Part shown: positions 1 to 64,000 of the stretch, in pieces
Position numbering within the stretch: position 1 is the stretch's first letter
How the letters are laid out: the number at the start of each line of letters is the position of its first letter
NCBI RefSeq assembly: GCF_028776105.2
Contig: NZ_CP145606.1
Location: 1,984,001 to 2,048,000 of the forward strand
Length of the DNA: 64,000 nt
Reading direction: 5' to 3'
Origin: Neisseria leonii
Lineage (GTDB): Bacteria > Pseudomonadota > Gammaproteobacteria > Burkholderiales > Neisseriaceae
The notes under the pieces: generated by a model
Seen by the model: only the letters and a program-made list of their open reading frames with translations
Databases searched by the model: none
What the model was told of the DNA's origin: nothing
Position numbers and translations under genes: made by a program

Positions 1-1
1 C

Positions 2-964
2 AAACGGCAGTTGGACGGTGTGGGCGGAGGAACGTCCACCACCAGCAAGGCGGTCATTCTCAGCCCTGATGAGGGCGGGGAATATGATGTCAATTACCTG
101 TTTGCCCAAGTGGGCATCGATGAGCCGGTGGTGGACTGGGGCAGCAACTGCGGCAACTGTTCGGCCGTTGCCGCGCTGTATGCCTTGGAAAAGGGCTGGG
201 TGGCCGCGCAGGACGGCATCACGACCGTACGGGTGTACAACGAGAACACCGGTCAGGCGATTGTCCAGCAGATTGCCACGCCCGGGGGCAGGCTGCCGGC
301 AGCCGACAGTCCGATGGCGGGCTGCGTTTATCCCGGTATTGCCGTGAATGTCGGTTTTGAAGACCCTGCGGGCAAAACGACAGGCTCATTATTTCCGGCC
401 GGACAGCCCGAAACGGTCATCACGGTTGAAGGCAGGCCTTATGCCGTTACGCTGGTCGATGCCGGTGCGCCGTGTGTGTATGTGGACGCGGCTTCGCTGG
501 GTCTGGCCGGACAGACGCGCGGGCAGTGGACGGAAACGGTAGGGGACAGTCTGGCGGCTTTGGAGGCTGTCAGACGGCAGGCTGCCGTCCTGATGGGTTT
601 GGCGGACAGTCCCGAGGCAGCTGCGCGGGCCGTTCCCAAGCTCGGTGTGATCGGCTCGGGCGGGGACGGGGCGGATCTGCGGGTGCAGATGCTGTCGATG
701 GGACAGCTCCACCCTGCGATGCCGGTAACGGGATCGGTGGCTCTGACTTTGTCTGCGCGTTACGAAGGCACGGTAACGGCGCGGATTTTGGGCAGAACCG
801 CCCCGACGGGCATCACGCTGGATACGCCTTCCGGCCATCTGCAAACCTTTGCCGCAGACGTTTCGGGTCTGCCCGTGGTCGGGGTTGCCCGTACCTGCCG
901 CATCATGGCACAGGCGCGCATTCATGTGCCGCTCGCGCCTCTGCCCAAGGAGGTGGCGGTATGA
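2..964 (+). CDS. prpF: PrpF-like isomerase (2-methylaconitate isomerase / 4-oxalomesaconate tautomerase family), 5' truncated
   Basis: The reading frame is already open at the window edge and enters as KRQLDGVGGGTSTTSK, a PrpF-family N-terminal motif, so the start lies upstream. The motif WGSNCGNCSA near visible residue 45 carries the conserved cysteine region of the DUF453/PrpF fold, a diaminopimelate-epimerase-like enzyme that isomerises unsaturated tricarboxylates. Known family substrates are 2-methylaconitate (methylcitrate cycle) and 4-oxalomesaconate. Its stop codon overlaps the start of the next gene (ATGA), so it is translationally coupled to a tricarboxylate transporter. That context suggests it handles an imported tricarboxylate, but which one cannot be told. 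The symbol is by family only. Confidence 0.85.
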   Translation, partial: KRQLDGVGGGTSTTSKAVILSPDEGGEYDVNYLFAQVGIDEPVVDWGSNCGNCSAVAALYALEKGWVAAQDGITTVRVYNENTGQAIVQQIATPGGRLPAADSPMAGCVYPGIAVNVGFEDPAGKTTGSLFPAGQPETVITVEGRPYAVTLVDAGAPCVYVDAASLGLAGQTRGQWTETVGDSLAALEAVRRQAAVLMGLADSPEAAARAVPKLGVIGSGGDGADLRVQMLSMGQLHPAMPVTGSVALTLSARYEGTVTARILGRTAPTGITLDTPSGHLQTFAADVSGLPVVGVARTCRIMAQARIHVPLAPLPKEVAV

Positions 965-2082
965 AACAGTTATTTTCCCTGATTCCGAAAAAGGCCTTCG
1001 GCCGCCTGATTCAGACGGCCTCTGTTGCGGCTGCGGCCGCCGTGCTGTCTGCCTGCGCGCCGCAGCAGGCCGGTTATAAACCGACGGGGCCCGGCGTGGT
1101 CGATGTGATGGTGCCGTATGCGTCGGGCGGCGGTACGGATACTTGGGCGCGGTTTATCACGCAGGCGTTTGCCGATGTCAATCCCGACGTGAAGCGTTAC
1201 CAGGTGGTCAATGTGCCCGGCGGCGAAACCATTACCGGCACCAATGCGTTTGTGAAAAGCGGGGTGAAGACCGGTCAGTATGTGATGGTCGGTTCGGCAA
1301 CCACCTATTTTCAGGATATGTTGAACCACAAAGCCGCCAAGTTCGATTTCGCCGAGATGGAGCCGCTGGCTTTCAACGGTACGGGCGGCGTGGTGTGGAC
1401 GAGCGGCAAAAGCGGCATCAAGAATATCGGCGACCTGAAAAATGCACGGGAACCGTGGCTGTACGGCGGCATGAGTGCGTCGGGGCTGGATTTGATTGCA
1501 CTGCTGGCTTTGGAGGCACTCGGTGTGCCGAACCGCGGTGTGTTCGGCTTTGAAGGGCGCGGCCCGAGCCGTCTGGCGGTGCAGCGCGGTGAAACGGATC
1601 TGGATTTTCAGACGACTGCCGCCTATCTGTCGCAGCTGGCCGACGATGTGCCCTCCGGTAAAGTGGTGCCGCTGTTCAGCATGGGTATCCCGATTGACGG
1701 CAAAATCGAGCGCGATCCCAATCTGCCCGATATTCCGACTTTTGACGAGCTGTACCGCCAAATCGGCGGCCAAACCGAGCACCAGCGCATGGCGTATCAG
1801 GCGTTTCAGGCTTTCGTCGCGACCGGTCTCTACTACCAGAAAGGCTTGTGGGCGAATGCCGGTACCGGTGCCGAGGTGGCCGACCAATACGATGCGATGG
1901 TCAAAACACTGAATGCCGATCCGCAGTTTGCCGAAAAGGCCAAAGCGGCGCTTGGCGGCTACCAGCTGATTTCCGGCAAAGCCGCCAAGCAGGATTTTCA
2001 GACGGCCTTGCAGCTGAGTCCGCAGGTGATGGATTTTGTTGCCAAGCTGCTGCTGGACAAATACGGAACGGCGATTCATTAG
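961..2082 (+). CDS. tctC: Tripartite tricarboxylate transporter substrate-binding protein (TctC/Bug family), lipoprotein
   Basis: This 373-residue protein belongs to the Bug/TctC family of extracytoplasmic solute receptors, which deliver organic acids to a TctAB membrane pair. The N terminus has a positively charged start, a long alanine-rich hydrophobic stretch and a lipobox LSAC with cysteine near residue 34, so it should be lipid-anchored rather than freely periplasmic as most Bug proteins are. The segments VPYASGGGTDTWAR and NVPGGETITG match the family's ligand-binding loops. The start is fixed by AAGGAGG about 8 bases upstream and by the ATGA overlap with the preceding gene. The transporter membrane gene follows after 9 bases. 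The ligand is unknown; citrate-like acids are the obvious candidates given the PrpF neighbour. Confidence 0.9.
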   Translation: MKQLFSLIPKKAFGRLIQTASVAAAAAVLSACAPQQAGYKPTGPGVVDVMVPYASGGGTDTWARFITQAFADVNPDVKRYQVVNVPGGETITGTNAFVKSGVKTGQYVMVGSATTYFQDMLNHKAAKFDFAEMEPLAFNGTGGVVWTSGKSGIKNIGDLKNAREPWLYGGMSASGLDLIALLALEALGVPNRGVFGFEGRGPSRLAVQRGETDLDFQTTAAYLSQLADDVPSGKVVPLFSMGIPIDGKIERDPNLPDIPTFDELYRQIGGQTEHQRMAYQAFQAFVATGLYYQKGLWANAGTGAEVADQYDAMVKTLNADPQFAEKAKAALGGYQLISGKAAKQDFQTALQLSPQVMDFVAKLLLDKYGTAIH

Positions 2083-2091
2083 GAGCATAAT

Positions 2092-4080
2092 ATGACGGAC
2101 ATTCTTTTTTCTGCCTTGGGGCAGCTGGCCGATCCGGCGGTATTGATGTATCTGATGGCCGGTGTGGTGATCGGCATTATTATCGGTGTGATTCCCGGTT
2201 TGGGCGGTACGGGTGCGGTGGCCGTACTGATGCCGTTTATTTTCATGCTGGAACCGAATCAGGCCATTGCGATGATTATCGGCGCGGTGGCGGTGGTGCA
2301 TACCTCCGATGTCATCACTTCGGTGGTGCTGGGGATTCCCGGCTCGGCTTCGGCCTCGGTGTTTCTGCTCGACGGCTACAAAATGGCGCAGCGCGGCGAA
2401 GGCGGGCGGGCATTGAGTGCCAGTTTTACCGCCTCCACCATCGGCGGCCTGTTCGGCATTGTCGTCCTGACCCTGATTGTGCCGGTGGCCAAGCCGATTG
2501 TAACGTCGTTCGGTTCGCCGGAGATCTTTGCTCTGATTGTGTCGGGCGTTTTTCTGACGGCCATGCTGTCCAAAGGCAATATGGTGAAAGGCCTGCTGGT
2601 TGCCGCATTCGGTCTGGCGTTGGGTTTTGTCGGCGTGTCGCCCATCAGTGCCGAATACCGCTTCACATTCGGCATCGAATCTTTGAGTGACGGTTTCAAT
2701 CTGGTGGTAGTGGCCTTGGGGATTTTCGGCTTGGCCGAAATGATCGGCCTGATTGCCGAAAAAACCGCCGTTGCCGATCAGAAAGTGGATTTGGGTTCGG
2801 GCTGGCGCAAAGGTTTTCAGGATATTCTGCGCTATCCGTTCGATGTCCTGCGCGGGTCGGCCGTGGGAACGGCGGTCGGTTTTCTGCCCGGTGTCGGTTC
2901 GACGGCCGGTTCGTGGCTGGCTTACGGGCAGGCGCAGGCGTTTGCCGCCCGCAAGGGCGATTCCCGCTTCGGCGACGGCGACCCGCGCGGCGTGATTGCC
3001 CCTTCTGCCGCCAGCAACGGTATCGAGTCGGGCGCGCTGATTCCCACTCTGATTTTCGGTGTGCCGGGTGCCGCGCCGTTTGCCCTGCTGCTGGGCGTGC
3101 TGCTGGTGTTCGGTATCCAGCCCGGCCCTGCTATGATGACCAAGCATCTGGATTTGGTTTATTTCATTGTATGGACGTTCGCGCTGGCCAGTATTGCGGG
3201 TGCGGTACTGTCGTTTGCGCTGGCGCGCCCGCTGGCACGGCTGTCGTTTGTACCGTTTCCGATTTTGGCGGCCGCATTGGTTCCCGTTTTGTTTATGAGC
3301 GGTTTTCAGGGGCCGATTGATCTGAACACTTTTTACATGATGCTGGTGCTGGGGCTGCTCGGCTGGCTGTGCAAAGCCTGCAATATTCCCCGCGCCCCGT
3401 TTCTGATTGCGTTTGTGCTGGCCGAACCTTTGGAGCGTTATTTCTTTTTGACCGTCAAGGTTTACGAGCCGGCCGAATGGCTGACGCGCCCGGTCGTGGT
3501 GGTCGTGATGGCCGTTTTGGCCGCTGCGGTTGTGCTGCCTTGGCTGCGCAGGCGTTTGGCGGCGAAAAACGCACAGGACGCCGGACGTGCCGAAGCGCTG
3601 ATTGCCGAAGCCGAAGGCGGCGAGGCCACGGGCAGGGCCCGCCTGCTGGTGTCGGCGGCGTTTTTGGTGTTTTTTGCGGTTCAGTTTGTGCTGGCCAACC
3701 AATATTCGGGCAACGGTTCGCTGTTTCCGAAAACCGTCGGTCTGGTCGGTATCGGACTGGCGCTGCTGGCCGCCGTGCTGGACTTCGGCCGTCTGAAAAC
3801 CGCGCCGGACGGTGCGGAGCGGCAGGCACGTTGGCGGTACACGCTGCTGACGGTGGGCATGTCGAGCGCATGGGTCTTGTTCTTCATCTGGCTGGTGTTT
3901 GCGGCCGGTATGCTGGCGGGGACCGTGGTATTCGCCCTGACTTTCCTGTTGGCGGTTGCCCGCATGAAGCCGGTGAAAGCCGTGGTCTACACGGCCGGTA
4001 TCGCGGGCTTCATCTGGGCGATGGAGCATCTGGCCTATATGGCTTCGCCTGTGGGCTATCTGCAATTGTGGTCTGCCTGA
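2092..4080 (+). CDS. tctA: Tripartite tricarboxylate transporter membrane protein, TctA with C-terminal TctB-like domain
   Basis: The first roughly 500 residues are a TctA permease: about a dozen hydrophobic segments and the family's glycine-rich signatures near residues 30-45 (IIIGVIPGLGGTGAV) and 255-275 (GFLPGVGSTAGSW). At 662 residues it is about 160 longer than usual. The extra C-terminal part has four more hydrophobic segments, including RLLVSAAFLVFFAVQFVLA and a GSLFPKTVG loop typical of the small subunit TctB. No separate tctB lies between tctC and tctA, so the two membrane subunits appear fused. An AGGAG ribosome site lies 6 bases before the ATG, and a strong terminator follows at 4095-4132. 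It should form the inner-membrane part of the transporter using TctC. Confidence 0.9.
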   Translation: MTDILFSALGQLADPAVLMYLMAGVVIGIIIGVIPGLGGTGAVAVLMPFIFMLEPNQAIAMIIGAVAVVHTSDVITSVVLGIPGSASASVFLLDGYKMAQRGEGGRALSASFTASTIGGLFGIVVLTLIVPVAKPIVTSFGSPEIFALIVSGVFLTAMLSKGNMVKGLLVAAFGLALGFVGVSPISAEYRFTFGIESLSDGFNLVVVALGIFGLAEMIGLIAEKTAVADQKVDLGSGWRKGFQDILRYPFDVLRGSAVGTAVGFLPGVGSTAGSWLAYGQAQAFAARKGDSRFGDGDPRGVIAPSAASNGIESGALIPTLIFGVPGAAPFALLLGVLLVFGIQPGPAMMTKHLDLVYFIVWTFALASIAGAVLSFALARPLARLSFVPFPILAAALVPVLFMSGFQGPIDLNTFYMMLVLGLLGWLCKACNIPRAPFLIAFVLAEPLERYFFLTVKVYEPAEWLTRPVVVVVMAVLAAAVVLPWLRRRLAAKNAQDAGRAEALIAEAEGGEATGRARLLVSAAFLVFFAVQFVLANQYSGNGSLFPKTVGLVGIGLALLAAVLDFGRLKTAPDGAERQARWRYTLLTVGMSSAWVLFFIWLVFAAGMLAGTVVFALTFLLAVARMKPVKAVVYTAGIAGFIWAMEHLAYMASPVGYLQLWSA

Positions 4081-4094
4081 GTATGTGATGCCGT

Positions 4095-4132
4095 GCGGCC
4101 GCCGGGGTTTGGTTCCGGCGGCCGCTTTTTTT
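4095..4132 (+). terminator. Rho-independent terminator after the tct operon
   Basis: An 11-bp perfect GC stem (GCGGCCGCCGG and its complement) with a 9-base loop is followed by seven T residues. It lies 14 bases after the tctA stop and ends the prpF-tctC-tctA transcript. Confidence 0.9.
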
Positions 4133-4147
4133 CGGGCAAGGTATGCG

Positions 4148-4153
4148 TATAAT
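4148..4153 (+). promoter_or_regulatory. -10 element of the bioA promoter
   Basis: A perfect TATAAT lies 40 bases before the chosen bioA start and just after the tct terminator. No good -35 is seen at the right spacing. A longer in-frame bioA start at 4143 lies upstream of this hexamer and would not be in the transcript, which supports the start at 4194. Confidence 0.55.
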
Positions 4154-4193
4154 CGGCGGCTTGATGGTTTTTCGCGGCATAACCGGGATAGAT

Positions 4194-5525
4194 ATGAACA
4201 GTACAACAGGCAGGCCGTCTGAAAACGGCATCGATTTGGCGTTTGACCGCGCCCATATCTGGCACCCTTATACGTCGATGACCGACCCGCTGCCGGTGTA
4301 TCCGGTATCGGGAGCCGACGGAGTGTATATCGAACTGGCCGACGGGCGGCGGCTGGTGGACGGCATGTCGTCGTGGTGGGCGGCGCAGCACGGCTACCGC
4401 CACCCCGAACTGACGGCCGCCGCTGCGGCGCAGTTGGACAAAATGGCGCATGTGATGTTCGGCGGCCTGACGCACGCGCCTGCCGTCGATGTGTGCCGCC
4501 GCTTGCTGGATTTGGTGCCGGACAATCTGGAATGCGTGTTTCTGGCCGACTCGGGGTCGGTGGCGGTGGAAGTGGCGGTGAAAACGGCGGTGCAGTATTG
4601 GGCGGCGCGGGGGCGGCCGCGCAGCCGTTTTCTGACGGTGGGCGGCGGCTATCACGGCGATACGTTTGCCGCGATGAGCGTGTGCGATCCGGTCAATTCC
4701 ATGCACAGCCTGTATGCGCGCTTTCTGCCGGAACAGATTTTTGTGCCTGCGCCGCAGACCCGTTTCGACGGTGAGTGGCAAAGCAGTGATTTGGCCGCTT
4801 TTCAGACGGCTTTGGCGGGGCGGCATGAGGAAATTGCGGCGGTGATTCTGGAACCGGTGATACAGGGGGCGGGCGGTATGCGGATATACCACCCCGAATA
4901 TCTGCGCGGCGTGCGCCGCCTGTGCGACGAATACGGCGTGCTGCTGATTTTGGACGAAATCGCCACCGGTTTCGGCCGTACCGGCAAAATGTTCGCCTGC
5001 GAGCACGCCGCCGTGCAGCCCGACATCATGTGTGTCGGCAAAGCACTGACCGGCGGCATGATGACGCTTTCGGCCATGCTGTGTACGCGGCGGGTGGCAG
5101 AACAGATCGGCAGCGGCCGCCCCGGCGTGCTGATGCACGGGCCGACATTTATGGGCAACCCGCTGGCCTGCGCGGTGGCGGCGGCCAATCTGGCGATTTT
5201 GCAGCGCGGCGAATGGCGGGCGCAGGTGGCGGCCGTCGAAGCGCAGCTGAAACGGGAATTGGGCCGTCTGAAAACGGACGGAGGCTTTATCGGCGGCAAT
5301 ATCCGCGATGTGCGTGTGTTGGGTGCCGTCGGCGTGGTGGAAACCGTGCGGCCGGTGGACATGGCGGCCATGCAGGCGTTTTTTGTCGAAGCGGGGGTGT
5401 GGATACGGCCGTTCGGGCGGCTGGTCTACATCATGCCGCCGTTTATTGTCCGGCCTGCCGAACTGACCCGCCTGACTGCCGCGCTGGCCGAAGCCGTGCA
5501 GCGGCCGGAACTCTTTCTGTCCTGA
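4194..5525 (+). CDS. bioA: Adenosylmethionine-8-amino-7-oxononanoate aminotransferase (DAPA synthase)
   Basis: This class III PLP aminotransferase makes 7,8-diaminononanoate from KAPA using S-adenosylmethionine as amino donor, in biotin synthesis. BioA-specific signatures are HIWHPYTSM near the N terminus and DGMSSWWAAQHGYRHP. The pyridoxal region reads LILDEIATGFGRTG, and the Schiff-base lysine lies in CVGKALTGG. The chosen start gives 443 residues, normal for the family; earlier starts fall before the promoter -10. An uptake sequence at 4209-4220 is inside the coding region and encodes GRPSEN. No other bio gene is adjacent, so the pathway is scattered here. Confidence 0.95.
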   Translation: MNSTTGRPSENGIDLAFDRAHIWHPYTSMTDPLPVYPVSGADGVYIELADGRRLVDGMSSWWAAQHGYRHPELTAAAAAQLDKMAHVMFGGLTHAPAVDVCRRLLDLVPDNLECVFLADSGSVAVEVAVKTAVQYWAARGRPRSRFLTVGGGYHGDTFAAMSVCDPVNSMHSLYARFLPEQIFVPAPQTRFDGEWQSSDLAAFQTALAGRHEEIAAVILEPVIQGAGGMRIYHPEYLRGVRRLCDEYGVLLILDEIATGFGRTGKMFACEHAAVQPDIMCVGKALTGGMMTLSAMLCTRRVAEQIGSGRPGVLMHGPTFMGNPLACAVAAANLAILQRGEWRAQVAAVEAQLKRELGRLKTDGGFIGGNIRDVRVLGAVGVVETVRPVDMAAMQAFFVEAGVWIRPFGRLVYIMPPFIVRPAELTRLTAALAEAVQRPELFLS

Positions 5526-5560
5526 TTGCCGATTTTGCGCAAAGCGCGCGCGCAAACTGC

Positions 5561-5566
5561 TATAAT
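5561..5566 (+). promoter_or_regulatory. -10 element of the leuS promoter
   Basis: TATAAT lies 33 bases before the leuS start. A TTGCGC at 5535-5540 is the nearest -35-like hexamer, but its 20-base spacing is poor. Confidence 0.45.
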
Positions 5567-5577
5567 CGCACGCTTAA

Positions 5578-8232
<2,655 letters not shown>

Positions 8233-8277
8233 TGTCTGCGGCATCCGGCAGGGTGCCGGCAAAACTGGGAGAAAATA

Positions 8278-9528
8278 ATGGATATTTTGATGAGCATCAT
8301 CGGAATGTGCGTATTGCTGGCTGTCGGATTTTTATTGTCCAACAATAAACGTGCGGTGAATTTCCGAACGGTATTCGTCGCGCTGGCCATTCAGGTTGCG
8401 CTGGCCGCGCTGATTCTTTATGTGCCGGCAGGGCGGGACGCACTCTTGGAGGCGGCCAAGGGCGTGAGTGCCGTGATTGCGTACGGTAATCAGGGTATTG
8501 CCTTTGTGTTCGGCAGTTTGGCCGATACCGGTAATGTCGGTTTCATTTTCGGCGTGAAAGTGCTGCCGATTATTGTCTTTTTCTCCGCATTGATTTCGCT
8601 GTTTTACTACACCGGTGTGATGCAGTGGATGATCAGGGTGTTGGGCGGCGGCCTGCAAAAAGCATTGGGGACTTCCAAAGCAGAATCCATGTCGGCAGCG
8701 GCGAATATTTTTGTCGGGCAGGTGGAAGCACCTCTGGTGGTCAAACCGTTTGTCGGCCGCATGACCGAATCCGAGCTGTTTGCCGTGATGGTCGGCGGCA
8801 CTGCCTCGATTGCCGGATCGGTGATGGCGGGCTATGCGGGCATGGGCGTGCCGCTGACTTATCTGATTGCCGCTTCCTTTATGGCGGCACCGGCAGGGCT
8901 GCTGTTTGCCAAGCTGATGTATCCGCAGACGGAACCGTTCAATGATGTATTGGAAGCGGTGCAGGAGGAAGACAAGCCGCATAATGCGTTGGAAGCGTTG
9001 GCAAACGGTGCCGGTGCGGGTATGCAGCTGGCTTTGAATATCGGTGCCATGCTGATTGCCTTTGTGGCGGTGATTGCCCTGCTCAACGGCATTGTCGGCA
9101 TCGTCGGCAGTGTATTCGGCATCGAGGGGCTGACCTTGCAGATGCTGTTCGGCTATATTTTCAAACCGGTTGCGTATCTGGTCGGCGTGCCGTGGGACGA
9201 AGCGGGGATTGCGGGGCAGATGATCGGTATGAAACTGGCGGTGAACGAGTTTGTCGGCTATTTGGAGTTTGCCAAATATCTGCAGCCGGACGCGCCCGTG
9301 CTGCTGAGCGATAAAACCAAGGCCGTCATTACTTTTGCCTTATGCGGTTTTGCCAATTTCGGCACCATCGCCATTCTGATCGGCGGTATCGGCGGGATCG
9401 CGCCCAACCGGCGTTCGGATATTGCGCGCTTGGGCGTGAAGGCCGTCATCGCGGGGACGTTGGCCAACCTGATGAGTGCGACCATTGCCGGCCTGTTTAT
9501 CGGTTTGAGCGGGGCGGCCTTGATTTAG
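8278..9528 (+). CDS. nupC: Concentrative nucleoside transporter (NupC family)
   Basis: A 416-residue membrane protein of the CNT family, which brings nucleosides in with protons or sodium. The motifs [17 protein letters not shown] near residue 142 and the [16 protein letters not shown] segment near residue 290 are characteristic of the substrate-binding core. About ten hydrophobic segments are visible. Start ATG 8278 has GGGAGA upstream. It lies beside the minus-strand cdd-deoC-deoA operon and the convergent phosphosugar mutase gene, so uptake and breakdown of nucleosides are grouped. Whether it prefers pyrimidine nucleosides or is broad cannot be told from sequence. Confidence 0.92.
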
Positions 9529-9551
9529 AGAACGGCTGTGCCGCAAAACGG

Positions 9552-9593
9552 AACGCATCTTGAAACATTTTCCGGTTTCAAGATGCGTTTGTT
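9552..9593 (+). terminator. Terminator hairpin between nupC and the deo operon
   Basis: A perfect 15-bp inverted repeat (AACGCATCTTGAAAC, 9552-9566, pairing with 9575-9589) with an 8-base loop is followed by a T-rich stretch. It lies between the convergent nupC and phosphosugar mutase genes and may work in both directions. Confidence 0.75.
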
Positions 9594-9648
9594 TTCAGCA
9601 GCTGCCGTTTGCTTTGCCGCACGGGCTTTTCAGACGGCCTCGGGCGGC

Positions 9649-11301
9649 TCAGCAGTTCAGTTTGCCGTAAACGCCGCTGCGCAGCAGGCCGCGTACGGCG
9701 GCATCGAATTCTGCCAGCGTTTGGGTGGCATGGGCGGCGTTGTCGCCGCGAACGTCCAAATAGAACTTCACTTTCGGCTCCGTTCCGGAGGGGCGGACAA
9801 TCAGACGGCTGCCGTCTTCCAGCCGGAAAACCAGAATATCGTTCGGTTCGTCATGGTCCATATAGTCGGTGGCGGCGGTAATGCTTTGGCTGCCGATGCG
9901 CTGCGGCATATGGCTGCGCAGGGCGGCCATCAGTTTGGGAATATCTTGCGGGTCATCTACCCGGATCGAAATCTGCCCGCTGGCATAAGCACCGAACGTC
10001 CGTTCGAAATCGGCGGCATAATCTGCCAGCGTTCTGCCTTCTGCTTTGAGGGCGCAGACTAAGTCCAAAAATGCCACGGCGGCGGAAATGCCGTCTTTGT
10101 CGCGCACTTTTTCCGGGTCAACCAGATAACCGAGGGCTTCTTCAAAACCGTAGATCAGGTTGTCGACTTTGCCGATGTATTTGAATCCGGTCAGGGTTTC
10201 CTGATGGCCGAACCGGAAATGCTCGGCGATTTTGCCCAGTGCGGGCGATGAAACCAGCGAACAGGCCAGCGTGCCCCGGCGGCCTTCGGCCTGTGCCCGT
10301 CCGGCCATATGCCATGCCAGATAACAGCCGATGACATTGCCGTGCAGGGTCTGCCAATTGCCCTGTGTATCGGGCACAGCCACGGCCAGACGGTCGGCAT
10401 CGGGGTCGTTGGCAATAATCAGTTCCGCGTTTTTTTCTTTGGCCAAGGCAACGGCCAAATCCAGTGCGCCCGGTTCTTCGGGGTTGGGGAAGGCAACGGT
10501 CGGGAATGCGGCATCGGGTTCGGCCTGTGCTTCGACCAGATGGGGCAGCGGCAGACCGGCAGCAGACAGGGTGTGCAGCAGAATATCTTTTCCCACGCCG
10601 TGCATGGCGGTATAGACGTAATTGACCGGCCGGGGCGGGGAGGTGCGGACGGCGGCGGTTTTGCGGATATAGGTATCAATGACGTCGGGGCTGACGGTCT
10701 GATAGTGCGGGCTGCGCGGCAGCCGGCGGATGTCGCCTTGCGCGGCGCGATCGATGGCGGCAGCAATCTGCCTGTCTGCCGGAGACACAATCTGCCCGCC
10801 GCCCTCGGCTTTGCCCAGATAGACCTTGTAGCCGTTGTCCTGCGGCGGATTATGGCTGGCGGTTACCATCACGCCGGCGGCGGTGTCGAGATGCTTGACG
10901 GCATAGGCCAGTACGGGTGTGGGCGTTTGGTGCGGCAGCAGAAAAGTTTCGATACCTGCTGCGGCCATGATTTCGGCCGTATCGCGGGCGAAAATATCGG
11001 AATTTTTCCGTCCGTCGTAGCCGATGACGATGGACGGGGAAGAGTCATGCTGTTTCAAGAACTCTGCCAGACCGGAGGCCGTCTGAATGACCAATACCCG
11101 GTTCATGCCCATCGGGCCGGCCTGCAAGGGGCCGCGCAAACCGGCCGTGCCGAATTTCAGACGGCCGTCGAAGGCTTTTGCCAAAGCGTGTTGCGCGGCT
11201 TCATTGCCCTGTTCGGCAGACCGGATTAAGGCGGAAAGTTCGGATTGTGTTTCCGGGTCGGGGTCTTGGGCCACCCACTGTTTGGCTTGTTCCAAAATCA
11301 T
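9649..11301 (-). CDS. Alpha-D-phosphohexomutase superfamily enzyme (PGM2-like; probable phosphopentomutase)
   Basis: The 550-residue protein has the superfamily's four signatures: the phosphoserine loop VMVTASHNPPQDNGYK near residue 145, the metal loop NDPDADR near residue 300, the sugar-binding region FKYIGKVDNLIYGFEEALGYL near residue 373, and the phosphate loop RPSGTEPKVKFY near residue 518. The FGTAGLRGP segment near residue 50 is typical of the PgcA/PGM2 subgroup, which includes phosphoglucomutases and phosphopentomutases. It is the last gene of the cdd-deoC-deoA operon, which has no deoB in view. The context strongly suggests it converts (deoxy)ribose 1-phosphate to the 5-phosphate that DeoC needs; this is inference, and glucose phosphates may also be substrates. 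Confidence 0.88.
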   Translation of the reverse strand: MILEQAKQWVAQDPDPETQSELSALIRSAEQGNEAAQHALAKAFDGRLKFGTAGLRGPLQAGPMGMNRVLVIQTASGLAEFLKQHDSSPSIVIGYDGRKNSDIFARDTAEIMAAAGIETFLLPHQTPTPVLAYAVKHLDTAAGVMVTASHNPPQDNGYKVYLGKAEGGGQIVSPADRQIAAAIDRAAQGDIRRLPRSPHYQTVSPDVIDTYIRKTAAVRTSPPRPVNYVYTAMHGVGKDILLHTLSAAGLPLPHLVEAQAEPDAAFPTVAFPNPEEPGALDLAVALAKEKNAELIIANDPDADRLAVAVPDTQGNWQTLHGNVIGCYLAWHMAGRAQAEGRRGTLACSLVSSPALGKIAEHFRFGHQETLTGFKYIGKVDNLIYGFEEALGYLVDPEKVRDKDGISAAVAFLDLVCALKAEGRTLADYAADFERTFGAYASGQISIRVDDPQDIPKLMAALRSHMPQRIGSQSITAATDYMDHDEPNDILVFRLEDGSRLIVRPSGTEPKVKFYLDVRGDNAAHATQTLAEFDAAVRGLLRSGVYGKLNC

Positions 11302-11361
11302 TTTTTGCTCCTGTGGTCCGGCGTGATGCGGACGGTTGCCGCCGTGCGTTTGCGGCGGGGT

Positions 11362-12687
11362 TTATGCGGTAAGGGTTTCATAGATGATCGGGCGTTCGGG
11401 CGGTGCGGTTTCGCCGACGGTCAAAGCATTCCGGTAGGCCGTGGCCGCCGCCTGCCAGTCGGCTTCGCTTCGGGCGTGAACCACCGCCAGCGGGGTGTCG
11501 GCCGCCACTTGGGTGCCGATCGGCAAGATTTCGTCAAAACCGACGGTGTGGTCGATTTTGTCCGATGCGACGCGCCGTCCGCCGCTCAGATTGATGACCG
11601 CCACGCCGACGGCGCGGGTATCCATGGCGCAGATATAGCCGCCTCGGCCTGCGGTTACGGGTTTCACAACGGCAGCTTTGGGCAGCGTGTCTGCAAAGGT
11701 TTCGATAAAATCGGCCGGGCCGCCTTGGGCATGTACCATGCGGGCGAAATATTCCGCCGCTTTGCCGCTGTCCAATGTATTTTGCAGCAGGGCGCGGGCT
11801 TCGTCGCGGCCGGCGGCCAGTTTTCCGTTTACCAGCAGTTCCGCGCCCAGTGCCAGCGTGATTTCATGCAGGCGCGGGTTACGGTATGTGCCGTTCAGAT
11901 AGCGCACCGCTTCGCGCACCTCCACCGCATTGCCGGCGGAAGACGCCAAAACTTCGTTCATATCGGTCAGCAGGGCCGTGGTCCGGCAGCCGGCCTGGGT
12001 TGCCACCTTGGCAATCGATTCGGCCAGGGCGCGGGAAAGCTCGTAAGTGGGCATAAATGCGCCGTTGCCGACTTTGACATCCATCACCAGACTGTCCAGA
12101 CCTTCGGCCAGCTTTTTCGATAAGATGGAAGCCGTAATCAGCGACAGGCTTTCGACGGTTGCCGTTACGTCGCGGGTGGCGTAGATTTTGCGGTCGGCAG
12201 GGGCGAGGTTGCCGGTTTGGCCGACAATCACGCAGCCGGTTTTTCTGACTAAATCCTGCATTTTTTCGGGGCTGGGGAAAATATCGAAGCCCCGGATACT
12301 TTCCAGCTTGTCCAAGGTGCCGCCGGTATGGCCCAGACCGCGCCCCGCAATCATGGGGACATAAGCCCCGCAGGCGGCCAGCATGGGTGCCAGCATCAGT
12401 GAGACCACATCGCCCACGCCGCCGGTGGAATGTTTGTCCAGCACCGGGCCGTTTAAGGCGGCATGCTGCCAATTTAGGGTTTCGCCGCTGTCGCGCATGG
12501 CCAGTGTCAGGGCGGTGCGCTCGTCCCAATCCAAATCATTGAAGAAAACCGCCATACACAGCGCGGCAATCTGCCCTTCGCTGATGCTTCCATCGGTTAC
12601 GCCCTGAATGTAAAAGCGGATTTCCTCGGCCGACAAGGTTTGGTTGTCGCGTTTTTTGCGGATGATTTCCTGCATTAAAAAAGCCAT
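11362..12687 (-). CDS. deoA: Thymidine phosphorylase
   Basis: This 441-residue member of the pyrimidine-nucleoside phosphorylase family splits thymidine or deoxyuridine with phosphate into base and deoxyribose 1-phosphate. The glycine-rich phosphate-binding stretch [17 protein letters not shown] lies near residue 84 and [17 protein letters not shown] near residue 115, both family signatures. It is the third gene of a minus-strand operon after cdd and deoC, and feeds deoxyribose 1-phosphate to the mutase encoded next. The start at 12687 has GGAGG upstream on the minus strand and lies 9 bases after the deoC stop. Confidence 0.96.
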
Positions 12688-12696
12688 GATGCCTCC

Positions 12697-13392
12697 TTAT
12701 TTCAATAATTCGTCCAGCAGGGCCGATGCGCCGAAGCGGAAGGTTTGCGGGCGGATAAAATCCCCGCCCAGTATGTCTTTCACCTGTTGCAGATAAGCGT
12801 CTGCCTGTTCTGCGGTGCGGATGCCGCCTGAAATCTTCAAACCGGCCGGTGCAGCCTGTTCGGCAATCACGCCGCACAATACGGCGACCGCTTCCGGGCT
12901 GGCACCGTTTGCGGTTTTTCCGGTCGAGGTTTTCAGAAAGTCCGCACCGGCGGCGATGGCGGTTAAGGCATTGCGGCGGATTTGTTCCGCATCCGATTCG
13001 CCGGTTTCCAGAATGACTTTGACTTTGGCACCGTGCGCATGGCTGAGTTCGGCGACGGCGGCGAACAGGGTTTGCGCGTATCCGCTGTCCTGCCGGTAGG
13101 GGAAAACCACATCGATTTCTGCCGCACCGTCATTTAAGGCGGTTTGTGTCTGGTGCAGAACGGTTTCTTTCGGTTCGTTTCCGGACGGGAAATTGACGAC
13201 GGTGGCAACGGCGACATCGGGCGGGCAGAGCTTTCTGGCCTGGGCGACAAATGGCGGATAAACGCATACGGCCGCCACGTTTCCGAAAGCGGGGGATACG
13301 GCTTTGGCGCACAGTGCGGCAATCCGGTCGGCGGTATCGTCATCGTTTAAGGAAGTCAGATCGATGAGTGAAAACAATTTGGCTTTATCCAT
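12697..13392 (-). CDS. deoC: Deoxyribose-phosphate aldolase
   Basis: A 231-residue class I aldolase that cleaves 2-deoxyribose 5-phosphate into glyceraldehyde 3-phosphate and acetaldehyde. The Schiff-base lysine lies in GADFLKTSTGK near residue 155, and VNFPSGNEPKE and LKISGGIRT near residues 70 and 197 complete the barrel signatures. The start codon lies inside the last codons of cdd (8-base overlap), so the two are translationally coupled. It completes the route from deoxynucleosides to central metabolism. Confidence 0.96.
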   Translation of the reverse strand: MDKAKLFSLIDLTSLNDDDTADRIAALCAKAVSPAFGNVAAVCVYPPFVAQARKLCPPDVAVATVVNFPSGNEPKETVLHQTQTALNDGAAEIDVVFPYRQDSGYAQTLFAAVAELSHAHGAKVKVILETGESDAEQIRRNALTAIAAGADFLKTSTGKTANGASPEAVAVLCGVIAEQAAPAGLKISGGIRTAEQADAYLQQVKDILGGDFIRPQTFRFGASALLDELLK

Positions 13393-14200
13393 GATTTTCC
13401 TCTAAAAAATGAATGTCCAGCGGTGCGGTCACACAGGCGTTCCAAAGTGTTTGGGTATGGATTTCGTGTCCGCTGCGCTCGAAGCATACCAGCGCGCCGC
13501 GCACGATTTCCCGTTCGTGCCGACCCGATAAGCGTAAAAAATTCAAAGCACTTTGCAGCGGCGGCAGGCTGGGGTTGTAGGCGGCATTTTCCGCGTAACG
13601 TCCGACAAAGATGCCGCTGCGGGTTTCCAGTGCCACACCGGCGTATTGGCGGCTGTAAGGCGCGTAGCTTTGGCGGGCGGCATCGAGTGCCTGCATGGCC
13701 AAAGCGTCCCGGGTCGGGTTCTGCAAAGTCAGATGGTGGTTCTGCTTATCCAGCAGACGGCCTGTCATGCCCAAGTCGGCGGGGCCGAAACTGTCGGGCA
13801 GATAGTGGTGCAGCGGGTTGTTGCGGCTGTGCGGCAGATGGATTTGCAGGTTTTCACTGCCGCGCGTTTCGTTTAAAAACTGGCGGCAGTGTCCGCACGG
13901 AGTGCAATTGACCACGATATGTTCCAACCGCTCGGCACCGCGCGAAAATGCGTGGGCAACGGCACTTTGTTCGGCGTGTACGGTTTGTGCCAGCACCACG
14001 CCGGCGGTTTCCTGATTGGCACCCAGATAGAGGTTGCCCTTATCATCGACGGCGACTGCGCCTACCTGAAAATCCGAGACGGGGACGACGGCCGACTGCG
14101 CGGCATCGTGCAGTAGGGATAAGGCAAACTGAATCATGTCGCCGCCGAATGCACGGGCAGCCGATGCAGCTTCTGCGGCAGAGTAGAATGTTTTCGGCAT
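13385..14200 (-). CDS. cdd: Cytidine deaminase, dimeric two-domain type
   Basis: This 271-residue enzyme deaminates cytidine and deoxycytidine to (deoxy)uridine. The catalytic zinc site is complete: HAEQ near residue 96 (histidine ligand and glutamate proton shuttle) and TPCGHCRQF near residue 120 (two cysteine ligands). A second, non-catalytic deaminase-like domain fills the C-terminal half, as in the Escherichia coli dimeric enzyme, rather than the short tetrameric type. It is the first gene of the cdd-deoC-deoA-mutase operon, and its stop overlaps the deoC start. Confidence 0.95.
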   Translation of the reverse strand: MPKTFYSAAEAASAARAFGGDMIQFALSLLHDAAQSAVVPVSDFQVGAVAVDDKGNLYLGANQETAGVVLAQTVHAEQSAVAHAFSRGAERLEHIVVNCTPCGHCRQFLNETRGSENLQIHLPHSRNNPLHHYLPDSFGPADLGMTGRLLDKQNHHLTLQNPTRDALAMQALDAARQSYAPYSRQYAGVALETRSGIFVGRYAENAAYNPSLPPLQSALNFLRLSGRHEREIVRGALVCFERSGHEIHTQTLWNACVTAPLDIHFLEENHG

Positions 14201-14427
14201 CTGTATTCCTTACAGCCTGTACGGACGGGTCATCATAAACGGCAGTTTCAGACGGCCCCGTAGTTTTCGGGGCGGCAAAACTGGATTTGGCCGGATGAAA
14301 TCAGTATATTGCAGCCGACGCAGCCGCTTATTCTACCGAACCCGGACGTACAGGTGAATGGCTGCGGATTTTACCGCAGCCGTCTGTTTTGCGGCTGTTT
14401 TGATTGTCTGACCAACGGGAGATACTC
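14201..14427. promoter_or_regulatory. Divergent regulatory region between cdd and deoD
   Basis: This 227-bp space must carry promoters for the minus-strand deo operon and the plus-strand deoD. It contains one uptake-sequence core near 14249 and a GC-rich inverted repeat around 14361-14390 (GGCTGCGG / CCGCAGCC). No clean sigma70 promoter or known DeoR/CytR operator could be recognised by eye. Confidence 0.35.
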
Positions 14428-15138
14428 ATGCCGACACCCCACAACAGCGCGCCGCAGGGCGCATTTGCCGAAACCGTGCTGATGCCGGGCGATCCTTTAC
14501 GCGCCCGATATATTGCCGAAACTTTTCTGGACAATGCCGAACAGGTAACGGCCGTGCGCAATATGTACGGTTTTACCGGTTTCTATCAAGGACGGAGAAT
14601 TTCGGTGATGGGGCACGGCATGGGCATTCCTTCGGTTTCCATTTATGCCAAAGAACTGATTACCGAATACGGTGTGAAAAATCTGATCCGGGTCGGTTCC
14701 TGCGGCGCGGTGCTGGACGATGTGCGCATCCGCGATGTGATTATCGGCAGCGGTGCGTGTACCGACAGCGGGGTAAACCGCATCCGCTTCGGCGGTTACG
14801 ATTTTGCCGCGATTGCCGATTTCCATCTGGTGCAGGCATTGTGGCAGGCGGCGCAGGATTTGGGTGTGCCGGTCAAAGTGGGCAACCTGTTTTCGTCCGA
14901 CCTGTTTTACCACCCCGACAGCCGCCTGATTGATCTGGAACGCCGATACGGAATTTTGGGTGTGGAAATGGAGGCTGCGGGGCTGTACGGTGTCGCGGCC
15001 GAGTTCGGCGCACGGGCGGCCGCCATCTGTACCGTGTCCGACCACATCGTGCGCGGGGAATGCACCAGCGCAGAGGAACGCCAGATGACGTTTGACGAGA
15101 TGATCCGGGTGGCGCTGGCGGCCGCCGTGCGTTTATAG
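14428..15138 (+). CDS. deoD: Purine-nucleoside phosphorylase
   Basis: A 236-residue bacterial hexameric purine-nucleoside phosphorylase that splits purine (deoxy)nucleosides with phosphate. Family signatures are [16 protein letters not shown] near the N terminus, GHGMGIPS, the phosphate-binding RVGSCGAV and the nucleoside-binding [19 protein letters not shown] near residue 175. The ATG at 14428 aligns with the usual MPTPH-type start and has CGGGAGA 6 bases upstream; a TTG 24 bases earlier is not needed. The stop TAG supplies the first two bases of an uptake sequence. Together with the divergent deo operon it covers purine as well as pyrimidine salvage. Confidence 0.96.
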
Positions 15139-15161
15139 GCCGTCTGAACCGCAACGGTTTG

Positions 15162-15194
15162 GCGCACACGCTTTCAACGGGCGTGTGCGCTTTT
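15162..15194 (+). terminator. Terminator after deoD
   Basis: A 10-bp perfect stem (GCGCACACGC and its complement) with a 9-base loop is followed by TTTT. It lies 24 bases after the deoD stop and just before the convergent gltS end. Confidence 0.8.
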
Positions 15195-15202
15195 GCTGCC
15201 GG

Positions 15203-16411
15203 TCAAGTAAAGAGATTGATTAAGTAGGTGTGGTAGGGAATGGCGACAATATCGATGAGTACGGCACCGCTCAAAGGCACAATCATAAACGCTTTGGCCG
15301 AATGGGCGCGGTAGCGTTCGCATACGGCCGACATATTGGCCATGCCGTTGGGCGTGGCACCCAAACCGTGCCCCATCAGACCGGCACACATCACCGCCGC
15401 ATCATAGTCCCTGCCCAGCAGGCGGAAGACGATGGCAATAACCATCGCGCTCAAAACGGCGGTTTGCAGGAAGAGTATCAGCAGCAGCGGTGCGGCGATG
15501 CTTTGCAGCTGCCAGATTTTGAGCGAAATCATCGCCATGCCCAAGAACAGCCCCAGCGACGTTTCCGAAATCAGATGGACGGCGGGCGGGTGGAGCGGGA
15601 GCAGGCCGGTGCAGTCATGCAGGTTTCTGACCAATACGGCCACCAGCATCGCGCCCACATAAGCGGGCAGAACAAAGCCGGTCAGGCCGGTAAACCAGTC
15701 GGACAGAAAGCGCCCTGCCGTCATGATGCCCAAAATCAGTGCCAGCATGGACAGAAAGTGCTGCGGCGTGCAGTGTGCCGCGTTTTCAGACGGCCTTTGC
15801 AGCGTGTCCTGTATGCCGGTGTCCGTGCGGGACGGCGGTGCGATGCGGTGTCTGCGGATCAGGTAGTGTGCGACCGGACCGCCGAGCAGACTGCCGGCAA
15901 TCAGGCCGAAAGTGGCCGAGCTGACGGCGGCGACGCTTGCCGAAGGTACGCCCAACGCTTCTGCCATCGCCCCGAAAGTGGCCGCGCCGCCGTGGCCGCC
16001 GGTCAGGGAAACCGCGCCCGCCATCACGCCGATGACGGGGTGTTCGCCCAAAGCGGCGGCCAGTGCCGCCCCGAACGTATTTTGAAATAATGCCAGCACC
16101 CAGCAGATGCCCAGATACATCAGCAGCGTTTTGTCGCCGCTGCGCAGAACTTTCAAACTGCCTTCCAGCCCGACTGTGGTAAAGAAGGCCACCATCAGCG
16201 GGTTTTGCAGCGAGGTATCGAAACGGATTTCCGCCAGATTGAACGACAAGAGCAGCCAAACCGACAGGCTGACGAGAAAGCCGCCGATAACGGGCGAGGG
16301 AATGCAGAATTTCTGCAACAGGCGGCTGCGGTTTTTCAGATAAATGCCCGCGAGCAGGCACAAAACAGTGATCAGCAGCGTGGTCAGACTGTCAAAAGAA
16401 AACGTCGTCAT
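15203..16411 (-). CDS. gltS: Sodium/glutamate symporter
   Basis: A 402-residue inner-membrane protein of the GltS family, which imports glutamate with sodium. The two conserved pore-loop motifs are present: SLTGGHGGAATFG near residue 133 and MGHGLGATPNGMANM near residue 350. Around ten to eleven hydrophobic segments are visible. The start overlaps the end of hutG by 4 bases, so the two are coupled. Glutamate is the end product of the histidine breakdown step catalysed by HutG, which gives the pairing a plausible logic: gaining glutamate both from histidine and from outside. Confidence 0.95.
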   Translation of the reverse strand: MTTFSFDSLTTLLITVLCLLAGIYLKNRSRLLQKFCIPSPVIGGFLVSLSVWLLLSFNLAEIRFDTSLQNPLMVAFFTTVGLEGSLKVLRSGDKTLLMYLGICWVLALFQNTFGAALAAALGEHPVIGVMAGAVSLTGGHGGAATFGAMAEALGVPSASVAAVSSATFGLIAGSLLGGPVAHYLIRRHRIAPPSRTDTGIQDTLQRPSENAAHCTPQHFLSMLALILGIMTAGRFLSDWFTGLTGFVLPAYVGAMLVAVLVRNLHDCTGLLPLHPPAVHLISETSLGLFLGMAMISLKIWQLQSIAAPLLLILFLQTAVLSAMVIAIVFRLLGRDYDAAVMCAGLMGHGLGATPNGMANMSAVCERYRAHSAKAFMIVPLSGAVLIDIVAIPYHTYLINLFT

Positions 16412-17355
16412 GATGGCTCCTTGGTTTGGTGGATATGGCCGATTAATTGATACGTCAGATAGGCGGCCAGTCTGGCCGTGCGGTTGTCGGTGTCAAAGTG
16501 CGGATTGCATTCGGCAATGTCGAACAGGCGTACTTTGCCGCTGCGGCCAATCTGTTCCAGCAGTATTTCCGTGGTTGCCAAATCGATGCCGCGTGCGGCC
16601 GGTGCGCTCACGCCCGGTGCCAGAGCGGCGGGGAAGGCATCCAGGTCGATGCTGAGGTAAAGATGCTCCACAGATGCCGCAAACCGTTCGATTTCGGCCG
16701 ACAGCTGCGCGGCGGCAGCGCGATGAATGTCGGTGTCGAAAAAATAGCGGCAGCCGAGTGCGTCGGCTGTTTCAAATAAAGCGGCGGTATTGCTGTGGCG
16801 GGCAATGCCCAGACACAGATAATGAAATTCACGTCCTGCCCGGTGCAAGGTGCGGGCGGCTTGGAAAAACGGTGTGCCGGAAGACGGCATGTCTGTCCGG
16901 CGCAGGTCGAAATGGGCATCGATATTGATGATGCCGATGCGTCCCGGTGCGGGTTCGTTCTGAACATGGGCAAACAGGGCGTGGAAGCTGGCATAAGCCA
17001 CTTCGTGTCCGCCGCCGAAAATAACGGGCACCGACTTCCGTGCCAGTGCCGTTCCGATTTGTGCCGCGAGTTTCTGCTGCGCGGCGGCCAGATCGCCGTC
17101 GGTACAGCCCACATTGCCCCAATCGTTGATGCGCCAATCCTGATGCAGGGCGAAATTGGCCAGTTGGCGGCGTATGGCGTCGGGCGCATCTGCCGCCCCC
17201 GTGCGCCCTCCGTTGCGGCGCACCCCTTCGTCGCAGGCAAAGCCGAACAAGGTAAAGTCTGCCCGTTCCTGTCGGGATACGGCCTGATAAAACCGCCGGT
17301 GTGCGGGGTCTGATCCGTCAAACCGCCCCTGCCAGATGAAGTTTTCCGTTTCCAT
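16408..17355 (-). CDS. hutG: Formimidoylglutamase
   Basis: A 315-residue ureohydrolase-family enzyme. The binuclear manganese site is recognisable: GGGHEVAYA near residue 115, IDAHFDLR near residue 148, and SIDLDAFPAALAPGVSAPA near residue 240. The GGGHE and DAHFD forms fit HutG (N-formimidoyl-glutamate to glutamate plus formamide, last step of histidine use) better than arginase or agmatinase. An AGGAG lies 5 bases before the ATG at 17355; an ATG 3 bases earlier is also possible. No other hut gene is in the window, so the rest of the pathway must lie elsewhere. It follows the interrupted IclR gene by about 18 bases and overlaps gltS. Confidence 0.9.
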   Translation of the reverse strand: METENFIWQGRFDGSDPAHRRFYQAVSRQERADFTLFGFACDEGVRRNGGRTGAADAPDAIRRQLANFALHQDWRINDWGNVGCTDGDLAAAQQKLAAQIGTALARKSVPVIFGGGHEVAYASFHALFAHVQNEPAPGRIGIINIDAHFDLRRTDMPSSGTPFFQAARTLHRAGREFHYLCLGIARHSNTAALFETADALGCRYFFDTDIHRAAAAQLSAEIERFAASVEHLYLSIDLDAFPAALAPGVSAPAARGIDLATTEILLEQIGRSGKVRLFDIAECNPHFDTDNRTARLAAYLTYQLIGHIHQTKEPS

Positions 17356-17373
17356 CATTGCTCCTGTTGCCTA

Positions 17374-18099
17374 TTCGTCATTGAGCCACGCACTCATTTT
17401 TTGTGCGGCGGCGCAGACTTGTGCCGTTAAGACGGCCTGTTGCGGCAGTGCGCGGAAGGCCGGTGCCATCACGGTCAGTACGGCCAGCAGTTCCTACCGG
17501 TAAAAAACGGGTGCGGACACGCCGAACACCCCTTCATCGATTTCGCCTGTGGACGTGCCGAAGCCCTGTCGGCGGATATGCGCCAATTCGCGCAGCAGGC
17601 GTTCGCGGCCGGTATCGTCGAGACGGTGGGCGGGCATCTGCAAGGCCAGATTGCGGTGCTGCGGACTGCAAAAAGCCAGAAAGGTTTTGCCGCTGGCACC
17701 GCGCAGCAGCGTGTTGCTTTTACCGGCTTCAAACGAACAGCGCAGGGTGCGTTCCGCTTCGATAATGTCCACGCAAATCGTTTCGTACAGATTGCATACC
17801 ACCACGGCCACGGTTTCCCCGCATTCTTTGGCCAAGGCTTCGGTCAAGGGGCGGAGGCGGGCGGCGGGCAGGCTGTGGCGGCGGTATGGGTTGGCCGTTT
17901 TCAGACTTTGCGCGCCGACGGTGTAGGTGCCGTAGGTTTTGGCATGGCTTACCAGTTCCCACAGTTTGAGAATATTCAGCAGGCGGTAAACGGTGGATAA
18001 AGGGATATGGAGGGCGGCAGCGATCTGTCTGGGCGAAACAGGCATTTCCCTGCTGCCGATAAAATTCAGAATGGCCAAGGCCCGGTGCAGGCTGTTCAT
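17374..18099 (-). pseudogene. IclR-family regulator interrupted by an in-frame TAG
   Basis: From ATG 18099 (AGAGGAG just upstream) the frame encodes an IclR regulator: winged helix with RQIAAALHIPLSTVYRLLNIL near residue 31, then the effector domain with LRGASGKTFLAF near residue 140. After VFYR it meets TAG at 17494-17496. The same frame then stays open for a further 39 codons to TAG 17374, and this tail (ELLAVLTVMAP to KMSAWLNDE) looks like the normal C terminus of the family. Restored length would be 241 residues. A single base change (for example CAG to TAG) explains it; sequencing error or suppression cannot be excluded. It is followed by hutG and gltS in one operon and stands divergent to the BASS symporter. 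Confidence 0.85.
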
Positions 18100-18241
18100 G
18101 TTTTTCTCCTCTGAATCAAACCATAGCAATACTGTTTTGCGGGCGGCAAGGTGTGTTCCCGTATGTTGGGAAAACAAATGTGTCTGTCGGGGGCGGCCGC
18201 CGCAGCGCTTTCAGACGGCCTTTCTGTCCGCCGTATTGTTA

Positions 18242-18256
18242 AAAGATGTCATCTTT
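18242..18256. promoter_or_regulatory. Palindrome in the iclR / symporter divergent region, possible operator
   Basis: AAAGATGTCATCTTT is a 15-base palindrome with an odd centre, in an AT-rich stretch 59 bases before the symporter start and 143 bases before the IclR start. IclR proteins bind short palindromes near divergent promoters, so it is a candidate operator; nothing else in the sequence proves it. Confidence 0.3.
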
Positions 18257-18314
18257 GTTAATATTTGTTTATTTTTAACTGGTAGGGCGGTTCGGAAACC
18301 GCCAAGGAGGACGG

Positions 18315-19268
18315 ATGGATTGGCTTGCTGCACTCGCCCGGCAGCTGACGCGCTTTACGGCTGTGGTGATTATTTTGGCGGCGGTTGCCGCGCTGATCGA
18401 GCCTGCCACATTTTCGTGGGTAAAAGGGGATACACAGATTGCGGTGCTGGGCGTGATTATGCTGGGTATGGGCATGACGTTGGGTAAGGAGGATTACCGC
18501 ATTCTGGCGCAGCGGCCGCTGGATATTCTGATCGGCGCGCTGGCGCAGTACACCATCATGCCGCTTTTGGCCATTGCCGTGGCCAAGGTACTCGGCCTGT
18601 CGGCAGGGCTGACGCTGGGGCTGGTGCTGGTCGGCACCTGCCCGGGCGGGGTGTCGTCGAACATTATGGCGTTTCTGGCCAAGGGTGATGTGGCGTTTTC
18701 CGTCGGCATGACGACGGTTTCCACGCTGCTGGCTCCGGTGGCGACACCGCTGTGGATGATGTATCTGGTGGGCGAAACGGTGGCGATGGACGGCTGGGCG
18801 ATGTTTAAGTTTATGCTGCTGGTTACCCTGCTGCCGGTGGTGGCCGGCTCGGCGTGCAATATGCTGCTGCACAAGAAAGCGTGGTTTGCCGGTGTGCGCG
18901 CGGTGATGCCTGCAGTGGCGGTGCTGGCGTTTGCCTGTATTGTCGGCGGAGTGGCGGCGGTGCACGGCGGCCGTTTTATGGAGTCGGCTCTGGTGATGCT
19001 GGCGGCGATTGCCGTTCATAATATTGCGGGTTATGTGCTGGGCTATTATTCGGGCGCGCTGTTCGGTATGGGTGTGGCGAAAAAGCGTACGCTGGCGATT
19101 GAGGTCGGTGTGCAGAATGCCGGTTTGGCAACGGGTTTGAGCGCGAAATTTTTTCCGGCCAATGCGGAATCGGCGATTGCCACGGCGGTGGCCTGTGTGT
19201 GGCATTCGGTATCGGGAACGGTGTTGGGCAATCTGTTTGCCCTGTGGGATAAACGCAAGGCCGGCTGA
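18315..19268 (+). CDS. panS: Bile acid:sodium symporter (BASS) family transporter, PanS-like
   Basis: A 317-residue membrane protein with about nine to ten hydrophobic segments. LVGTCPGGVSSNIMAFLAKG near residue 110 and the crossover segment EVGVQNAGLATGLSAKFF near residue 262 are BASS-family sodium-site signatures. Bacterial members near this sequence include the pantothenate transporter PanS and keto-acid transporters, so the substrate is a small organic anion but cannot be assigned firmly. An AAGGAGG lies 4 bases before the ATG. The gene is divergent from the IclR gene, a common arrangement for a regulator and its target. Confidence 0.8.
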   Translation: MDWLAALARQLTRFTAVVIILAAVAALIEPATFSWVKGDTQIAVLGVIMLGMGMTLGKEDYRILAQRPLDILIGALAQYTIMPLLAIAVAKVLGLSAGLTLGLVLVGTCPGGVSSNIMAFLAKGDVAFSVGMTTVSTLLAPVATPLWMMYLVGETVAMDGWAMFKFMLLVTLLPVVAGSACNMLLHKKAWFAGVRAVMPAVAVLAFACIVGGVAAVHGGRFMESALVMLAAIAVHNIAGYVLGYYSGALFGMGVAKKRTLAIEVGVQNAGLATGLSAKFFPANAESAIATAVACVWHSVSGTVLGNLFALWDKRKAG

Positions 19269-19286
19269 GTCTGCCGCATGAACAAA

Positions 19287-19331
19287 AGGCCGTCTGAAAA
19301 CCGTTTGCTGACCATGGTTTTCAGACGGCCT
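19287..19331. terminator. Uptake-sequence inverted repeat, bidirectional terminator
   Basis: A 16-bp perfect stem, AGGCCGTCTGAAAACC (19287-19302) pairing with 19316-19331, with a 13-base loop. Both arms contain the full AG-DUS. It lies between the convergent panS-like and rfbD genes. Confidence 0.85.
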
Positions 19332-19352
19332 TTCTGCCGGTGTCGAACCGGA

Positions 19353-20228
19353 TTAGTCGGGCGTTTGTTCCGCCAGTGCGGCCAAAACGGCCGGCAGGGA
19401 GGCCTGCCAGTCGGACGGTGCAAAACCCAGTTCGCGCGCGCGGTCGCAGTTGAGGGCGGAGTATTGCGGGCGTTTGGCCGAGGGGTCGGTTTCGTCCAGC
19501 GTGATGGCACGCAGGGCGGGGGCGGTAAAGTCGGGGTTGCGCTCGGCTTCGTGGTGGAATACGGTTTGGGCGAATTTGTACGCGCTTAATGCTTTGTCGC
19601 CGCAGTAGTGCAGAATGCCGCCGGGCAGTTCGGTGCGGCCGAGCAGGCCGATAATCAGGTCGGCCACGTCGCCCGCGTAGGTCGGGCAGGCGGCCTGATT
19701 GTCCACCAGACTCAATTCCTGCTGTGCGGCTGCCTGTTTGAGCAGGACGGCCACCGAGTTGTTGCCGTATTCGCTGAACATCCACGAGGTGCGGATCAGC
19801 AGGGTGTCGGGGTGGGCGGCCAGTGCCAGCAGTTCGCCCGAGAGTTTGGATTGGCCGTAGCTGCTCAGCGGGGCGGGTGCGTCGGTTTCCAGATAGGGGA
19901 TGCGGCTGTGGCCGCTGAATACGTAATCGCTGGACAGATGGATAAATTTCGCCCCCACGCCGCGTGCGGCCTGAGCCAGATTGCGTGCGCCGTAGGCATT
20001 GATGGCGAAGGTTCTGTCGATGTCGATCTGCGAGCCGCTGAATGAAGTATAGGCGGCGGCATTGACCACCACGTCGGGGTGGAAGTTTTTCACCATGCTG
20101 GCGGCCACTTCCTGATTGGTAATGTCGAGCGTTTTGGAGTCGGTGGCAATCAGTTCCCAGTGTTCGGGCAGGCGGGCTTTAATCGAACGGCCGAGTTGGC
20201 CTTTGGCACCGGTAATCAGAATCCTCAT
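19353..20228 (-). CDS. rfbD: dTDP-4-dehydrorhamnose reductase
   Basis: A 291-residue short-chain dehydrogenase of the RmlD/RfbD group, which reduces dTDP-4-keto-rhamnose to dTDP-L-rhamnose for surface polysaccharides. The N-terminal NAD(P) motif is MRILITGAKGQLGRSI; the catalytic serine and YxxxK are in HLSSDYVFSGH and LSSYGQSKLSGE near residue 128. The ATG at 20228 starts exactly at the Rossmann strand and has AAGGA upstream; the open frame extends far upstream but is not coding. No other rml gene lies in the window, so the pathway is either elsewhere or incomplete. Confidence 0.92.
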   Translation of the reverse strand: MRILITGAKGQLGRSIKARLPEHWELIATDSKTLDITNQEVAASMVKNFHPDVVVNAAAYTSFSGSQIDIDRTFAINAYGARNLAQAARGVGAKFIHLSSDYVFSGHSRIPYLETDAPAPLSSYGQSKLSGELLALAAHPDTLLIRTSWMFSEYGNNSVAVLLKQAAAQQELSLVDNQAACPTYAGDVADLIIGLLGRTELPGGILHYCGDKALSAYKFAQTVFHHEAERNPDFTAPALRAITLDETDPSAKRPQYSALNCDRARELGFAPSDWQASLPAVLAALAEQTPD

Positions 20229-20338
20229 GTTTGTGTTCCTTGTCGATGGCGTTGAAGTGGCAGATAGTGGAAAACCGTCTTTCAGACGGCCATTGTATAG
20301 AAAAAGCCGGCAAAATACACGCCGGACATGTTTCAGAA

Positions 20339-21694
20339 TCAAGAGAAATCGAATAAATCGGGCTGTGCCGTTCCGCCGCTGACGCGTACCCCGATTTCGC
20401 CCTCGGCAAGCACAATGTGCAGTTTCTGCCCTTGGTGCAGCACGGCCGCATCGCGTACCACTTGGCCGCGCGTGTCTTTTACCACGGCGAAACCGCGTGC
20501 CAGAATATGTTGCGGCGAGACGGCCTGCAACAGCGCGGCCTGTTGCGCGAGTGCCTGCTGCCGCGTTTCGGTCAAACGGCGGCGGCTGTTCAGCAGGGCA
20601 GTTTGAAGCTGTGCGGTCTGGCGGCGGCGGGATTCGGTATCGGGACGGCCGTGCGCGATTTGGGCGGCGGCATGGTTGAGGGTTTGGCGTTTGGCGGCAT
20701 ACATATGCAGCATGGCGTGGCGCATCTGCTGTGCCAGCGCGCCGGTTTGGCGGCGTTGGTCGCGCAGTTTGTCGGCGGGGTGGCGGATTTGGCGGGCAAG
20801 CCAGTCGGTTTTCTGGGCGGCATCGCTGTAACGCCGCTGCAAGGCGGTTTTCAGACGGCCTGTGTGCTGCGCCAGCTGGCGGATACGTTCCTGACGGTTG
20901 GGGCTGACCAGCTCGGCGGCGGCCGTGGGTGTGGGCGCGCGGACATCGGCGGCGAAATCGGCCAGCGTAAAATCGGTTTCGTGGCCGACTCCGCTGACGG
21001 TGGGAATCGGGCATTCGGCCAGTGCGCGCGCCACCGCTTCTTCGTTGAACGGCCACAAGTCTTCTATACTGCCGCCGCCACGGCACACAATCAGCACATC
21101 GGCTTCCGCCCGCCGCGCGGCCGTCTGCACCGCTTGGGCAATCTGTATTCCGCTGCCTGTGCCCTGCACCGGTGTCGGATAAACGATAACGGGAATATCC
21201 GGCGCGCGCCGCCGCAGCGTGGACACCACATCGCGCAGGGCGGCGGCGGCCGGACTGGTTACAATGCCGATCGCGCGCGGCGGAAACGGCAGCGGCCGTT
21301 TGTTCTCGGGCGCAAACAGCCCTTCGGCCTGCAAACGGTTTTTCAGCCGCTCGTATGCTTCGTATAACTGCCCCAAGCCTTTGAGGCGGACTTCGGCCAC
21401 GCTGATTTGAAATTCGCCGCGCGCCTCATACAGCGTGATTCTGCCCGATACTTCAATCTGATCGCCTTCTTTGAGCGGGGCGGCCAAACGGGCGGCCGCC
21501 CCTTTAAACATCGCGCAGCGCACTTGGGCGCGGCTGTCTTTGAGGGCGAAATAATAATGGCCGCTGGCCGCTTTGGTCAGATTGGAGACCTCGCCCGCCA
21601 CCCACAGTCCGGCCAGATGATCTTCCAGCAGGCCGCGCGTCAGCGCGTTGAGTTCGGATACCGACAGCGCGGCGGGGGCGAAAAAATCAGACAT
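20339..21694 (-). CDS. xseA: Exodeoxyribonuclease VII large subunit
   Basis: A 451-residue nuclease subunit that degrades single-stranded DNA together with XseB. An N-terminal OB fold (LSVSELNALTRGLLEDHL to VRCAMFKG) is followed by the catalytic core with GIVTSPAAAALRDVVSTLRRR near residue 143, CRGGGSIEDLWPFNEE and SGVGHETDFTLADFAAD near residue 238, and then a long arginine/glutamine-rich coiled coil. The start MSDFF at 21694 fits the family; the longer frame crosses the divergent promoter region. It stands divergent to lpxK. Confidence 0.96.
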   Translation of the reverse strand: MSDFFAPAALSVSELNALTRGLLEDHLAGLWVAGEVSNLTKAASGHYYFALKDSRAQVRCAMFKGAAARLAAPLKEGDQIEVSGRITLYEARGEFQISVAEVRLKGLGQLYEAYERLKNRLQAEGLFAPENKRPLPFPPRAIGIVTSPAAAALRDVVSTLRRRAPDIPVIVYPTPVQGTGSGIQIAQAVQTAARRAEADVLIVCRGGGSIEDLWPFNEEAVARALAECPIPTVSGVGHETDFTLADFAADVRAPTPTAAAELVSPNRQERIRQLAQHTGRLKTALQRRYSDAAQKTDWLARQIRHPADKLRDQRRQTGALAQQMRHAMLHMYAAKRQTLNHAAAQIAHGRPDTESRRRQTAQLQTALLNSRRRLTETRQQALAQQAALLQAVSPQHILARGFAVVKDTRGQVVRDAAVLHQGQKLHIVLAEGEIGVRVSGGTAQPDLFDFS

Positions 21695-21722
21695 GGTGCG
21701 GGCGGGAAAAGAAAAAGAGCCG

Positions 21723-21791
21723 ATTATAAAGGTTTTGCCGCCGCCTTGCGGTTTTTTCGGCAGCGGCAGGCGGCCGGTTTGGCGGTATAAT
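21723..21791. promoter_or_regulatory. Divergent -10 elements for xseA and lpxK
   Basis: Two perfect TATAAT hexamers face opposite ways: 21723-21728 on the minus strand, 29 bases before xseA, and 21786-21791 on the plus strand, 108 bases before lpxK. Neither has a strong -35. Confidence 0.5.
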
Positions 21792-21898
21792 CGCGGTTCT
21801 GGCGCGGCAGACGGCCTGTATTTCGGCAGGGAAAACCATGAAACGGAACGATACCACCCACCCAATATCCCCAACGGGGCGGCAGGAGGCCGTCTGAA

Positions 21899-22903
21899 AT
21901 GATGCTGCACCGTTTTTTCGAGCGGCACTGGCAGCGGCCTTACCCGCTGCTGTCCCTGCTGCTCGCGCCCTGGTCGCGCCTGTTCGGCTGCGTGGCGGCC
22001 AAGCGCCGGCGCGATTTTCTGAGCGGGCGCAAAGCGGCGGAAACCTTACCTGTGCCGGTGGTGGTGGTGGGCAATATCCACGCGGGCGGTGTGGGAAAAA
22101 CGCCCGTGGCGGCCGCGCTGGTGCGCGGTTTGCAGGCACGCGGTGTGCGCGTGGGCATCATCAGCCGCGGTTACGGGCGCAGCACAAAAGCGGTGCATGT
22201 TCTCACGCCGCACAGCACCGCGCGGCAGGCGGGCGACGAACCGCTGCTGCTGCACCGGCAGACCGGCGCGCCCGTGGCGGTGGCGGCGGCGCGCGCCGAA
22301 GCGGGCAGGGCATTGCTGGCGGCCTATCCCGATTTGGACGTTTTGGTGGCCGACGACGGTTTGCAGCATTACGCGCTGGCGCGCGACGTGGAAATCATCG
22401 TATTTCCGTATACCGACCGTAACCGGCCGCTCGGCCTGCTGCCCGACGGTCCCCTGCGCGAACCCCTGTCGCGGCTGGACACGGCCGATGCGCTGGTGTT
22501 CGGCGGCTGCCCGCACGATGCGGTATGCGAAGACGGCGTGTTTTACAGCCGGGTGGCGGCCGGGGCGGCGTACCGTTTCAACTGCCCGCAGGAAACTTGG
22601 CCGCCAGGCCGTCTGAAAACGGGTACGACGGCCGCTTTGGCTGCGATTGCCAAGCCCGAACGTTTTTTTGCCTCGCTCCGCGCGGCCGGCATCGTGCCCG
22701 ACAGCGAGCACAGCCTGCCCGACCATGCCGCGCTGACTGCGGCCGACCTGCCGCAGGCCGATGCTGTGTTTATCACGGAAAAAGACGCGGTCAAACTCAC
22801 CCCCTCGGCCGCAACGGAAAATGTGTGGGTCTTGCCGGTTTGTGCGATAATCGAACCCGATTTGGCCGGTTTTGTGCTGGAAAAGCTGAAAAAGGCCGTC
22901 TGA
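21899..22903 (+). CDS. lpxK: Tetraacyldisaccharide 4'-kinase
   Basis: A 334-residue inner-membrane kinase that phosphorylates the 4' position of the lipid A precursor. The N-terminal hydrophobic segment [17 protein letters not shown] anchors it; the P-loop is [18 protein letters not shown] near residue 58; [15 protein letters not shown] near residue 150 is a family signature. The ribosome site GGAGG (21885-21889) runs into an uptake sequence (21887-21898) that ends exactly at the ATG, and the stop TGA lies inside another uptake sequence (protein ends KKAV). It leads an operon with a Trm112-like gene and kdsB, tying lipid A phosphorylation to Kdo activation. Confidence 0.97.
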
Positions 22904-22943
22904 AAACCGTATTTGAGCCGCTTGGGCGGCAGAAGTCCGAATC

Positions 22944-23126
22944 ATGGAACAGAAATATTACGATGTATTGGTCTGCCCGCTGACCAAAACCAAACTGGAA
23001 TACCGCGCCGAGAGGCAGGAATTGTGGAGTCGTGCGGCAGGGCTTGCCTATCCGGTCAAAGACGGCATTCCCTATATGCTGGTTACCGAGGCGAGACCGC
23101 TCAGTGAAGAGGAGTCGGCCGCATGA
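22944..23126 (+). CDS. Trm112-family small protein (YcaR-like)
   Basis: A 60-residue protein of the Trm112/UPF0434 family, which usually sits between lpxK and kdsB in proteobacteria as here. The start [20 protein letters not shown] has the CPLTK segment, but the second zinc cysteine pair seen in some members is absent. [17 protein letters not shown] is the conserved C-terminal part. Its stop overlaps the kdsB start (ATGA). The bacterial role is not settled; eukaryotic relatives activate methyltransferases. Confidence 0.88.
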
Positions 23127-23887
23127 CGGATTTTGTCGTGCTGGTGCCCGCGCGTCTGTCGTCTTCGCGTCTGCCGCACAAAGCATTGGCCGACATCGGC
23201 GGCAAGCCCATGGTGGTGCGCTCGGCCGAACAGGCGGCCAAAAGCCGCGCTTCGCGCGTGGCGGTGGCCACCGACCACGAAGCCATCGCCGCCGCCTGCC
23301 GCGAACACGGCATCGAAGTCGTGATGACCGATGCGCGGCATGAAAACGGTACACTGCGTCTGGCCGAGGCGGTGGATATTCTGGCCTTGCCCGACGATAC
23401 TGCGGTGGTTAATGTGCAGGGCGACGAGCCGATGATGGATCCCGAACTGATTAACCGCACAGCCGCCGCACTGGCGGCCGGTACGTCGCCGATGGCCACG
23501 GCGGCGCACGAAATCCGTAGCTTCGATGATTTCCTCAGCCCCGATGTGGTAAAAACCGTGCTCAACAGCCGCAATCAGGCACTGTATTTCAGCCGTGCGC
23601 CGATTGCCTATCCGCGCGACACGCTGCGCGCAGGCCGCCGCGAATGGGCAGCCGGGCAGATGCCGCTGCGCCATATCGGCCTGTACGCTTATTACGCCGG
23701 TTTTCTGCGCGGATACCCGAAACTGGCCGCTTCGCCTTTGGAGCAGACCGAATCGCTCGAACAGCTGCGCGTGTTGTGGCACGGCTACACGATTGCCGTA
23801 CATATCGCCGACAGCGCACCCGCTGCCGGAGTGGACACGCAGGAAGATTTGGAACGGGTGCGCGCGCTGTTTGCCGCACAGGAATAA
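23123..23887 (+). CDS. kdsB: 3-deoxy-manno-octulosonate cytidylyltransferase (CMP-Kdo synthetase)
   Basis: A 254-residue nucleotidyltransferase that couples Kdo to CMP, the activated form used to decorate lipid A. The signature [21 protein letters not shown] near the N terminus binds [18 protein letters not shown] near residue 96 holds the metal aspartate; [12 protein letters not shown] near residue 186 and [13 protein letters not shown] near residue 206 are family blocks. It overlaps the Trm112-like gene by 4 bases and belongs to the lpxK operon. Confidence 0.97.
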
Positions 23888-23987
23888 GGGCGGGATACGG
23901 CCGTTTGCAGAGTGAGAACGTTGGTTCCGCCGTTATCCGGTTGGTGTACAATGAGCGGATTCGTTTTTTCACAGCGGGCTTGAGATT

Positions 23988-24749
23988 ATGACAATAAAAA
24001 TCGGTTTACTCTGCGCCGGCAGCGTTTTATTGACGGCCTGTTCGGCTTCCATGACATCTATGCTTCAGCCGGAGGCCAGCTATCTGAACGGGCAGACAGT
24101 CAGAAGCGTTCCCAAATCACAGAGCATTACCGTAGTAGGATCGGTTTTCGACGAGTCGGGCAACTGGATGCCGTCCTATCCCATGCCCGCATACAAAGAA
24201 CACAAAACCGTACACATCGCGCCTGTACCCAAATCCGTTCCGGTCGCTTGCGAAAAGGAATATACGGAAACGGTGGGACATTTGAGACGAAACGTTACCA
24301 AGCGCGGATCGGGTTTGCTTCAATATGATTTTCAGGCGGGCAGAACGTATATGGTTTTCTGCAATATCCAAGCCGGAGACCGATTTGCAATCACAGCGCG
24401 GGAAGTGCCTGAGGGTACGCGTTATCAAACCGCCTGGTCCAAACGCCCGAAAACCGAACAACCGACTGCCGCCAACCGTGTCCGCTTTGAAATCACCGGC
24501 AAATCCAGTCAGAATTTCTGGCGCTGGGCGGGAGGCTCGTATATGGCCGTCCGCAACTGGAACGGCAAGTTTGGCGAAACGGCCGAATTGGCCGTACCGG
24601 TAAACCGCGTGGACGTGCAGTGCCAAATGAACCGCGAAGTGATTAACGTACCGTTAACAGGCAATTTTCAGGCAGGCAAAACATACCGCTTGGCATGCCG
24701 TCAAAACAGTAATGGTTTATTGGAAGCCTATATTGCTGAAACAAAATAG
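23988..24749 (+). CDS. Uncharacterised lipoprotein
   Basis: A 253-residue protein with a clear lipoprotein signal: MTIKIG, a hydrophobic core and lipobox LTAC with cysteine at residue 18. I do not recognise a domain family. The mature part has two short similar stretches, QYDFQAGRTYMVFCNIQAGD near residue 117 and GNFQAGKTYRLACRQNSNG near residue 226, each an 'F-QAG-KTY' strand ending in a cysteine, suggesting an internal repeat of a beta-rich unit; two further cysteines could form disulphides. A TACAAT -10-like hexamer at 23947-23952 lies 36 bases upstream. It stands alone between kdsB and adk. A surface or periplasmic role is likely from the anchor; nothing more can be claimed. Confidence 0.75.
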   Translation: MTIKIGLLCAGSVLLTACSASMTSMLQPEASYLNGQTVRSVPKSQSITVVGSVFDESGNWMPSYPMPAYKEHKTVHIAPVPKSVPVACEKEYTETVGHLRRNVTKRGSGLLQYDFQAGRTYMVFCNIQAGDRFAITAREVPEGTRYQTAWSKRPKTEQPTAANRVRFEITGKSSQNFWRWAGGSYMAVRNWNGKFGETAELAVPVNRVDVQCQMNREVINVPLTGNFQAGKTYRLACRQNSNGLLEAYIAETK

Positions 24750-24778
24750 GATTTTCGGGCAGTGTCATATCGGGGTGA

Positions 24779-25510
<732 letters not shown>

Positions 25511-25522
25511 GGTTTGTCTGAC

Positions 25523-25575
25523 AGGCCGTCTGAAAACGCGTTTTACCCATATCCGCGTTTTCAGACGGCCTTTTT
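25523..25575 (+). terminator. Uptake-sequence inverted repeat terminator after adk
   Basis: An 18-bp perfect stem, AGGCCGTCTGAAAACGCG (25523-25540) pairing with 25554-25571, followed by T residues to 25575. Both arms contain the AG-DUS. Confidence 0.9.
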
Positions 25576-25634
25576 GCGCCAAGCCCGCACCGAAACCGTT
25601 TACAATTCAGACTGCATTGTCCGACTGAACCGCC

Positions 25635-27674
25635 ATGAATCCCGAATACTGCAAGCTGCTCAAAATCAACGATGCCGCCGCCAAACGGTTGGCCAAACTC
25701 CGTCTGCATACGCCGTGGGACGCGGTGCTGCACCTGCCGCTGCGCTATGAAGACGAAACGCACATTATGCCGATTGCCGATGCGCCCGTGGGCGTGCCGT
25801 GTCAGGTGGCGGGTGTGGTGCGGCATCAGGAAGTACAGTTCAAACCGCGAAAACAGCTGGTAGTGCAGATTGCCGATGCGTCGGGCAGCGTGCTGTACCT
25901 GCGCTTTATCCATTTTTATCCCGGCCATCAGAAGCAGTTGGCGGTGGGGCGGCATATCCGCGCGGTGGGCGAAATCAAGCGCGGTTTTTACGGCGACGAG
26001 ATGATTCACCCGAAAATCCGCGATGCCGACAGCGGCGGTTTGGCCGAAAGCCTGACCCCCGTTTATCCCACCGTCAGCGGGCTGGGCCAGCCCACCCTGC
26101 GCCGCATCATTCAGACGGCCTTGGACAGCGTTTCCCTGCACGATACCCTGCCCGATGAGCTGTTGGGCCGTCTGAAACTGCCGCCGCTGGCCGAGAGCCT
26201 GCGCCTGCTGCACGCGCCGCCGCCCGATTTCAGTATCCATCAGTTGAGCGACGGCGCATTGCCCGCGTGGCAGCGGTTGAAGTTTGACGAACTTTTGGCG
26301 CAGCAGCTTTCCATGCGGCTGGCGCGGCAGAAACGGCAGAGCGGGGCGGCCGAACCGCTTCGCGGCACGGGTGTTTGGACGGAAAAACTGACCGCCGCCC
26401 TGCCGTTTGCGCTGACTGCCGCACAGCAGCGCGTGTTGGCCGAAATCCGCGCCGATATGGCGCAGCCGCACCCGATGCACCGTCTGCTGCAAGGCGATGT
26501 CGGCAGCGGCAAGACCATTGTCGCCGCGCTGGCCGCGCTCACGGCCGTTGAAGCGGGCTGCCAAGTGGCGGTGATGGCGCCGACGGAAATTCTGGCCGAA
26601 CAGCACGAAGCCAAGTTCAGGCAATGGCTGGAACCGCTGGGTCTGACCGTGGCGTGGCTGTCGGGCAGCCAGCGCAAAAAAGACAAAGAGGCCAACAAAG
26701 CCGCCGTTTCAGACGGCCTCGCCCGCATTGCCGTCGGTACCCACGCGCTGTTTCAGGACGATGTCGCGTTTCAGAATCTGGGGCTGGTGATTGTGGACGA
26801 ACAGCACCGCTTCGGCGTGGCGCAGCGGTTGGCGTTGAAAAACAAAGGGCGGGAGGTGCACCAGCTGATGATGTCGGCCACACCCATTCCGCGCACGCTG
26901 GCGATGAGTTTTTTTGCCGATTTGGACGTTTCCGTGATTGACACGCTGCCGCCGGGGCGCACGCCGGTGAGAACGCGTCTGGTAAACAGCGTGCGGCGCG
27001 CCGAAGTGGAGGGTTTCGTGCTGAACACCTGCCGCAAAGGGCATCAGGCGTATTGGGTCTGCCCGCTGATTGAAGAGAGCGAAACCCTGCAACTGCAAAC
27101 CGCCGCCGACACGCTGGCCGGTTTGCAGGCGGCGTTGCCTGAGCTGAATATCGGCATGGTGCACGGGCGCATGAAACCGGCCGAAAAAGCCGCCGTGATG
27201 GCGGAGTTTGCCGCAGGCCGTCTGAATGTGCTGGTGGCGACCACCGTCATCGAAGTGGGTGTGGACGTGCCCAATGCCGCTTTGATGGTTATCGAACACG
27301 CCGAGCGCATGGGCTTGGCGCAGCTGCACCAACTGCGCGGGCGGGTGGGGCGCGGCGCGGCCGAAAGCACCTGCGTGCTGCTGTTTGCCGAACCCTTGGG
27401 CGAAACGGCCAAAGCGCGGCTCAAAGTGATATACGAACACACCGACGGTTTTGAAATCGCCCGTCAGGATTTGAACATACGCGGGCCGGGCGAGCTGCTC
27501 GGCGCGCGTCAAAGCGGCGCGCCGATGCTGCGTTTTGCCGACTTGACCGAAGACCTGCATCTGTTGGAACAGGCGCGCGAAACCGCGCCGCAGCTGATTG
27601 CGCAGCGGCCGGATATTGTCGAAGCCCATCTGGCCAGATGGCAGGGCAGCCGGGAAGGCTATTTGGGCGTATAG
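25635..27674 (+). CDS. recG: ATP-dependent DNA helicase RecG
   Basis: A 679-residue branch-migrating helicase that remodels stalled forks and recombination intermediates. The N-terminal wedge OB fold is followed by helicase motifs: Walker A GDVGSGKTIVAAL near residue 289, DEQHRFGVAQR near residue 388, SATPIPRTLAMS near residue 415, then the C-terminal lobe with VATTVIEVGVDVPNA and QLRGRVGRG near residues 535 and 570. The stop TAG forms the first bases of an uptake sequence. A TACAAT at 25601-25606 may be its -10. Confidence 0.97.
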   Translation: MNPEYCKLLKINDAAAKRLAKLRLHTPWDAVLHLPLRYEDETHIMPIADAPVGVPCQVAGVVRHQEVQFKPRKQLVVQIADASGSVLYLRFIHFYPGHQKQLAVGRHIRAVGEIKRGFYGDEMIHPKIRDADSGGLAESLTPVYPTVSGLGQPTLRRIIQTALDSVSLHDTLPDELLGRLKLPPLAESLRLLHAPPPDFSIHQLSDGALPAWQRLKFDELLAQQLSMRLARQKRQSGAAEPLRGTGVWTEKLTAALPFALTAAQQRVLAEIRADMAQPHPMHRLLQGDVGSGKTIVAALAALTAVEAGCQVAVMAPTEILAEQHEAKFRQWLEPLGLTVAWLSGSQRKKDKEANKAAVSDGLARIAVGTHALFQDDVAFQNLGLVIVDEQHRFGVAQRLALKNKGREVHQLMMSATPIPRTLAMSFFADLDVSVIDTLPPGRTPVRTRLVNSVRRAEVEGFVLNTCRKGHQAYWVCPLIEESETLQLQTAADTLAGLQAALPELNIGMVHGRMKPAEKAAVMAEFAAGRLNVLVATTVIEVGVDVPNAALMVIEHAERMGLAQLHQLRGRVGRGAAESTCVLLFAEPLGETAKARLKVIYEHTDGFEIARQDLNIRGPGELLGARQSGAPMLRFADLTEDLHLLEQARETAPQLIAQRPDIVEAHLARWQGSREGYLGV

Positions 27675-28045
27675 GCCGTCTGAAACATGCCCGCTCCGAA
27701 TCGGAAAAGCCGCAGCCCGGCCATTCCGTTTACCGCCTGATGACTGAACGGGAAATACCGGGACAGACCGGGCGGTACACCGGCATTGATTATCAGGACA
27801 CGCAAACCTGAATCGGCCGGCCAACCGGCCAAGTTTGCGGTTAACATCACTTAACCGGCACCGCCTTTGGCGGGTCAAGGCGAAGGCTGTGGGCGCAGAC
27901 ATCGTCGGATTTCTTTGATTTTAACGGATGGTAAATATAAAGAACCCGAAACGGGCTGACGCAAATGATGATGACTGTGGCTCAAAGATACTGTGAAGTT
28001 TTGTTAAAATCCTTCGAGTCTGTAATATATCAGCCTGTAATATAT
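27675..28045. other. Intergenic stretch between recG and citM
   Basis: No convincing gene. It begins with an uptake sequence overlapping the recG stop. At its end the 10-mer TGTAATATAT occurs twice (28021-28030 and 28036-28045) in an AT-rich patch next to the hairpin at 28046. A short minus-strand open frame at 27659-27850 has no recognisable product. Confidence 0.4.
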
Positions 28046-28088
28046 AAGGCCGTCTGAAAACGAGCGAAGCGAGTTTTCAGACGGCCTT
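28046..28088. terminator. Uptake-sequence inverted repeat after citM
   Basis: A 16-bp perfect stem, AAGGCCGTCTGAAAAC (28046-28061) pairing with 28073-28088, with the loop GAGCGAAGCGA. It lies 15 bases beyond the citM stop, in position to end that minus-strand transcript, though the U tract is weak. Confidence 0.6.
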
Positions 28089-28103
28089 CCGCCAGCCCGG
28101 TGT

Positions 28104-29417
28104 TTAGGGCAGCGGAACCACGCCGATGGCGACGGCACTCAGCAGTGTGAGCAGCGACAGCGCCCAAATCCAGAAAAACGAGTAGCGGATGTGCCGCCCC
28201 ATAGAAAGCTGCGCCAGCCCCAAACCCATCCACAGGGCGGGCGAGAGCGGGGTAACAAAGGTGCCGACGATACTGCCGATCAGCATGGCGTAACCGGCGG
28301 CGGTGGGCGGCACGCCTGCCTGCGACGTAATCTGTTCCACAATCGGGAACAGGCCGAAATAATAGGCATCGGTGCTCAATACCAATTCCAGCGGAACGCC
28401 CAGAATACCGATGATGATGTGCAGATAGGGCAGTGCGGCATCGGGCAGGACGGCCACCAGACTGTTGGCAATCGCTTCCAGCATACCCGATCCTTTCAGA
28501 ATACCCAGGAACGAACCGGCTGCCAGAATGATGCTGGCCATCATAATCGCGCCGCCCGCATGGGCGTTAATCCGCCCGATCTGTTCTTTGGGGTTGCGGT
28601 AGTTGATGAGCAGCACCAGTGAGGTGGCAATCATAAATACATAGCCGGGCGGCAGCAGGCCGGAGAACAGCAGCGTCATGGTCAGGGCAAACAGTACCAC
28701 ATTGAGCCAAAACAGCTGCGGGCGGGCCAGGGCGGCTTCTTCCGCCGTCAGATTGGCAGGTGTCAGCAGGACACCGGTATGCGCGGTTGTGCCGTGTTCC
28801 GCTTCAATCCGCTTTTTCTCGCGCAGCCCGAGAAAGAGTGCCAGCGCGGCAATATAAGTGATGCCGATAATCTGTACGGCAAACAGCGGCCGGTACAGTT
28901 CGCCCACATCCATCTGCAATACCGTCGCCACGCGCCCCGTCGGGCCGCCCCAGGGCAGCATATTCACCACGCCCGCACTGGCGGCCAGCAGCAGAAACAG
29001 CAGGTACGGATTCATATTCAGCCGTCTGTACAGCGGCAGCAGCGCAGGCACCACCAGCAGAAAGGTGGTCGCACCCGCACCGTCCAACTGGGCGATAACG
29101 GACACAAACACCGTGCCGACGCTGACGGCGACAATATTGCCGCGCGTCAGTTTGACCAAGCCGTTGATCAGCGGGCGGAACAGGCCGACATCGCTCATAA
29201 TGCCGAAAAACAGAATCGCGAAAATAAACATAATCACGATCTGGATGACCGAGCGTGTACCGTCGGTATAAAACTCTTTGATTTGGCCGAAATCGAAGCC
29301 TGCCGCCAGAGCACCGGCCAGCGGTACCAGAATCATCGCAATGACGGGCGACACTTTTTCTGTCAGCAGCAGCGCGACAATCAGCAGAATAATGGACAGA
29401 CCGATAAAAGTCAGCAT
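28104..29417 (-). CDS. CitMHS-family citrate/divalent-metal transporter
   Basis: A 437-residue membrane protein with about twelve hydrophobic segments. LDGAGATTFLLVVPALLPLY near residue 113, AGVVNMLPWGGPTGRVA near residue 149 and the LELVLSTDAYYFGLFPIVE segment near residue 347 are family signatures. CitMHS proteins import citrate complexed with magnesium or calcium in proton symport. The ATG at 29417 has GGGAG just upstream on the minus strand; longer starts run into the divergent region. With the TctCA system at the left end this is a second organic-acid uptake route in the window. The exact metal-citrate preference cannot be told. Confidence 0.88.
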   Translation of the reverse strand: MLTFIGLSIILLIVALLLTEKVSPVIAMILVPLAGALAAGFDFGQIKEFYTDGTRSVIQIVIMFIFAILFFGIMSDVGLFRPLINGLVKLTRGNIVAVSVGTVFVSVIAQLDGAGATTFLLVVPALLPLYRRLNMNPYLLFLLLAASAGVVNMLPWGGPTGRVATVLQMDVGELYRPLFAVQIIGITYIAALALFLGLREKKRIEAEHGTTAHTGVLLTPANLTAEEAALARPQLFWLNVVLFALTMTLLFSGLLPPGYVFMIATSLVLLINYRNPKEQIGRINAHAGGAIMMASIILAAGSFLGILKGSGMLEAIANSLVAVLPDAALPYLHIIIGILGVPLELVLSTDAYYFGLFPIVEQITSQAGVPPTAAGYAMLIGSIVGTFVTPLSPALWMGLGLAQLSMGRHIRYSFFWIWALSLLTLLSAVAIGVVPLP

Positions 29418-29754
29418 AAACACTCCCGTCGGATTGGCCGGACCGCAGCAAACGGCATGATGCCGCCGCTGCGGGTGCACATGGTAGCGGTATAAATCAT
29501 TGTGGAAATTTATTTTTTTCTTCGGCTTTGGGGCAGACCGCGCCGAAACCGCGCACACAATAATTCATTAAGATTTGTTATGTCAATACTGCTTATGGTT
29601 AAGGCAGGCGGCAGGCCGTCTGAAAAACCCGGGCGGCAGATATGCCCGAACCCGGCAGGCGGGCCGCAGAAGCGTTCCGCTGCTTCCGCCCGCCCCGCAT
29701 ATCATTTAAAATGACGGGGTTTCCGGACAAAATTGGATAAACGAAAGGATTTTG
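29418..29754. promoter_or_regulatory. Divergent region between citM and the methyltransferase gene
   Basis: This 337-bp space must promote both genes. It has an AT-rich part (29485-29590) suited to promoters and one uptake sequence near 29612, but no consensus hexamer pair stands out. Confidence 0.35.
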
Positions 29755-31284
29755 ATGTCAAACTGGAATGAGGGCTACACCAGCGATATAACCTACACCT
29801 ACGGCTACTATCCCGAATTGTCGCCGCAGTCCCTGACCGTACCGTTTCTCAACGCCGGCATCGCCCCGCCGAAAATCACCCGTGCCTGCGAGCTGGGTTT
29901 CGGGCAGGGCGTATCCGTCAATATCCATGCCGCCGCAGGCGGCGCGCAATGGTACGGTACCGACTTCAATCCCGCGCAGGCACAGTTTGCCCGCCATTTG
30001 GGCACACAGGGCGGCACTGCGGAAAAACTCCATATTGCCGACCAGAGCTTTGCCGAATTTTGCGCCCGCGACGATCTGCCCGAGTTCGACTTTATCGGCC
30101 TGCACGGCATCTGGTCGTGGATTTCCGACGAAAACCGCCGCATCATTGTCGATTTCCTGCGCCGAAAACTCAAAGTCGGCGGCGTACTCTACATCAGCTA
30201 CAACACGCTGCCCGGCTGGTCGGCCAACGCTCCGCTGCGTCACCTGCTGGCCGAATACGACCGCCACGCTTCGGCAGCCGATTCCCGCCAGAGCAGCATT
30301 GTGCAGGCCGTCGGCCGCACGCGCGAAGCCCTCAAATTGAGCCACCGCCTGACCGAGCAGGTGCCGGGTATTGCCGCCCGTGCCGACTCGCTGGCCGAAG
30401 CCAACGTCAATTATCTTGCCCACGAATATTTGAACGGCGACTGGCACCCCATGTACTACACCCAGATTGAAAACAGCCTGCAAGCGGCCAAACTGACTTA
30501 TGTCTGCTCTGCTTCCTATCTGGACGATTATGACGACTGCCTGTTCGACGAAGCGCAGAAAGCCCATATGGCGGGTATCCACAGCTCCTCGCTGCGCCAA
30601 ACCACCAAAGACTTCTTCCTCAACCGCCAGTTCCGTCGCGACTACTGGGTTAAAGGCGGCCGCCGGCTGACCGCAGGCGAAACCGCTGCCGCATGGAACG
30701 CCCAAACCGTGATGCTTGCCGGCGAACCCGGTGAGCAGATCGGTACCGTCAGCCACTACCGCACCATCCACATTCTCGAAGAGCTGCTGCAACCGCTGCT
30801 GGAACAGCTCAAAGACAGACAGCCGCACAAAGTGGCCGATCTGGCAGCTTCCCTCAAAGACAAAATGAACCCGGAACAGCTCTACGGCCTGATTTCCCTG
30901 CTGGAAGCCAAAAAGAACCTGGTTTTGGTGCAGCCCGAAGAAGAAATCAAAGCGGCCGCCAAATACTGCCGCCCGCTCAACCGCCACATTCTCGAACGTG
31001 CCCGCGACAACGGCGACATCGGCTGGCTGGCCAGTCCCGCAACCGGCAGCGGCGTGGCAGTCGGCCGCATCGACCAGCTTTTCCTGCTGGCGCATACCGA
31101 AAAAGTCAAGCAGGACAAATGGCCGCAATTCGTTTGGGATATTCTGAAAGCGCAAAACCTTTCCCTGATCCGCGAAGGCCAAACACTCAGCGGCGATGAG
31201 GCCAATCTGGCCGAATTGGTGCGGCTGAAAACCATATTTGTCGAAAAACAGCTGCCGTTGATGCAGAAGCTGCAAGTGGTCTGA
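29755..31284 (+). CDS. Class I SAM-dependent methyltransferase with methyltransferase regulatory domain
   Basis: A 509-residue protein. SAM motif I reads ACELGFGQGVSV at residues 44-55, followed by GTDFNPAQAQFA and DFIGLHGIWSWIS, typical of class I methyltransferases. From about residue 200 a second region (MYYTQIENSLQAAKLTYVCS to KDFFLNRQFRRDYW) matches the 'methyltransferase regulatory domain' architecture found in gammaproteobacteria and neisseriae. The substrate of this family is not established. The ATG at 29755 has GAAAGGA 6 bases upstream; a TTG one codon earlier is less likely. It is a single-gene unit ended by uptake-sequence hairpins. Confidence 0.82.
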   Translation: MSNWNEGYTSDITYTYGYYPELSPQSLTVPFLNAGIAPPKITRACELGFGQGVSVNIHAAAGGAQWYGTDFNPAQAQFARHLGTQGGTAEKLHIADQSFAEFCARDDLPEFDFIGLHGIWSWISDENRRIIVDFLRRKLKVGGVLYISYNTLPGWSANAPLRHLLAEYDRHASAADSRQSSIVQAVGRTREALKLSHRLTEQVPGIAARADSLAEANVNYLAHEYLNGDWHPMYYTQIENSLQAAKLTYVCSASYLDDYDDCLFDEAQKAHMAGIHSSSLRQTTKDFFLNRQFRRDYWVKGGRRLTAGETAAAWNAQTVMLAGEPGEQIGTVSHYRTIHILEELLQPLLEQLKDRQPHKVADLAASLKDKMNPEQLYGLISLLEAKKNLVLVQPEEEIKAAAKYCRPLNRHILERARDNGDIGWLASPATGSGVAVGRIDQLFLLAHTEKVKQDKWPQFVWDILKAQNLSLIREGQTLSGDEANLAELVRLKTIFVEKQLPLMQKLQVV

Positions 31285-31388
31285 TTTGACAGGCCGCGCG
31301 AAAACCGGCGGGCAGTATCGGCGGTGGGATTCCGCCGCTGTTTGGTTTCGCCGGATTCGGGAATCCGGCCTGCGCCTGTAACTGAAAA

Positions 31389-31433
31389 AAGGCCGTCTGA
31401 AAACCGCACTTCACGGTTTTAGACGGCCTTTCC
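31389..31433 (+). terminator. Uptake-sequence inverted repeat with one decayed arm
   Basis: The left arm (31389-31406) has an intact AG-DUS. The right arm (31414-31430) reads TTTTAGACGGCC, missing the C of the uptake sequence, so the 17-18 bp stem has a one-base bulge. TTT follows. It is placed to end the methyltransferase transcript. Confidence 0.65.
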
Positions 31434-31475
31434 CTGCCGGTTTGACTGCCAAACGGTAAAAATAAAGGCAAGCAG

Positions 31476-31495
31476 GTCGGATACTAGTATCCGAC
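31476..31495. repeat. Palindromic repeat GTCGGATAC type
   Basis: GTCGGATACTAGTATCCGAC is a perfect 20-base palindrome and the first copy in the window of the repeat family that fills 42.4-50.6 kb. Confidence 0.7.
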
Positions 31496-31536
31496 AATCA
31501 GTCAGTTGAAACCGGGCAGAAAAGCCGTACCAAGAC

Positions 31537-31580
31537 CAAGGCCGTCTGAAACCGGATAACGCGGTTTTCAGACGGCCTTG
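31537..31580. terminator. Uptake-sequence inverted repeat after uppP
   Basis: CAAGGCCGTCTGAAACCG (31537-31554) pairs with 31562-31580 with one bulged base. It lies 15 bases past the minus-strand uppP stop. Confidence 0.6.
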
Positions 31581-31595
31581 ATTTTGACCGGCAGC

Positions 31596-32411
31596 CTACT
31601 GCCAAACAGTAAAATACAGAATCACCAGCAGCCCCAGTACGATGCGGTACCAGCCGAAGACTTTGAAATCGTTGTTTTTGATATAGGCCATCAAAAATTT
31701 AATGGCCAAAATGCTGACGATAAAGCTGGTGAACATGCCCGTTCCCAAGACTGCCGCCTCATGTGCGCTGAATGCGAATCCGTGTTTGGCGATTTTGAGC
31801 AGGCTGGCGCCGAACATCACCGGAATGGCGAGAAAAAACGTGAATTCGGCGGCGGTTTCGCGGCGCAGCCCCAAGGCGATGCCGCCCAGAATCGTGGCGC
31901 CCGAGCGGCTGGTGCCGGGAAAAACAGCGGCAATCAGCTGGAACATGCCGATCCAGAACGCGTGTTTATAGCCGATTTCGTTCAAATCATTCACATGCGG
32001 GCGCAGGGACTGGTTGCGGTTTTCAATCGCGATAAAGGCCATACCGAACAGAATCAGCATCACGGCCACCGTCCAAGGATGGTAGAAATAGGCATCGATG
32101 GCATCGTTGAACAGCAGGCCGACCACGGCGGCAGGTACGCAGGCGAGCAGGATTTTTGCCCACAGTGCCACTTTGTCCGGCAGCAGGCGCATACCGCGGC
32201 CGAACGGCCAGAATTTGGGGAAATACAGCAGCACCACCGCCATAATCGCCCCCAGCTGGATCACCACCAGAAACATGCTGACAAATTCGGGTGTCATGTT
32301 CAGGCGGACAAACTCGTCCAGCAGAATCATGTGGCCGGTGGAGCTGATGGGCAGCCATTCGGTAATCCCCTCGACAATACCGAACAGCACGGCCTTGAAA
32401 ATTTCGGTCAT
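31596..32411 (-). CDS. uppP: Undecaprenyl-diphosphatase
   Basis: A 271-residue membrane phosphatase (BacA/UppP) that recycles the undecaprenyl carrier for peptidoglycan and other envelope polymers and gives bacitracin tolerance. The two active-site regions are intact: EGITEWLPISSTGHMIL near residue 14 and FPGTSRSGATILGG near residue 170. About eight hydrophobic segments are visible. The start at 32411 is at the family's usual position. Confidence 0.97.
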   Translation of the reverse strand: MTEIFKAVLFGIVEGITEWLPISSTGHMILLDEFVRLNMTPEFVSMFLVVIQLGAIMAVVLLYFPKFWPFGRGMRLLPDKVALWAKILLACVPAAVVGLLFNDAIDAYFYHPWTVAVMLILFGMAFIAIENRNQSLRPHVNDLNEIGYKHAFWIGMFQLIAAVFPGTSRSGATILGGIALGLRRETAAEFTFFLAIPVMFGASLLKIAKHGFAFSAHEAAVLGTGMFTSFIVSILAIKFLMAYIKNNDFKVFGWYRIVLGLLVILYFTVWQ

Positions 32412-32930
32412 AAAAAATCCCGTTGCGGAAAGAAAGCGCGTTAGTTTACCTGATTTGGCACTTTTTTTCCGCCCTGCGGCGGCAGGGTGTACGCGGTTTG
32501 ACTTTTTACTTACTTTAACAGCACGGCCGTCGGCGTTTGGCGGCAGTGGGTGTGATTGTTCGGATTCGTTTGTTTTCTTTTATGTATGTTTTCCGGTGGG
32601 TTGGAGTTGATTTGTTTTCGTATTGAAAAGGCCGCTTCCCAACCGTACCGCAGGGCGTTCAGACGGCCTGTCGGGGCGGCTGTCCGTCTATTTGCCTGAA
32701 CAGGCTTTTGCTGATAGCATTCGACCATATTCCGCCCCGGTATCCGGCCGTCTTTTTGCGGTTTGCGGGGTGTTTTCAACTGATTGAAAAATATAATGTT
32801 TCCATTCTGTTTCCTGCGGCGGCGGGATGGCGCGGAAAAGTTCGGAAGCGAAAGTAATACAGAGACCGTACGGTGTGGCGTACGCCGCCGGTCTGTCATC
32901 AACTCGAAAACGTAAATTGAAGGGATTGCT
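32412..32930. promoter_or_regulatory. Long leader/promoter region upstream of aceE
   Basis: No gene is seen in these 519 bases. One uptake-sequence core lies near 32659. A TATAAT at 32792-32797, 134 bases before the aceE start, is the best -10 candidate; no good -35 matches it. The long AT-richer stretch from 32500 to 32640 must also hold the uppP promoter on the other strand. Confidence 0.4.
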
Positions 32931-35609
32931 ATGTCCGTCGCGAAACATGATGTGGATCCGATCGAAACCCAGGAATGGCTGGACGCGTTAAGCTCGGTTC
33001 TGGAAGTGGAGGGCGAGAGCCGCGCCCATTTTCTGTTGGAACAATTGGTGAAATACACCCGTCGGCGCGGTGTGCATATGCCGTTTGATGCCACTACGGC
33101 CTATCTGAACACTATTCCGGTGGGAAAAGAGCAGAAATCGCCCGGCAATCACGAGCTGGAACACCGTATCCGTGCCGCGATCCGTTGGAATGCGGCGGCG
33201 ATGGTGCTGCGGGCGGGCAAAAAAGATTTGGAACTGGGCGGCCACATTGCTTCTTTCCAGTCGTCGGCCACGCTGTACGATGTCGGTTTCAACCATTTCT
33301 GGAAAGCCAAAGGCGAGGGCGAAGAGGGCGATATGATTTTCGCCCAAGGCCACGTATCGCCGGGCATTTATTCGCGTGCCTTCGTCGAAGGCCGTCTGAC
33401 CGAAGAGCAGCTGGACAATTTCCGTCAGGAAGTGGACGGCAAAGGCCTCTCTTCTTATCCGCACCCGCACCTGATGCCCGATTTCTGGCAGTTCCCCACC
33501 GTCTCGATGGGTCTGGGGCCGCTGATGGCGATTTATCAGGCACGCTTTTTGAAATATCTCGATTCGCGCGGTCTCTCTAAAACCAAAGGACGCAAAGTAT
33601 GGTGTTTCTGCGGCGACGGCGAAATGGACGAACCCGAAAGCCAAGGCGCGATTTCGCTGGCGGCGCGCGAGGGTTTGGACAACCTGATTTTCGTCATCAA
33701 CTGCAACCTGCAACGTCTGGACGGACCGGTGCGCGGCAACGGCAAAATCATTCAGGAGCTGGAAGGCAACTTCCGCGGTGCGGGCTGGAACGTGCTGAAA
33801 GTGATTTGGGGCAGCAAGTGGGACGCACTCTTGGCGCGCGATACCGAAAACCACCTCAAACAGCGTATGGAAGAGGTGGTGGACGGCGACTACCAGACCT
33901 ACAAATCCAAAGACGGCGCGTATGTGCGCGAACACTTCTTCAATACGCCCGAACTGAAAGCCATGGTGGCCAATATGTCGGACGAAGAAGTCTGGGCCCT
34001 GAACCGCGGCGGCCACGACCCGCACAAAGTCTATGCTGCCTATTATGAAGCCGTCCACAACAACGGCGGCCGCCCCACCGTGATTCTGGCCAAAACCATC
34101 AAAGGCTACGGCATGGGCGCGTCGGGCGAGGGTCAGAACGTTGCCCATCAGGCCAAAAAAATGGACAACGCTTCTTTGAAACAGTTCCGCGACCGCTTCA
34201 ATATCGCCGTAACCGACGAGCAGATCGACAGCGGCAACCTGCCGTATTTCCGCTTTGCCGAAGACAGCGAAGAAATGCGCTACCTGCGCGAACGGCGCAA
34301 CGCTCTGGGCGGCTATCTGCCCCAGCGCAACCCCAACAACGAAGCCCTGCCCGTACCCGAACTGTCGGCGTTTGACGCGCAGCTGCAAACCAGCGGCGAG
34401 CGCGAGTTTTCCACCACCATGGCGTTTGTCCGCATTCTGTCCACCCTGCTCAAAGACAAGCAGATCGGCAAACGCATCGTCCCCATCGTGCCGGACGAAA
34501 GCCGCACCTTCGGCATGGAAGGCCTGTTCCGCCAATACGGCATCTGGAACCCCAAAGGCCAGGTCTATACCCCGCAGGACAAAGACCAGCTGATGTTCTA
34601 CAAAGAATCGGTGGACGGCCAGATTCTGCAGGAAGGCATCAACGAGCCGGGCGCGATGGCCGACTGGATTGCGGCGGCGACTTCATACGCCAACAACCGC
34701 TACGCCATGATTCCGTTCTACATCTACTATTCCATGTTCGGCTTCCAGCGCGTCGGCGACTTGGCTTGGGCGGCGGGCGATATGCAGGCGCGCGGTTTTC
34801 TCGTCGGCGGTACCGCCGGCCGCACCACGCTCAACGGCGAGGGCCTGCAACACGAAGACGGCCACAGTCAGATTCAGGCCGACCTGATTCCGAACTGCGT
34901 ATCCTACGACCCCACCTACCAATACGAACTGGCCGTGATTATCCAGGACGGCCTGCGCCGCATGTATGTGGAACAGGAAAACGTGTTCTACTACCTGACC
35001 GTGATGAACGAAAACTACGCCCATCCGGCCATGCCGCAGCGTGAAGGCATCGAAGCGCAAATCCTCAAAGGCATGTATCTCTTGCGCGAGGGCGGTTCAG
35101 ACGGCCTGAAAGTGCAACTGATGGGTTCCGGCGTGATTCTGAACGAAGTGGTTAAAGCCGCCGACCTGCTCAAAGCCGATTTCGGCGTGGAGGCGGATAT
35201 TTGGTCCTGCCCGTCGTTCAACCAGCTGTACCGCGATGCCATCGAAGTGGAACGCTATAACCGCCTGCACCCGCTGGAAACGCCGAAAGTGCCGTTTGTC
35301 GCACAGCAGCTGCAAGGACACGCCGGCCCCGTCGTGGCCGCCACCGACTATATCCGCAGTTTCGCCGAGCGCATCCGCCATGCCGTTCCGGCCGAAAACG
35401 GCGGTTTCACCGCGCTGGGCACCGACGGCTTCGGCCGCAGCGACAGCCGCGCCAACCTGCGCGAATTCTTTGAAGTGAACCGCTACCACGTTGCCGTGGC
35501 CGCACTCTCCGCACTGGCCGCGCAGGGCAAAGTGGACAAAGAAACCGTTCAGGTGGCCATCGACAAATACGGCATCAAAACCGATACTGCACCGAGCTGG
35601 AAACGCTGA
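32931..35609 (+). CDS. aceE: Pyruvate dehydrogenase E1 component (homodimeric type)
   Basis: An 892-residue thiamine-diphosphate enzyme that decarboxylates pyruvate and acetylates the lipoyl groups of E2. The TPP motif begins with GDGEMDEPESQGAISLAARE near residue 225 and continues to NCNLQRLDGPVRGN. The N-terminal SVLEVEGESRAHFLLEQLV is the E2-binding segment. Length matches the single-chain E1 of proteobacteria. It is followed, after a decayed SMR gene, by aceF and further on by lpdA, giving a complete PDH cluster. Confidence 0.98.
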   Translation: MSVAKHDVDPIETQEWLDALSSVLEVEGESRAHFLLEQLVKYTRRRGVHMPFDATTAYLNTIPVGKEQKSPGNHELEHRIRAAIRWNAAAMVLRAGKKDLELGGHIASFQSSATLYDVGFNHFWKAKGEGEEGDMIFAQGHVSPGIYSRAFVEGRLTEEQLDNFRQEVDGKGLSSYPHPHLMPDFWQFPTVSMGLGPLMAIYQARFLKYLDSRGLSKTKGRKVWCFCGDGEMDEPESQGAISLAAREGLDNLIFVINCNLQRLDGPVRGNGKIIQELEGNFRGAGWNVLKVIWGSKWDALLARDTENHLKQRMEEVVDGDYQTYKSKDGAYVREHFFNTPELKAMVANMSDEEVWALNRGGHDPHKVYAAYYEAVHNNGGRPTVILAKTIKGYGMGASGEGQNVAHQAKKMDNASLKQFRDRFNIAVTDEQIDSGNLPYFRFAEDSEEMRYLRERRNALGGYLPQRNPNNEALPVPELSAFDAQLQTSGEREFSTTMAFVRILSTLLKDKQIGKRIVPIVPDESRTFGMEGLFRQYGIWNPKGQVYTPQDKDQLMFYKESVDGQILQEGINEPGAMADWIAAATSYANNRYAMIPFYIYYSMFGFQRVGDLAWAAGDMQARGFLVGGTAGRTTLNGEGLQHEDGHSQIQADLIPNCVSYDPTYQYELAVIIQDGLRRMYVEQENVFYYLTVMNENYAHPAMPQREGIEAQILKGMYLLREGGSDGLKVQLMGSGVILNEVVKAADLLKADFGVEADIWSCPSFNQLYRDAIEVERYNRLHPLETPKVPFVAQQLQGHAGPVVAATDYIRSFAERIRHAVPAENGGFTALGTDGFGRSDSRANLREFFEVNRYHVAVAALSALAAQGKVDKETVQVAIDKYGIKTDTAPSWKR

Positions 35610-35614
35610 ACCGT

Positions 35615-35653
35615 TTTCAGACGGCCTCCGTTTGACAGAGAGGCCGTCTGAAA
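35615..35653. repeat. Uptake-sequence inverted pair after aceE
   Basis: TTTCAGACGGCCT (35615-35627) pairs with AGGCCGTCTGAAA (35641-35653). No T run follows, so a role as terminator is uncertain; it may let aceF be read through. Confidence 0.6.
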
Positions 35654-35786
35654 CCGCCTGAAAACGGGATTGTGCGTGTTACGCATTGTGCCGCAAGCGT
35701 GCAGCCTGTACGGCAGCGTTTGGCTGACGGCTGTTTTCAGACGGCCTGAAACGGTGTTTTGAACATCAAAACGGAGATACGGAAAC

Positions 35787-36078
35787 GTGGGTACAGGCTG
35801 GGGTTACCTGCTGGCGGCCTGAAACCGGCGCAAAGCAGCGGTTTCCGCCGGCAGAGCGTGGCGATGGCCGCAGCATTGATGGCTGTCGGCGTTTCTGCCT
35901 GTATCTGGCGCAAAAAAGCATACCCATCGGAACCGCTTATGCCGTCTGGACGGGTATCGGCGCGGCAGGAACGTTTCCGGTGGGCGTGCCGGTCTACGGA
36001 GATGCCGCCACATTGACCCGCCGGCCGGGTATTGTACTGATTGTGTCGGGCGTGGTCGCCCTGAAAGCGGGGCATTGA
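35787..36078 (+). pseudogene. Decayed small multidrug resistance (SMR, SugE/EmrE-like) transporter
   Basis: Three reading frames each hold a piece of one SMR protein in the right order. From GTG 35787: WGYLLAA then a stop. In a second frame: AQSSGFRRQSVAMAAALMAV. In a third frame from 35902: YLAQKSIPIGTAYAVWTGIG continuing through GTFPVGVPVYGD to IVLIVSGVVALKAGH and TGA at 36076. SIPIGTAYAVWTGIG is the hallmark of the SugE/Gdx side of the family (guanidinium or quaternary ammonium export). Several helical residues are missing between the first two pieces. ACGGAGA upstream of the GTG looks like a surviving ribosome site. It is dead by deletion and frameshift and sits between aceE and aceF. Confidence 0.8.
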
Positions 36079-36122
36079 CTGCCCGAACCGAAATAACTGC
36101 CTTATCTTGAAGGAATCATGCA

Positions 36123-37760
36123 ATGAGCATCATCGAAATCAAAGTCCCCGACATCGGCGGCCACAGCGGCGCAGATGTCATCGCTGTCGAAGTGAAAGCG
36201 GGCGACCGCATCGAATTGGAACAGACCCTGATTACGCTGGAAACCGACAAAGCCACGATGGACGTTCCGGCCGATGCGGCAGGCGTTGTGAAAGAAGTCA
36301 AAGTGGCCGTGGGCGACAAAGTCTCCGAAGGCAGCGTGATTGTCAGCGTGGAAAGCGAAGCAGCCGCCGAAGCTGCGCCCGCAGCGCAGGAAACACCCGC
36401 AGCCGATCCGCAAACCGCCGCTCCCGAACCAACCGCGTCTGCCGCTGCTGGCGGCACGCAAACGGTCGAAGTGCCCGACATCGGCGGCCACAGCGGTGCG
36501 GATGTGATTGCGGTGGAAGTCAAAGTAGGCGATACCGTGGCCGAAGACGATACGCTGATTACGCTGGAAACCGATAAAGCGACCATGGACGTACCGTCCA
36601 CAGCAGCGGGTGTGGTCAAAGCCGTGTCGGTAAAAGTGGGCGACAAAGTGTCGCAAGGCACCGTCATTATCGAATTGGAAAGTGCGGGTAAGCCGTCTGA
36701 AAAAGCTTCTACACCGCAGCAGGCCGCAGCCTTACCGGCAAGCGCGCAAACCGCCGTACCGGTACCCGCTCAGGCTGCCCCTGCCGCGCCGTCCGCACCC
36801 AAAGCCGCATTCGGCAATACGCCGGTGAACGAGCAGAGCTTCGCCAAAGCCCATGCCGGCCCGTCCGCCCGCAAACTGGCGCGCGAATTGGGCGTGGATC
36901 TGGGTCTGGTAACGGGCAGCGGTGCCAAAGGCCGCATCATGAAAGAAGACGTCAAAGCCTTTGTCAAAGGCGTGATGCAGAACGGCGCGGCGGCCAAGCC
37001 CGCAGCGGCGGCTTCTTTGGGCGGCGGTTTGGATCTGCTGCCGTGGCCGAAAGTGGATTTCGCCAAATTCGGCGAAACCGAAACCCGCGAACTGTCGCGC
37101 ATCAAGAAAATTTCCGGCCAAAACCTGTCGCGCAACTGGGTGATGATTCCGCACGTTACCCAGCACGACGATGCCGATATGACCGATTTGGAAGCCTTCC
37201 GCCAGCAGCTCAACAAAGAGTGGGAGCGCGAGGGCGTGAAACTGTCGCCGCTGGCGTTCATCATCAAAGCCTGCGTCAAAGCCCTGCAACAGTTCCCCGA
37301 ATTCAATGCCTCGCTCGACGGCGACAATCTGGTGCTGAAAAAGTATTACCACATCGGTTTTGCGGCGGATACGCCCAACGGTTTGGTGGTGCCCGTGATT
37401 AAAGATGCCGATAAAAAAGGTTTGAAAGAAATTTCGCTGGAATTGGGCGAGTTGAGCAAAAAAGCGCGCGACGGCAAGCTCAAACCGCAGGAAATGCAGG
37501 GCGCGAGCTTCACCATTTCCAGCTTGGGCGGCATCGGCGGCACGTACTTTACGCCGATTGTGAACGCACCCGAAGTGGCGATTTTGGGCGTGTGCAAATC
37601 GCAGACCAAGCCCGTATGGAACGGCAGAGAATTTGTGCCGCGCCTGATGTGCCCGCTGTCGCTGTCGTACGATCACCGTGTAATCGACGGTGCCGCCGCC
37701 TGCCGCTTTACCACGTTCTTGGGACAAGTGCTGGCCGACTTCCGCCGCGTGCTGGTGTAA
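36123..37760 (+). CDS. aceF: Dihydrolipoyllysine-residue acetyltransferase (PDH E2)
   Basis: A 545-residue E2 core with two lipoyl domains, near residues 1-75 and 115-190, each carrying the lipoylated lysine in LETDKATMDVP, joined by alanine/proline-rich linkers. The peripheral subunit-binding domain follows (GPSARKLARELGVDLGLVTG near residue 245). The catalytic acetyltransferase domain ends with SLSYDHRVIDGAAA, holding the HxxxDG active site. It transfers acetyl groups from lipoate to CoA. AAGGA precedes the ATG. Confidence 0.98.
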   Translation: MSIIEIKVPDIGGHSGADVIAVEVKAGDRIELEQTLITLETDKATMDVPADAAGVVKEVKVAVGDKVSEGSVIVSVESEAAAEAAPAAQETPAADPQTAAPEPTASAAAGGTQTVEVPDIGGHSGADVIAVEVKVGDTVAEDDTLITLETDKATMDVPSTAAGVVKAVSVKVGDKVSQGTVIIELESAGKPSEKASTPQQAAALPASAQTAVPVPAQAAPAAPSAPKAAFGNTPVNEQSFAKAHAGPSARKLARELGVDLGLVTGSGAKGRIMKEDVKAFVKGVMQNGAAAKPAAAASLGGGLDLLPWPKVDFAKFGETETRELSRIKKISGQNLSRNWVMIPHVTQHDDADMTDLEAFRQQLNKEWEREGVKLSPLAFIIKACVKALQQFPEFNASLDGDNLVLKKYYHIGFAADTPNGLVVPVIKDADKKGLKEISLELGELSKKARDGKLKPQEMQGASFTISSLGGIGGTYFTPIVNAPEVAILGVCKSQTKPVWNGREFVPRLMCPLSLSYDHRVIDGAAACRFTTFLGQVLADFRRVLV

Positions 37761-37825
37761 CGGAGCTGTGATGAAACGGCCGCAATCCGGGCGGCCTGCC
37801 CAGTTTCCACCTGCGGAAACCCGCG

Positions 37826-37865
37826 TTTTTCAGACGGCCTGACGGTTTTCAGGCCGTCTGAAAAA
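37826..37865. repeat. Uptake-sequence inverted pair between aceF and the racemase gene
   Basis: TTTTTCAGACGGCCTGA (37826-37842) pairs over 17 bp with 37849-37865, leaving a 6-base loop. On the plus strand no T run follows, so it could be a weak or one-way terminator. Confidence 0.65.
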
Positions 37866-37885
37866 CCAGATTGGAGAGAACCGTC

Positions 37886-38602
37886 ATGAAGAAAATCGGT
37901 TTGGTCGGCGGATTGAGCTGGTTGTCCACCGCCGAATACTACCGCCGCCTCAACCAGTTGGCACGACAGGTGCGCGGCGGCCACTATACCGTCGATATTG
38001 TGTTGGAAAGTCTGGACGAAGGTGCGTTTTTGGCCGCGCAGGCGGGGGAAAACGGCGAAGAAGCCTGTCTGCGGCTGGTGTCCGATGCGGTCGGCCGTTT
38101 GCGCCGGAGCGGGGCGGAAGTCATCGCTTTCTGTGCCAACGGAATCCACCGCTTTGCCGATGCGGTGGCCGCCGAACACGGTATCAGGCCGCTGTCGATT
38201 GCCGCTGCGGCCGCACAGTATGCCGCAGACCGGGCATGGAATGATGTGGGGGTTATCGGTGTGGCGAAAACCATGCAGGGGACGTTTTATCCCGCCGCGC
38301 TGGCACAGGCCGGTTTGCGCTGTACGGTACCGCAGGCGCAGGAACAGGCACAGATTCACCGGACCATTGTCGAAGAAATGGTATTGGGCGTTTTCTCGGA
38401 CCGCAGCCGCGATATGCTTGCCGACATCATCCGCCGTATGGATACCCGAGCGGTGGTTCTGGCCTGCACCGAATTGCCGCTTCTGTTTGCGCTGGGCGAC
38501 GAAACCGAATCTGATCTGGGCGGTACCGCGCTGATTTCCAGTACCGAAGTGCACTGCCGCAGCATTATCCGCGCGGCGGCAGGCAGTCCTAGTGCCGTTT
38601 GA
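37886..38602 (+). CDS. Aspartate/glutamate racemase family protein
   Basis: A 238-residue cofactor-independent racemase of the RacD/YgeA group. The N terminus KKIGLVGGLSWLSTAEYYRRL and the two catalytic cysteines are clear: Cys83 in AFCANGIHRFAD and Cys194 in LACTELPLL. The usual CNTxH around the first cysteine is replaced by CANGIH, so the substrate pocket differs from standard aspartate racemase. GGAGAG precedes the ATG at 37886. It lies between aceF and lpdA, a position with no obvious link to pyruvate oxidation; it may make D-amino acids for the cell wall or break them down. Confidence 0.85.
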   Translation: MKKIGLVGGLSWLSTAEYYRRLNQLARQVRGGHYTVDIVLESLDEGAFLAAQAGENGEEACLRLVSDAVGRLRRSGAEVIAFCANGIHRFADAVAAEHGIRPLSIAAAAAQYAADRAWNDVGVIGVAKTMQGTFYPAALAQAGLRCTVPQAQEQAQIHRTIVEEMVLGVFSDRSRDMLADIIRRMDTRAVVLACTELPLLFALGDETESDLGGTALISSTEVHCRSIIRAAAGSPSAV

Positions 38603-38648
38603 GGATTCAGACGGCCTTTTAGAATGAAACTTTTAACATGAAAGTGGA

Positions 38649-40457
38649 ATGATGGGTTTGATTGAATTGACCGTCCCCGACATCGGCGGACACGAAAACG
38701 CGGACATTATCGCTGTGGAAATCCAAGCAGGGGATACTGTTGCTTTGGACGATACTTTGATTACCTTGGAAACCGATAAGGCAACCATGGACGTGCCGGC
38801 CGAAGCGGCGGGCGTGGTCAAAGAAGTGAAAGTGGCCGTGGGCGGAAAAATTTCCGCAGGCGGCGTGATTGCTGTGATTGAAGCGGCCGGTGCGCAAGTG
38901 GATGCACCGAAAGCGCAAGAGCAAACGGCCGCCGAACCGGAGACACCGAAAGCCGAAGCGGCACCGGTGCCGCAGGCTGCCGCTTTCGGCGGTCAGGCCG
39001 ATGCCGAATACGATGTGGTGGTATTGGGCGGCGGGCCGGGCGGTTATTCGGCTGCGTTTGCCGCCGCCGATGCCGGTTTGAAAACGGCGGTTGTCGAACA
39101 GTATGCCACTTTGGGCGGCGTGTGCCTGAATGTGGGCTGTATTCCGTCCAAAGCCCTGCTGCACAATGCGGCGGTGATTGACGAAGTGAAACATCTGGCG
39201 GCCAACGGCATCAAATACCCCGCGCCCGAAATCGATGTCGATATGCTGCGCGGCTACAAAGACCAAGTCATCGGCAAGCTGACCGGCGGTTTGGCGGGCA
39301 TGGCCAAAGCGCGTAAAGTGGATATTGTGCGCGGGCGCGGCGAATTTGTGTCGCCCCACCACATTCAAGTGTCGCTGACCGAATCGGCCCAATACGGACA
39401 GGCAGACGAAACGGGCGAAACACGCACGCTGGCGTTTAAAAATGCGATTATCGCCGTGGGCAGCCGTGTGGTAAACCTGCCGTTTATCCCGCAGGATCCG
39501 CGGATTGTGGACAGCACGGGCGCATTGGAACTGCGCCAAAACGGCGGCAAACTGCCCGAAAAAATGCTGGTTATCGGCGGCGGCATCATCGGCCTGGAAA
39601 TGGGCACGGTATACAGCACACTGGGCGCGCGCCTCGATGTGGTGGAGATGATGGACGGCTTGATGCAGGGCGCCGACCGCGATTTGGTCAAAGTGTGGGA
39701 AAAAATGAACGCCCACCGCTTCGACAACATCATGACCAATACCAAAACCGTAGCCGTGGAAGCCAAATCAGACGGCATCTACGTTACCTTTGAAGGCGAA
39801 AAAGCGCCGAAAGAACCGCAGCGTTACGATATGGTGCTGGTGGCGGCCGGCCGTGCGCCCAACGGCAAACTGTGCGGCGCGGAAAAAGCGGGCGTGGCCG
39901 TGGGCGAGCGCGGCTTTATCGAGGTGGACAAGCAGCAGCGCACCAATGTACCGCATATTTACGCCATCGGCGATGTGGTAGGCCAACCCATGCTGGCACA
40001 CAAAGCCGTTCACGAAGGCCATGTGGCGGCGGAAAACTGTGCCGGACACAAAGCCTATTTCGATGCGCGCGTGATTCCGGGCGTGGCCTACACCGACCCC
40101 GAAGTGGCTTGGGTGGGCGTAACCGAAGAAACCGCCAAGCGCGACGGCATCAACATCACCAAATCCGTATTCCCGTGGGCGGCCAGCGGCCGCGCGATTG
40201 CCAACGGCCGCGACGAAGGCTTTACCAAGCTGATTTTCGACGCTGAAACCGGCCGCATCATCGGCGGCGGAATTGTCGGCACCCACGCGGGCGATATGAT
40301 CGGCGAAATCTGTCTGGCGATTGAAATGGGCTGTGATGCGGAAGACATCGGCAAAACCATTCACCCGCACCCGACTTTGGGCGAGAGCATCGGCATGGCT
40401 GCCGAAGTGGCTTTGGGTGTCTGTACCGACCTGCCGCCGCAGAAGAAAAAGAAATAA
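38649..40457 (+). CDS. lpdA: Dihydrolipoyl dehydrogenase with N-terminal lipoyl domain (PDH E3)
   Basis: A 602-residue flavoprotein that reoxidises the lipoyl groups of E2. An N-terminal lipoyl domain (residues 1-80, lysine in LETDKATMDVP) and an alanine/proline linker precede the E3 fold, an arrangement known in neisseriae. FAD motif VVLGGGPGGYSAAF lies near residue 122, the redox disulphide in GGVCLNVGCIPSK near residue 157, the NAD motif LVIGGGIIGLEMGTVYSTLG near residue 305, and the C-terminal histidine-glutamate pair in HPHPTLGESIG. The tail PPQKKKK is strongly basic. Tandem ATG codons at 38649 and 38652 are both possible. Confidence 0.97.
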   Translation: MMGLIELTVPDIGGHENADIIAVEIQAGDTVALDDTLITLETDKATMDVPAEAAGVVKEVKVAVGGKISAGGVIAVIEAAGAQVDAPKAQEQTAAEPETPKAEAAPVPQAAAFGGQADAEYDVVVLGGGPGGYSAAFAAADAGLKTAVVEQYATLGGVCLNVGCIPSKALLHNAAVIDEVKHLAANGIKYPAPEIDVDMLRGYKDQVIGKLTGGLAGMAKARKVDIVRGRGEFVSPHHIQVSLTESAQYGQADETGETRTLAFKNAIIAVGSRVVNLPFIPQDPRIVDSTGALELRQNGGKLPEKMLVIGGGIIGLEMGTVYSTLGARLDVVEMMDGLMQGADRDLVKVWEKMNAHRFDNIMTNTKTVAVEAKSDGIYVTFEGEKAPKEPQRYDMVLVAAGRAPNGKLCGAEKAGVAVGERGFIEVDKQQRTNVPHIYAIGDVVGQPMLAHKAVHEGHVAAENCAGHKAYFDARVIPGVAYTDPEVAWVGVTEETAKRDGINITKSVFPWAASGRAIANGRDEGFTKLIFDAETGRIIGGGIVGTHAGDMIGEICLAIEMGCDAEDIGKTIHPHPTLGESIGMAAEVALGVCTDLPPQKKKK

Positions 40458-40474
40458 ACAGTGCTGCTATAATC

Positions 40475-40506
40475 AACAGGCTGCCTGAAAATTCAGGCAG
40501 CCTGTT
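40475..40506. terminator. Hairpin with AGGCTGCCTGAA-type uptake sequence
   Basis: A 15-bp stem, AACAGGCTGCCTGAA (40475-40489) pairing with 40492-40506, with only two unpaired bases between the arms. It contains AGGCTGCCTGAA, the dialect described for Simonsiella, not the AGGCCGTCTGAA used elsewhere in the window. It separates the convergent lpdA and CopD-like genes and is followed by T residues on the plus strand. Confidence 0.8.
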
Positions 40507-40555
40507 TATCCGTGTCTTTCAGGCCGAGGTTGGCCCAATCCCTTTCAGGCTGCTT

Positions 40556-40996
40556 TCAGCCAAAATAAAACATGGATTTGGCCAACAGCACAATCAGCAG
40601 CATTTGGATTAAAACCGCCGTGTGGATGTATTTCGACCATGCGGCGGTTAAAGTCTGCGTCCGCATTTTGTATACCGCAATGACAAAGTGGCACAAAATG
40701 CCGGCTGCCAACAGCAGTTTCAAGCTCAATTGAAGCCCGAATGCAGATGCAAACGGATTGGACAGAATACTGCCGTAACGGTGCAGCATCAGCAGACCGG
40801 AGACAAACAGCACCAATACGATAAACGGCATCACTTTGACGGCACGGCGCGATATCGCGGCGTGTGCTTCGCGGCGGGCATCGCGCGAAATACCGTGCAA
40901 GGCACTTAAAATCAATGCTTCAAAAATCACGCCGCCGACAAAGGCGATGGCGCAAAACAGATGGAGAATGTGGGCATAGGGGTAGAGTGCGGACAT
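40556..40996 (-). CDS. CopD-like integral membrane protein
   Basis: A 146-residue protein with four clear hydrophobic segments and conserved-looking membrane histidines: YAHILHLFCAIAFVGGVIFE at the N terminus, ILCHFVIA near residue 100 and SKYIHTAVL near residue 122. This pattern matches the small CopD/DUF2214-like family, which may carry copper or haem across or in the inner membrane. The exact role is unknown. It lies next to foreign-dialect hairpins. A partial copy of the same uptake motif (AGGCTGCTTTCAG) covers its 3' flank near 40547. Confidence 0.65.
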   Translation of the reverse strand: MSALYPYAHILHLFCAIAFVGGVIFEALILSALHGISRDARREAHAAISRRAVKVMPFIVLVLFVSGLLMLHRYGSILSNPFASAFGLQLSLKLLLAAGILCHFVIAVYKMRTQTLTAAWSKYIHTAVLIQMLLIVLLAKSMFYFG

Positions 40997-41259
40997 ATGA
41001 TCAACTTTCAGGCCGGAGCCCGGTCACGGCTTGGATTCAGGAACAACCGGTGGTTCGGCGCACGGTTGAGGGGGCTTTGGACGTATTCCATATATTGTCA
41101 TGCGGCCCCACAACGCGGCAGTTACGTATGCTGCCGGGAGCGGGCAGATGCGGCCAAGCAGATATGCATCCGTGCCCGCGCCGACTCATCAAATAAAGGT
41201 TTCCCGAATGACCCCCCTCCTTTAATCTAGACAAATCAAATTTTTTTAAATCGTAACTA
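40997..41259. other. Intergenic stretch without a recognised gene
   Basis: The GC content changes sharply inside it, from GC-rich before about 41220 to AT-rich after. Short open frames exist on both strands but none resembles a known protein. A small inverted repeat GGCAG(T)/CTGCC lies near 41117-41140. No riboswitch or small RNA could be identified by eye. Confidence 0.4.
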
Positions 41260-42166
41260 TTATGTCCGTTCATTTATCCCTCTATAAAAAAGACTGACAT
41301 AAGAACCTAACAAAATCAAAAAAATACCGATACCGGAAAATAAATTGAAATGATATTCTTGCATAACACTGGAAATCATAATAGCAACTATAGGGAACAA
41401 ACTTGTTGCTATTGCAGCCTTATCTGCACCAGACTCTTTAATGAGATTTAAATATAAAATAAATACAACTGCTGTACAAAAAATCGACAAATATAAAAGT
41501 GACAAAATATACTCAACGCTCATAATCACTGTAAAATCATAACCAAAATATAAGACCATGATAGCAGAAATAATCCCGCCATAGATAAGCCCCCACGACG
41601 TAGATGATACAACATCAATACCCTGCTTACTCATATGAGAGGACATGATATTACCTATTGATACTAAATAAGTTGCAATTACAGTGTATAGAACACCTTT
41701 CCATATGCTATTAATCTGTTGATAACTAAACAAATCATTGTAGAACAAAAGAAAAGTGCCTAAAATCCCTAGGAATCCACCAATCAGTACTTTTTTTCAA
41801 CGCTTATATTAAAAAAATATACTGATTTATAGAATTAAAAATAATAAGAGTAGAGAAAATAATTGCAACTAATCCACTGCTAATATATTCAGTTGCTAAA
41901 TAAAAAAATAAATAATTAATCGAAAACAAACATCCACCTAAGACGCTTACCTTTAGATGATTTTTAATAGATGCTATCTTGATATTGGTGCAATAAAAAA
42001 GATTTTTATAAATTAGTAGAAATATAGCGGCTATTACTATCCGATAAAAAACCGAAACTAATACCGGTGTCCCGTTTAATTGAAATGTAATCGTATACCA
42101 AACTGTCCCCCATAGTAATATAGTGAAAAACAACAGTGCTAATCTTTTTGATGCCGACAACATCAT
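41260..42166 (-). pseudogene. EamA/DMT-family transporter, frameshifted in two homopolymers, AT-rich
   Basis: From ATG 42166 the frame encodes the start of a drug/metabolite transporter (LALLFFTILLWGTVWYTITF and further helices) to QYIFLI then TAA at 41804. The remaining helices continue in another frame from 41797 to 41260 (KVLIGGFLGILGTFLLFYND through LLGSYVSLFY). Joining them needs one extra base in the run at 41811-41817 (seven A on the plus strand) and one in the run at 41791-41797 (seven T); the bridge FNISVEKKVLIGG is then natural. About ten helices would result, normal for EamA exporters. Base composition is far more AT-rich than any neighbour. It is either a pseudogene, a switching gene, or a homopolymer sequencing error. 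Confidence 0.8.
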
Positions 42167-42260
42167 TCTTCCCTCTATTCAAACTAATACCTTTTCACAT
42201 AAGGAGATAGGAATCATCTATTCAGTGCATAATAATTTAATTTACAATAGATTTTGGGAA

Positions 42261-42306
42261 CAGGCAGCCTGCAAGCGGTTTGGCAAAAAGTTGCAGGCTG
42301 CCTGAA
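42261..42306. repeat. Inverted repeat with Simonsiella/Kingella-type uptake sequences
   Basis: CAGGCAGCCTGCAA (42261-42274) pairs over 14 bp with 42291-42304. The right side contains AGGCTGCCTGAA exactly (42295-42306). It marks the distal edge of the AT-rich block whose other edge is the hairpin at 40475. Confidence 0.75.
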
Positions 42307-42475
42307 ATTTATTTGCGGTTGCTGCCTGAAACCATGTCCAACAGAAACAGGCGGCAATTCAAGTTGCCGTTGTATAAGGGGATTTTGCGTTTCGGTTTCA
42401 GGCGCATCAGCTTGGGCAGATCCATATCGTCGGAAAATAGGGCAGCCGTCCGTCTGGCATAGTGTAGCAGCGCAG

Positions 42476-42562
42476 GTCAGATTCTCGAATCCGCCATTTT
42501 TGTGAATCCGGTATTCGGGTTGGGCGTTCTGTCGGATACCGGTATCCGACCTACGTTCAGGC
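42476..42562. repeat. Composite palindromic repeat, copy 1
   Basis: A degenerate GTCAGATTCTCGAATCCG palindrome is followed by a spacer with GTGAATCCGGTATTCGGG and then GTCGGATACCGGTATCCGAC. A second single palindrome, GCCGGATACCGGTATCCGGC, lies at 42618-42637. Confidence 0.75.
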
Positions 42563-42655
42563 GGCCCGAATGGCACAAAGGCCGTCTGAATCGGGAACGG
42601 TAATACGCAGCCGGTGAGCCGGATACCGGTATCCGGCCTGCCCGTATTGCGGCGC

Positions 42656-43081
42656 TTACTGTTTCATCAATAAGCGGGCAATCACATTGTCTATTTGCTG
42701 CTGCACGTTGTCTGACGGGTCGGGACGGTAACGCAGGCTGGCAACCGGATGGTCGGGCGTGCGGATCAATACGGACATCTGGGTCAGGGATTGTGCATTG
42801 CCGGCAGTGCTGTAACGCAGGTTGTATCGGCACTCTTTTTCGTAGAGACGCTTGCGTTGTGCCGGCAGGCTGACGGTTTCGCTGTCGATGCCGTTCTGTT
42901 GGAGTGCTTGGGCGATGCGGCTGCTGAGTTCGGGTTGTGCGGCTTTGGGATTGTCGATAATGCAGATATAGCGGATTTCGGACAATTGGCTGCCGCTGGT
43001 GCCCAATTTGGTCTGATTGTTGGCACAGGCGGTCAGACCGGCGGCAGCGGCCAGAAGCAGCAGGGGTTTACGGAACATCAT
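42656..43081 (-). CDS. Small lipoprotein (possibly Sbal_3080-like)
   Basis: A 141-residue protein with a lipoprotein signal: FRKPLLLLAAAAGLTAC, cysteine at residue 19. The mature part has a pattern IRYICIIDNPKAAQ, then IAQALQQNGIDSETV and a cysteine in YEKECRYNLRYSTAG, which loosely resembles the Sbal_3080 lipoprotein family (short alpha/beta domain). The assignment is weak. GGAGAAAAA precedes the tandem ATG codons on the minus strand. It lies isolated among palindromic repeats on both sides. Confidence 0.7.
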   Translation of the reverse strand: MMFRKPLLLLAAAAGLTACANNQTKLGTSGSQLSEIRYICIIDNPKAAQPELSSRIAQALQQNGIDSETVSLPAQRKRLYEKECRYNLRYSTAGNAQSLTQMSVLIRTPDHPVASLRYRPDPSDNVQQQIDNVIARLLMKQ

Positions 43082-43204
43082 TTTTCTCCTGTTTGAGTCA
43101 TCGGGAAAGTACGGTGCCGACTATACCATAAACCGCATTGGCGATGAGCTTGGTCTGAAATCTGAGGTCGGGCGGCAGGCCGGGACGGTGCGGAATACTC
43201 GCAC

Positions 43205-43288
43205 GTAGGTCGGATTCTCGAATCCGACGTTTTTGAAAATCCGGTATTCGGGCGGGATTTTATGTCGGATACGGAGTATCCGACCTAC
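43205..43288. repeat. Composite palindromic repeat, copy 2
   Basis: GTCGGATTCTCGAATCCGAC at its left, spacer with AATCCGGTATTCGGG, then GTCGGATACGGAGTATCCGAC at its right; both outer ends read GTAGG / CCTAC, so the whole unit is itself inverted. Confidence 0.8.
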
Positions 43289-43380
43289 GTTCAGGCCGTA
43301 TGAATCGGGAATGGGGAAAACCGCAGTCAGAGCGGGCATTGGGATTACAGCTTGGCGGCGGCATTGCGCAGGGCAGCAGT

Positions 43381-43460
43381 GTAGGGCGGATTATCGAATC
43401 CGACGTTTTTGTGAATCTGGTACGGGCAGTTTTATGTCGGATACCAGTATCCGACCTACG
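43381..43460. repeat. Composite palindromic repeat, copy 3
   Basis: Same structure as the copy at 43205, with the left palindrome slightly decayed (GGCGGATTATCGAATCCGAC) and the right one GTCGGATACCAGTATCCGAC. A lone GCCGGATTTTCAAATCCGAC follows at 43525-43544. Confidence 0.78.
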
Positions 43461-43695
43461 TTCTGCGTTCAGACGGCCTGAATGGCACAAAGGCCGTCTG
43501 AATCGGGAACGGAAAGCCGTGTAGGCCGGATTTTCAAATCCGACAGCCAATCCAAACAGTCGGGACGGTTATCCGCCCCGACTGTTTTGCAGCCTCGCTG
43601 TGTGTGTTGTAGCCGTGCAGAAATAGTGCGCAGCACTATATTTAGCTTCGCAGAAACGGCGCGGCGCACCGTTTTCAGACGGCCCGGCCGGCGGT

Positions 43696-44791
43696 TTATT
43701 CAAACCGCTTGAACTCGCTCAAACGGTACAGGCCGAAAGCGCGGGCGGTGTTGACATAAGTGTAGCGTGCCCGTTCGTGCTGCTTTTCGGTAGAAGGCAG
43801 GGGGCCGCCGCCGACTCCGTCAACCTGAATCGGGTAACCGGCATAGCGTGCGTAGGCTTCCAGCGAAGCGGCAGCCCGTGCGATGTGCCGGCGTGTGGCG
43901 ACGGCCAGCACTTTGTTCAGGCCGTTTGCTTTCAGGATTTCGACCATGCGGATGACGTTGCCGTGTGTGTCGCGCGCTTGCGGTTCGAGAATGAGGCGGC
44001 TGCGGGCGATACCGTTTTCCGCCAGCCATTTGGCCATGACATCGGCTTCGGCATACGGCGTGCGCACCGGGCCGCCGCTCAGAATCAGTTTGGCATTCGG
44101 ATATTTCCGTGCCATTTCTTTGGCTTTTTCCAAACGGTGCAGCAGGCTTTCAGACGGCGTACCGTCGGGATTGGGCGATTCGCCGAAAACGGCGATGGTA
44201 TCGAATGTAATCGGGCGGGTCGGCTGTGTACTGTAAGGATGGTTAATGGCTTGTTCGGTAAAGGCCAGAAATTCGGCAACGGTTTGTGCCGCCGCAGGCG
44301 AGCGTTTTTGCAGGGCGTTCAGACGGGCGGCCACCTGTTCTTTGTCGTCCAGCGCGGCGGCGGCAACGATGCTGACACCCAGCGCGTGCAGGTCATCGGG
44401 CCGGCGGCGCAGGATTTGATCCAGTTGCGACAGGGCTTCGCGGTATTGCCCGTTGAGCAGGTAGACTTCGGCCTGCATACGGTAGGTGTTGAGATAGTCG
44501 GGGCGGGCTTGGGCTTTGAGGTCGAGACTGCGGTAGAGATCCTGCCACTGCCAGCGGCGGTATTGGATGACTTGTTCGCGCAGATAGGGATCGTTTTCGT
44601 AATCGGGGGAGTAGCGCGGAATCAGGTTTTCAATGGCTCTGCCCCGTCCGTCCGGTGCGTTCATCACGGGTGCGGGCAGCGGTTCGGTGTATGTCGGTGC
44701 GACGGTTTTTGCGGGGGGGGGTAATGGTACTGCATGCTGTCAGTGTGAGCAACAGCGCCGAGCATAGTGCCGGATAGGCGGTTTTCATCAT
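43696..44791 (-). pseudogene. YdcF/DUF218 lipoprotein with TPR-like region, out of frame at a C9 tract (phase-variable candidate)
   Basis: Two tandem ATG codons at 44791 and 44788, preceded by GAGGA, begin a lipoprotein signal peptide MKTAYPALCSALLLTLTAC. Five codons later a run of nine C residues (44713-44721, G on the plus strand) puts the signal out of frame with a long downstream frame. With eight or eleven C the protein would be about 364 residues: signal, APTYTEPLPAP linker, a TPR-like helical region (YRMQAEVYLLNGQYREALSQL near residue 105), then a YdcF domain with IAVFGESPNPDG, LILSGGPVRTPYAEADVMA and RDTHGNVIRMVEIL. YdcF-type domains bind nucleotide or act in envelope chemistry; the role is not settled. 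As read here the lipoprotein is OFF, though an internal GTG/ATG at 44667 could give a cytoplasmic form. Confidence 0.82.
44713..44721. repeat. Homopolymer G9 (C9 on the coding strand) within the ydcF-like lipoprotein
   Basis: Nine identical bases directly after the lipobox region. Poly-C/poly-G tracts of this length are the classic slippage sites for phase variation in neisseriae. Confidence 0.85.
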
Positions 44792-44908
44792 GGTTTTTCC
44801 TCAATATCGGTGGATAGATTGTCTGCCTGCACCCGGCGGGAAGGGTACGGCTGCGCGGAGCAGGCCGACCGGTATCTTAAAGGATGCGCATGACGTGTTT
44901 TTGACAGC

Positions 44909-44953
44909 CTGTTTTCAGACGGCCTTTTCAGGGCTTCGGCCGTCTGAAAACAG
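44909..44953. repeat. Uptake-sequence inverted pair upstream of the ydcF-like gene
   Basis: CTGTTTTCAGACGGCC (44909-44924) pairs perfectly over 16 bp with 44938-44953. Confidence 0.8.
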
Positions 44954-44963
44954 AAGCGGGAAT

Positions 44964-45040
44964 GTAGGTCGGATTCTCGAATCCGACTTTTTGAATCCGG
45001 TATATGCGGGCCGTTTGGTGTCGGGTACGAGTATCCGACC
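44964..45040. repeat. Composite palindromic repeat, copy 4
   Basis: GTCGGATTCTCGAATCCGAC on the left (44968-44987), a shorter spacer with GAATCCGGTATATGCGGG, and GTCGGGTACGAGTATCCGAC on the right. Confidence 0.78.
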
Positions 45041-45093
45041 TGCGTTCGGACGGCCTGAATGACACAAAGGCCGTCTGAAAAGGGAAGCACAGC

Positions 45094-45177
45094 GTAGGTC
45101 TGATTCTCGAATCCGACATTTTTGTGCATTCGGTATTAGGACGGGGTTTCATGTCGGATACGGAGTATCCGACCTAC
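45094..45177. repeat. Composite palindromic repeat, copy 5
   Basis: GTCTGATTCTCGAATCCGAC on the left, spacer with GTGCATTCGGTATTAGGACG, and GTCGGATACGGAGTATCCGAC on the right, followed directly by an uptake sequence at 45182. Confidence 0.78.
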
Positions 45178-45203
45178 GTTTAGGCCGTCTGAATCGGGAA
45201 CGG

Positions 45204-45229
45204 AAAAAGCCCCGCGGTCAGGGCGGGGC
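45204..45229 (-). terminator. Terminator after the lpd-like gene
   Basis: On the minus strand GCCCCGC pairs with GCGGGGC and is followed by five U residues (A run 45204-45208 on the plus strand), 9 bases after the stop codon. Confidence 0.8.
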
Positions 45230-45237
45230 GTTGGGGA

Positions 45238-46647
45238 TTACAGCTTGGCGGCGGCATCGCGCAGGGCGGTACGCAGGCCTTCTTCGATAACGGGGTGGTA
45301 GAAAGGCATATCCAGCATCTGCGGCACGCTCATGTTCATTTGGTGCGCCCATGCGAGCAGGTGGGCCAAGTGTTCGACGGCCGGGCCGACGGCTTCCGCG
45401 CCCAGCAGGCGGCCGTCTGATTTGGCTGCATAGACGCGCAGGCAGCCTTGATTGACCCGCATCACGCGGCTGCGTCCCTGATTGCGGAATGAGACGCTGC
45501 CCGTAACATAACCGCTTGTGCCGTACTGTTTTTCCACTTCGGCAAAACGCAGACCGACGGTGGCGATTTGCGGGTCGGAAAATACAATCGCCAGCGGGCT
45601 GCGGCGCAGGCCTTTTTCGATATGCGGGTAGCGGCCGGCGTTGTCGCCCGCGATTTTGCCCTGATCGGCCGCTTCATGCAGCAGCGGCAGCTGGTCGGAA
45701 GCATCGCCCGCGATAAAGATGTGGGGGATGCCGGTCTGCATGGTGTGCGGGTCGGCTGTCGGTACGCCGCGCGCATCGGTGGCGATATTCAGATTTTCCA
45801 GGCCGATGTTGTCCACATTGGGGCGGCGGCCGGCGGCGGACAGCAGGTAGTCGGCGGCAAACCGGCCGCTGCGGCCGTTTTTGTCTTGCCATTCAATCTG
45901 CACTTTGCCGTTGCTGTCGAGCGAAACGGCGGTTTTGTCCATATCCAGATTGAGATGCAGCGGAAATTCTTCCGCAAATACCGTACGCGCTTCTTCGAGA
46001 ACATCCGGATCGCTCAGGCCGCCGATATTGCCGCTGCGGCCGAATACGGCCGTGCGCACGCCCAGGCGGTGCAGTGCCTGGCCGAGTTCCAAGCCGATGA
46101 CGCCCGTACCGAATACGGCCACGCTTTCGGGCAGGGTGTCCCAGGAAAATACGTCGTCGTTGATAATCAGACGGTCGCCCAAGGCCTGCCATTGCGGCGG
46201 CACGACGGGGCGGGAGCCGGTGGCGATGACGATGCGTTTGGCCGTGATTTCGGTGTGGCCGTCGATGTGCAGGGTATGCGCGTCGATAAAGCAGGCATGT
46301 CCTTTGATGCGCCTGTCTTCCGGCCAGGCCTCCACATCTTCCAAGACAAAACCGACAAAGCGGTCGCGCTCGGCTTTCACGCGCGCCATCACGGCGCGCC
46401 CGTCGGTCTGCACGCTGCTTTTATCGAGACGGATACCGAACGGCTCGACGGCAAGGGCATGATGGCGGGCTTCGGCGGCGGCAATCAGCAGCTTGGACGG
46501 CATACAGCCGACGCGGGCGCAGGTGGTGCCGAAAACATGGCTCTCAATCAGATAAACATTGTCGGTATGGCGGCGGGCGTTGCGGAATGCGCCCATACCG
46601 GCGGTGCCGCCGCCGATAACGGCCACGTCTGCGCGGATTTTTTTCAT
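45238..46647 (-). CDS. Dihydrolipoyl dehydrogenase-like class I pyridine nucleotide-disulphide oxidoreductase
   Basis: A 469-residue flavoprotein. FAD motif VAVIGGGTAGMGAFRNAR lies near residue 8, redox cysteines in TTCARVGCMPSK near residue 43, NAD motif VAVFGTGVIGLELGQALHRLG near residue 169, FAD-binding FIAGDASDQLPLLHEA near residue 303, and the C-terminal PFYHPVIEEGLRTAL carries the active-site histidine-glutamate pair. Unlike the lpdA product it has no lipoyl domain and no E1/E2 neighbours, so its partner is unknown; it belongs to the Lpd3-like group, which also includes soluble transhydrogenase-like and mercuric-reductase-like enzymes. The start at 46647 has AAGGA 6 bases upstream; an ATG 18 bases earlier overlaps an ATGCCGTCTGAA uptake sequence. 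Confidence 0.85.
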   Translation of the reverse strand: MKKIRADVAVIGGGTAGMGAFRNARRHTDNVYLIESHVFGTTCARVGCMPSKLLIAAAEARHHALAVEPFGIRLDKSSVQTDGRAVMARVKAERDRFVGFVLEDVEAWPEDRRIKGHACFIDAHTLHIDGHTEITAKRIVIATGSRPVVPPQWQALGDRLIINDDVFSWDTLPESVAVFGTGVIGLELGQALHRLGVRTAVFGRSGNIGGLSDPDVLEEARTVFAEEFPLHLNLDMDKTAVSLDSNGKVQIEWQDKNGRSGRFAADYLLSAAGRRPNVDNIGLENLNIATDARGVPTADPHTMQTGIPHIFIAGDASDQLPLLHEAADQGKIAGDNAGRYPHIEKGLRRSPLAIVFSDPQIATVGLRFAEVEKQYGTSGYVTGSVSFRNQGRSRVMRVNQGCLRVYAAKSDGRLLGAEAVGPAVEHLAHLLAWAHQMNMSVPQMLDMPFYHPVIEEGLRTALRDAAAKL

Positions 46648-46779
46648 TGCGGTGTCCTTATTCATGCCGTCTGAAAATCAGGCGGGCGGTTTTTTGCGCT
46701 GTCCATTCACTTTTGACGGGTTCTGGCGTTGCGAAAACCCGCTTCGCCCGTTCAGACGGCTTGGGTGGTACGGTAAAAG

Positions 46780-46930
46780 GTAGGTCGGATTCTTGAATCC
46801 GACAGAGTGGTGCGGCGTTGTCGGATACAGGTATCCGACCTACTTGTTGTCTGTTGTGCGGTATCAGGTGTAGGTCGGATTTTTAAATCCGACAGGGTTG
46901 TACGGCAATTTCGGATACGGGTATCCGACC
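46780..46930. repeat. Two adjacent short composite palindromic repeats, copies 6 and 7
   Basis: Left unit: GTCGGATTCTTGAATCCGAC (46784-46803) and GTCGGATACAGGTATCCGAC (46820-46839), only 16 bases apart. Right unit: GTCGGATTTTTAAATCCGAC (46874-46893) and TCGGATACGGGTATCCGA (46911-46928). These lack the long spacer of the copies at 43-45 kb. Confidence 0.8.
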
Positions 46931-46990
46931 TGCCGGTTATGTCGCCCGCTTTCAGACGGCATCAGGCGGTGTATGGCAGGGTGGGAAGCA

Positions 46991-47028
46991 GTTGTTCAGG
47001 CAACATGGGGCGGTGTTGCCTGAACAAC
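46991..47028. repeat. Perfect 15-bp inverted repeat
   Basis: GTTGTTCAGGCAACA (46991-47005) pairs with 47014-47028 with the loop TGGGGCGG. No U tract follows on either strand. It lies 48 bases past the peroxiredoxin-glutaredoxin stop, and may be a transcript 3' end or a small repeat. Confidence 0.65.
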
Positions 47029-47075
47029 CGCAGCTGTTCAGGAGGCTGTTAAACCCGATGGCTGTTCAGACGGCC

Positions 47076-47825
47076 TTATCCGGCGAAATAGGCTGCCAGC
47101 TCGTCGCTGCCGCCGATGTGCTTGCCGCCGATAAAGACTTGCGGAACAGAAGTTTTGCCGGTAATGGCGCGGACGGAAGTGGTAGACGCGTCTTTACCCA
47201 AAACGATTTCTTCGTAGGCCAGCCCTTTTTCTTCCAGCAGGGCTTTGGCTTTGGCGCAGAAGGGGCAGCCCGGTTTGGTGAAAACGGCAACCGATTCCTG
47301 TGCTTTCCATTGCGGATCGATGTATTTGAGCATGGTGTCGGCATCGGATACTTCAAACGGGTCGCCGTCTTTGACCGGCTCGATAAAGGCTTTTTCGATG
47401 ACGCCGTCGTCGACCAGCATGGAATAACGCCAAGAGCGGTCGCCGAAGCCCAGTTGTTCTTTGGAAACCAGCATACCCATGCCGCGCGTGAAATCGCCGT
47501 TGCCGTCGGGAATCACGACGATGTTTTCGGCTTCCTGATCGGCCAGCCAGGCGTTCATGACGAATGTGTCATTGACGGAAACGCACAAAATGCTGTCCAC
47601 GCCGCGCGCGTAAAATTCTTTGGCCAGTTCGTTGTAACGCGGCAGGTGCGTGGAAGAGCAGGTCGGGGTGAATGCGCCGGGCAGCGAGAATACGGCCACT
47701 TTTTTGCCTTTGAACAGCTCGTCGGTGGAAACGTCCACCCAAGCGTCGCCCTGGCGGGTGTGGAAAACGGCAGACGGTACTTTTTGGCCTTGCAGATCGG
47801 CTTCGGTTTTGATGGTGATACCCAT
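47076..47825 (-). CDS. Peroxiredoxin-glutaredoxin fusion (hybrid Prx5)
   Basis: A 249-residue protein with a Prx5 peroxiredoxin domain (residues 1-160, peroxidatic Cys56 in PGAFTPTCSSTH) fused to a glutaredoxin domain (from about residue 175, redox pair CPFC at residues 187-190, GKTSVPQVFIGGKHIGG glutathione site). Such hybrids reduce hydrogen and alkyl peroxides with glutathione without a separate reductase and are known in Neisseria and Haemophilus. The ATG at 47825 follows AAGGAG on the minus strand; the longer frame is not coding. The AT-rich region at 47915-47960 probably holds its promoter. Confidence 0.95.
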   Translation of the reverse strand: MGITIKTEADLQGQKVPSAVFHTRQGDAWVDVSTDELFKGKKVAVFSLPGAFTPTCSSTHLPRYNELAKEFYARGVDSILCVSVNDTFVMNAWLADQEAENIVVIPDGNGDFTRGMGMLVSKEQLGFGDRSWRYSMLVDDGVIEKAFIEPVKDGDPFEVSDADTMLKYIDPQWKAQESVAVFTKPGCPFCAKAKALLEEKGLAYEEIVLGKDASTTSVRAITGKTSVPQVFIGGKHIGGSDELAAYFAG

Positions 47826-48189
47826 AACTGGACTCCTTGTTTCAATAAACATGATGGAAAACGGCCGCAGAGCGGCGATGTCGGCAGACAGTATAACAGG
47901 CCGGTGTGATGTGTATAATTTATTGTCCAAATAAATTTAATAATCAAAAACTATTATTGGCCGTCTGAAACGGATTGGGTTTTGCAATCGTCATTTGTCG
48001 GATTCAAGAATCCGACTACGGAACGGATATGGTCGGCAATCGCAGTAACAAGTAGGTCGGATACTTGTATCCGACACCTCGGCACAACCCTGTCGGGTTC
48101 GGGCATCCGGCCTGCGGCTGATTTTACAGGCGTGGAGAAACGTTCGGCGGGGGGATTCTTCAATCCGGTCCGGCCGCACTCTGCCCGTT
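47826..48189. promoter_or_regulatory. Upstream region of the peroxiredoxin-glutaredoxin gene, with palindromic repeats
   Basis: The AT-rich stretch 47915-47960 is the likely promoter area on the minus strand (TATACA at 47913-47918 could be the -10), but no firm hexamer pair was fixed. Two palindromes follow: GTCGGATTCAAGAATCCGAC (47997-48016) and GTCGGATACTTGTATCCGAC (48056-48075). Confidence 0.4.
47997..48075. repeat. Palindromic repeats, copy 8
   Basis: Two perfect or near-perfect 20-base palindromes (47997-48016 and 48056-48075) separated by 39 bases, similar to the composite units at 43-47 kb, but with the centres AAG and CTTG. Confidence 0.75.
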
Positions 48190-48945
48190 TCAGACGGCCT
48201 GTCCGACCACGACGCGGATCTGCCGTTCGGCTTCGTCTTTGGCCGCATAGCGGTCGCTGACGCTCAGCGGCGGCAGCACGTCGGCATAAAGTTCGATGGC
48301 GGGCATGGAGACGATGCGCCATAGTGAGACTAGCAGATGAGTGTGGCCGGTGTATGACGGCAGCGTGCTGCGGCGGCCGTTGTGGTCGCAGTAGCGCAGG
48401 GCAACCGGCTGGACAAGGGCGCCGGTGTCGGCTGCCGACTGAAACAGCGCGGCTTTGAACGGCAGCACGTTCAGGCCGTCTGATGTTTGCGCTTCGGGGA
48501 AAAAACAGACGTTTCGGCCGTTTTGCAGCGCGGCGGCCACGGCGCGGTTGATGCCGTCCACATCTCTGCGTTCGCTGCGGTTGATAAAGACCGTGCCGAC
48601 ATTGGCGGCCATGCGGCCGATCAGCGGCCAGCGGCGGATTTCCTGTTTGGCGATAAAGCCGGCGGGCAGCAGGGCGGCCAGGGCGAAAATGTCCAGCCAG
48701 GAAACATGGTTGGCGACGATGAGTGTACCCGTGGCGGCAGGCGGCAGGCGGATTTCGTCGGCGTGCAGGCGGATATTGAGAATGGCGAGGGCGCGGCGTC
48801 CGGCTCGGGCAACCAGCGCGTTGCGCTGCGCCTGATCGGCGGTATTGAGACGGCTGATTTGCCAGGCGGTAGACAGCAGCCAGAAGAGCAGGCGGATCAG
48901 GCGTTGGAAACGGGTAAACAGCGTTGTGGTTTCGGGTCGGGGCAT
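48190..48945 (-). CDS. plsC: 1-acyl-sn-glycerol-3-phosphate acyltransferase (PlsC family)
   Basis: A 251-residue membrane-bound acyltransferase that makes phosphatidic acid. Motif I is intact (VANHVSWLDIF, the HxxxxD box, near residue 78). Motif III, usually FPEGT, reads CFFPEAQTSDG near residue 147, with alanine for glycine. An N-terminal hydrophobic segment (LIRLLFWLLSTAW) anchors it. The stop codon is supplied by an uptake sequence, giving the C terminus GQAV. Neisseriae usually have two such enzymes (NlaA and NlaB); which this is cannot be said. Confidence 0.88.
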   Translation of the reverse strand: MPRPETTTLFTRFQRLIRLLFWLLSTAWQISRLNTADQAQRNALVARAGRRALAILNIRLHADEIRLPPAATGTLIVANHVSWLDIFALAALLPAGFIAKQEIRRWPLIGRMAANVGTVFINRSERRDVDGINRAVAAALQNGRNVCFFPEAQTSDGLNVLPFKAALFQSAADTGALVQPVALRYCDHNGRRSTLPSYTGHTHLLVSLWRIVSMPAIELYADVLPPLSVSDRYAAKDEAERQIRVVVGQAV

Positions 48946-48993
48946 AAAGGTTCCTGTCGGGTGGTTCGGTGCATGATGAAGACGGCGGCGGTT

Positions 48994-49815
48994 TCAGGTT
49001 TGGCAGGCGGGGCAGTAAAATGAACTGCGCTGCCCGATTATCTGTTTGGCAACCGGTGTGCCGCAGCGCGGGCAGGGCAGTTGGTGGCGGCCGTAAACGG
49101 CGTATTCCTGCTGGAAATAGCCGCTGTTGCCGCTGCTGTCGACAAAATCGCGCAGGGTGCTGCCGCCTTTGGCAATCGCGCGCGCAAGCACGGTTTTGAT
49201 CTGTGTACACAGGGCGGCCGCTTCGTTTTCGCTGACGTCGCAGGCCGGACGGTGCGGCGCGATGCCTGCATAAAACAGACTTTCGTTGGCGTAAATATTG
49301 CCCACGCCCACCACCACACGGTTGTCCATCAGCACGCTTTTCACTGCGCTGCGCCGTTTTTGCAGCGCGGCAAACAGATAACCGGCATCAAAATCGTCTG
49401 CCAGCGGCTCGGGTCCCAGATGCGCCAGCAGCGGGTGGGTTTCGGGTGCACCCGCATACCACAACACCATACCGAAGCGGCGCGGGTCGCGATAACGCAG
49501 TATCAGGCCGTCTGAAAACACGATGTCCAGATGGTCGTGCCTGCCTGCGGCGGGTGCGGTATCGGGGCGGAATACGCGCAGGCTGCCCGACATGCCCAGA
49601 TGAATCAGCACGATGCCGGCGGGAAACTCGATCAGCAGATATTTGGCGCGGCGGCGGCAGCGGCGCACCGTTTGGCCGCACAGCGTGTCATGCAGGCCGG
49701 GCGGCACGGGCAGGCGCAGCTTCGGTTGGCGCACGGTCAAGGCGGCCACGCTTCGGCCTTCGATATGCTGCGCGATACCGCGCAGGGTGGTTTCGACTTC
49801 GGGCAGTTCGGGCAT
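48994..49815 (-). CDS. mutM: Formamidopyrimidine-DNA glycosylase
   Basis: A 273-residue base-excision repair enzyme that removes 8-oxoguanine and cuts the site. The catalytic N terminus [13 protein letters not shown] (Pro2, Glu3) is intact, as are the conserved lysine in [18 protein letters not shown] near residue 57, the helix-two-turn-helix [16 protein letters not shown] near residue 168, and the C-terminal zinc finger CPRCGTP and CPAC. It is followed by plsC and preceded by nudL on the minus strand, with 27 bases between nudL and mutM. Confidence 0.97.
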
Positions 49816-49842
49816 GGGCGGATTTTCTGTAAACGGCCGGAT

Positions 49843-50481
49843 TCAGGCCGGCGGGTTGGCAGGGAAAAAGCCGTGGAGGCGGTTGGCCTCGGCCAGCGCG
49901 TATAACATGGCGGCGGTCAGCCCCCAGATGTCGTGCCGCCCGAACGGCAGTTCGTACACCGGATACGGCGCAGCAGCAAATCCGGCGCGGATACGGTAGT
50001 TTTCGGGGTTCAGCGCCCGGGTCAGCGGCAGATAAAACACTTCGGCCACTTCGTTTTCAGACGGCCGCACCGTCAGGCTGCGGCGGCTCAGCGCGGGCAC
50101 GGCCGATACGGCATAGCCGGACGGACTGTACAGCGGCGGCATGGGGGAAAACGTCTGCCATACCGCCGGGGGCGTACCGATTTCTTCGTGGGCCTCGCGC
50201 AGGGCGGTGGTAGTCAGGTCGGTATCGCCCGCATCGCGCCGTCCGCCGGGCAGGGCGGTTTGGCCGGTGTGCTGCCGTAATGTGCTGCTGCGGCGCGTCA
50301 GAATAATGTGCGGGCGGTTTTCGTGCGGTACCACGCCCAACAGTACTGCTGCTTCCTGCCATCTGCCGGGTGGCGGCAGCGCGCGGTTCCGCCCGTGCAG
50401 GTGCGCCGGCGGCAGACCGGAGAGTGAAGCGAGCAGTGCGGTCAAAGCGGTGTCGGCAGAATCGGAGTCGGGCATGTCCAT
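49843..50481 (-). CDS. Nudix hydrolase, CoA pyrophosphatase (NudL) family
   Basis: A 212-residue Nudix protein. The box reads LPGGRRDAGDTDLTTTALRE near residue 76 followed by AHEEIG, with the REAHEEIG catalytic half intact and aspartate in place of the usual first glutamate. The upstream VLLTRRSSTLRQHTGQ-like stretch (ILTRRSSTLRQHTGQTALPG) is the NuCoA signature of CoA pyrophosphatases, which cut CoA or acyl-CoA into phosphopantetheine and 3',5'-ADP. An uptake sequence lies inside the coding region (SLTVRPSENEV). Start could be 50481 or the ATG two codons later. Confidence 0.85.
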   Translation of the reverse strand: MDMPDSDSADTALTALLASLSGLPPAHLHGRNRALPPPGRWQEAAVLLGVVPHENRPHIILTRRSSTLRQHTGQTALPGGRRDAGDTDLTTTALREAHEEIGTPPAVWQTFSPMPPLYSPSGYAVSAVPALSRRSLTVRPSENEVAEVFYLPLTRALNPENYRIRAGFAAAPYPVYELPFGRHDIWGLTAAMLYALAEANRLHGFFPANPPA

Positions 50482-50510
50482 AAAAACAGCAGTTAAAAAT
50501 AGGCCGTCTG

Positions 50511-50565
50511 AAAACGAGCGCAGCGGGTTTCTGCGAAGCTAAAACGAGCGCAGCGGGTTTCTGCG
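50511..50565. repeat. 30-bp-period direct repeat after an uptake sequence
   Basis: The unit AAAACGAGCGCAGCGGGTTT plus CTGCG occurs at 50511-50535 and 50541-50565. A related AAAACGAGCGAAGCGAG lies in the loop of the hairpin at 28046-28088. Confidence 0.75.
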
Positions 50566-50571
50566 CGGCGG

Positions 50572-50595
50572 GTAGGCCGGATACAGGTATCCGGC
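50572..50595. repeat. Palindromic repeat, GCCGGATAC variant
   Basis: GCCGGATACAGGTATCCGGC, preceded by GTAG, is the last copy of the palindrome family in the window. Confidence 0.7.
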
Positions 50596-50919
50596 GGTTA
50601 CGTTCACCCGGTATACCCGTATTCGGCTGCCGCATTTCCTGTCCTGTCGGATTCCGGCCTGCGTCTTGAAACAAAAGATGAAGCGGCAATCCTCTACACA
50701 CAGCTGAGGAACCGGCCTGCCTGCGTTTGGCGCCCGAAGCGCAAGCGGAAAAGCGGTTTTTGCGCGCTGAAAACCGGGCAGCACGGTTTCAGACGGCATC
50801 TCGGGGCGGCTGCGGGCGATTGTAGCGCGAAGCGTGCCGTCCCGCCAGCAGCGGCCACGGCAGGAGCGGTTTGTGATAAAGTGGAAGCGTTTGGGTCAAA
50901 TCACAGCAGGAGGACGATG

Positions 50920-52725
50920 ATGGCGGCATGGAAAAAACAGCTTGGGGCAGTTTGGGCGGCGGTATGGATAGGGCTGCCTCAGGCTGAGGCCGAAACCGTA
51001 ACCGTCTCAGAACCGCCCCCGCAGATGATTATCCGGCGCAGCCACGGTGAAGTCGAAGATCCTGCCCGCCTGAAAGCCATTACCGACCGCAGCAACCATC
51101 TGTTTTCGCTTTTTCTGGCCGAGCTGTCGTTGCAGCGCGGCAACGCCGCTCCCGCGCTGGGGACTTATCTGACCATGCTCGAACGCACCAAAGATACCGA
51201 AGTGGCCGAACGGGCGATGGATATGGCGGTCGGTTTGAGTGCGTTTGATGTTGCAGAATCGGTCTACCGCCGCTGGGTGGCGTTGGAGCCTTCGCCCGGC
51301 GCGGCTTTGCGGCGGATAACGTGGGCGCGCAATATGGTGCGCGGTGATTTTGAACAGGCTGCCGCAGAGTGGGACGGCGCGCTGGGTCAGGCGGACGACG
51401 GCCGCCAGCGGCAGATGTTCCTGCTGGCCGCACAGACAGCCGTACAGAGCCGGCAGGCGGCGGCCGTATTGGAAGACAAAATCCACCGCGCCGCGCTGGC
51501 ACGGCCGGAGATGCCGGAAGCGGCGGTGGCCGATGCCGTTTTCAGTGTATTGAACGACCGAGGCAGCCGTACGGTGGCGGCCCTGCACCGACTGGCCGCC
51601 GCAGACGGCGAACTGTTGCCGCCCACCGAGCTGACGCTGCGCCTGATCAGTCGGCGCCGGCCGGAAATTCTCGGCCGCTTCTTCCAAAGTGCGGAGCTGC
51701 CGAAGCTGCCGCCCGTATGGCGCGAGTTGCGGGTGGCGGCGTTGGCGGCCGACGGTAAAACCGATGAAGCGGACGCTTTACTGAAACAGCTGCTGGCCGA
51801 AGCGCCGAGTGCCGAACTGTATATTCAGGCCGCACTGTTGGAGGGTGCACGCAAAAGCGGCCGCGCGCAAACCGTCCATTATCTGGAACGCGCCTATCAG
51901 AGCGGTACGCAGGAGCAGCAGAGCCGTGCCGCCGTTGCGGCGGTGCTGGCTGCTTTGGAAGACAAGGATATTGCCGCTGCCGGAAAATGGCTGGCGCGTA
52001 TCCGTGCTGCCGAATATGCGTTCGACAAACTGTTTTTGCAGGCTGCTCTGGCGCAGACAAAAAGCGAATGGGGGCAGGTGCGCCGTCTGGCCGAACAGGC
52101 ACGTGCCCAGCCTTCGCAGGAAGGGCGCTTTTTTACGGAAGAAGATTTTTTCGGTCTGTATCTGGAGGCATTGGCGCGTGAACAAGATGCACGGCGCGTG
52201 CTGCCGGTACTCAACCGTCTGTATCGGGAAGCGCAGCGGGCAGGCCGTACGGAACGCGCACTGGACGTGCTTTACCGGCGCGGCCTGCTGTATGCCGACC
52301 GCCTGAATAATCCGCGAGCCGCTTTGGCCGATTTCCGCCAGGTGGCCGACAGCCGCCCGAATACCGAGTCGCTGAACGCGCTGGGCTATACCATGTTGCA
52401 GGTGCCGGGCGAAGATTTGGAACGGGCTTTCGGTCTGATTCAGACGGCATACAGTCAGGAACCCGAATCTGCCGCCGTCAATGACAGTATGGGGTGGGCG
52501 TATTTCAAGCGCGGCGATGCCCGCGCCGCCCTGCCGTATCTGGAATATGCCTACCGCGAGCTGCCGCACGGCGAAGTGGCGGCGCACTTGGGCGAAGTGC
52601 TGCTGGCCTTGGGCGAGAAAGAACGCGCGCTGGCGGTATTCAAACAGGGATTGGCGGGCGAGGGCGCGGAGCTGGTGCGTGCCGCTATGCGCCGTTTGGG
52701 CATCAAACTGCCTGCCGCCCGTTGA
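50920..52725 (+). CDS. Exported tetratricopeptide-repeat protein
   Basis: A 601-residue protein with a signal peptide (MAAWKKQLGAVWAAVWIG, probable cleavage after QAEA). The body is almost wholly helical repeats of TPR type, clearest at the C terminus: PNTESLNALGYTMLQVPG, SAAVNDSMGWAYFKRGDARA and LPHGEVAAHLGEVLLALGE. It lies directly upstream of lolB and ispE, as in other neisseriae, where the gene is annotated only as a TPR protein. AGGAGG at 50908-50913 sits 6 bases before the ATG at 50920, favouring it over the ATG one codon earlier. It likely scaffolds an envelope complex; partner unknown. Confidence 0.85.
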   Translation: MAAWKKQLGAVWAAVWIGLPQAEAETVTVSEPPPQMIIRRSHGEVEDPARLKAITDRSNHLFSLFLAELSLQRGNAAPALGTYLTMLERTKDTEVAERAMDMAVGLSAFDVAESVYRRWVALEPSPGAALRRITWARNMVRGDFEQAAAEWDGALGQADDGRQRQMFLLAAQTAVQSRQAAAVLEDKIHRAALARPEMPEAAVADAVFSVLNDRGSRTVAALHRLAAADGELLPPTELTLRLISRRRPEILGRFFQSAELPKLPPVWRELRVAALAADGKTDEADALLKQLLAEAPSAELYIQAALLEGARKSGRAQTVHYLERAYQSGTQEQQSRAAVAAVLAALEDKDIAAAGKWLARIRAAEYAFDKLFLQAALAQTKSEWGQVRRLAEQARAQPSQEGRFFTEEDFFGLYLEALAREQDARRVLPVLNRLYREAQRAGRTERALDVLYRRGLLYADRLNNPRAALADFRQVADSRPNTESLNALGYTMLQVPGEDLERAFGLIQTAYSQEPESAAVNDSMGWAYFKRGDARAALPYLEYAYRELPHGEVAAHLGEVLLALGEKERALAVFKQGLAGEGAELVRAAMRRLGIKLPAAR

Positions 52726-52752
52726 CGGCAGCCGGTTTGCCATGGCCGGTAT

Positions 52753-52807
52753 GCCGTCTGAAAAAGGCGTACCGTCGGGCGGCTTGCGCAGGGTGTTTTC
52801 AGACGGC
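52753..52807 (+). terminator. Uptake-sequence inverted pair after the TPR gene
   Basis: GCCGTCTGAAAA (52753-52764, part of an ATGCCGTCTGAA copy) pairs with 52796-52807. The loop is long (31 bases) and only TT follows, so terminator strength is doubtful. Confidence 0.55.
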
Positions 52808-52960
52808 CTTTGACAAGCGGCGGTGTGGGCAGCGGTGACTGAGACCGTTTGCCGTTTTGCGGCGAAGGCCGTCTGAACGGCGGTTCGGAAGGATTGGATG
52901 CCGTATTTTGGATTTGCCCGTTTCAGACGGCCTTGGGAAGGAATGATGAAAGGAAAAAAG

Positions 52961-53551
52961 ATGTGGAAAACAGCTTTGGCGGCCGCTGCCGTTTTGCTTT
53001 TGGCCGCTTGTGCCGTACCGCGTCCGCAAAGTGCCGCCAACTGGCAGCCGCAGCGCGGCAGTGCGGGATTCAGTGCCGTAGGCCGTTTGTCGGCGCAGAA
53101 AGACGGGACGGGTTTTCATGCCTCGTTCGACTGGAACCGGCAAAACGGGGTGGAAACCATAGACATCAATACACCGCTGGGCAATACGGTGGGCAGCCTG
53201 TGTCAGGACAGATTGGGCGCATTGGCGGTGGATGCCGCCGGACGGCGTAGCGAAGCGGCCGATGCGCGCCAATTGAGCGGCCGTCTGCTGGGCGTTACTC
53301 TGCCGGTTGAATATCTGCGCGTATGGGCACACGGGCAGTGGGTGGAAGGCGTGCCGCACCAAATTCTGCCCGACGGCAGCCTGCGCCAGCAGGAATGGAC
53401 GGTGCGCCGCAGCCTGAATGCGGCCGGCGGCATACGCCTGCTGGAAGTGGCGGGCAATCAGATGAGCCTGCGTCTGGTGTTCGACAGCATGGAAACGGCG
53501 GCCGATGATGCGCAGCCGCCGTCCCTGTGTGCCGTGCGGGAGGCGGCATGA
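52961..53551 (+). CDS. lolB: Outer-membrane lipoprotein LolB
   Basis: A 196-residue lipoprotein that receives lipoproteins from LolA and inserts them in the outer membrane. The signal MWKTALAAAAVLLLAAC has its lipid cysteine at residue 17. The mature part follows the LolB beta fold: GFSAVGRLSAQKDGTGFHAS, the hydrophobic loop region around TIDINTPLGNTVGSL, and QEWTVRRSLNAAGGIRLLE. AAAGGA 6 bases before the ATG at 52961 decides the start; ATG codons at 52943 and 52946 would add five or six residues. Its stop overlaps the ispE start, the usual proteobacterial pairing. Confidence 0.93.
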   Translation: MWKTALAAAAVLLLAACAVPRPQSAANWQPQRGSAGFSAVGRLSAQKDGTGFHASFDWNRQNGVETIDINTPLGNTVGSLCQDRLGALAVDAAGRRSEAADARQLSGRLLGVTLPVEYLRVWAHGQWVEGVPHQILPDGSLRQQEWTVRRSLNAAGGIRLLEVAGNQMSLRLVFDSMETAADDAQPPSLCAVREAA

Positions 53552-54399
53552 CGGCACAGAGCTATGAAGCGTACCCCGCGCCGGCCAAGCTGAATCTGGA
53601 TTTGCGCATTACCGGCCGCCGTGCCGACGGGTATCACGAACTGGAAAGTATTTTCTGCCTGATCGGTTTGTCGGATACGGTTTGGCTGCGCCTGCGCGAT
53701 GACGGCCGGATTGTCCTGCACAACCCCACCGGCGTGCCGGCCGAACAGGATTTGGCCTATCGTGCTGCCGCCGCTTTACAGCCGTTTGCCCGCGGCGGTT
53801 CGGGGGTGGAAATCCGTTTGGACAAACGCATTCCCGCAGGCGGCGGTTTGGGCGGGGGCAGTTCCGATGCGGCGACAGTGCTGATGGTGCTGAACCGCCT
53901 GTGGCAATGCGGGTTAAGCCGTGCGGATTTGGCCGCACTGGGCTTGAAGCTGGGGGCGGACGTGCCGTTTTTCCTGTTCGGCCGCCATGCCTTTGCGCGC
54001 GGCGTGGGCGAACGTTTGGCGCCTATCGACCTGCCGTTTCAGTGGTATGTGGTGGTCCGCCCGCCGCAACATGTGGCAACGGCGGCGGTGTTCGGCCACC
54101 CTGATCTGCCGCGCAACAGCACGCCTGCCGCCCGTGCCGATTATTGGGCCTTGCAGCCGCTGCGCAACGATATGCAGGGCGTGGTGCTGGCGCAATATCC
54201 GGCGGTGGCGCAGGTTTTCCGTGCTTTGTCCGCATTCGGCGAACCGCGTCTGACCGGTTCGGGATCCTGTCTGTTTCTGGCGTTCGACAGCCGTCAGGCG
54301 GCAGCCGAAACCGCAGAACAACTGACGGTGGATGGGGAAGTTTGGTGTGTGCCGCAGCTGGCGCAGCACCCGCTGGCGGATTTCATGCCTGATTTTTAA
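53548..54399 (+). CDS. ispE: 4-diphosphocytidyl-2-C-methyl-D-erythritol kinase
   Basis: A 283-residue GHMP kinase of the non-mevalonate isoprenoid pathway. The N-terminal PAPAKLNLDLRITGRRADGYHELES and the ATP-binding glycine loop PAGGGLGGGSSDAATVL near residue 95 are intact; the C-terminal GSGSCLFLAF near residue 238 is the third GHMP motif. The ATG overlaps the lolB TGA (ATGA), so translation is coupled. The tRNA-Gln promoter begins about 50 bases after its stop. Confidence 0.97.
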   Translation: MTAQSYEAYPAPAKLNLDLRITGRRADGYHELESIFCLIGLSDTVWLRLRDDGRIVLHNPTGVPAEQDLAYRAAAALQPFARGGSGVEIRLDKRIPAGGGLGGGSSDAATVLMVLNRLWQCGLSRADLAALGLKLGADVPFFLFGRHAFARGVGERLAPIDLPFQWYVVVRPPQHVATAAVFGHPDLPRNSTPAARADYWALQPLRNDMQGVVLAQYPAVAQVFRALSAFGEPRLTGSGSCLFLAFDSRQAAAETAEQLTVDGEVWCVPQLAQHPLADFMPDF

Positions 54400-54449
54400 G
54401 AAAAAACAAGCATTTTGCGGAAAATATTTTTGAAGTTCCGTGCAAGCTC

Positions 54450-54478
54450 TTGACGGACGGGCGGATTATCTGCATAAT
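54450..54478 (+). promoter_or_regulatory. Sigma70 promoter of the tRNA-Gln pair
   Basis: TTGACG (54450-54455) and CATAAT (54473-54478) with 17-base spacing form the best promoter in the window. The GC-rich stretch right after the -10 (CCGCC) resembles the discriminator of stringently controlled stable-RNA promoters. Confidence 0.75.
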
Positions 54479-54528
54479 CCGCCTTTCTGAAAGTTTTCGC
54501 CAAGCAGATTTTGCCGGTTGAAAAACGT

Positions 54529-54605
54529 TGGGGATTCGCCAAGTTGGTTAAGGCATCGGATTTTGATTCCGACATGCGTAGGTTCGAATCCTACATCCCC
54601 AGCCA
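54529..54605 (+). tRNA. tRNA-Gln (anticodon TTG), first copy
   Basis: A full cloverleaf: acceptor stem TGGGGAT pairing with ATCCCCA, D arm GCC/GGC, anticodon stem TCGGA/TCCGA with loop TTTTGAT (anticodon TTG), T arm with GTTCGAATC. Discriminator G and CCA are encoded. 77 bases. Confidence 0.97.
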
Positions 54606-54613
54606 CCCTTTAT

Positions 54614-54690
54614 TGGGGATTCGCCAAGTTGGTTAAGGCATCGGATTTTGATTCCGACATGCGTAGGTTCGAATCCTACATCCCCAGCCA
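54614..54690 (+). tRNA. tRNA-Gln (anticodon TTG), second identical copy
   Basis: Identical in all 77 bases to the copy at 54529, starting 85 bases downstream with an 8-base spacer (CCCTTTAT). The two are expressed from the single upstream promoter and ended by the terminator at 54694. Confidence 0.97.
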
Positions 54691-54693
54691 GAT

Positions 54694-54724
54694 AAAAGCG
54701 TGCGATGGTTTCGCACGCTTTTAT
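54694..54724 (+). terminator. Terminator of the tRNA-Gln operon
   Basis: A 12-bp stem, AAAAGCGTGCGA (54694-54705) pairing with 54711-54722, with loop TGGTT and a T-rich end. Confidence 0.88.
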
Positions 54725-54828
54725 TACTTTCTTTTGACGCCGTCTGAAAACGGGTGCGGCGGATTTTCAGACGGCCTGAGGGAATGATGCGTTTGTGATA
54801 CGCCGCTTTGCAAAACACCGCTGTTTTT

Positions 54829-54857
54829 TTGATGCGGCGGTGCTTCTTGCGTATAAT
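54829..54857 (+). promoter_or_regulatory. Sigma70 promoter of prs
   Basis: TTGATG (54829-54834) and TATAAT (54852-54857) with 17-base spacing lie 37 bases before the ATG at 54894 and 82 before the preferred start at 54939. Confidence 0.7.
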
Positions 54858-54938
54858 GCGCGGGCATGATTCCGATACTGAAAGGAAGCCCCGATGTTTC
54901 CTGACTCCGAATACGAACCTGCCCCAAGCGAGGACAAA

Positions 54939-55925
54939 ATGGCTGCATACGACAGTTTGATGGTGTTTACCGGTAATGCCAATCCGAAATTGGCCGCCAA
55001 TGTGGTCAAACATCTGGATATTTCATTGGGCAATGCTTCCGTGACCAAATTTTCAGACGGCGAAGTGGCGGTCGAGCTGTTGGAAAACGTGCGCGGCCGC
55101 GATGTGTTTATTTTGCAGCCCACATGTGCACCCACCAACGACAATCTGATGGAAGTGCTGACCATGGCCGACGCGCTCAAACGCGCCTCCGCCGGACGCA
55201 TTACCGCCGCGATTCCCTATTTCGGTTATGCCCGCCAAGACCGCCGTCCGCGTTCCGTGCGCGTGCCCATTTCGGCCAAGCTGGTAGCCAATATGCTGTA
55301 TTCGGCCGGTATCGACCGTGTATTGACGGTTGATCTGCATGCCGACCAGATTCAGGGTTTTTTCGATATTCCGGTGGACAATATTTATGCCACCCCGATT
55401 CTGACCCACGACATTTTGCAGCAGCGCATCGAAAACCTGACCGTCGTCAGCCCCGATATCGGCGGCGTGGTGCGCGCCCGTGCGGTGGCCAAAGTGCTGA
55501 ATGCCGATTTGGCGATTATCGACAAACGCCGCCCGAAAGCCAATGTGGCCGAAGTGATGAACATCATCGGCGATGTGGAAGGCCGCACCTGTCTGATTGT
55601 GGACGATATGATCGATACGGCCAATACGCTGTGCAAAGCCGCTTCCGCCCTGAAAGAGCGCGGTGCCGAGCGCGTGTTGGCCTATGCTACCCACCCGGTG
55701 TTTTCCGGCCAGGCTGTCGAGCGGATTGCCACTTCGGATATCGACCAGGTGGTCGTGACCGATACCATTCCGCTTTCTGAGGCTGCCGAAGCCTGTCCGC
55801 GTATCCGGCAGGTTACCATTGCCGGCCTTTTGGCGGAAACCGTGCGCCGCATCAGCAACGAAGAATCCGTTTCGTATCTTTTCAATGAAGATATTGTAAC
55901 GCCCGGGGCGATGTTCCTGCCCTGA
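54939..55925 (+). CDS. prs: Ribose-phosphate pyrophosphokinase (PRPP synthetase)
   Basis: A 328-residue enzyme that makes PRPP for nucleotide, histidine and NAD synthesis. The signature [18 protein letters not shown] near residue 130, the PRPP-binding [14 protein letters not shown] near residue 220 and [17 protein letters not shown] near residue 37 are intact. The start [16 protein letters not shown] matches what is usual in Neisseria and has GAGGA upstream; a second possible ATG at 54894, also with AAGGA, would add 15 residues. The PRPP it makes is the substrate for the histidine pathway enzymes encoded at 62.4 kb. Confidence 0.96.
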
Positions 55926-56031
55926 ACCGTCGGTTTCCCGTGTCGCGGAAACCGAATGTCCTGCTGCCCCAAGCTGGTCGCGGCGTAAGGCAGTAAGTTC
56001 TTTTATCCACTATCCTTTTTGGAGTTTGATT

Positions 56032-56604
56032 ATGTCTTTTGAATTACAGGCTACCGTACGCGAAGCGCAAGGTACTGGTGCGAGCCGCCGCCTGCGCCGC
56101 GAAGGTAAAACCCCCGCTGTGGTTTACGGCGACAATCAGGAAGCCGTAGCCGTAGCGGTAGACCACAAAACCGTTTACTACGCATTGGAAAAAGAATCGT
56201 TCCACACGGCTTTGATCAAGCTGAACCTGAACGGCAAAACCCAAGACGTGATTGTGCGCGATTTCCAAATGCACCCGTTCCGTCAGGAAGTGACCCACAT
56301 CGATTTTCAAGCAGTTGATGTGAACAAGCCGCTGAAAATGCGCATTCCGGTTCACGTTGTCAATGCCGAGAAGTCTCAGGCCGTCAAACTGCAGTCCGGC
56401 CGCGTTTCCCTGCTGGCCAGCGGTGTCGAAGTGATTGTCGATCCGAAAAACATTCCGGCTGCGCTGGAATTGGACTGTGCCGAAGTGGTGGCGGGCGATA
56501 TTCTGCACCTGTCGGACATCACTTATCCCGAAGGTGTCAGCAGCGTGGCTTTGAAACGCAATTCCAATCTGGCGATTGCCACTGTTACCGGCAAAAAACG
56601 CTGA
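56032..56604 (+). CDS. rplY: 50S ribosomal protein L25, Ctc form
   Basis: A 190-residue L25/TL5/Ctc protein that binds 5S rRNA. The N-terminal L25 domain ([24 protein letters not shown]) is followed by the Ctc C-terminal beta domain ([18 protein letters not shown]). It follows prs by 106 bases and ends at a strong terminator. The ATG at 56032 has TTGGAG upstream; a TTG two codons earlier is unlikely. Confidence 0.97.
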
Positions 56605-56620
56605 TTCAGTATTTCCGCTA

Positions 56621-56649
56621 TCCCGCAGCCTTGTGGCTGCGGGATTTTT
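56621..56649 (+). terminator. Terminator after rplY
   Basis: A 10-bp stem, TCCCGCAGCC (56621-56630) pairing with 56635-56644, loop TTGT, followed by a T run. Confidence 0.9.
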
Positions 56650-56684
56650 ATTCGGCCTCGGAAAGGCGGCAGGCAGATTTGCGG

Positions 56685-56690
56685 TATAAT
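56685..56690 (+). promoter_or_regulatory. -10 element of the pssA promoter
   Basis: TATAAT lies 32 bases before the pssA start, after the rplY terminator. No good -35 is visible. Confidence 0.5.
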
Positions 56691-56721
56691 CCGCCTGTTT
56701 GGACTTTTGGCGGGATAAGCG

Positions 56722-57498
56722 ATGAGCGAGCAGGATTTTCGGGAAACAGCGCGGCCGGTGCCGCGTATCCAGCAGCGGCTGCGGCAGAACAGCATTTACC
56801 TGCTGCCCAATTCGTTTACGATTGCTGCTCTGTTTGCCGCTTTTTTCGCCATTACCCAAGCCATGCACGGCCGTTTTGAAACGGCGGCCATCGCAGTTTT
56901 TGTTTCCATGCTGCTCGACGGTATGGACGGCCGTGTGGCGAGAATGACCAACAGCCAGAGCGCGTTCGGCGAACAGCTCGACAGTCTGGCCGATATGGTG
57001 AGTTTCGGTGTGGCGCCCGCGCTGATTGCCTACAAATGGCAGCTGTTCCATTTCGGCAAAATCGGCTACACCATCGCCTTTGTGTACTGCGCTTGTGCGG
57101 CCCTGCGTCTGGCACTGTTCAATACGCTGATCGGCAAAGTCGATAAACGCTGGTTTATCGGCATCCCCAGCCCGACGGCAGCTGCCCTGATTGTCGGCCT
57201 GATTTGGGTGGCCAACGGTTACGAATCGCTGCCGGTGGCCTGGCTGTGTCTGGTGATTACACTGTTTGCCGGTTTGTCGATGGTGGTGCAGATTCCGTTT
57301 TGGAGTTTTAAGGAAATCAATGTGCGGCGCAAAGTACCGTTTTTTGTGATGGTGCTGGCGATGATGGGGCTGCTGGTGGTGGCATTGGAGCCGTCGGTGG
57401 TGCTGTTTTTGCTGTTTCTCGCATACAGCCTGTCGGGTTATGTGCTGTACGGCTGGCGGTGGTGGCGCAAGCGCGGCCGCGCTCATTCGCACAGATAA
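56722..57498 (+). CDS. pssA: CDP-diacylglycerol-serine O-phosphatidyltransferase
   Basis: A 258-residue membrane enzyme that makes phosphatidylserine, the precursor of phosphatidylethanolamine. The CDP-alcohol phosphotransferase motif is complete in DGMDGRVARMTNSQSAFGEQ followed by LDSLAD near residue 67. About seven or eight hydrophobic segments are visible. The start has AAGCG only as ribosome context, but position and motif spacing are right. The type is the integral-membrane (Bacillus-like) enzyme, not the E. coli soluble one. Confidence 0.95.
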   Translation: MSEQDFRETARPVPRIQQRLRQNSIYLLPNSFTIAALFAAFFAITQAMHGRFETAAIAVFVSMLLDGMDGRVARMTNSQSAFGEQLDSLADMVSFGVAPALIAYKWQLFHFGKIGYTIAFVYCACAALRLALFNTLIGKVDKRWFIGIPSPTAAALIVGLIWVANGYESLPVAWLCLVITLFAGLSMVVQIPFWSFKEINVRRKVPFFVMVLAMMGLLVVALEPSVVLFLLFLAYSLSGYVLYGWRWWRKRGRAHSHR

Positions 57499-57517
57499 TA
57501 GATTTGCCGCCATGTTT

Positions 57518-57550
57518 GGCCGTCTGAAAAAGGTTTTCAGACGGCCTTTT
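57518..57550. terminator. Uptake-sequence inverted repeat terminator after pssA
   Basis: GGCCGTCTGAAAA (57518-57530) pairs perfectly over 13 bp with 57534-57546, with a 3-base loop and TTTT after it. Confidence 0.88.
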
Positions 57551-57642
57551 CGTTGCTGTGTGGTTTGGGTGCGGATCATGGAAACGGCCGGTATGGCCGG
57601 CCGGTTGGCAGAGTGGCGCAGCGGGTGATTGAAGTGGGATAG

Positions 57643-57679
57643 AGGCCGTCTGAAACTGCTCGGTGTGTTCAGACGGCCT
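57643..57679. repeat. Uptake-sequence inverted pair overlapping the tatD stop
   Basis: AGGCCGTCTGAA (57643-57654) pairs with TTCAGACGGCCT (57668-57679). The right arm is the 3' end of tatD on the minus strand and supplies its TGA. Confidence 0.8.
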
Positions 57680-58442
57680 GTTCGGTGTGCGGTGCTGACG
57701 GCGGCCACAGGCGGTTGATGTTGGCTTCGGTGGCGGCGGAGAGTGCGTCAGGGCTTATGCCGCGCAGGCGGCAGAGTGCGGCGGCCACGGCGGCGGTGTT
57801 GGCCGGTTCGTTGCGTGCCGTGCCGAGCATAAACGGGCTGTCGGTTTCCAGCACGACGGACGACAGGGGCAACTGCTGTGCGGCCGCGCGGACTTTTTTG
57901 GCGGCGGGATTCAGCAGCAGGGAACCGATGCCGATAAACAGTCCGGCGCGGATAAAGGCCTGTGCCTCTTCGATGCTGCCGGAAAAAGCGTGGACGATGC
58001 CCGCCAGCTGGGCATGGGGTTTGAGCGCGGCACAGAGTGCGGCCGAGGCGCGGACATTGTGCAGGATAACAAAGCGGCGCAGATCGGCGGCAATGGCGAG
58101 CTGGCGGTTCAGTACGCCGATTTGAATCTGCCGTGCGGCACCATCGCGGGCAATACGGTAATCCAGTCCGATTTCGCCGACGGCGGCCTGCGGGTGGTGT
58201 GCCAGATAATCGTGCAGAACGGCGAAATCGTCTGTTTGTGCAGTGTGGGCGAACCAAGGGTGGATACCGAAAGCAGGCAGAATGTCAGGCGCGGCCAGTT
58301 CGGCGGTACGCGCCCAATCGTTGCGGTTGGTGGCGGGAACGATAAAACGTTTGACGCCAGCATCACGCGCGCGCGTCAGCACGGCGGGCAGGTCGGCGGC
58401 AAACTGTGCATCGTTCAGATGGGTGTGGCTGTCGGTAAACAC
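57669..58442 (-). CDS. tatD: TatD-family metal-dependent hydrolase
   Basis: A 257-residue metallohydrolase/DNase. The metal ligands are present: TDSHTHLND at the N terminus, VGEIGLDYR near residue 88, VILHNVRAS near residue 123, IVHAFSGS near residue 148 and VLETDSPFM near residue 197. The start is GTG at 58442, 11 bases after the DyP peroxidase stop; longer starts read through that gene. The stop TGA and the last residues (EQAV) come from an uptake sequence. Family members act as 3'-5' DNases; it is not near the tat genes here. Confidence 0.9.
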   Translation of the reverse strand: MFTDSHTHLNDAQFAADLPAVLTRARDAGVKRFIVPATNRNDWARTAELAAPDILPAFGIHPWFAHTAQTDDFAVLHDYLAHHPQAAVGEIGLDYRIARDGAARQIQIGVLNRQLAIAADLRRFVILHNVRASAALCAALKPHAQLAGIVHAFSGSIEEAQAFIRAGLFIGIGSLLLNPAAKKVRAAAQQLPLSSVVLETDSPFMLGTARNEPANTAAVAAALCRLRGISPDALSAATEANINRLWPPSAPHTEQAV

Positions 58443-58453
58443 GGTAGCGGTTT

Positions 58454-59359
58454 TCAGAGCCGTCGCAGGCGTTCGACGGACGGGGCGTAATAATACGCGC
58501 TGCGCTGCACGGTACTCATATGGGTCAGCAGCAAGTCGATTTTGCCGTCTGTTTCGCCGAACATGTGTTTGAGCTGCGCTTCGATATTGTGCAGGCGGGC
58601 GCAATAAGCGATAAATTGAAGGCCGTGCTCGCCCGTCAGTGTACCGAAAGGCAGGCTGCGGCGGACGATTTTCAGGCCTTCGCCGTTTTCTTTCAGATTG
58701 GTGCGCCCCAGATGCGATTCGGGCAGGCGTACGTCTTTGGCAAATTCTTCATTATCCGCTTTGCTGCGGCCGACGGCGGCTTCCTGTCCGGCCACGCCCA
58801 AAGCCTGCCATTTGTCCAGATCGTGCAGATAGCGTTGCAGCAGCACATAGCTGCCGCCTGCGTCGGCACCTTCGGCAATTACGCCCACGCGGCGGATATT
58901 GCCCTCGCCCTGCGGGTTTTCCGTGCCGTCCACAAAGCCGTCCATGCCCCGGTCTTCGAGCAGGCGGAAAGCGTGGGTTTCATTCTGAACCTTGATGTCG
59001 CCGCCGAAAACGGTGAGCACGGCTTGCGCCAGCGCGAAATTGACGGCGTGGCGCGCGGACTGGATATGAATCATCAGGTCGCATTGGGTGGCCGGGCAGA
59101 GACCGCCGCCCAGCGGGGCAAACGGTTTGATGCCGCCGCCTTCGCCGCCGTGGCCGAGGCTGTGCCAGAAATCAGCACCGAACGCGATGGTCATGCCCAG
59201 TTGTCCGTCGGGGAAACGGGCTTGCAGTTTCGACAGTTCGTCCAGCGCATTGCGGCAGTGCTGCGCCATGCGGCCGCGTGCCTGCGCTGCGGTGTCGGCT
59301 TCGATAAAGACGGCGGCCTGGCCGTGGTCGGGGATAATGGCGGATTGGGGTGTATTCAT
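58454..59359 (-). CDS. DyP-type (YfeX-like) haem peroxidase
   Basis: A 301-residue dye-decolorizing peroxidase. The GFVDGTENPQGEGNIR segment near residue 141 holds the catalytic aspartate of the GXXDG motif, and the proximal haem histidine is likely in the LTGEHGLQFIAYC region near residue 248. No signal peptide or Tat motif is seen, so it is cytoplasmic, as is YfeX. It precedes tatD by 11 bases in a probable operon. Proposed roles in the family include peroxide removal and haem handling. Confidence 0.9.
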   Translation of the reverse strand: MNTPQSAIIPDHGQAAVFIEADTAAQARGRMAQHCRNALDELSKLQARFPDGQLGMTIAFGADFWHSLGHGGEGGGIKPFAPLGGGLCPATQCDLMIHIQSARHAVNFALAQAVLTVFGGDIKVQNETHAFRLLEDRGMDGFVDGTENPQGEGNIRRVGVIAEGADAGGSYVLLQRYLHDLDKWQALGVAGQEAAVGRSKADNEEFAKDVRLPESHLGRTNLKENGEGLKIVRRSLPFGTLTGEHGLQFIAYCARLHNIEAQLKHMFGETDGKIDLLLTHMSTVQRSAYYYAPSVERLRRL

Positions 59360-59480
59360 GGTGGTGTTCCTGTGTGGGTGCAGACGGAATTATAAGCCAT
59401 CGGCTGCCGGTCAGGGGGAAATCGGCTACCGGGGAGCGGATGGTGCGGCGGCGGGCTGGGCGGTTGAGGCCGTCTGAAAA

Positions 59481-59510
59481 AAACGCCCGACTGCAGGGCG
59501 TCGGGCGTTT
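59481..59510 (-). terminator. Terminator after the PepSY gene
   Basis: AAACGCCCGAC (59481-59491) pairs over 11 bp with 59500-59510. On the minus strand the stem is followed by a run of U residues, 19 bases past the PepSY stop. An uptake sequence adjoins it at 59468. Confidence 0.85.
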
Positions 59511-59528
59511 TTGCGGGAATGCGTCATT

Positions 59529-59810
59529 TTAGTAGTCGCGCTTTTCTTTCAGGATCGTCAGGTCGGGGTATGACAATATGATGTCGTATTCGCGGCCGTT
59601 TTTGACGGCTTCGACTTCAAAAGCCGGTTTGCCGCGGTAGTCGTCGGCATCGATGTCGGTTACGGTGTAGCCGCGTGCTTCCAGCAGCTGTACGGCGCGG
59701 GCGCGGTTTTGTTCCAGATTCGGATCTGCCTGCATTTGGCGTTCGATTGCGCTGTCGGCAAATGCAGCGGTAGAAGCAGTCAGAAGGGCGGTCAGCAGGA
59801 TTTTTTTCAT
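59529..59810 (-). CDS. Small periplasmic PepSY-domain protein
   Basis: A 93-residue protein with a signal peptide (MKKILLTALLTASTAAFA, cleavage after AFA). The mature 75 residues form one PepSY-like unit: QLLEARGYTVTDIDADDYRG, AFEVEAVKNGREYDIILSYP. PepSY domains are thought to bind or inhibit peptidases, or to act as sensors in two-component loci. GGAAAAAA precedes the ATG on the minus strand. It is a single-gene unit between the terminator and the TauE gene's upstream region. Confidence 0.85.
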   Translation of the reverse strand: MKKILLTALLTASTAAFADSAIERQMQADPNLEQNRARAVQLLEARGYTVTDIDADDYRGKPAFEVEAVKNGREYDIILSYPDLTILKEKRDY

Positions 59811-60114
59811 ATTTTTTTCCTCAAATTGTGCAGTTGGTGTGAGCGGCGGATTATGGCGGTTTTTTGTTTTAACGCGTATAGGTTTTGTGTTAAGGCCGTC
59901 AAAAAAACTGTTCGGGGTATGCAGGCCGTCTGAATGGCAGACGGCGGGCGGAATATCGGGCCGGACGGGTTAGGCGGGCAGTATGGCAGGTTTCCCGATC
60001 AACAAGAAACGTGAACTTGGGTTAAAATGACCCGCTGAAACGGCTGTTCAGACGGCCTGAATGCGCCGGCTGCGCGCTGCGGTACGGATTGCGCGATTGT
60101 TTTCGGGGGCGAAT
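59811..60114. promoter_or_regulatory. Divergent region between the PepSY and TauE/SafE genes
   Basis: No gene. It contains two uptake-sequence copies (near 59926 and 60050). TAAAAT at 60023-60028, 87 bases before the TauE start, could be a -10; its -35 is poor. Confidence 0.35.
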
Positions 60115-60873
60115 ATGGATTGGACACTGTGGCATTATGCGGCGGTTGCGGCCTTGGGCGTGGCGGCGGGCATCATTAATATTCTGGCGGGCGGCGGATC
60201 GAATCTGATTTTGCCGGTGCTGATGATTTTCGGCGTGCCGCCCGATGTGGCCAACGGTACCAACCGTGTGGGCGTGCTGTTTCAGTCGCTGGCGGGGATA
60301 CGCGGTTTCCGCAGGGCGGGGCGGCTGCCCACGCAGGATTGGAAGGGCGTGATGCTGCCCTTGGTGGCGGGCGGGCTGGCCGGATCGGTACTGGCTTCCG
60401 TGCTGCCCAATGCCGTGCTGAAACCCGCGCTGCTGCTGACCATGCTCGGCGTGGCCGCGCTGATTCTGGTCAAACCCTCGCTGCTGCTGGCGGCAGACGG
60501 TACGGCGGTGCGTACAGTGGCGGCTACGCCGTGGGCGCGTCCCGTTTTATTTGCCGCCGGTATCTACGGCGGGTTTGTGCAGGCCGGTGCGGGCTTTTTG
60601 CTGCTGCCGATTTTCGCCGGCCTGCTGTGTTACGATCTGATCCGCGCCAATGCGCTGAAAGTGCTGTGTACGCTGTCGTTTACCGCCGTTTCGCTGGCGG
60701 TGTTTCTGTGGTACGGCAAAATCTGGTGGGGCGTGGGGCTGGTGTTGGCCGCAGGCAATACGCTCGGCGCGGAGATCGGTGTGCGGCTGGCTTTGAAACT
60801 GTCGCCGGCAGTGATGCGCTGGCTGCTGTTTGTGATGACGCTGGCGGCGGTGGCCGGTGCGATGTGGAAATAG
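60115..60873 (+). CDS. TauE/SafE-family membrane transporter
   Basis: A 252-residue protein with about eight hydrophobic segments in two similar halves, each opening with a family motif: AGIINILAGGGSNLILPVL near residue 20 and GIYGGFVQAGAGFLLLP near residue 150. The family exports sulphite, sulphoacetate or related organosulphur anions, and some members are of unknown substrate. The ATG at 60115 has GGGGGC upstream; an upstream in-frame ATG at 60061 overlaps an uptake sequence and adds a basic, unlikely leader. It is 36 bases before the amidase gene, so the two may be co-transcribed. Confidence 0.82.
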   Translation: MDWTLWHYAAVAALGVAAGIINILAGGGSNLILPVLMIFGVPPDVANGTNRVGVLFQSLAGIRGFRRAGRLPTQDWKGVMLPLVAGGLAGSVLASVLPNAVLKPALLLTMLGVAALILVKPSLLLAADGTAVRTVAATPWARPVLFAAGIYGGFVQAGAGFLLLPIFAGLLCYDLIRANALKVLCTLSFTAVSLAVFLWYGKIWWGVGLVLAAGNTLGAEIGVRLALKLSPAVMRWLLFVMTLAAVAGAMWK

Positions 60874-60909
60874 GCGGGCGGGGCAGCAGGATAAAACAGG
60901 GGAGAAACA

Positions 60910-62394
60910 ATGAAATTTGAAGAATACCGCCGTTATGATGCGGTCGGTTTGGCCGACTTGGTGCGGCGCGGGGAAGTCAGTGCCGACGAGCTGTTGCAGG
61001 CGGCCTTGCGCCGTTTGGACGAAGTCAATCCCAAACTCAATCTTTTGGCCTGCGATTTGCGCGGCCGGGCCGCCGCCCTGCCCGTACCGGGAAACGCACC
61101 TCTGGCGGGCGTACCGTTTCTGCTCAAAGATTTGCTGGCTGACTGGGCGGGTGCACCTACCGCCTGCGGTTCGCGTATGATGCAGAACCATATACCGTCA
61201 TACAGCAGCGCGCTGACCGAAGCCTATCTGCGCGCGGGACTGCGTATTTTCGGCAAAACCACGCTGCCCGAGTGGGGGTTGATGCCCTATACCGAAAGCG
61301 AGATGTACGGCGTGACGCGCAACCCGTGGCACACGGATTACACGCCCGGAGGCAGCAGCGGCGGTTCGGCAGCGGCCGTGGCGGCGGGCATCGTGCCGGC
61401 CGCACACGGCGGCGACGGCGGCGGTTCCATTCGTCTGCCTGCCCACAACTGCGGCCTGTTCGGCTTGAAGCCGAGCCGCGGGCGCAGCAGCTTTGCCCCC
61501 GCGTTGAGCGAATCGTGGCAGGGGTTGGTATGCGAACACGTTTTAACGCGCAGCGTGCGCGACAGCGCGCTGTTTCTCGATATTGCCGCGTCCACGCAAA
61601 AAGGCGCGCTGTATGCCTGCCCGAAACCGTCGGAATCTTTTTCAGACGGACTTTTGCGCGAAACCGGCCGTCTGAATATCGCCTATTGGCAAGAGCCGTG
61701 GACGGGCGGTGGAAACGATGAAGGTACCTGTGCCGCGCTTGCCGACAGCCTGCAACTGCTTGCTTCGGCCGGACACGTGCTGACGGAGGAATCGCCCGAA
61801 TTTGCCCCGCCCGAAATACTGAGCCGGGCCATGCTGATTATTGTGGCGGGCGAAACCGCCAAGCTGGCGCACCTTTACCGCGAAACGTACGGAAAAGACC
61901 TGCATTACAGTCAAGTAGAACCGGCCACTTGGGCGGTGTTGGTGCAGGGGCGGCAGATCAGCGCGGGAGAAATGTGTTGGGCGCGCGATGTGCTGCTGGC
62001 ACAAACCCGCGCGGCCGAGGCGTTTTTTACCCGTTACGATGTGCTGGTAACACCGGTCTGCCCGCGCATCACACCGAAAGTCGGCGAACTGGCACCGGAG
62101 GCGGCGCAGCAGCGGCTGAGCCGCCTGCTGCTGGGCAGGCTGAATCTCGGCCGTTTCTTGGCGCGCAATCCGCTGATTGAGCAGGAGAGCATGAAAGCCC
62201 TGCATTATGCGGGTTACACACTGCCTTTCAATATGAGCGGATCGCCCGCCATGAGTGTGCCGCTGTATTGGCACAACGGCCTGCCGGTCGGCACACAGTT
62301 CGCCGCTGCGGCCGGACGTGAAGATCTTCTGCTGCGGCTGGCCGCGCAGTTGGAACAGATACGCCCGTGGGCGGACAAGACCGCGCCGCTGTAA
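60910..62394 (+). CDS. Amidase (amidase signature family)
   Basis: A 494-residue hydrolase with the complete Ser-Ser-Lys triad: Lys73 in FLLKDLLAD, the cis-serine at residue 149/150 in PGGSSGGSAAAV, and the nucleophile Ser173 in GDGGGSIRLPA. It is not GatA: no gatB or gatC lies nearby and the C-terminal part differs. The substrate is unknown; family members hydrolyse aliphatic, aromatic or cyclic amides. GGGGAGA precedes the ATG. It sits between a TauE/SafE transporter and hisI. Confidence 0.87.
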   Translation: MKFEEYRRYDAVGLADLVRRGEVSADELLQAALRRLDEVNPKLNLLACDLRGRAAALPVPGNAPLAGVPFLLKDLLADWAGAPTACGSRMMQNHIPSYSSALTEAYLRAGLRIFGKTTLPEWGLMPYTESEMYGVTRNPWHTDYTPGGSSGGSAAAVAAGIVPAAHGGDGGGSIRLPAHNCGLFGLKPSRGRSSFAPALSESWQGLVCEHVLTRSVRDSALFLDIAASTQKGALYACPKPSESFSDGLLRETGRLNIAYWQEPWTGGGNDEGTCAALADSLQLLASAGHVLTEESPEFAPPEILSRAMLIIVAGETAKLAHLYRETYGKDLHYSQVEPATWAVLVQGRQISAGEMCWARDVLLAQTRAAEAFFTRYDVLVTPVCPRITPKVGELAPEAAQQRLSRLLLGRLNLGRFLARNPLIEQESMKALHYAGYTLPFNMSGSPAMSVPLYWHNGLPVGTQFAAAAGREDLLLRLAAQLEQIRPWADKTAPL

Positions 62395-62415
62395 GCGGCA
62401 GAAAGGAGCAGCACC

Positions 62416-62817
62416 GTGCAGGCATTATTGCAGCAGGTAAAATTTGACGGAAACGGCCTGGTGTGCGCCGTGGCACAGGACGCGGCAACCCTGCGCGTAC
62501 TGATGGTGGCGTGGATGAATGCCGAGGCTTTGCAGAAAACTGTTGAAACGGGTTTTGCCCATTATTACAGCCGTTCGCGGCAGAAGCAGTGGATGAAGGG
62601 CGAATCCTCGGGGCATACGCAGAAAGTGTGCGAACTGCGGCTCGACTGCGACGGCGATGCGGTGGTGATGCTGATTGAACAGGGCGGCGGCATCGCCTGC
62701 CATACCGGCCGCGCAAGCTGTTTTTACCGCATATGGGACGGACAGGGGTGGACAACGGCCGATGCACCGCTCAAAAGCGAAGCCGAAATTTACGCCCAAG
62801 GGCGGGAGGCCGTCTGA
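62416..62817 (+). CDS. hisI: Phosphoribosyl-AMP cyclohydrolase
   Basis: A 133-residue enzyme that opens the purine ring of phosphoribosyl-AMP in histidine synthesis. The zinc/magnesium motifs are present: [12 protein letters not shown] near residue 32, [21 protein letters not shown] near residue 49 in two overlapping parts, and the cysteine ligands in CDGDAVVM and [12 protein letters not shown]. It starts with GTG (AAGGAG 9 bases upstream) and stops in an uptake sequence (C terminus REAV). It is separate from hisE, not fused as in enterobacteria. Confidence 0.96.
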
Positions 62818-62868
62818 AAACAGCCGCTTCTGCCAAGCAGAAAACAGACAGATGGAACAGGAAAACCG

Positions 62869-63189
62869 ATGAACGATATGCTGAACGAACTGCAAAACCT
62901 GATTGAATCGCGTAAGGGGCAGAATCCCGAACATTCTTATGTAGCGAGTTTGCTGCATCGGGGCGGGGACACAATACTGAAAAAAGTCATCGAAGAGGCG
63001 GGCGAAGTGCTGATGGCGGCCAAAGACGGCGATAAGGCGCATCTGGTATACGAAACCGCCGATTTGTGGTTTCACACCATGGTTCTGCTGGCGTACCACG
63101 GCGCGGGCGTGCAGGACGTACTCGACGAGCTGGCGCGGCGGCAGGGTTTGTCGGGGCTGGTGGAAAAAGCGGCCAGACAGCAGCTTTGA
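62869..63189 (+). CDS. hisE: Phosphoribosyl-ATP pyrophosphatase
   Basis: A 106-residue all-alpha NTP pyrophosphatase of the MazG-like superfamily, acting one step before HisI. The motif [19 protein letters not shown] near residue 36 and [17 protein letters not shown] near residue 58 hold the magnesium-binding acidic residues. It lies 51 bases after hisI, with an uptake sequence and AGGAAAA in the gap. Confidence 0.96.
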
Positions 63190-63241
63190 TTTGTATTACA
63201 ATTCTGCTTGATTTTGCCGCCAAACATCAGGAGAAACCATT

Positions 63242-63565
63242 ATGGGCGACTGTATTTTCTGCCGCATTGTCCAACAGGAGCTGCCGGCTGCCGTTGTGTA
63301 TGAAGACGGTGAAATGCTGTGCTTCAAAGACATCAACCCGTCCGCGCCAGTGCATCTGCTGCTGATACCGAAAACGCATTTCGATTCGCTCGCCCATGCC
63401 CAAGCGCAGCACGAGGCACTTTTGGGCAGAATGATGCTGAAAGTCCCGCAGATTGCACGGGAAAACGGTCTGTCAGCGGGTTTTAAAACCCTGATTAATA
63501 CAGGCAAAGGCGGCGGGCAGGAAGTGTACCACCTGCATATCCATATTTTGGGCACACCCGCCTGA
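63242..63565 (+). CDS. hinT: HIT-family purine nucleoside phosphoramidase (HinT-like)
   Basis: A 107-residue histidine-triad protein that hydrolyses adenosine 5'-phosphoramidates. The N-terminal [13 protein letters not shown] and the triad YHLHIHILG (HxHxHxx) near residue 97 are intact. AGGAGA precedes the ATG, and TACAAT at 63197-63202 could give it its own promoter. It lies between hisE and tatA, as in other neisseriae. Confidence 0.95.
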
Positions 63566-63704
63566 CCTTGCGGCAGACGGCATGGCGCGTCTGCTTTTTT
63601 CATTTTCCTATTTTCATTGTTTAACAGGCCGTCTGAAACGGACGGAGCAGGTTCGCAGGCGAAACCCGCAACGGCAGAAGACGGCGGCCGCAGAGGATGC
63701 AGCG

Positions 63705-63899
63705 ATGGGCACTTTTTCGATTTGGCATTGGGTGATTGTGTTGGTGATTGTGGTGCTGGTGTTCGGCACCAAAAAACTGCGCAATGTCGGCAAAGACTTG
63801 GGCGGTGCGGTGCATGACTTTAAAAAAGGTTTGAACGAAGGCAGTACCGATACGGCACAAACCGCCGATAAAAGCTCCGATAACGGGCAGAAGCCGTAA
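63705..63899 (+). CDS. tatA: Sec-independent protein translocase subunit TatA
   Basis: A 64-residue protein with one N-terminal membrane helix ([20 protein letters not shown]), the FG hinge, an amphipathic helix ([18 protein letters not shown]) and an acidic, polar tail. Many copies form the pore of the twin-arginine export system. The ATG at 63705 is fixed by the helix start; longer frames are not coding. tatB begins 2 bases after its stop. Confidence 0.94.
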
Positions 63900-63901
63900 C
63901 C

Positions 63902-64000
63902 GTGTTCGATTTCGGATTCGGCGAGCTGCTGCTGGTCGGTGCGGTGGCACTGGTGGTGCTGGGGCCGGAACGGCTGCCCGTGGTGGCGCGCACCGCCGGC
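63902..64000 (+). CDS. tatB: Sec-independent protein translocase subunit TatB, 3' truncated by the window
   Basis: From GTG at 63902 the frame reads [20 protein letters not shown] then PERLP and runs to the window end (33 codons). FGELL and the LGPERLP hinge are the TatB hallmark. It follows tatA by 2 bases in the expected tatABC order. Confidence 0.9.

What the first reader, a model, noticed from the sequence alone, without database searches (positions are those of the whole stretch)
43696..44791. YdcF-domain lipoprotein switched OFF by a C9 tract just after its lipobox
Seen: a complete lipoprotein signal (two ATG codons, GAGGA ribosome site, lipobox LTAC) is joined by a run of nine C to a long frame with TPR-like and YdcF domains, but in the wrong phase. 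Eight or eleven C would restore a roughly 364-residue lipoprotein. Known: poly-C/G slippage is the standard phase-variation device in Neisseria. Inference: an envelope YdcF protein is phase-variable here, and an internal start at 44667 could leave a cytoplasmic form when OFF. I know of no described phase-variable YdcF lipoprotein.
Basis: partly seen in the sequence, partly recalled or inferred. Interest (0 to 1): 0.8.

Follow-up and report, generated by a model that had tools for sequence, protein, structure and literature searches.

The report
Phase-variable TPR–DUF218 surface lipoprotein gene
A rabbit-associated Neisseria carries a gene for an envelope lipoprotein that looks switched off in this assembly by a run of nine cytosines, a familiar Neisseria on/off device fitted here to a type of protein that the papers searched do not report under such control.

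Summary
On the minus strand a ribosome site, signal peptide and lipobox meet a C9 tract (44713-44721) that puts them out of frame with an intact TPR–DUF218 body. The genome is most likely Neisseria leonii 3986T (judged by size). A protein record from a second N. leonii genome reads the tract in a different phase, so the frame differs between strains; both bodies are intact. C9 is the only C/G run of 7 or more in the window, though dinucleotide shuffles make such runs often. Better evidence is genome-wide: 19 runs of 9 or more beside only 5 of exactly 8. No full-length relative was found in 45 other genomes of the genus. The closest named relatives outside N. leonii are Rodentibacter lipoproteins without the tract. 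A flanking repeat carries a copy of the neighbour gene's tail. In relatives the module bears a lipobox, an LPXTG-like signal or, in Mannheimia haemolytica, an autotransporter barrel. I read it as a phase-variable outer-envelope, probably surface, lipoprotein caught OFF. The cytoplasmic form from the internal start is not supported. The switch is a known kind, the cargo new. Switching, lipidation and enzyme activity are not shown, and no ON allele was seen.

The parts
44798..44802 (-). ribosome-binding site GAGGA, 6 bases before the tandem ATG
   Evidence: direct reading
44722..44791 (-). start (ATG ATG at 44791), signal peptide and lipobox LTAC; lipobox Cys codon at 44732-44734
44713..44721 (-). 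C9 tract, beginning in the fourth codon after the lipobox Cys; joins the signal out of frame to the body
   Evidence: phase differs in the P0001 record
43696..44712 (-). body frame of the TPR-DUF218 protein, open to its stop at 43696
44242..44592 (-). TPR part (about residues 26-142 of the 323-residue body counted from 44667)
43735..44202 (-). DUF218/YdcF-fold domain (residues 156-311), with T234 (43966-43968) and H261 (43885-43887) aligned to SanA T125 and H149
44665..44667 (-). internal GTG proposed as a start; no ribosome site before it
   Evidence: direct reading
45090..45271 (+). right copy of a flanking direct repeat, including the last about 30 bases of the neighbour gene
   Evidence: (D5, D8)
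43201..43377 (+). left copy of the same repeat, with a relic of the neighbour gene's tail inside 43341-43374 (97% over 34 bases)
45238..46665 (-). conserved neighbour: pyridine nucleotide-disulphide oxidoreductase; a terminator-like hairpin at 45209-45229 separates it from the finding

Best explanation
A phase-variable lipoprotein gene. Slipped-strand mispairing at the C tract just behind the lipobox changes the frame between a constant signal peptide and a constant body. In one phase the cell makes a TPR-DUF218 lipoprotein, most likely carried to the outer membrane and probably to its outer face; in the other two phases it makes only a truncated peptide. In this genome the gene is OFF. The gene is a horizontal acquisition found in no other sampled genome of the genus, and it gained the tract in this lineage. 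The body is probably an envelope- or surface-acting enzyme of the SanA/ElyC/YdcF fold with a TPR docking part. Shown: tract, frame break, ribosome site, intact body, a different phase in a second strain's protein record, absence from 45 other genomes of the genus, orthologues with lipobox and without tract. Inferred: slippage, lipidation, surface location, catalysis, direction and manner of acquisition.
Against: No ON allele of N. leonii was seen: both records are out of phase with the lipoprotein start. The second strain's tract was read only through a protein record, not DNA, and the strain names rest on genome size. A 9-tract is not rare in dinucleotide shuffles. No sigma-70-like promoter was found in 42600-45400 (shuffles mean 1.1). 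No reads were available.
Confidence: 0.75

Rival explanations
1. Assembly error: the true tract has another length and the gene is simply ON.
For: Homopolymers are the classic error of long reads (general knowledge), and Nanopore reads were used.
Against: Hybrid assembly with Illumina 2x150 reads; the second strain's record is also out of phase with the lipoprotein start, in a different phase, so two independent errors would be needed.
Confidence: 0.08
2. A dead gene: an acquired lipoprotein frozen OFF and starting to decay.
For: Both known records are OFF for the lipoprotein start; the gene was found in one species only within its genus.
Against: The body is open over 347 codons and 98-99% identical between the two strains with no stop; 44 columns are invariant across 28 sequences including both strains; signal and ribosome site are intact.
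Confidence: 0.12
3. A compartment switch: internal starts (GTG at 44667, or the ATG at 44735 used in the P0001 annotation) give a cytoplasmic DUF218 protein when the lipoprotein is OFF.
For: The P0001 record is annotated from that ATG; E. coli YdcF is predicted cytosolic.
Against: No ribosome site before 44667 or 44735 (direct reading); the family looks exported; gene callers tend to take the longest frame (general knowledge).
Confidence: 0.06
4. Slippage by RNA polymerase or ribosome on C9 makes a low, constant amount of full-length protein, so the tract is a rheostat rather than a switch.
For: Homopolymers of this length can slip during expression (general knowledge, no call).
Against: The frame differs between the two strains' records, as expected for replication slippage; this does not exclude slippage during expression as well.
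Confidence: 0.05

Closest known systems
[quoted passage not shown] passages seen)
   Different: serine-protease-type autotransporter with its own barrel; here a TPR-DUF218 body without barrel
HpuA of Neisseria (phase-variable lipoprotein, poly-G in the ORF)
   Same: lipoprotein whose frame is switched by a homopolymer (passages seen)
   Different: haemoglobin-haptoglobin receptor working with HpuB; no DUF218 (recalled)
Rodentibacter YdcF-family lipoproteins (P0002, P0004)
   Same: 62-63% identity over 98%, lipobox then the same body
   Different: no C tract; beside a porin gene (Porin_4 searched in one locus, L038) and a BglG-type antiterminator
Mannheimia haemolytica autotransporter P0046 (715 aa)
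   Same: same TPR-DUF218 module with a signal peptide
   Different: anchored by an autotransporter beta-barrel, not by lipid
SanA and ElyC of Escherichia coli
   Same: DUF218 domain facing the periplasm; T and H of the SanA triad aligned
   Different: predicted inner-membrane anchored, no TPR part in the alignment, phase variation not known to me; far below the ElyC model's cut-off

Membership tests
DUF218 (PF02698) | score over the curated cut-off | tested here: met
   71.8 bits against 27.6
DUF218 (PF02698) | YdcF-type fold | tested here: met
ElyC (NF007794 equivalog) | score over the curated cut-off | tested here: not met
   23.7 bits against 205
SanA/ElyC putative catalytic triad (Thr, His, Glu) | Thr and His in place | tested here: met
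   T234 and H261 align to SanA T125 and H149 (residues named in PMC12176290)
SanA/ElyC putative catalytic triad (Thr, His, Glu) | Glu in place | tested here: inconclusive
   SanA E182 falls on T303 in the alignment; a Glu lies a few residues away
E. coli YdcF (cytosolic) | no export signal | tested here: not met
   signal peptide and lipobox present; relatives look exported
Bacterial lipoprotein | signal peptide with lipobox and ribosome site | tested here: met
   by reading; no signal-peptide predictor was available
Bacterial lipoprotein | lipidation of the Cys | not testable with these tools
   needs lipid labelling
Simple-repeat phase-variable locus | homopolymer in the 5' coding region, body frame intact | tested here: met
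Simple-repeat phase-variable locus | tract length or frame differs between strains | tested here: met
   two strains, protein record only for the second
Simple-repeat phase-variable locus | reversible ON/OFF switching of the product | not testable with these tools
   needs colonies, reads or blots
Slam-dependent surface lipoprotein | Slam genes in the genome | tested here: met
   3 SlipAM genes over cut-off, none in the window
Slam-dependent surface lipoprotein | translocation by Slam | not testable with these tools
   needs a surface accessibility assay

The most novel reading that the evidence does not exclude
TPR-DUF218 proteins form an undescribed class of surface-displayed envelope enzymes that bacteria tether by whatever anchor they have (lipid in Rodentibacter and N. 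leonii, sortase signals in streptococci, a beta-barrel in M. haemolytica). N. leonii acquired one and turned it into a contingency locus, so that a DUF218 activity on the cell surface is exposed in only part of the population. This implies that the protein is seen by, or acts on, the host or other microbes.
Probability: 0.4. Interest if true: 0.65.

Novelty: new member of a known kind. Interest (0 to 1): 0.45.

Why it matters
DUF218 proteins (SanA, ElyC) have lately been tied to peptidoglycan and surface-glycan balance in E. coli, yet their chemistry is unknown. A branch that looks displayed outside the cell by several unrelated anchors, and that is phase-variable in one species, would mean that some DUF218 proteins work at or beyond the outer surface and are worth hiding part of the time. 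The work also gives a candidate phasome (19 tracts) for a rabbit Neisseria, testable by simple tract counting.

Tried and rejected
Orthologue in other genomes of the genus: none found; 43 of the 45 others match the DUF218 part only, at 31% identity or less, and 2 do not match. Plasmid origin: 32 of 72,556 plasmid records match, none with 80% of the query in one place. The one scan of genome contigs gave one distant Oscillospiraceae locus (38%). Recent direct transfer from Rodentibacter: unlikely, since G+C is 59.8% against 42.3% and the N. leonii branch is long. PDB by sequence found only TPR matches in SRP72; Foldseek listed SPINDLY and OGT first at TM about 0.4; the second look gave YdcF. 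The Glu of the SanA triad could not be placed. The BglG-type partner of Rodentibacter was not found in 46 genomes of the genus, a search without positive control.

Papers: YdcF with phase-variable, 0; five-term search, 0; DUF218 with LPXTG, 2 listings, not opened; Mannheimia/autotransporter/DUF218, 4 listings, none mentioning Mannheimia haemolytica; TPR with DUF218 and surface, 2 listings, of which passages of PMC12419801 were seen and the other was not opened; lipoprotein/lipobox/tract, 67 papers, 12 listed, passages of two seen. Subscription journals are mostly not in the library.

Limits of the counts: the protein searches scored only the candidates sharing most words, so the family list is partial. 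In one search, P0001 (same species) and P0041-P0045 (weak or partial) were left out of the 53; the export signs are crude pattern and hydrophobicity tests, P0046 was labelled by hand from Pfam, and P0020, P0035, P0036 and P0037 show a Cys that my lipobox pattern missed and stand under 'signal only'. In one search only the 30 loci fetched (own and 29 relatives) of 46 matches were examined, with flanks of up to 1.5 kb. Pieces beside 8 of the 18 other tracts went to Pfam, 10 did not.

Full report
Where it is. The window lies in a single 2,206,085-base contig. The best protein hit is an 'ElyC/SanA/YdcF family protein [Neisseria leonii]' (P0001, 98% identity, on a contig of 2,229,938 bases). The N. 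leonii description gives 2.21, 2.32 and 2.23 Mbp for strains 3986T, 51.81 and JF 2415 (PMC11316581, passages). So I take the window as strain 3986T and P0001 as JF 2415, by size only. All three strains came from rabbits, and the genomes of 3986T and JF 2415 are Unicycler hybrids of Illumina and Nanopore reads.

Is it more than chance. A shuffle that keeps dinucleotides makes such runs common: mean 4.05 matches to eight G, and 91 of 100 shuffles reach the observed 2. But the real genome avoids long runs. The window has 34 C/G runs of length 5, 2 of 6, none of 7 or 8, and this one of 9. In the genome there are 17 runs of exactly 7, 5 of 8, then 7, 6, 4, 1 and 1 of lengths 9, 10, 11, 12 and 15 (from; 42 overlapping matches to C9 collapse to 19 tracts). 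Such a shoulder of long runs is what maintained contingency loci would give. Pieces beside 8 of the 18 other tracts went to Pfam: both halves of a type I specificity subunit, a GT90, two GT2 pieces, two SBP_bac_5 proteins with the tract close to the lipobox, a DSBA protein, part of a gamma-glutamyltranspeptidase, and a YadA-type stalk at 27.6 bits against a cut-off of 28.4. Several of the others lie in stretches without long frames.

Does the phase vary. In this genome the frame through the ATG at 44735 reads MQYHYPPPQKPSHRHTPNRCPHP and stops. The other record reads MQYHYPPPAKTVAPTYTEPLPAPVMNAPDGRG and goes on through the whole body. The same eight residues are followed by a different frame, so the two strains differ in phase at the tract. 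Both are out of phase with the lipoprotein start. The bodies are 98-99% identical and both intact. I have not seen DNA of the second strain or any data of the third.

Do signal and body belong together. Yes: the nearest named relatives outside the species, Rodentibacter P0002 and P0004 (62-63% identity), have LSGC and LTGC lipoboxes followed by the same body, without a C tract; the longest C/G run in the nine Pasteurellaceae loci is 5 or 6.

The family. Of 53 relatives (P0002-P0040, P0046-P0059), 8 have a lipobox by a strict pattern, 21 an N-terminal hydrophobic signal only (4 of them with a Cys that the pattern missed), 11 an LPXTG-like sorting signal, 6 a C-terminal TM tail, 1 an autotransporter barrel, and 6 none seen, two of these being short pieces. 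The barrel fusion is a 715-residue Mannheimia haemolytica protein (P0046; Autotransporter PF03797 63.7 bits, DUF218 56.5 bits). A streptococcal relative scores over the cut-off for the Gram-positive anchor (P0055, 25.9 against 20). That unrelated anchors carry the same module argues that it works at the cell surface; this is inference.

Catalysis. SanA needs T125, H149 and E182 (PMC12176290, passages). T234 and H261 of the N. leonii body align with the first two; the third is unresolved. H261 is not universal: the outlying P0033, P0034, P0036 and P0038 have Gln there. The protein is not an ElyC by the NCBIfam model (23.7 against 205 bits).

Origin. Of 46 genus genomes only this one holds a full-length match; 43 of the 45 others match the DUF218 part at 31% or less. 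Of 83 family genomes, 1 matches at 1e-15, this one; of 369 class genomes, 2 match P0004 at 1e-30 including this one; of 140 genomes in the family of the other hit, 8. In the tree N. leonii falls beside Rodentibacter and two unnamed sequences, within a clade that also holds Mannheimia (100/99 and 100/96 support), on a long branch. G+C is 59.8% against 42.3% in Rodentibacter, so a recent direct transfer from it is unlikely. The gene lies between two copies of a repeat (43201-43377 and 45090-45271) that include the last about 30 bases of the neighbour oxidoreductase gene. A 71-base query from there finds itself, the left copy (89% over part of it) and a weak 34-base match elsewhere in the genome. 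The neighbour pair prx-oxidoreductase is together in 29 of 29 relatives examined, and none of these has this gene or the small lipoprotein gene beside it within the flanks of up to 1.5 kb. This looks like insertion with partial duplication of the target. For nalP, deletion often came from recombination between flanking repeats (PMC3723659, passages), and the same could happen here.

How it most likely works. Replication slippage at the tract moves the body in and out of frame with the signal. ON: a lipoprotein, exported, lipidated and perhaps surface-exposed; three Slam-type genes are present. OFF: a 53-residue remnant in this phase. The product is probably an enzyme acting on envelope or surface glycans or their lipid carriers, with TPR docking. 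The first part is well supported by sequence; the last is a guess from SanA and ElyC.

Compared with what is known. NalP and HpuA show that Neisseria already switches lipidated proteins by homopolymers, and gonococcal candidate lists hold lipoproteins with A and G tracts (PMC5320596, passages). The phasome survey of commensal and pathogenic Neisseria (PMC5953494, passages) has no YdcF, DUF218 or SanA in its main text. The N. leonii paper has no mention of phase variation, homopolymers or lipoproteins in its main text by term search. The cargo is therefore new in what I could search; the switch is not.

Noticed in passing
G000 contig 1 (whole genome; loci L045-L079): 19 C/G runs of 9 or more make a candidate phasome of this N. 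leonii genome, including C15 directly after the first codons of a transporter-like frame at 131455-131469 (family recalled, not searched) and a C10 between the two halves of a type I specificity subunit at 621035.
   Followed up: partly
L044:463-2610 (P0046): Mannheimia haemolytica protein with a TPR-DUF218 passenger fused to an autotransporter beta-barrel, next to a second exported copy (L043).
   Followed up: partly
L035, L038, L039, L041, L042 neighbouring ORF; P0060-P0063: In Pasteurellaceae the gene stands beside a BglG-type antiterminator whose other named relatives are Firmicutes; identical longest-contig lengths (51743, 9041, 7977) suggest that the pair sits together elsewhere too.
   Followed up: no
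window 41263-42166: EamA-type transporter split into two frames in an AT-rich stretch.
   Followed up: no
P0010 versus P0046: A metagenomic relative of the M. haemolytica autotransporter leaves the frame near an A-rich stretch and so lacks the barrel; error or variation unknown.
   Followed up: no
window 42472-46938: Many copies of a GTAGGTCGGATTCTCGAATCCGAC-type inverted repeat between genes, some close to DNA uptake sequences; an uptake core also lies inside the gene at 44149.
   Followed up: partly
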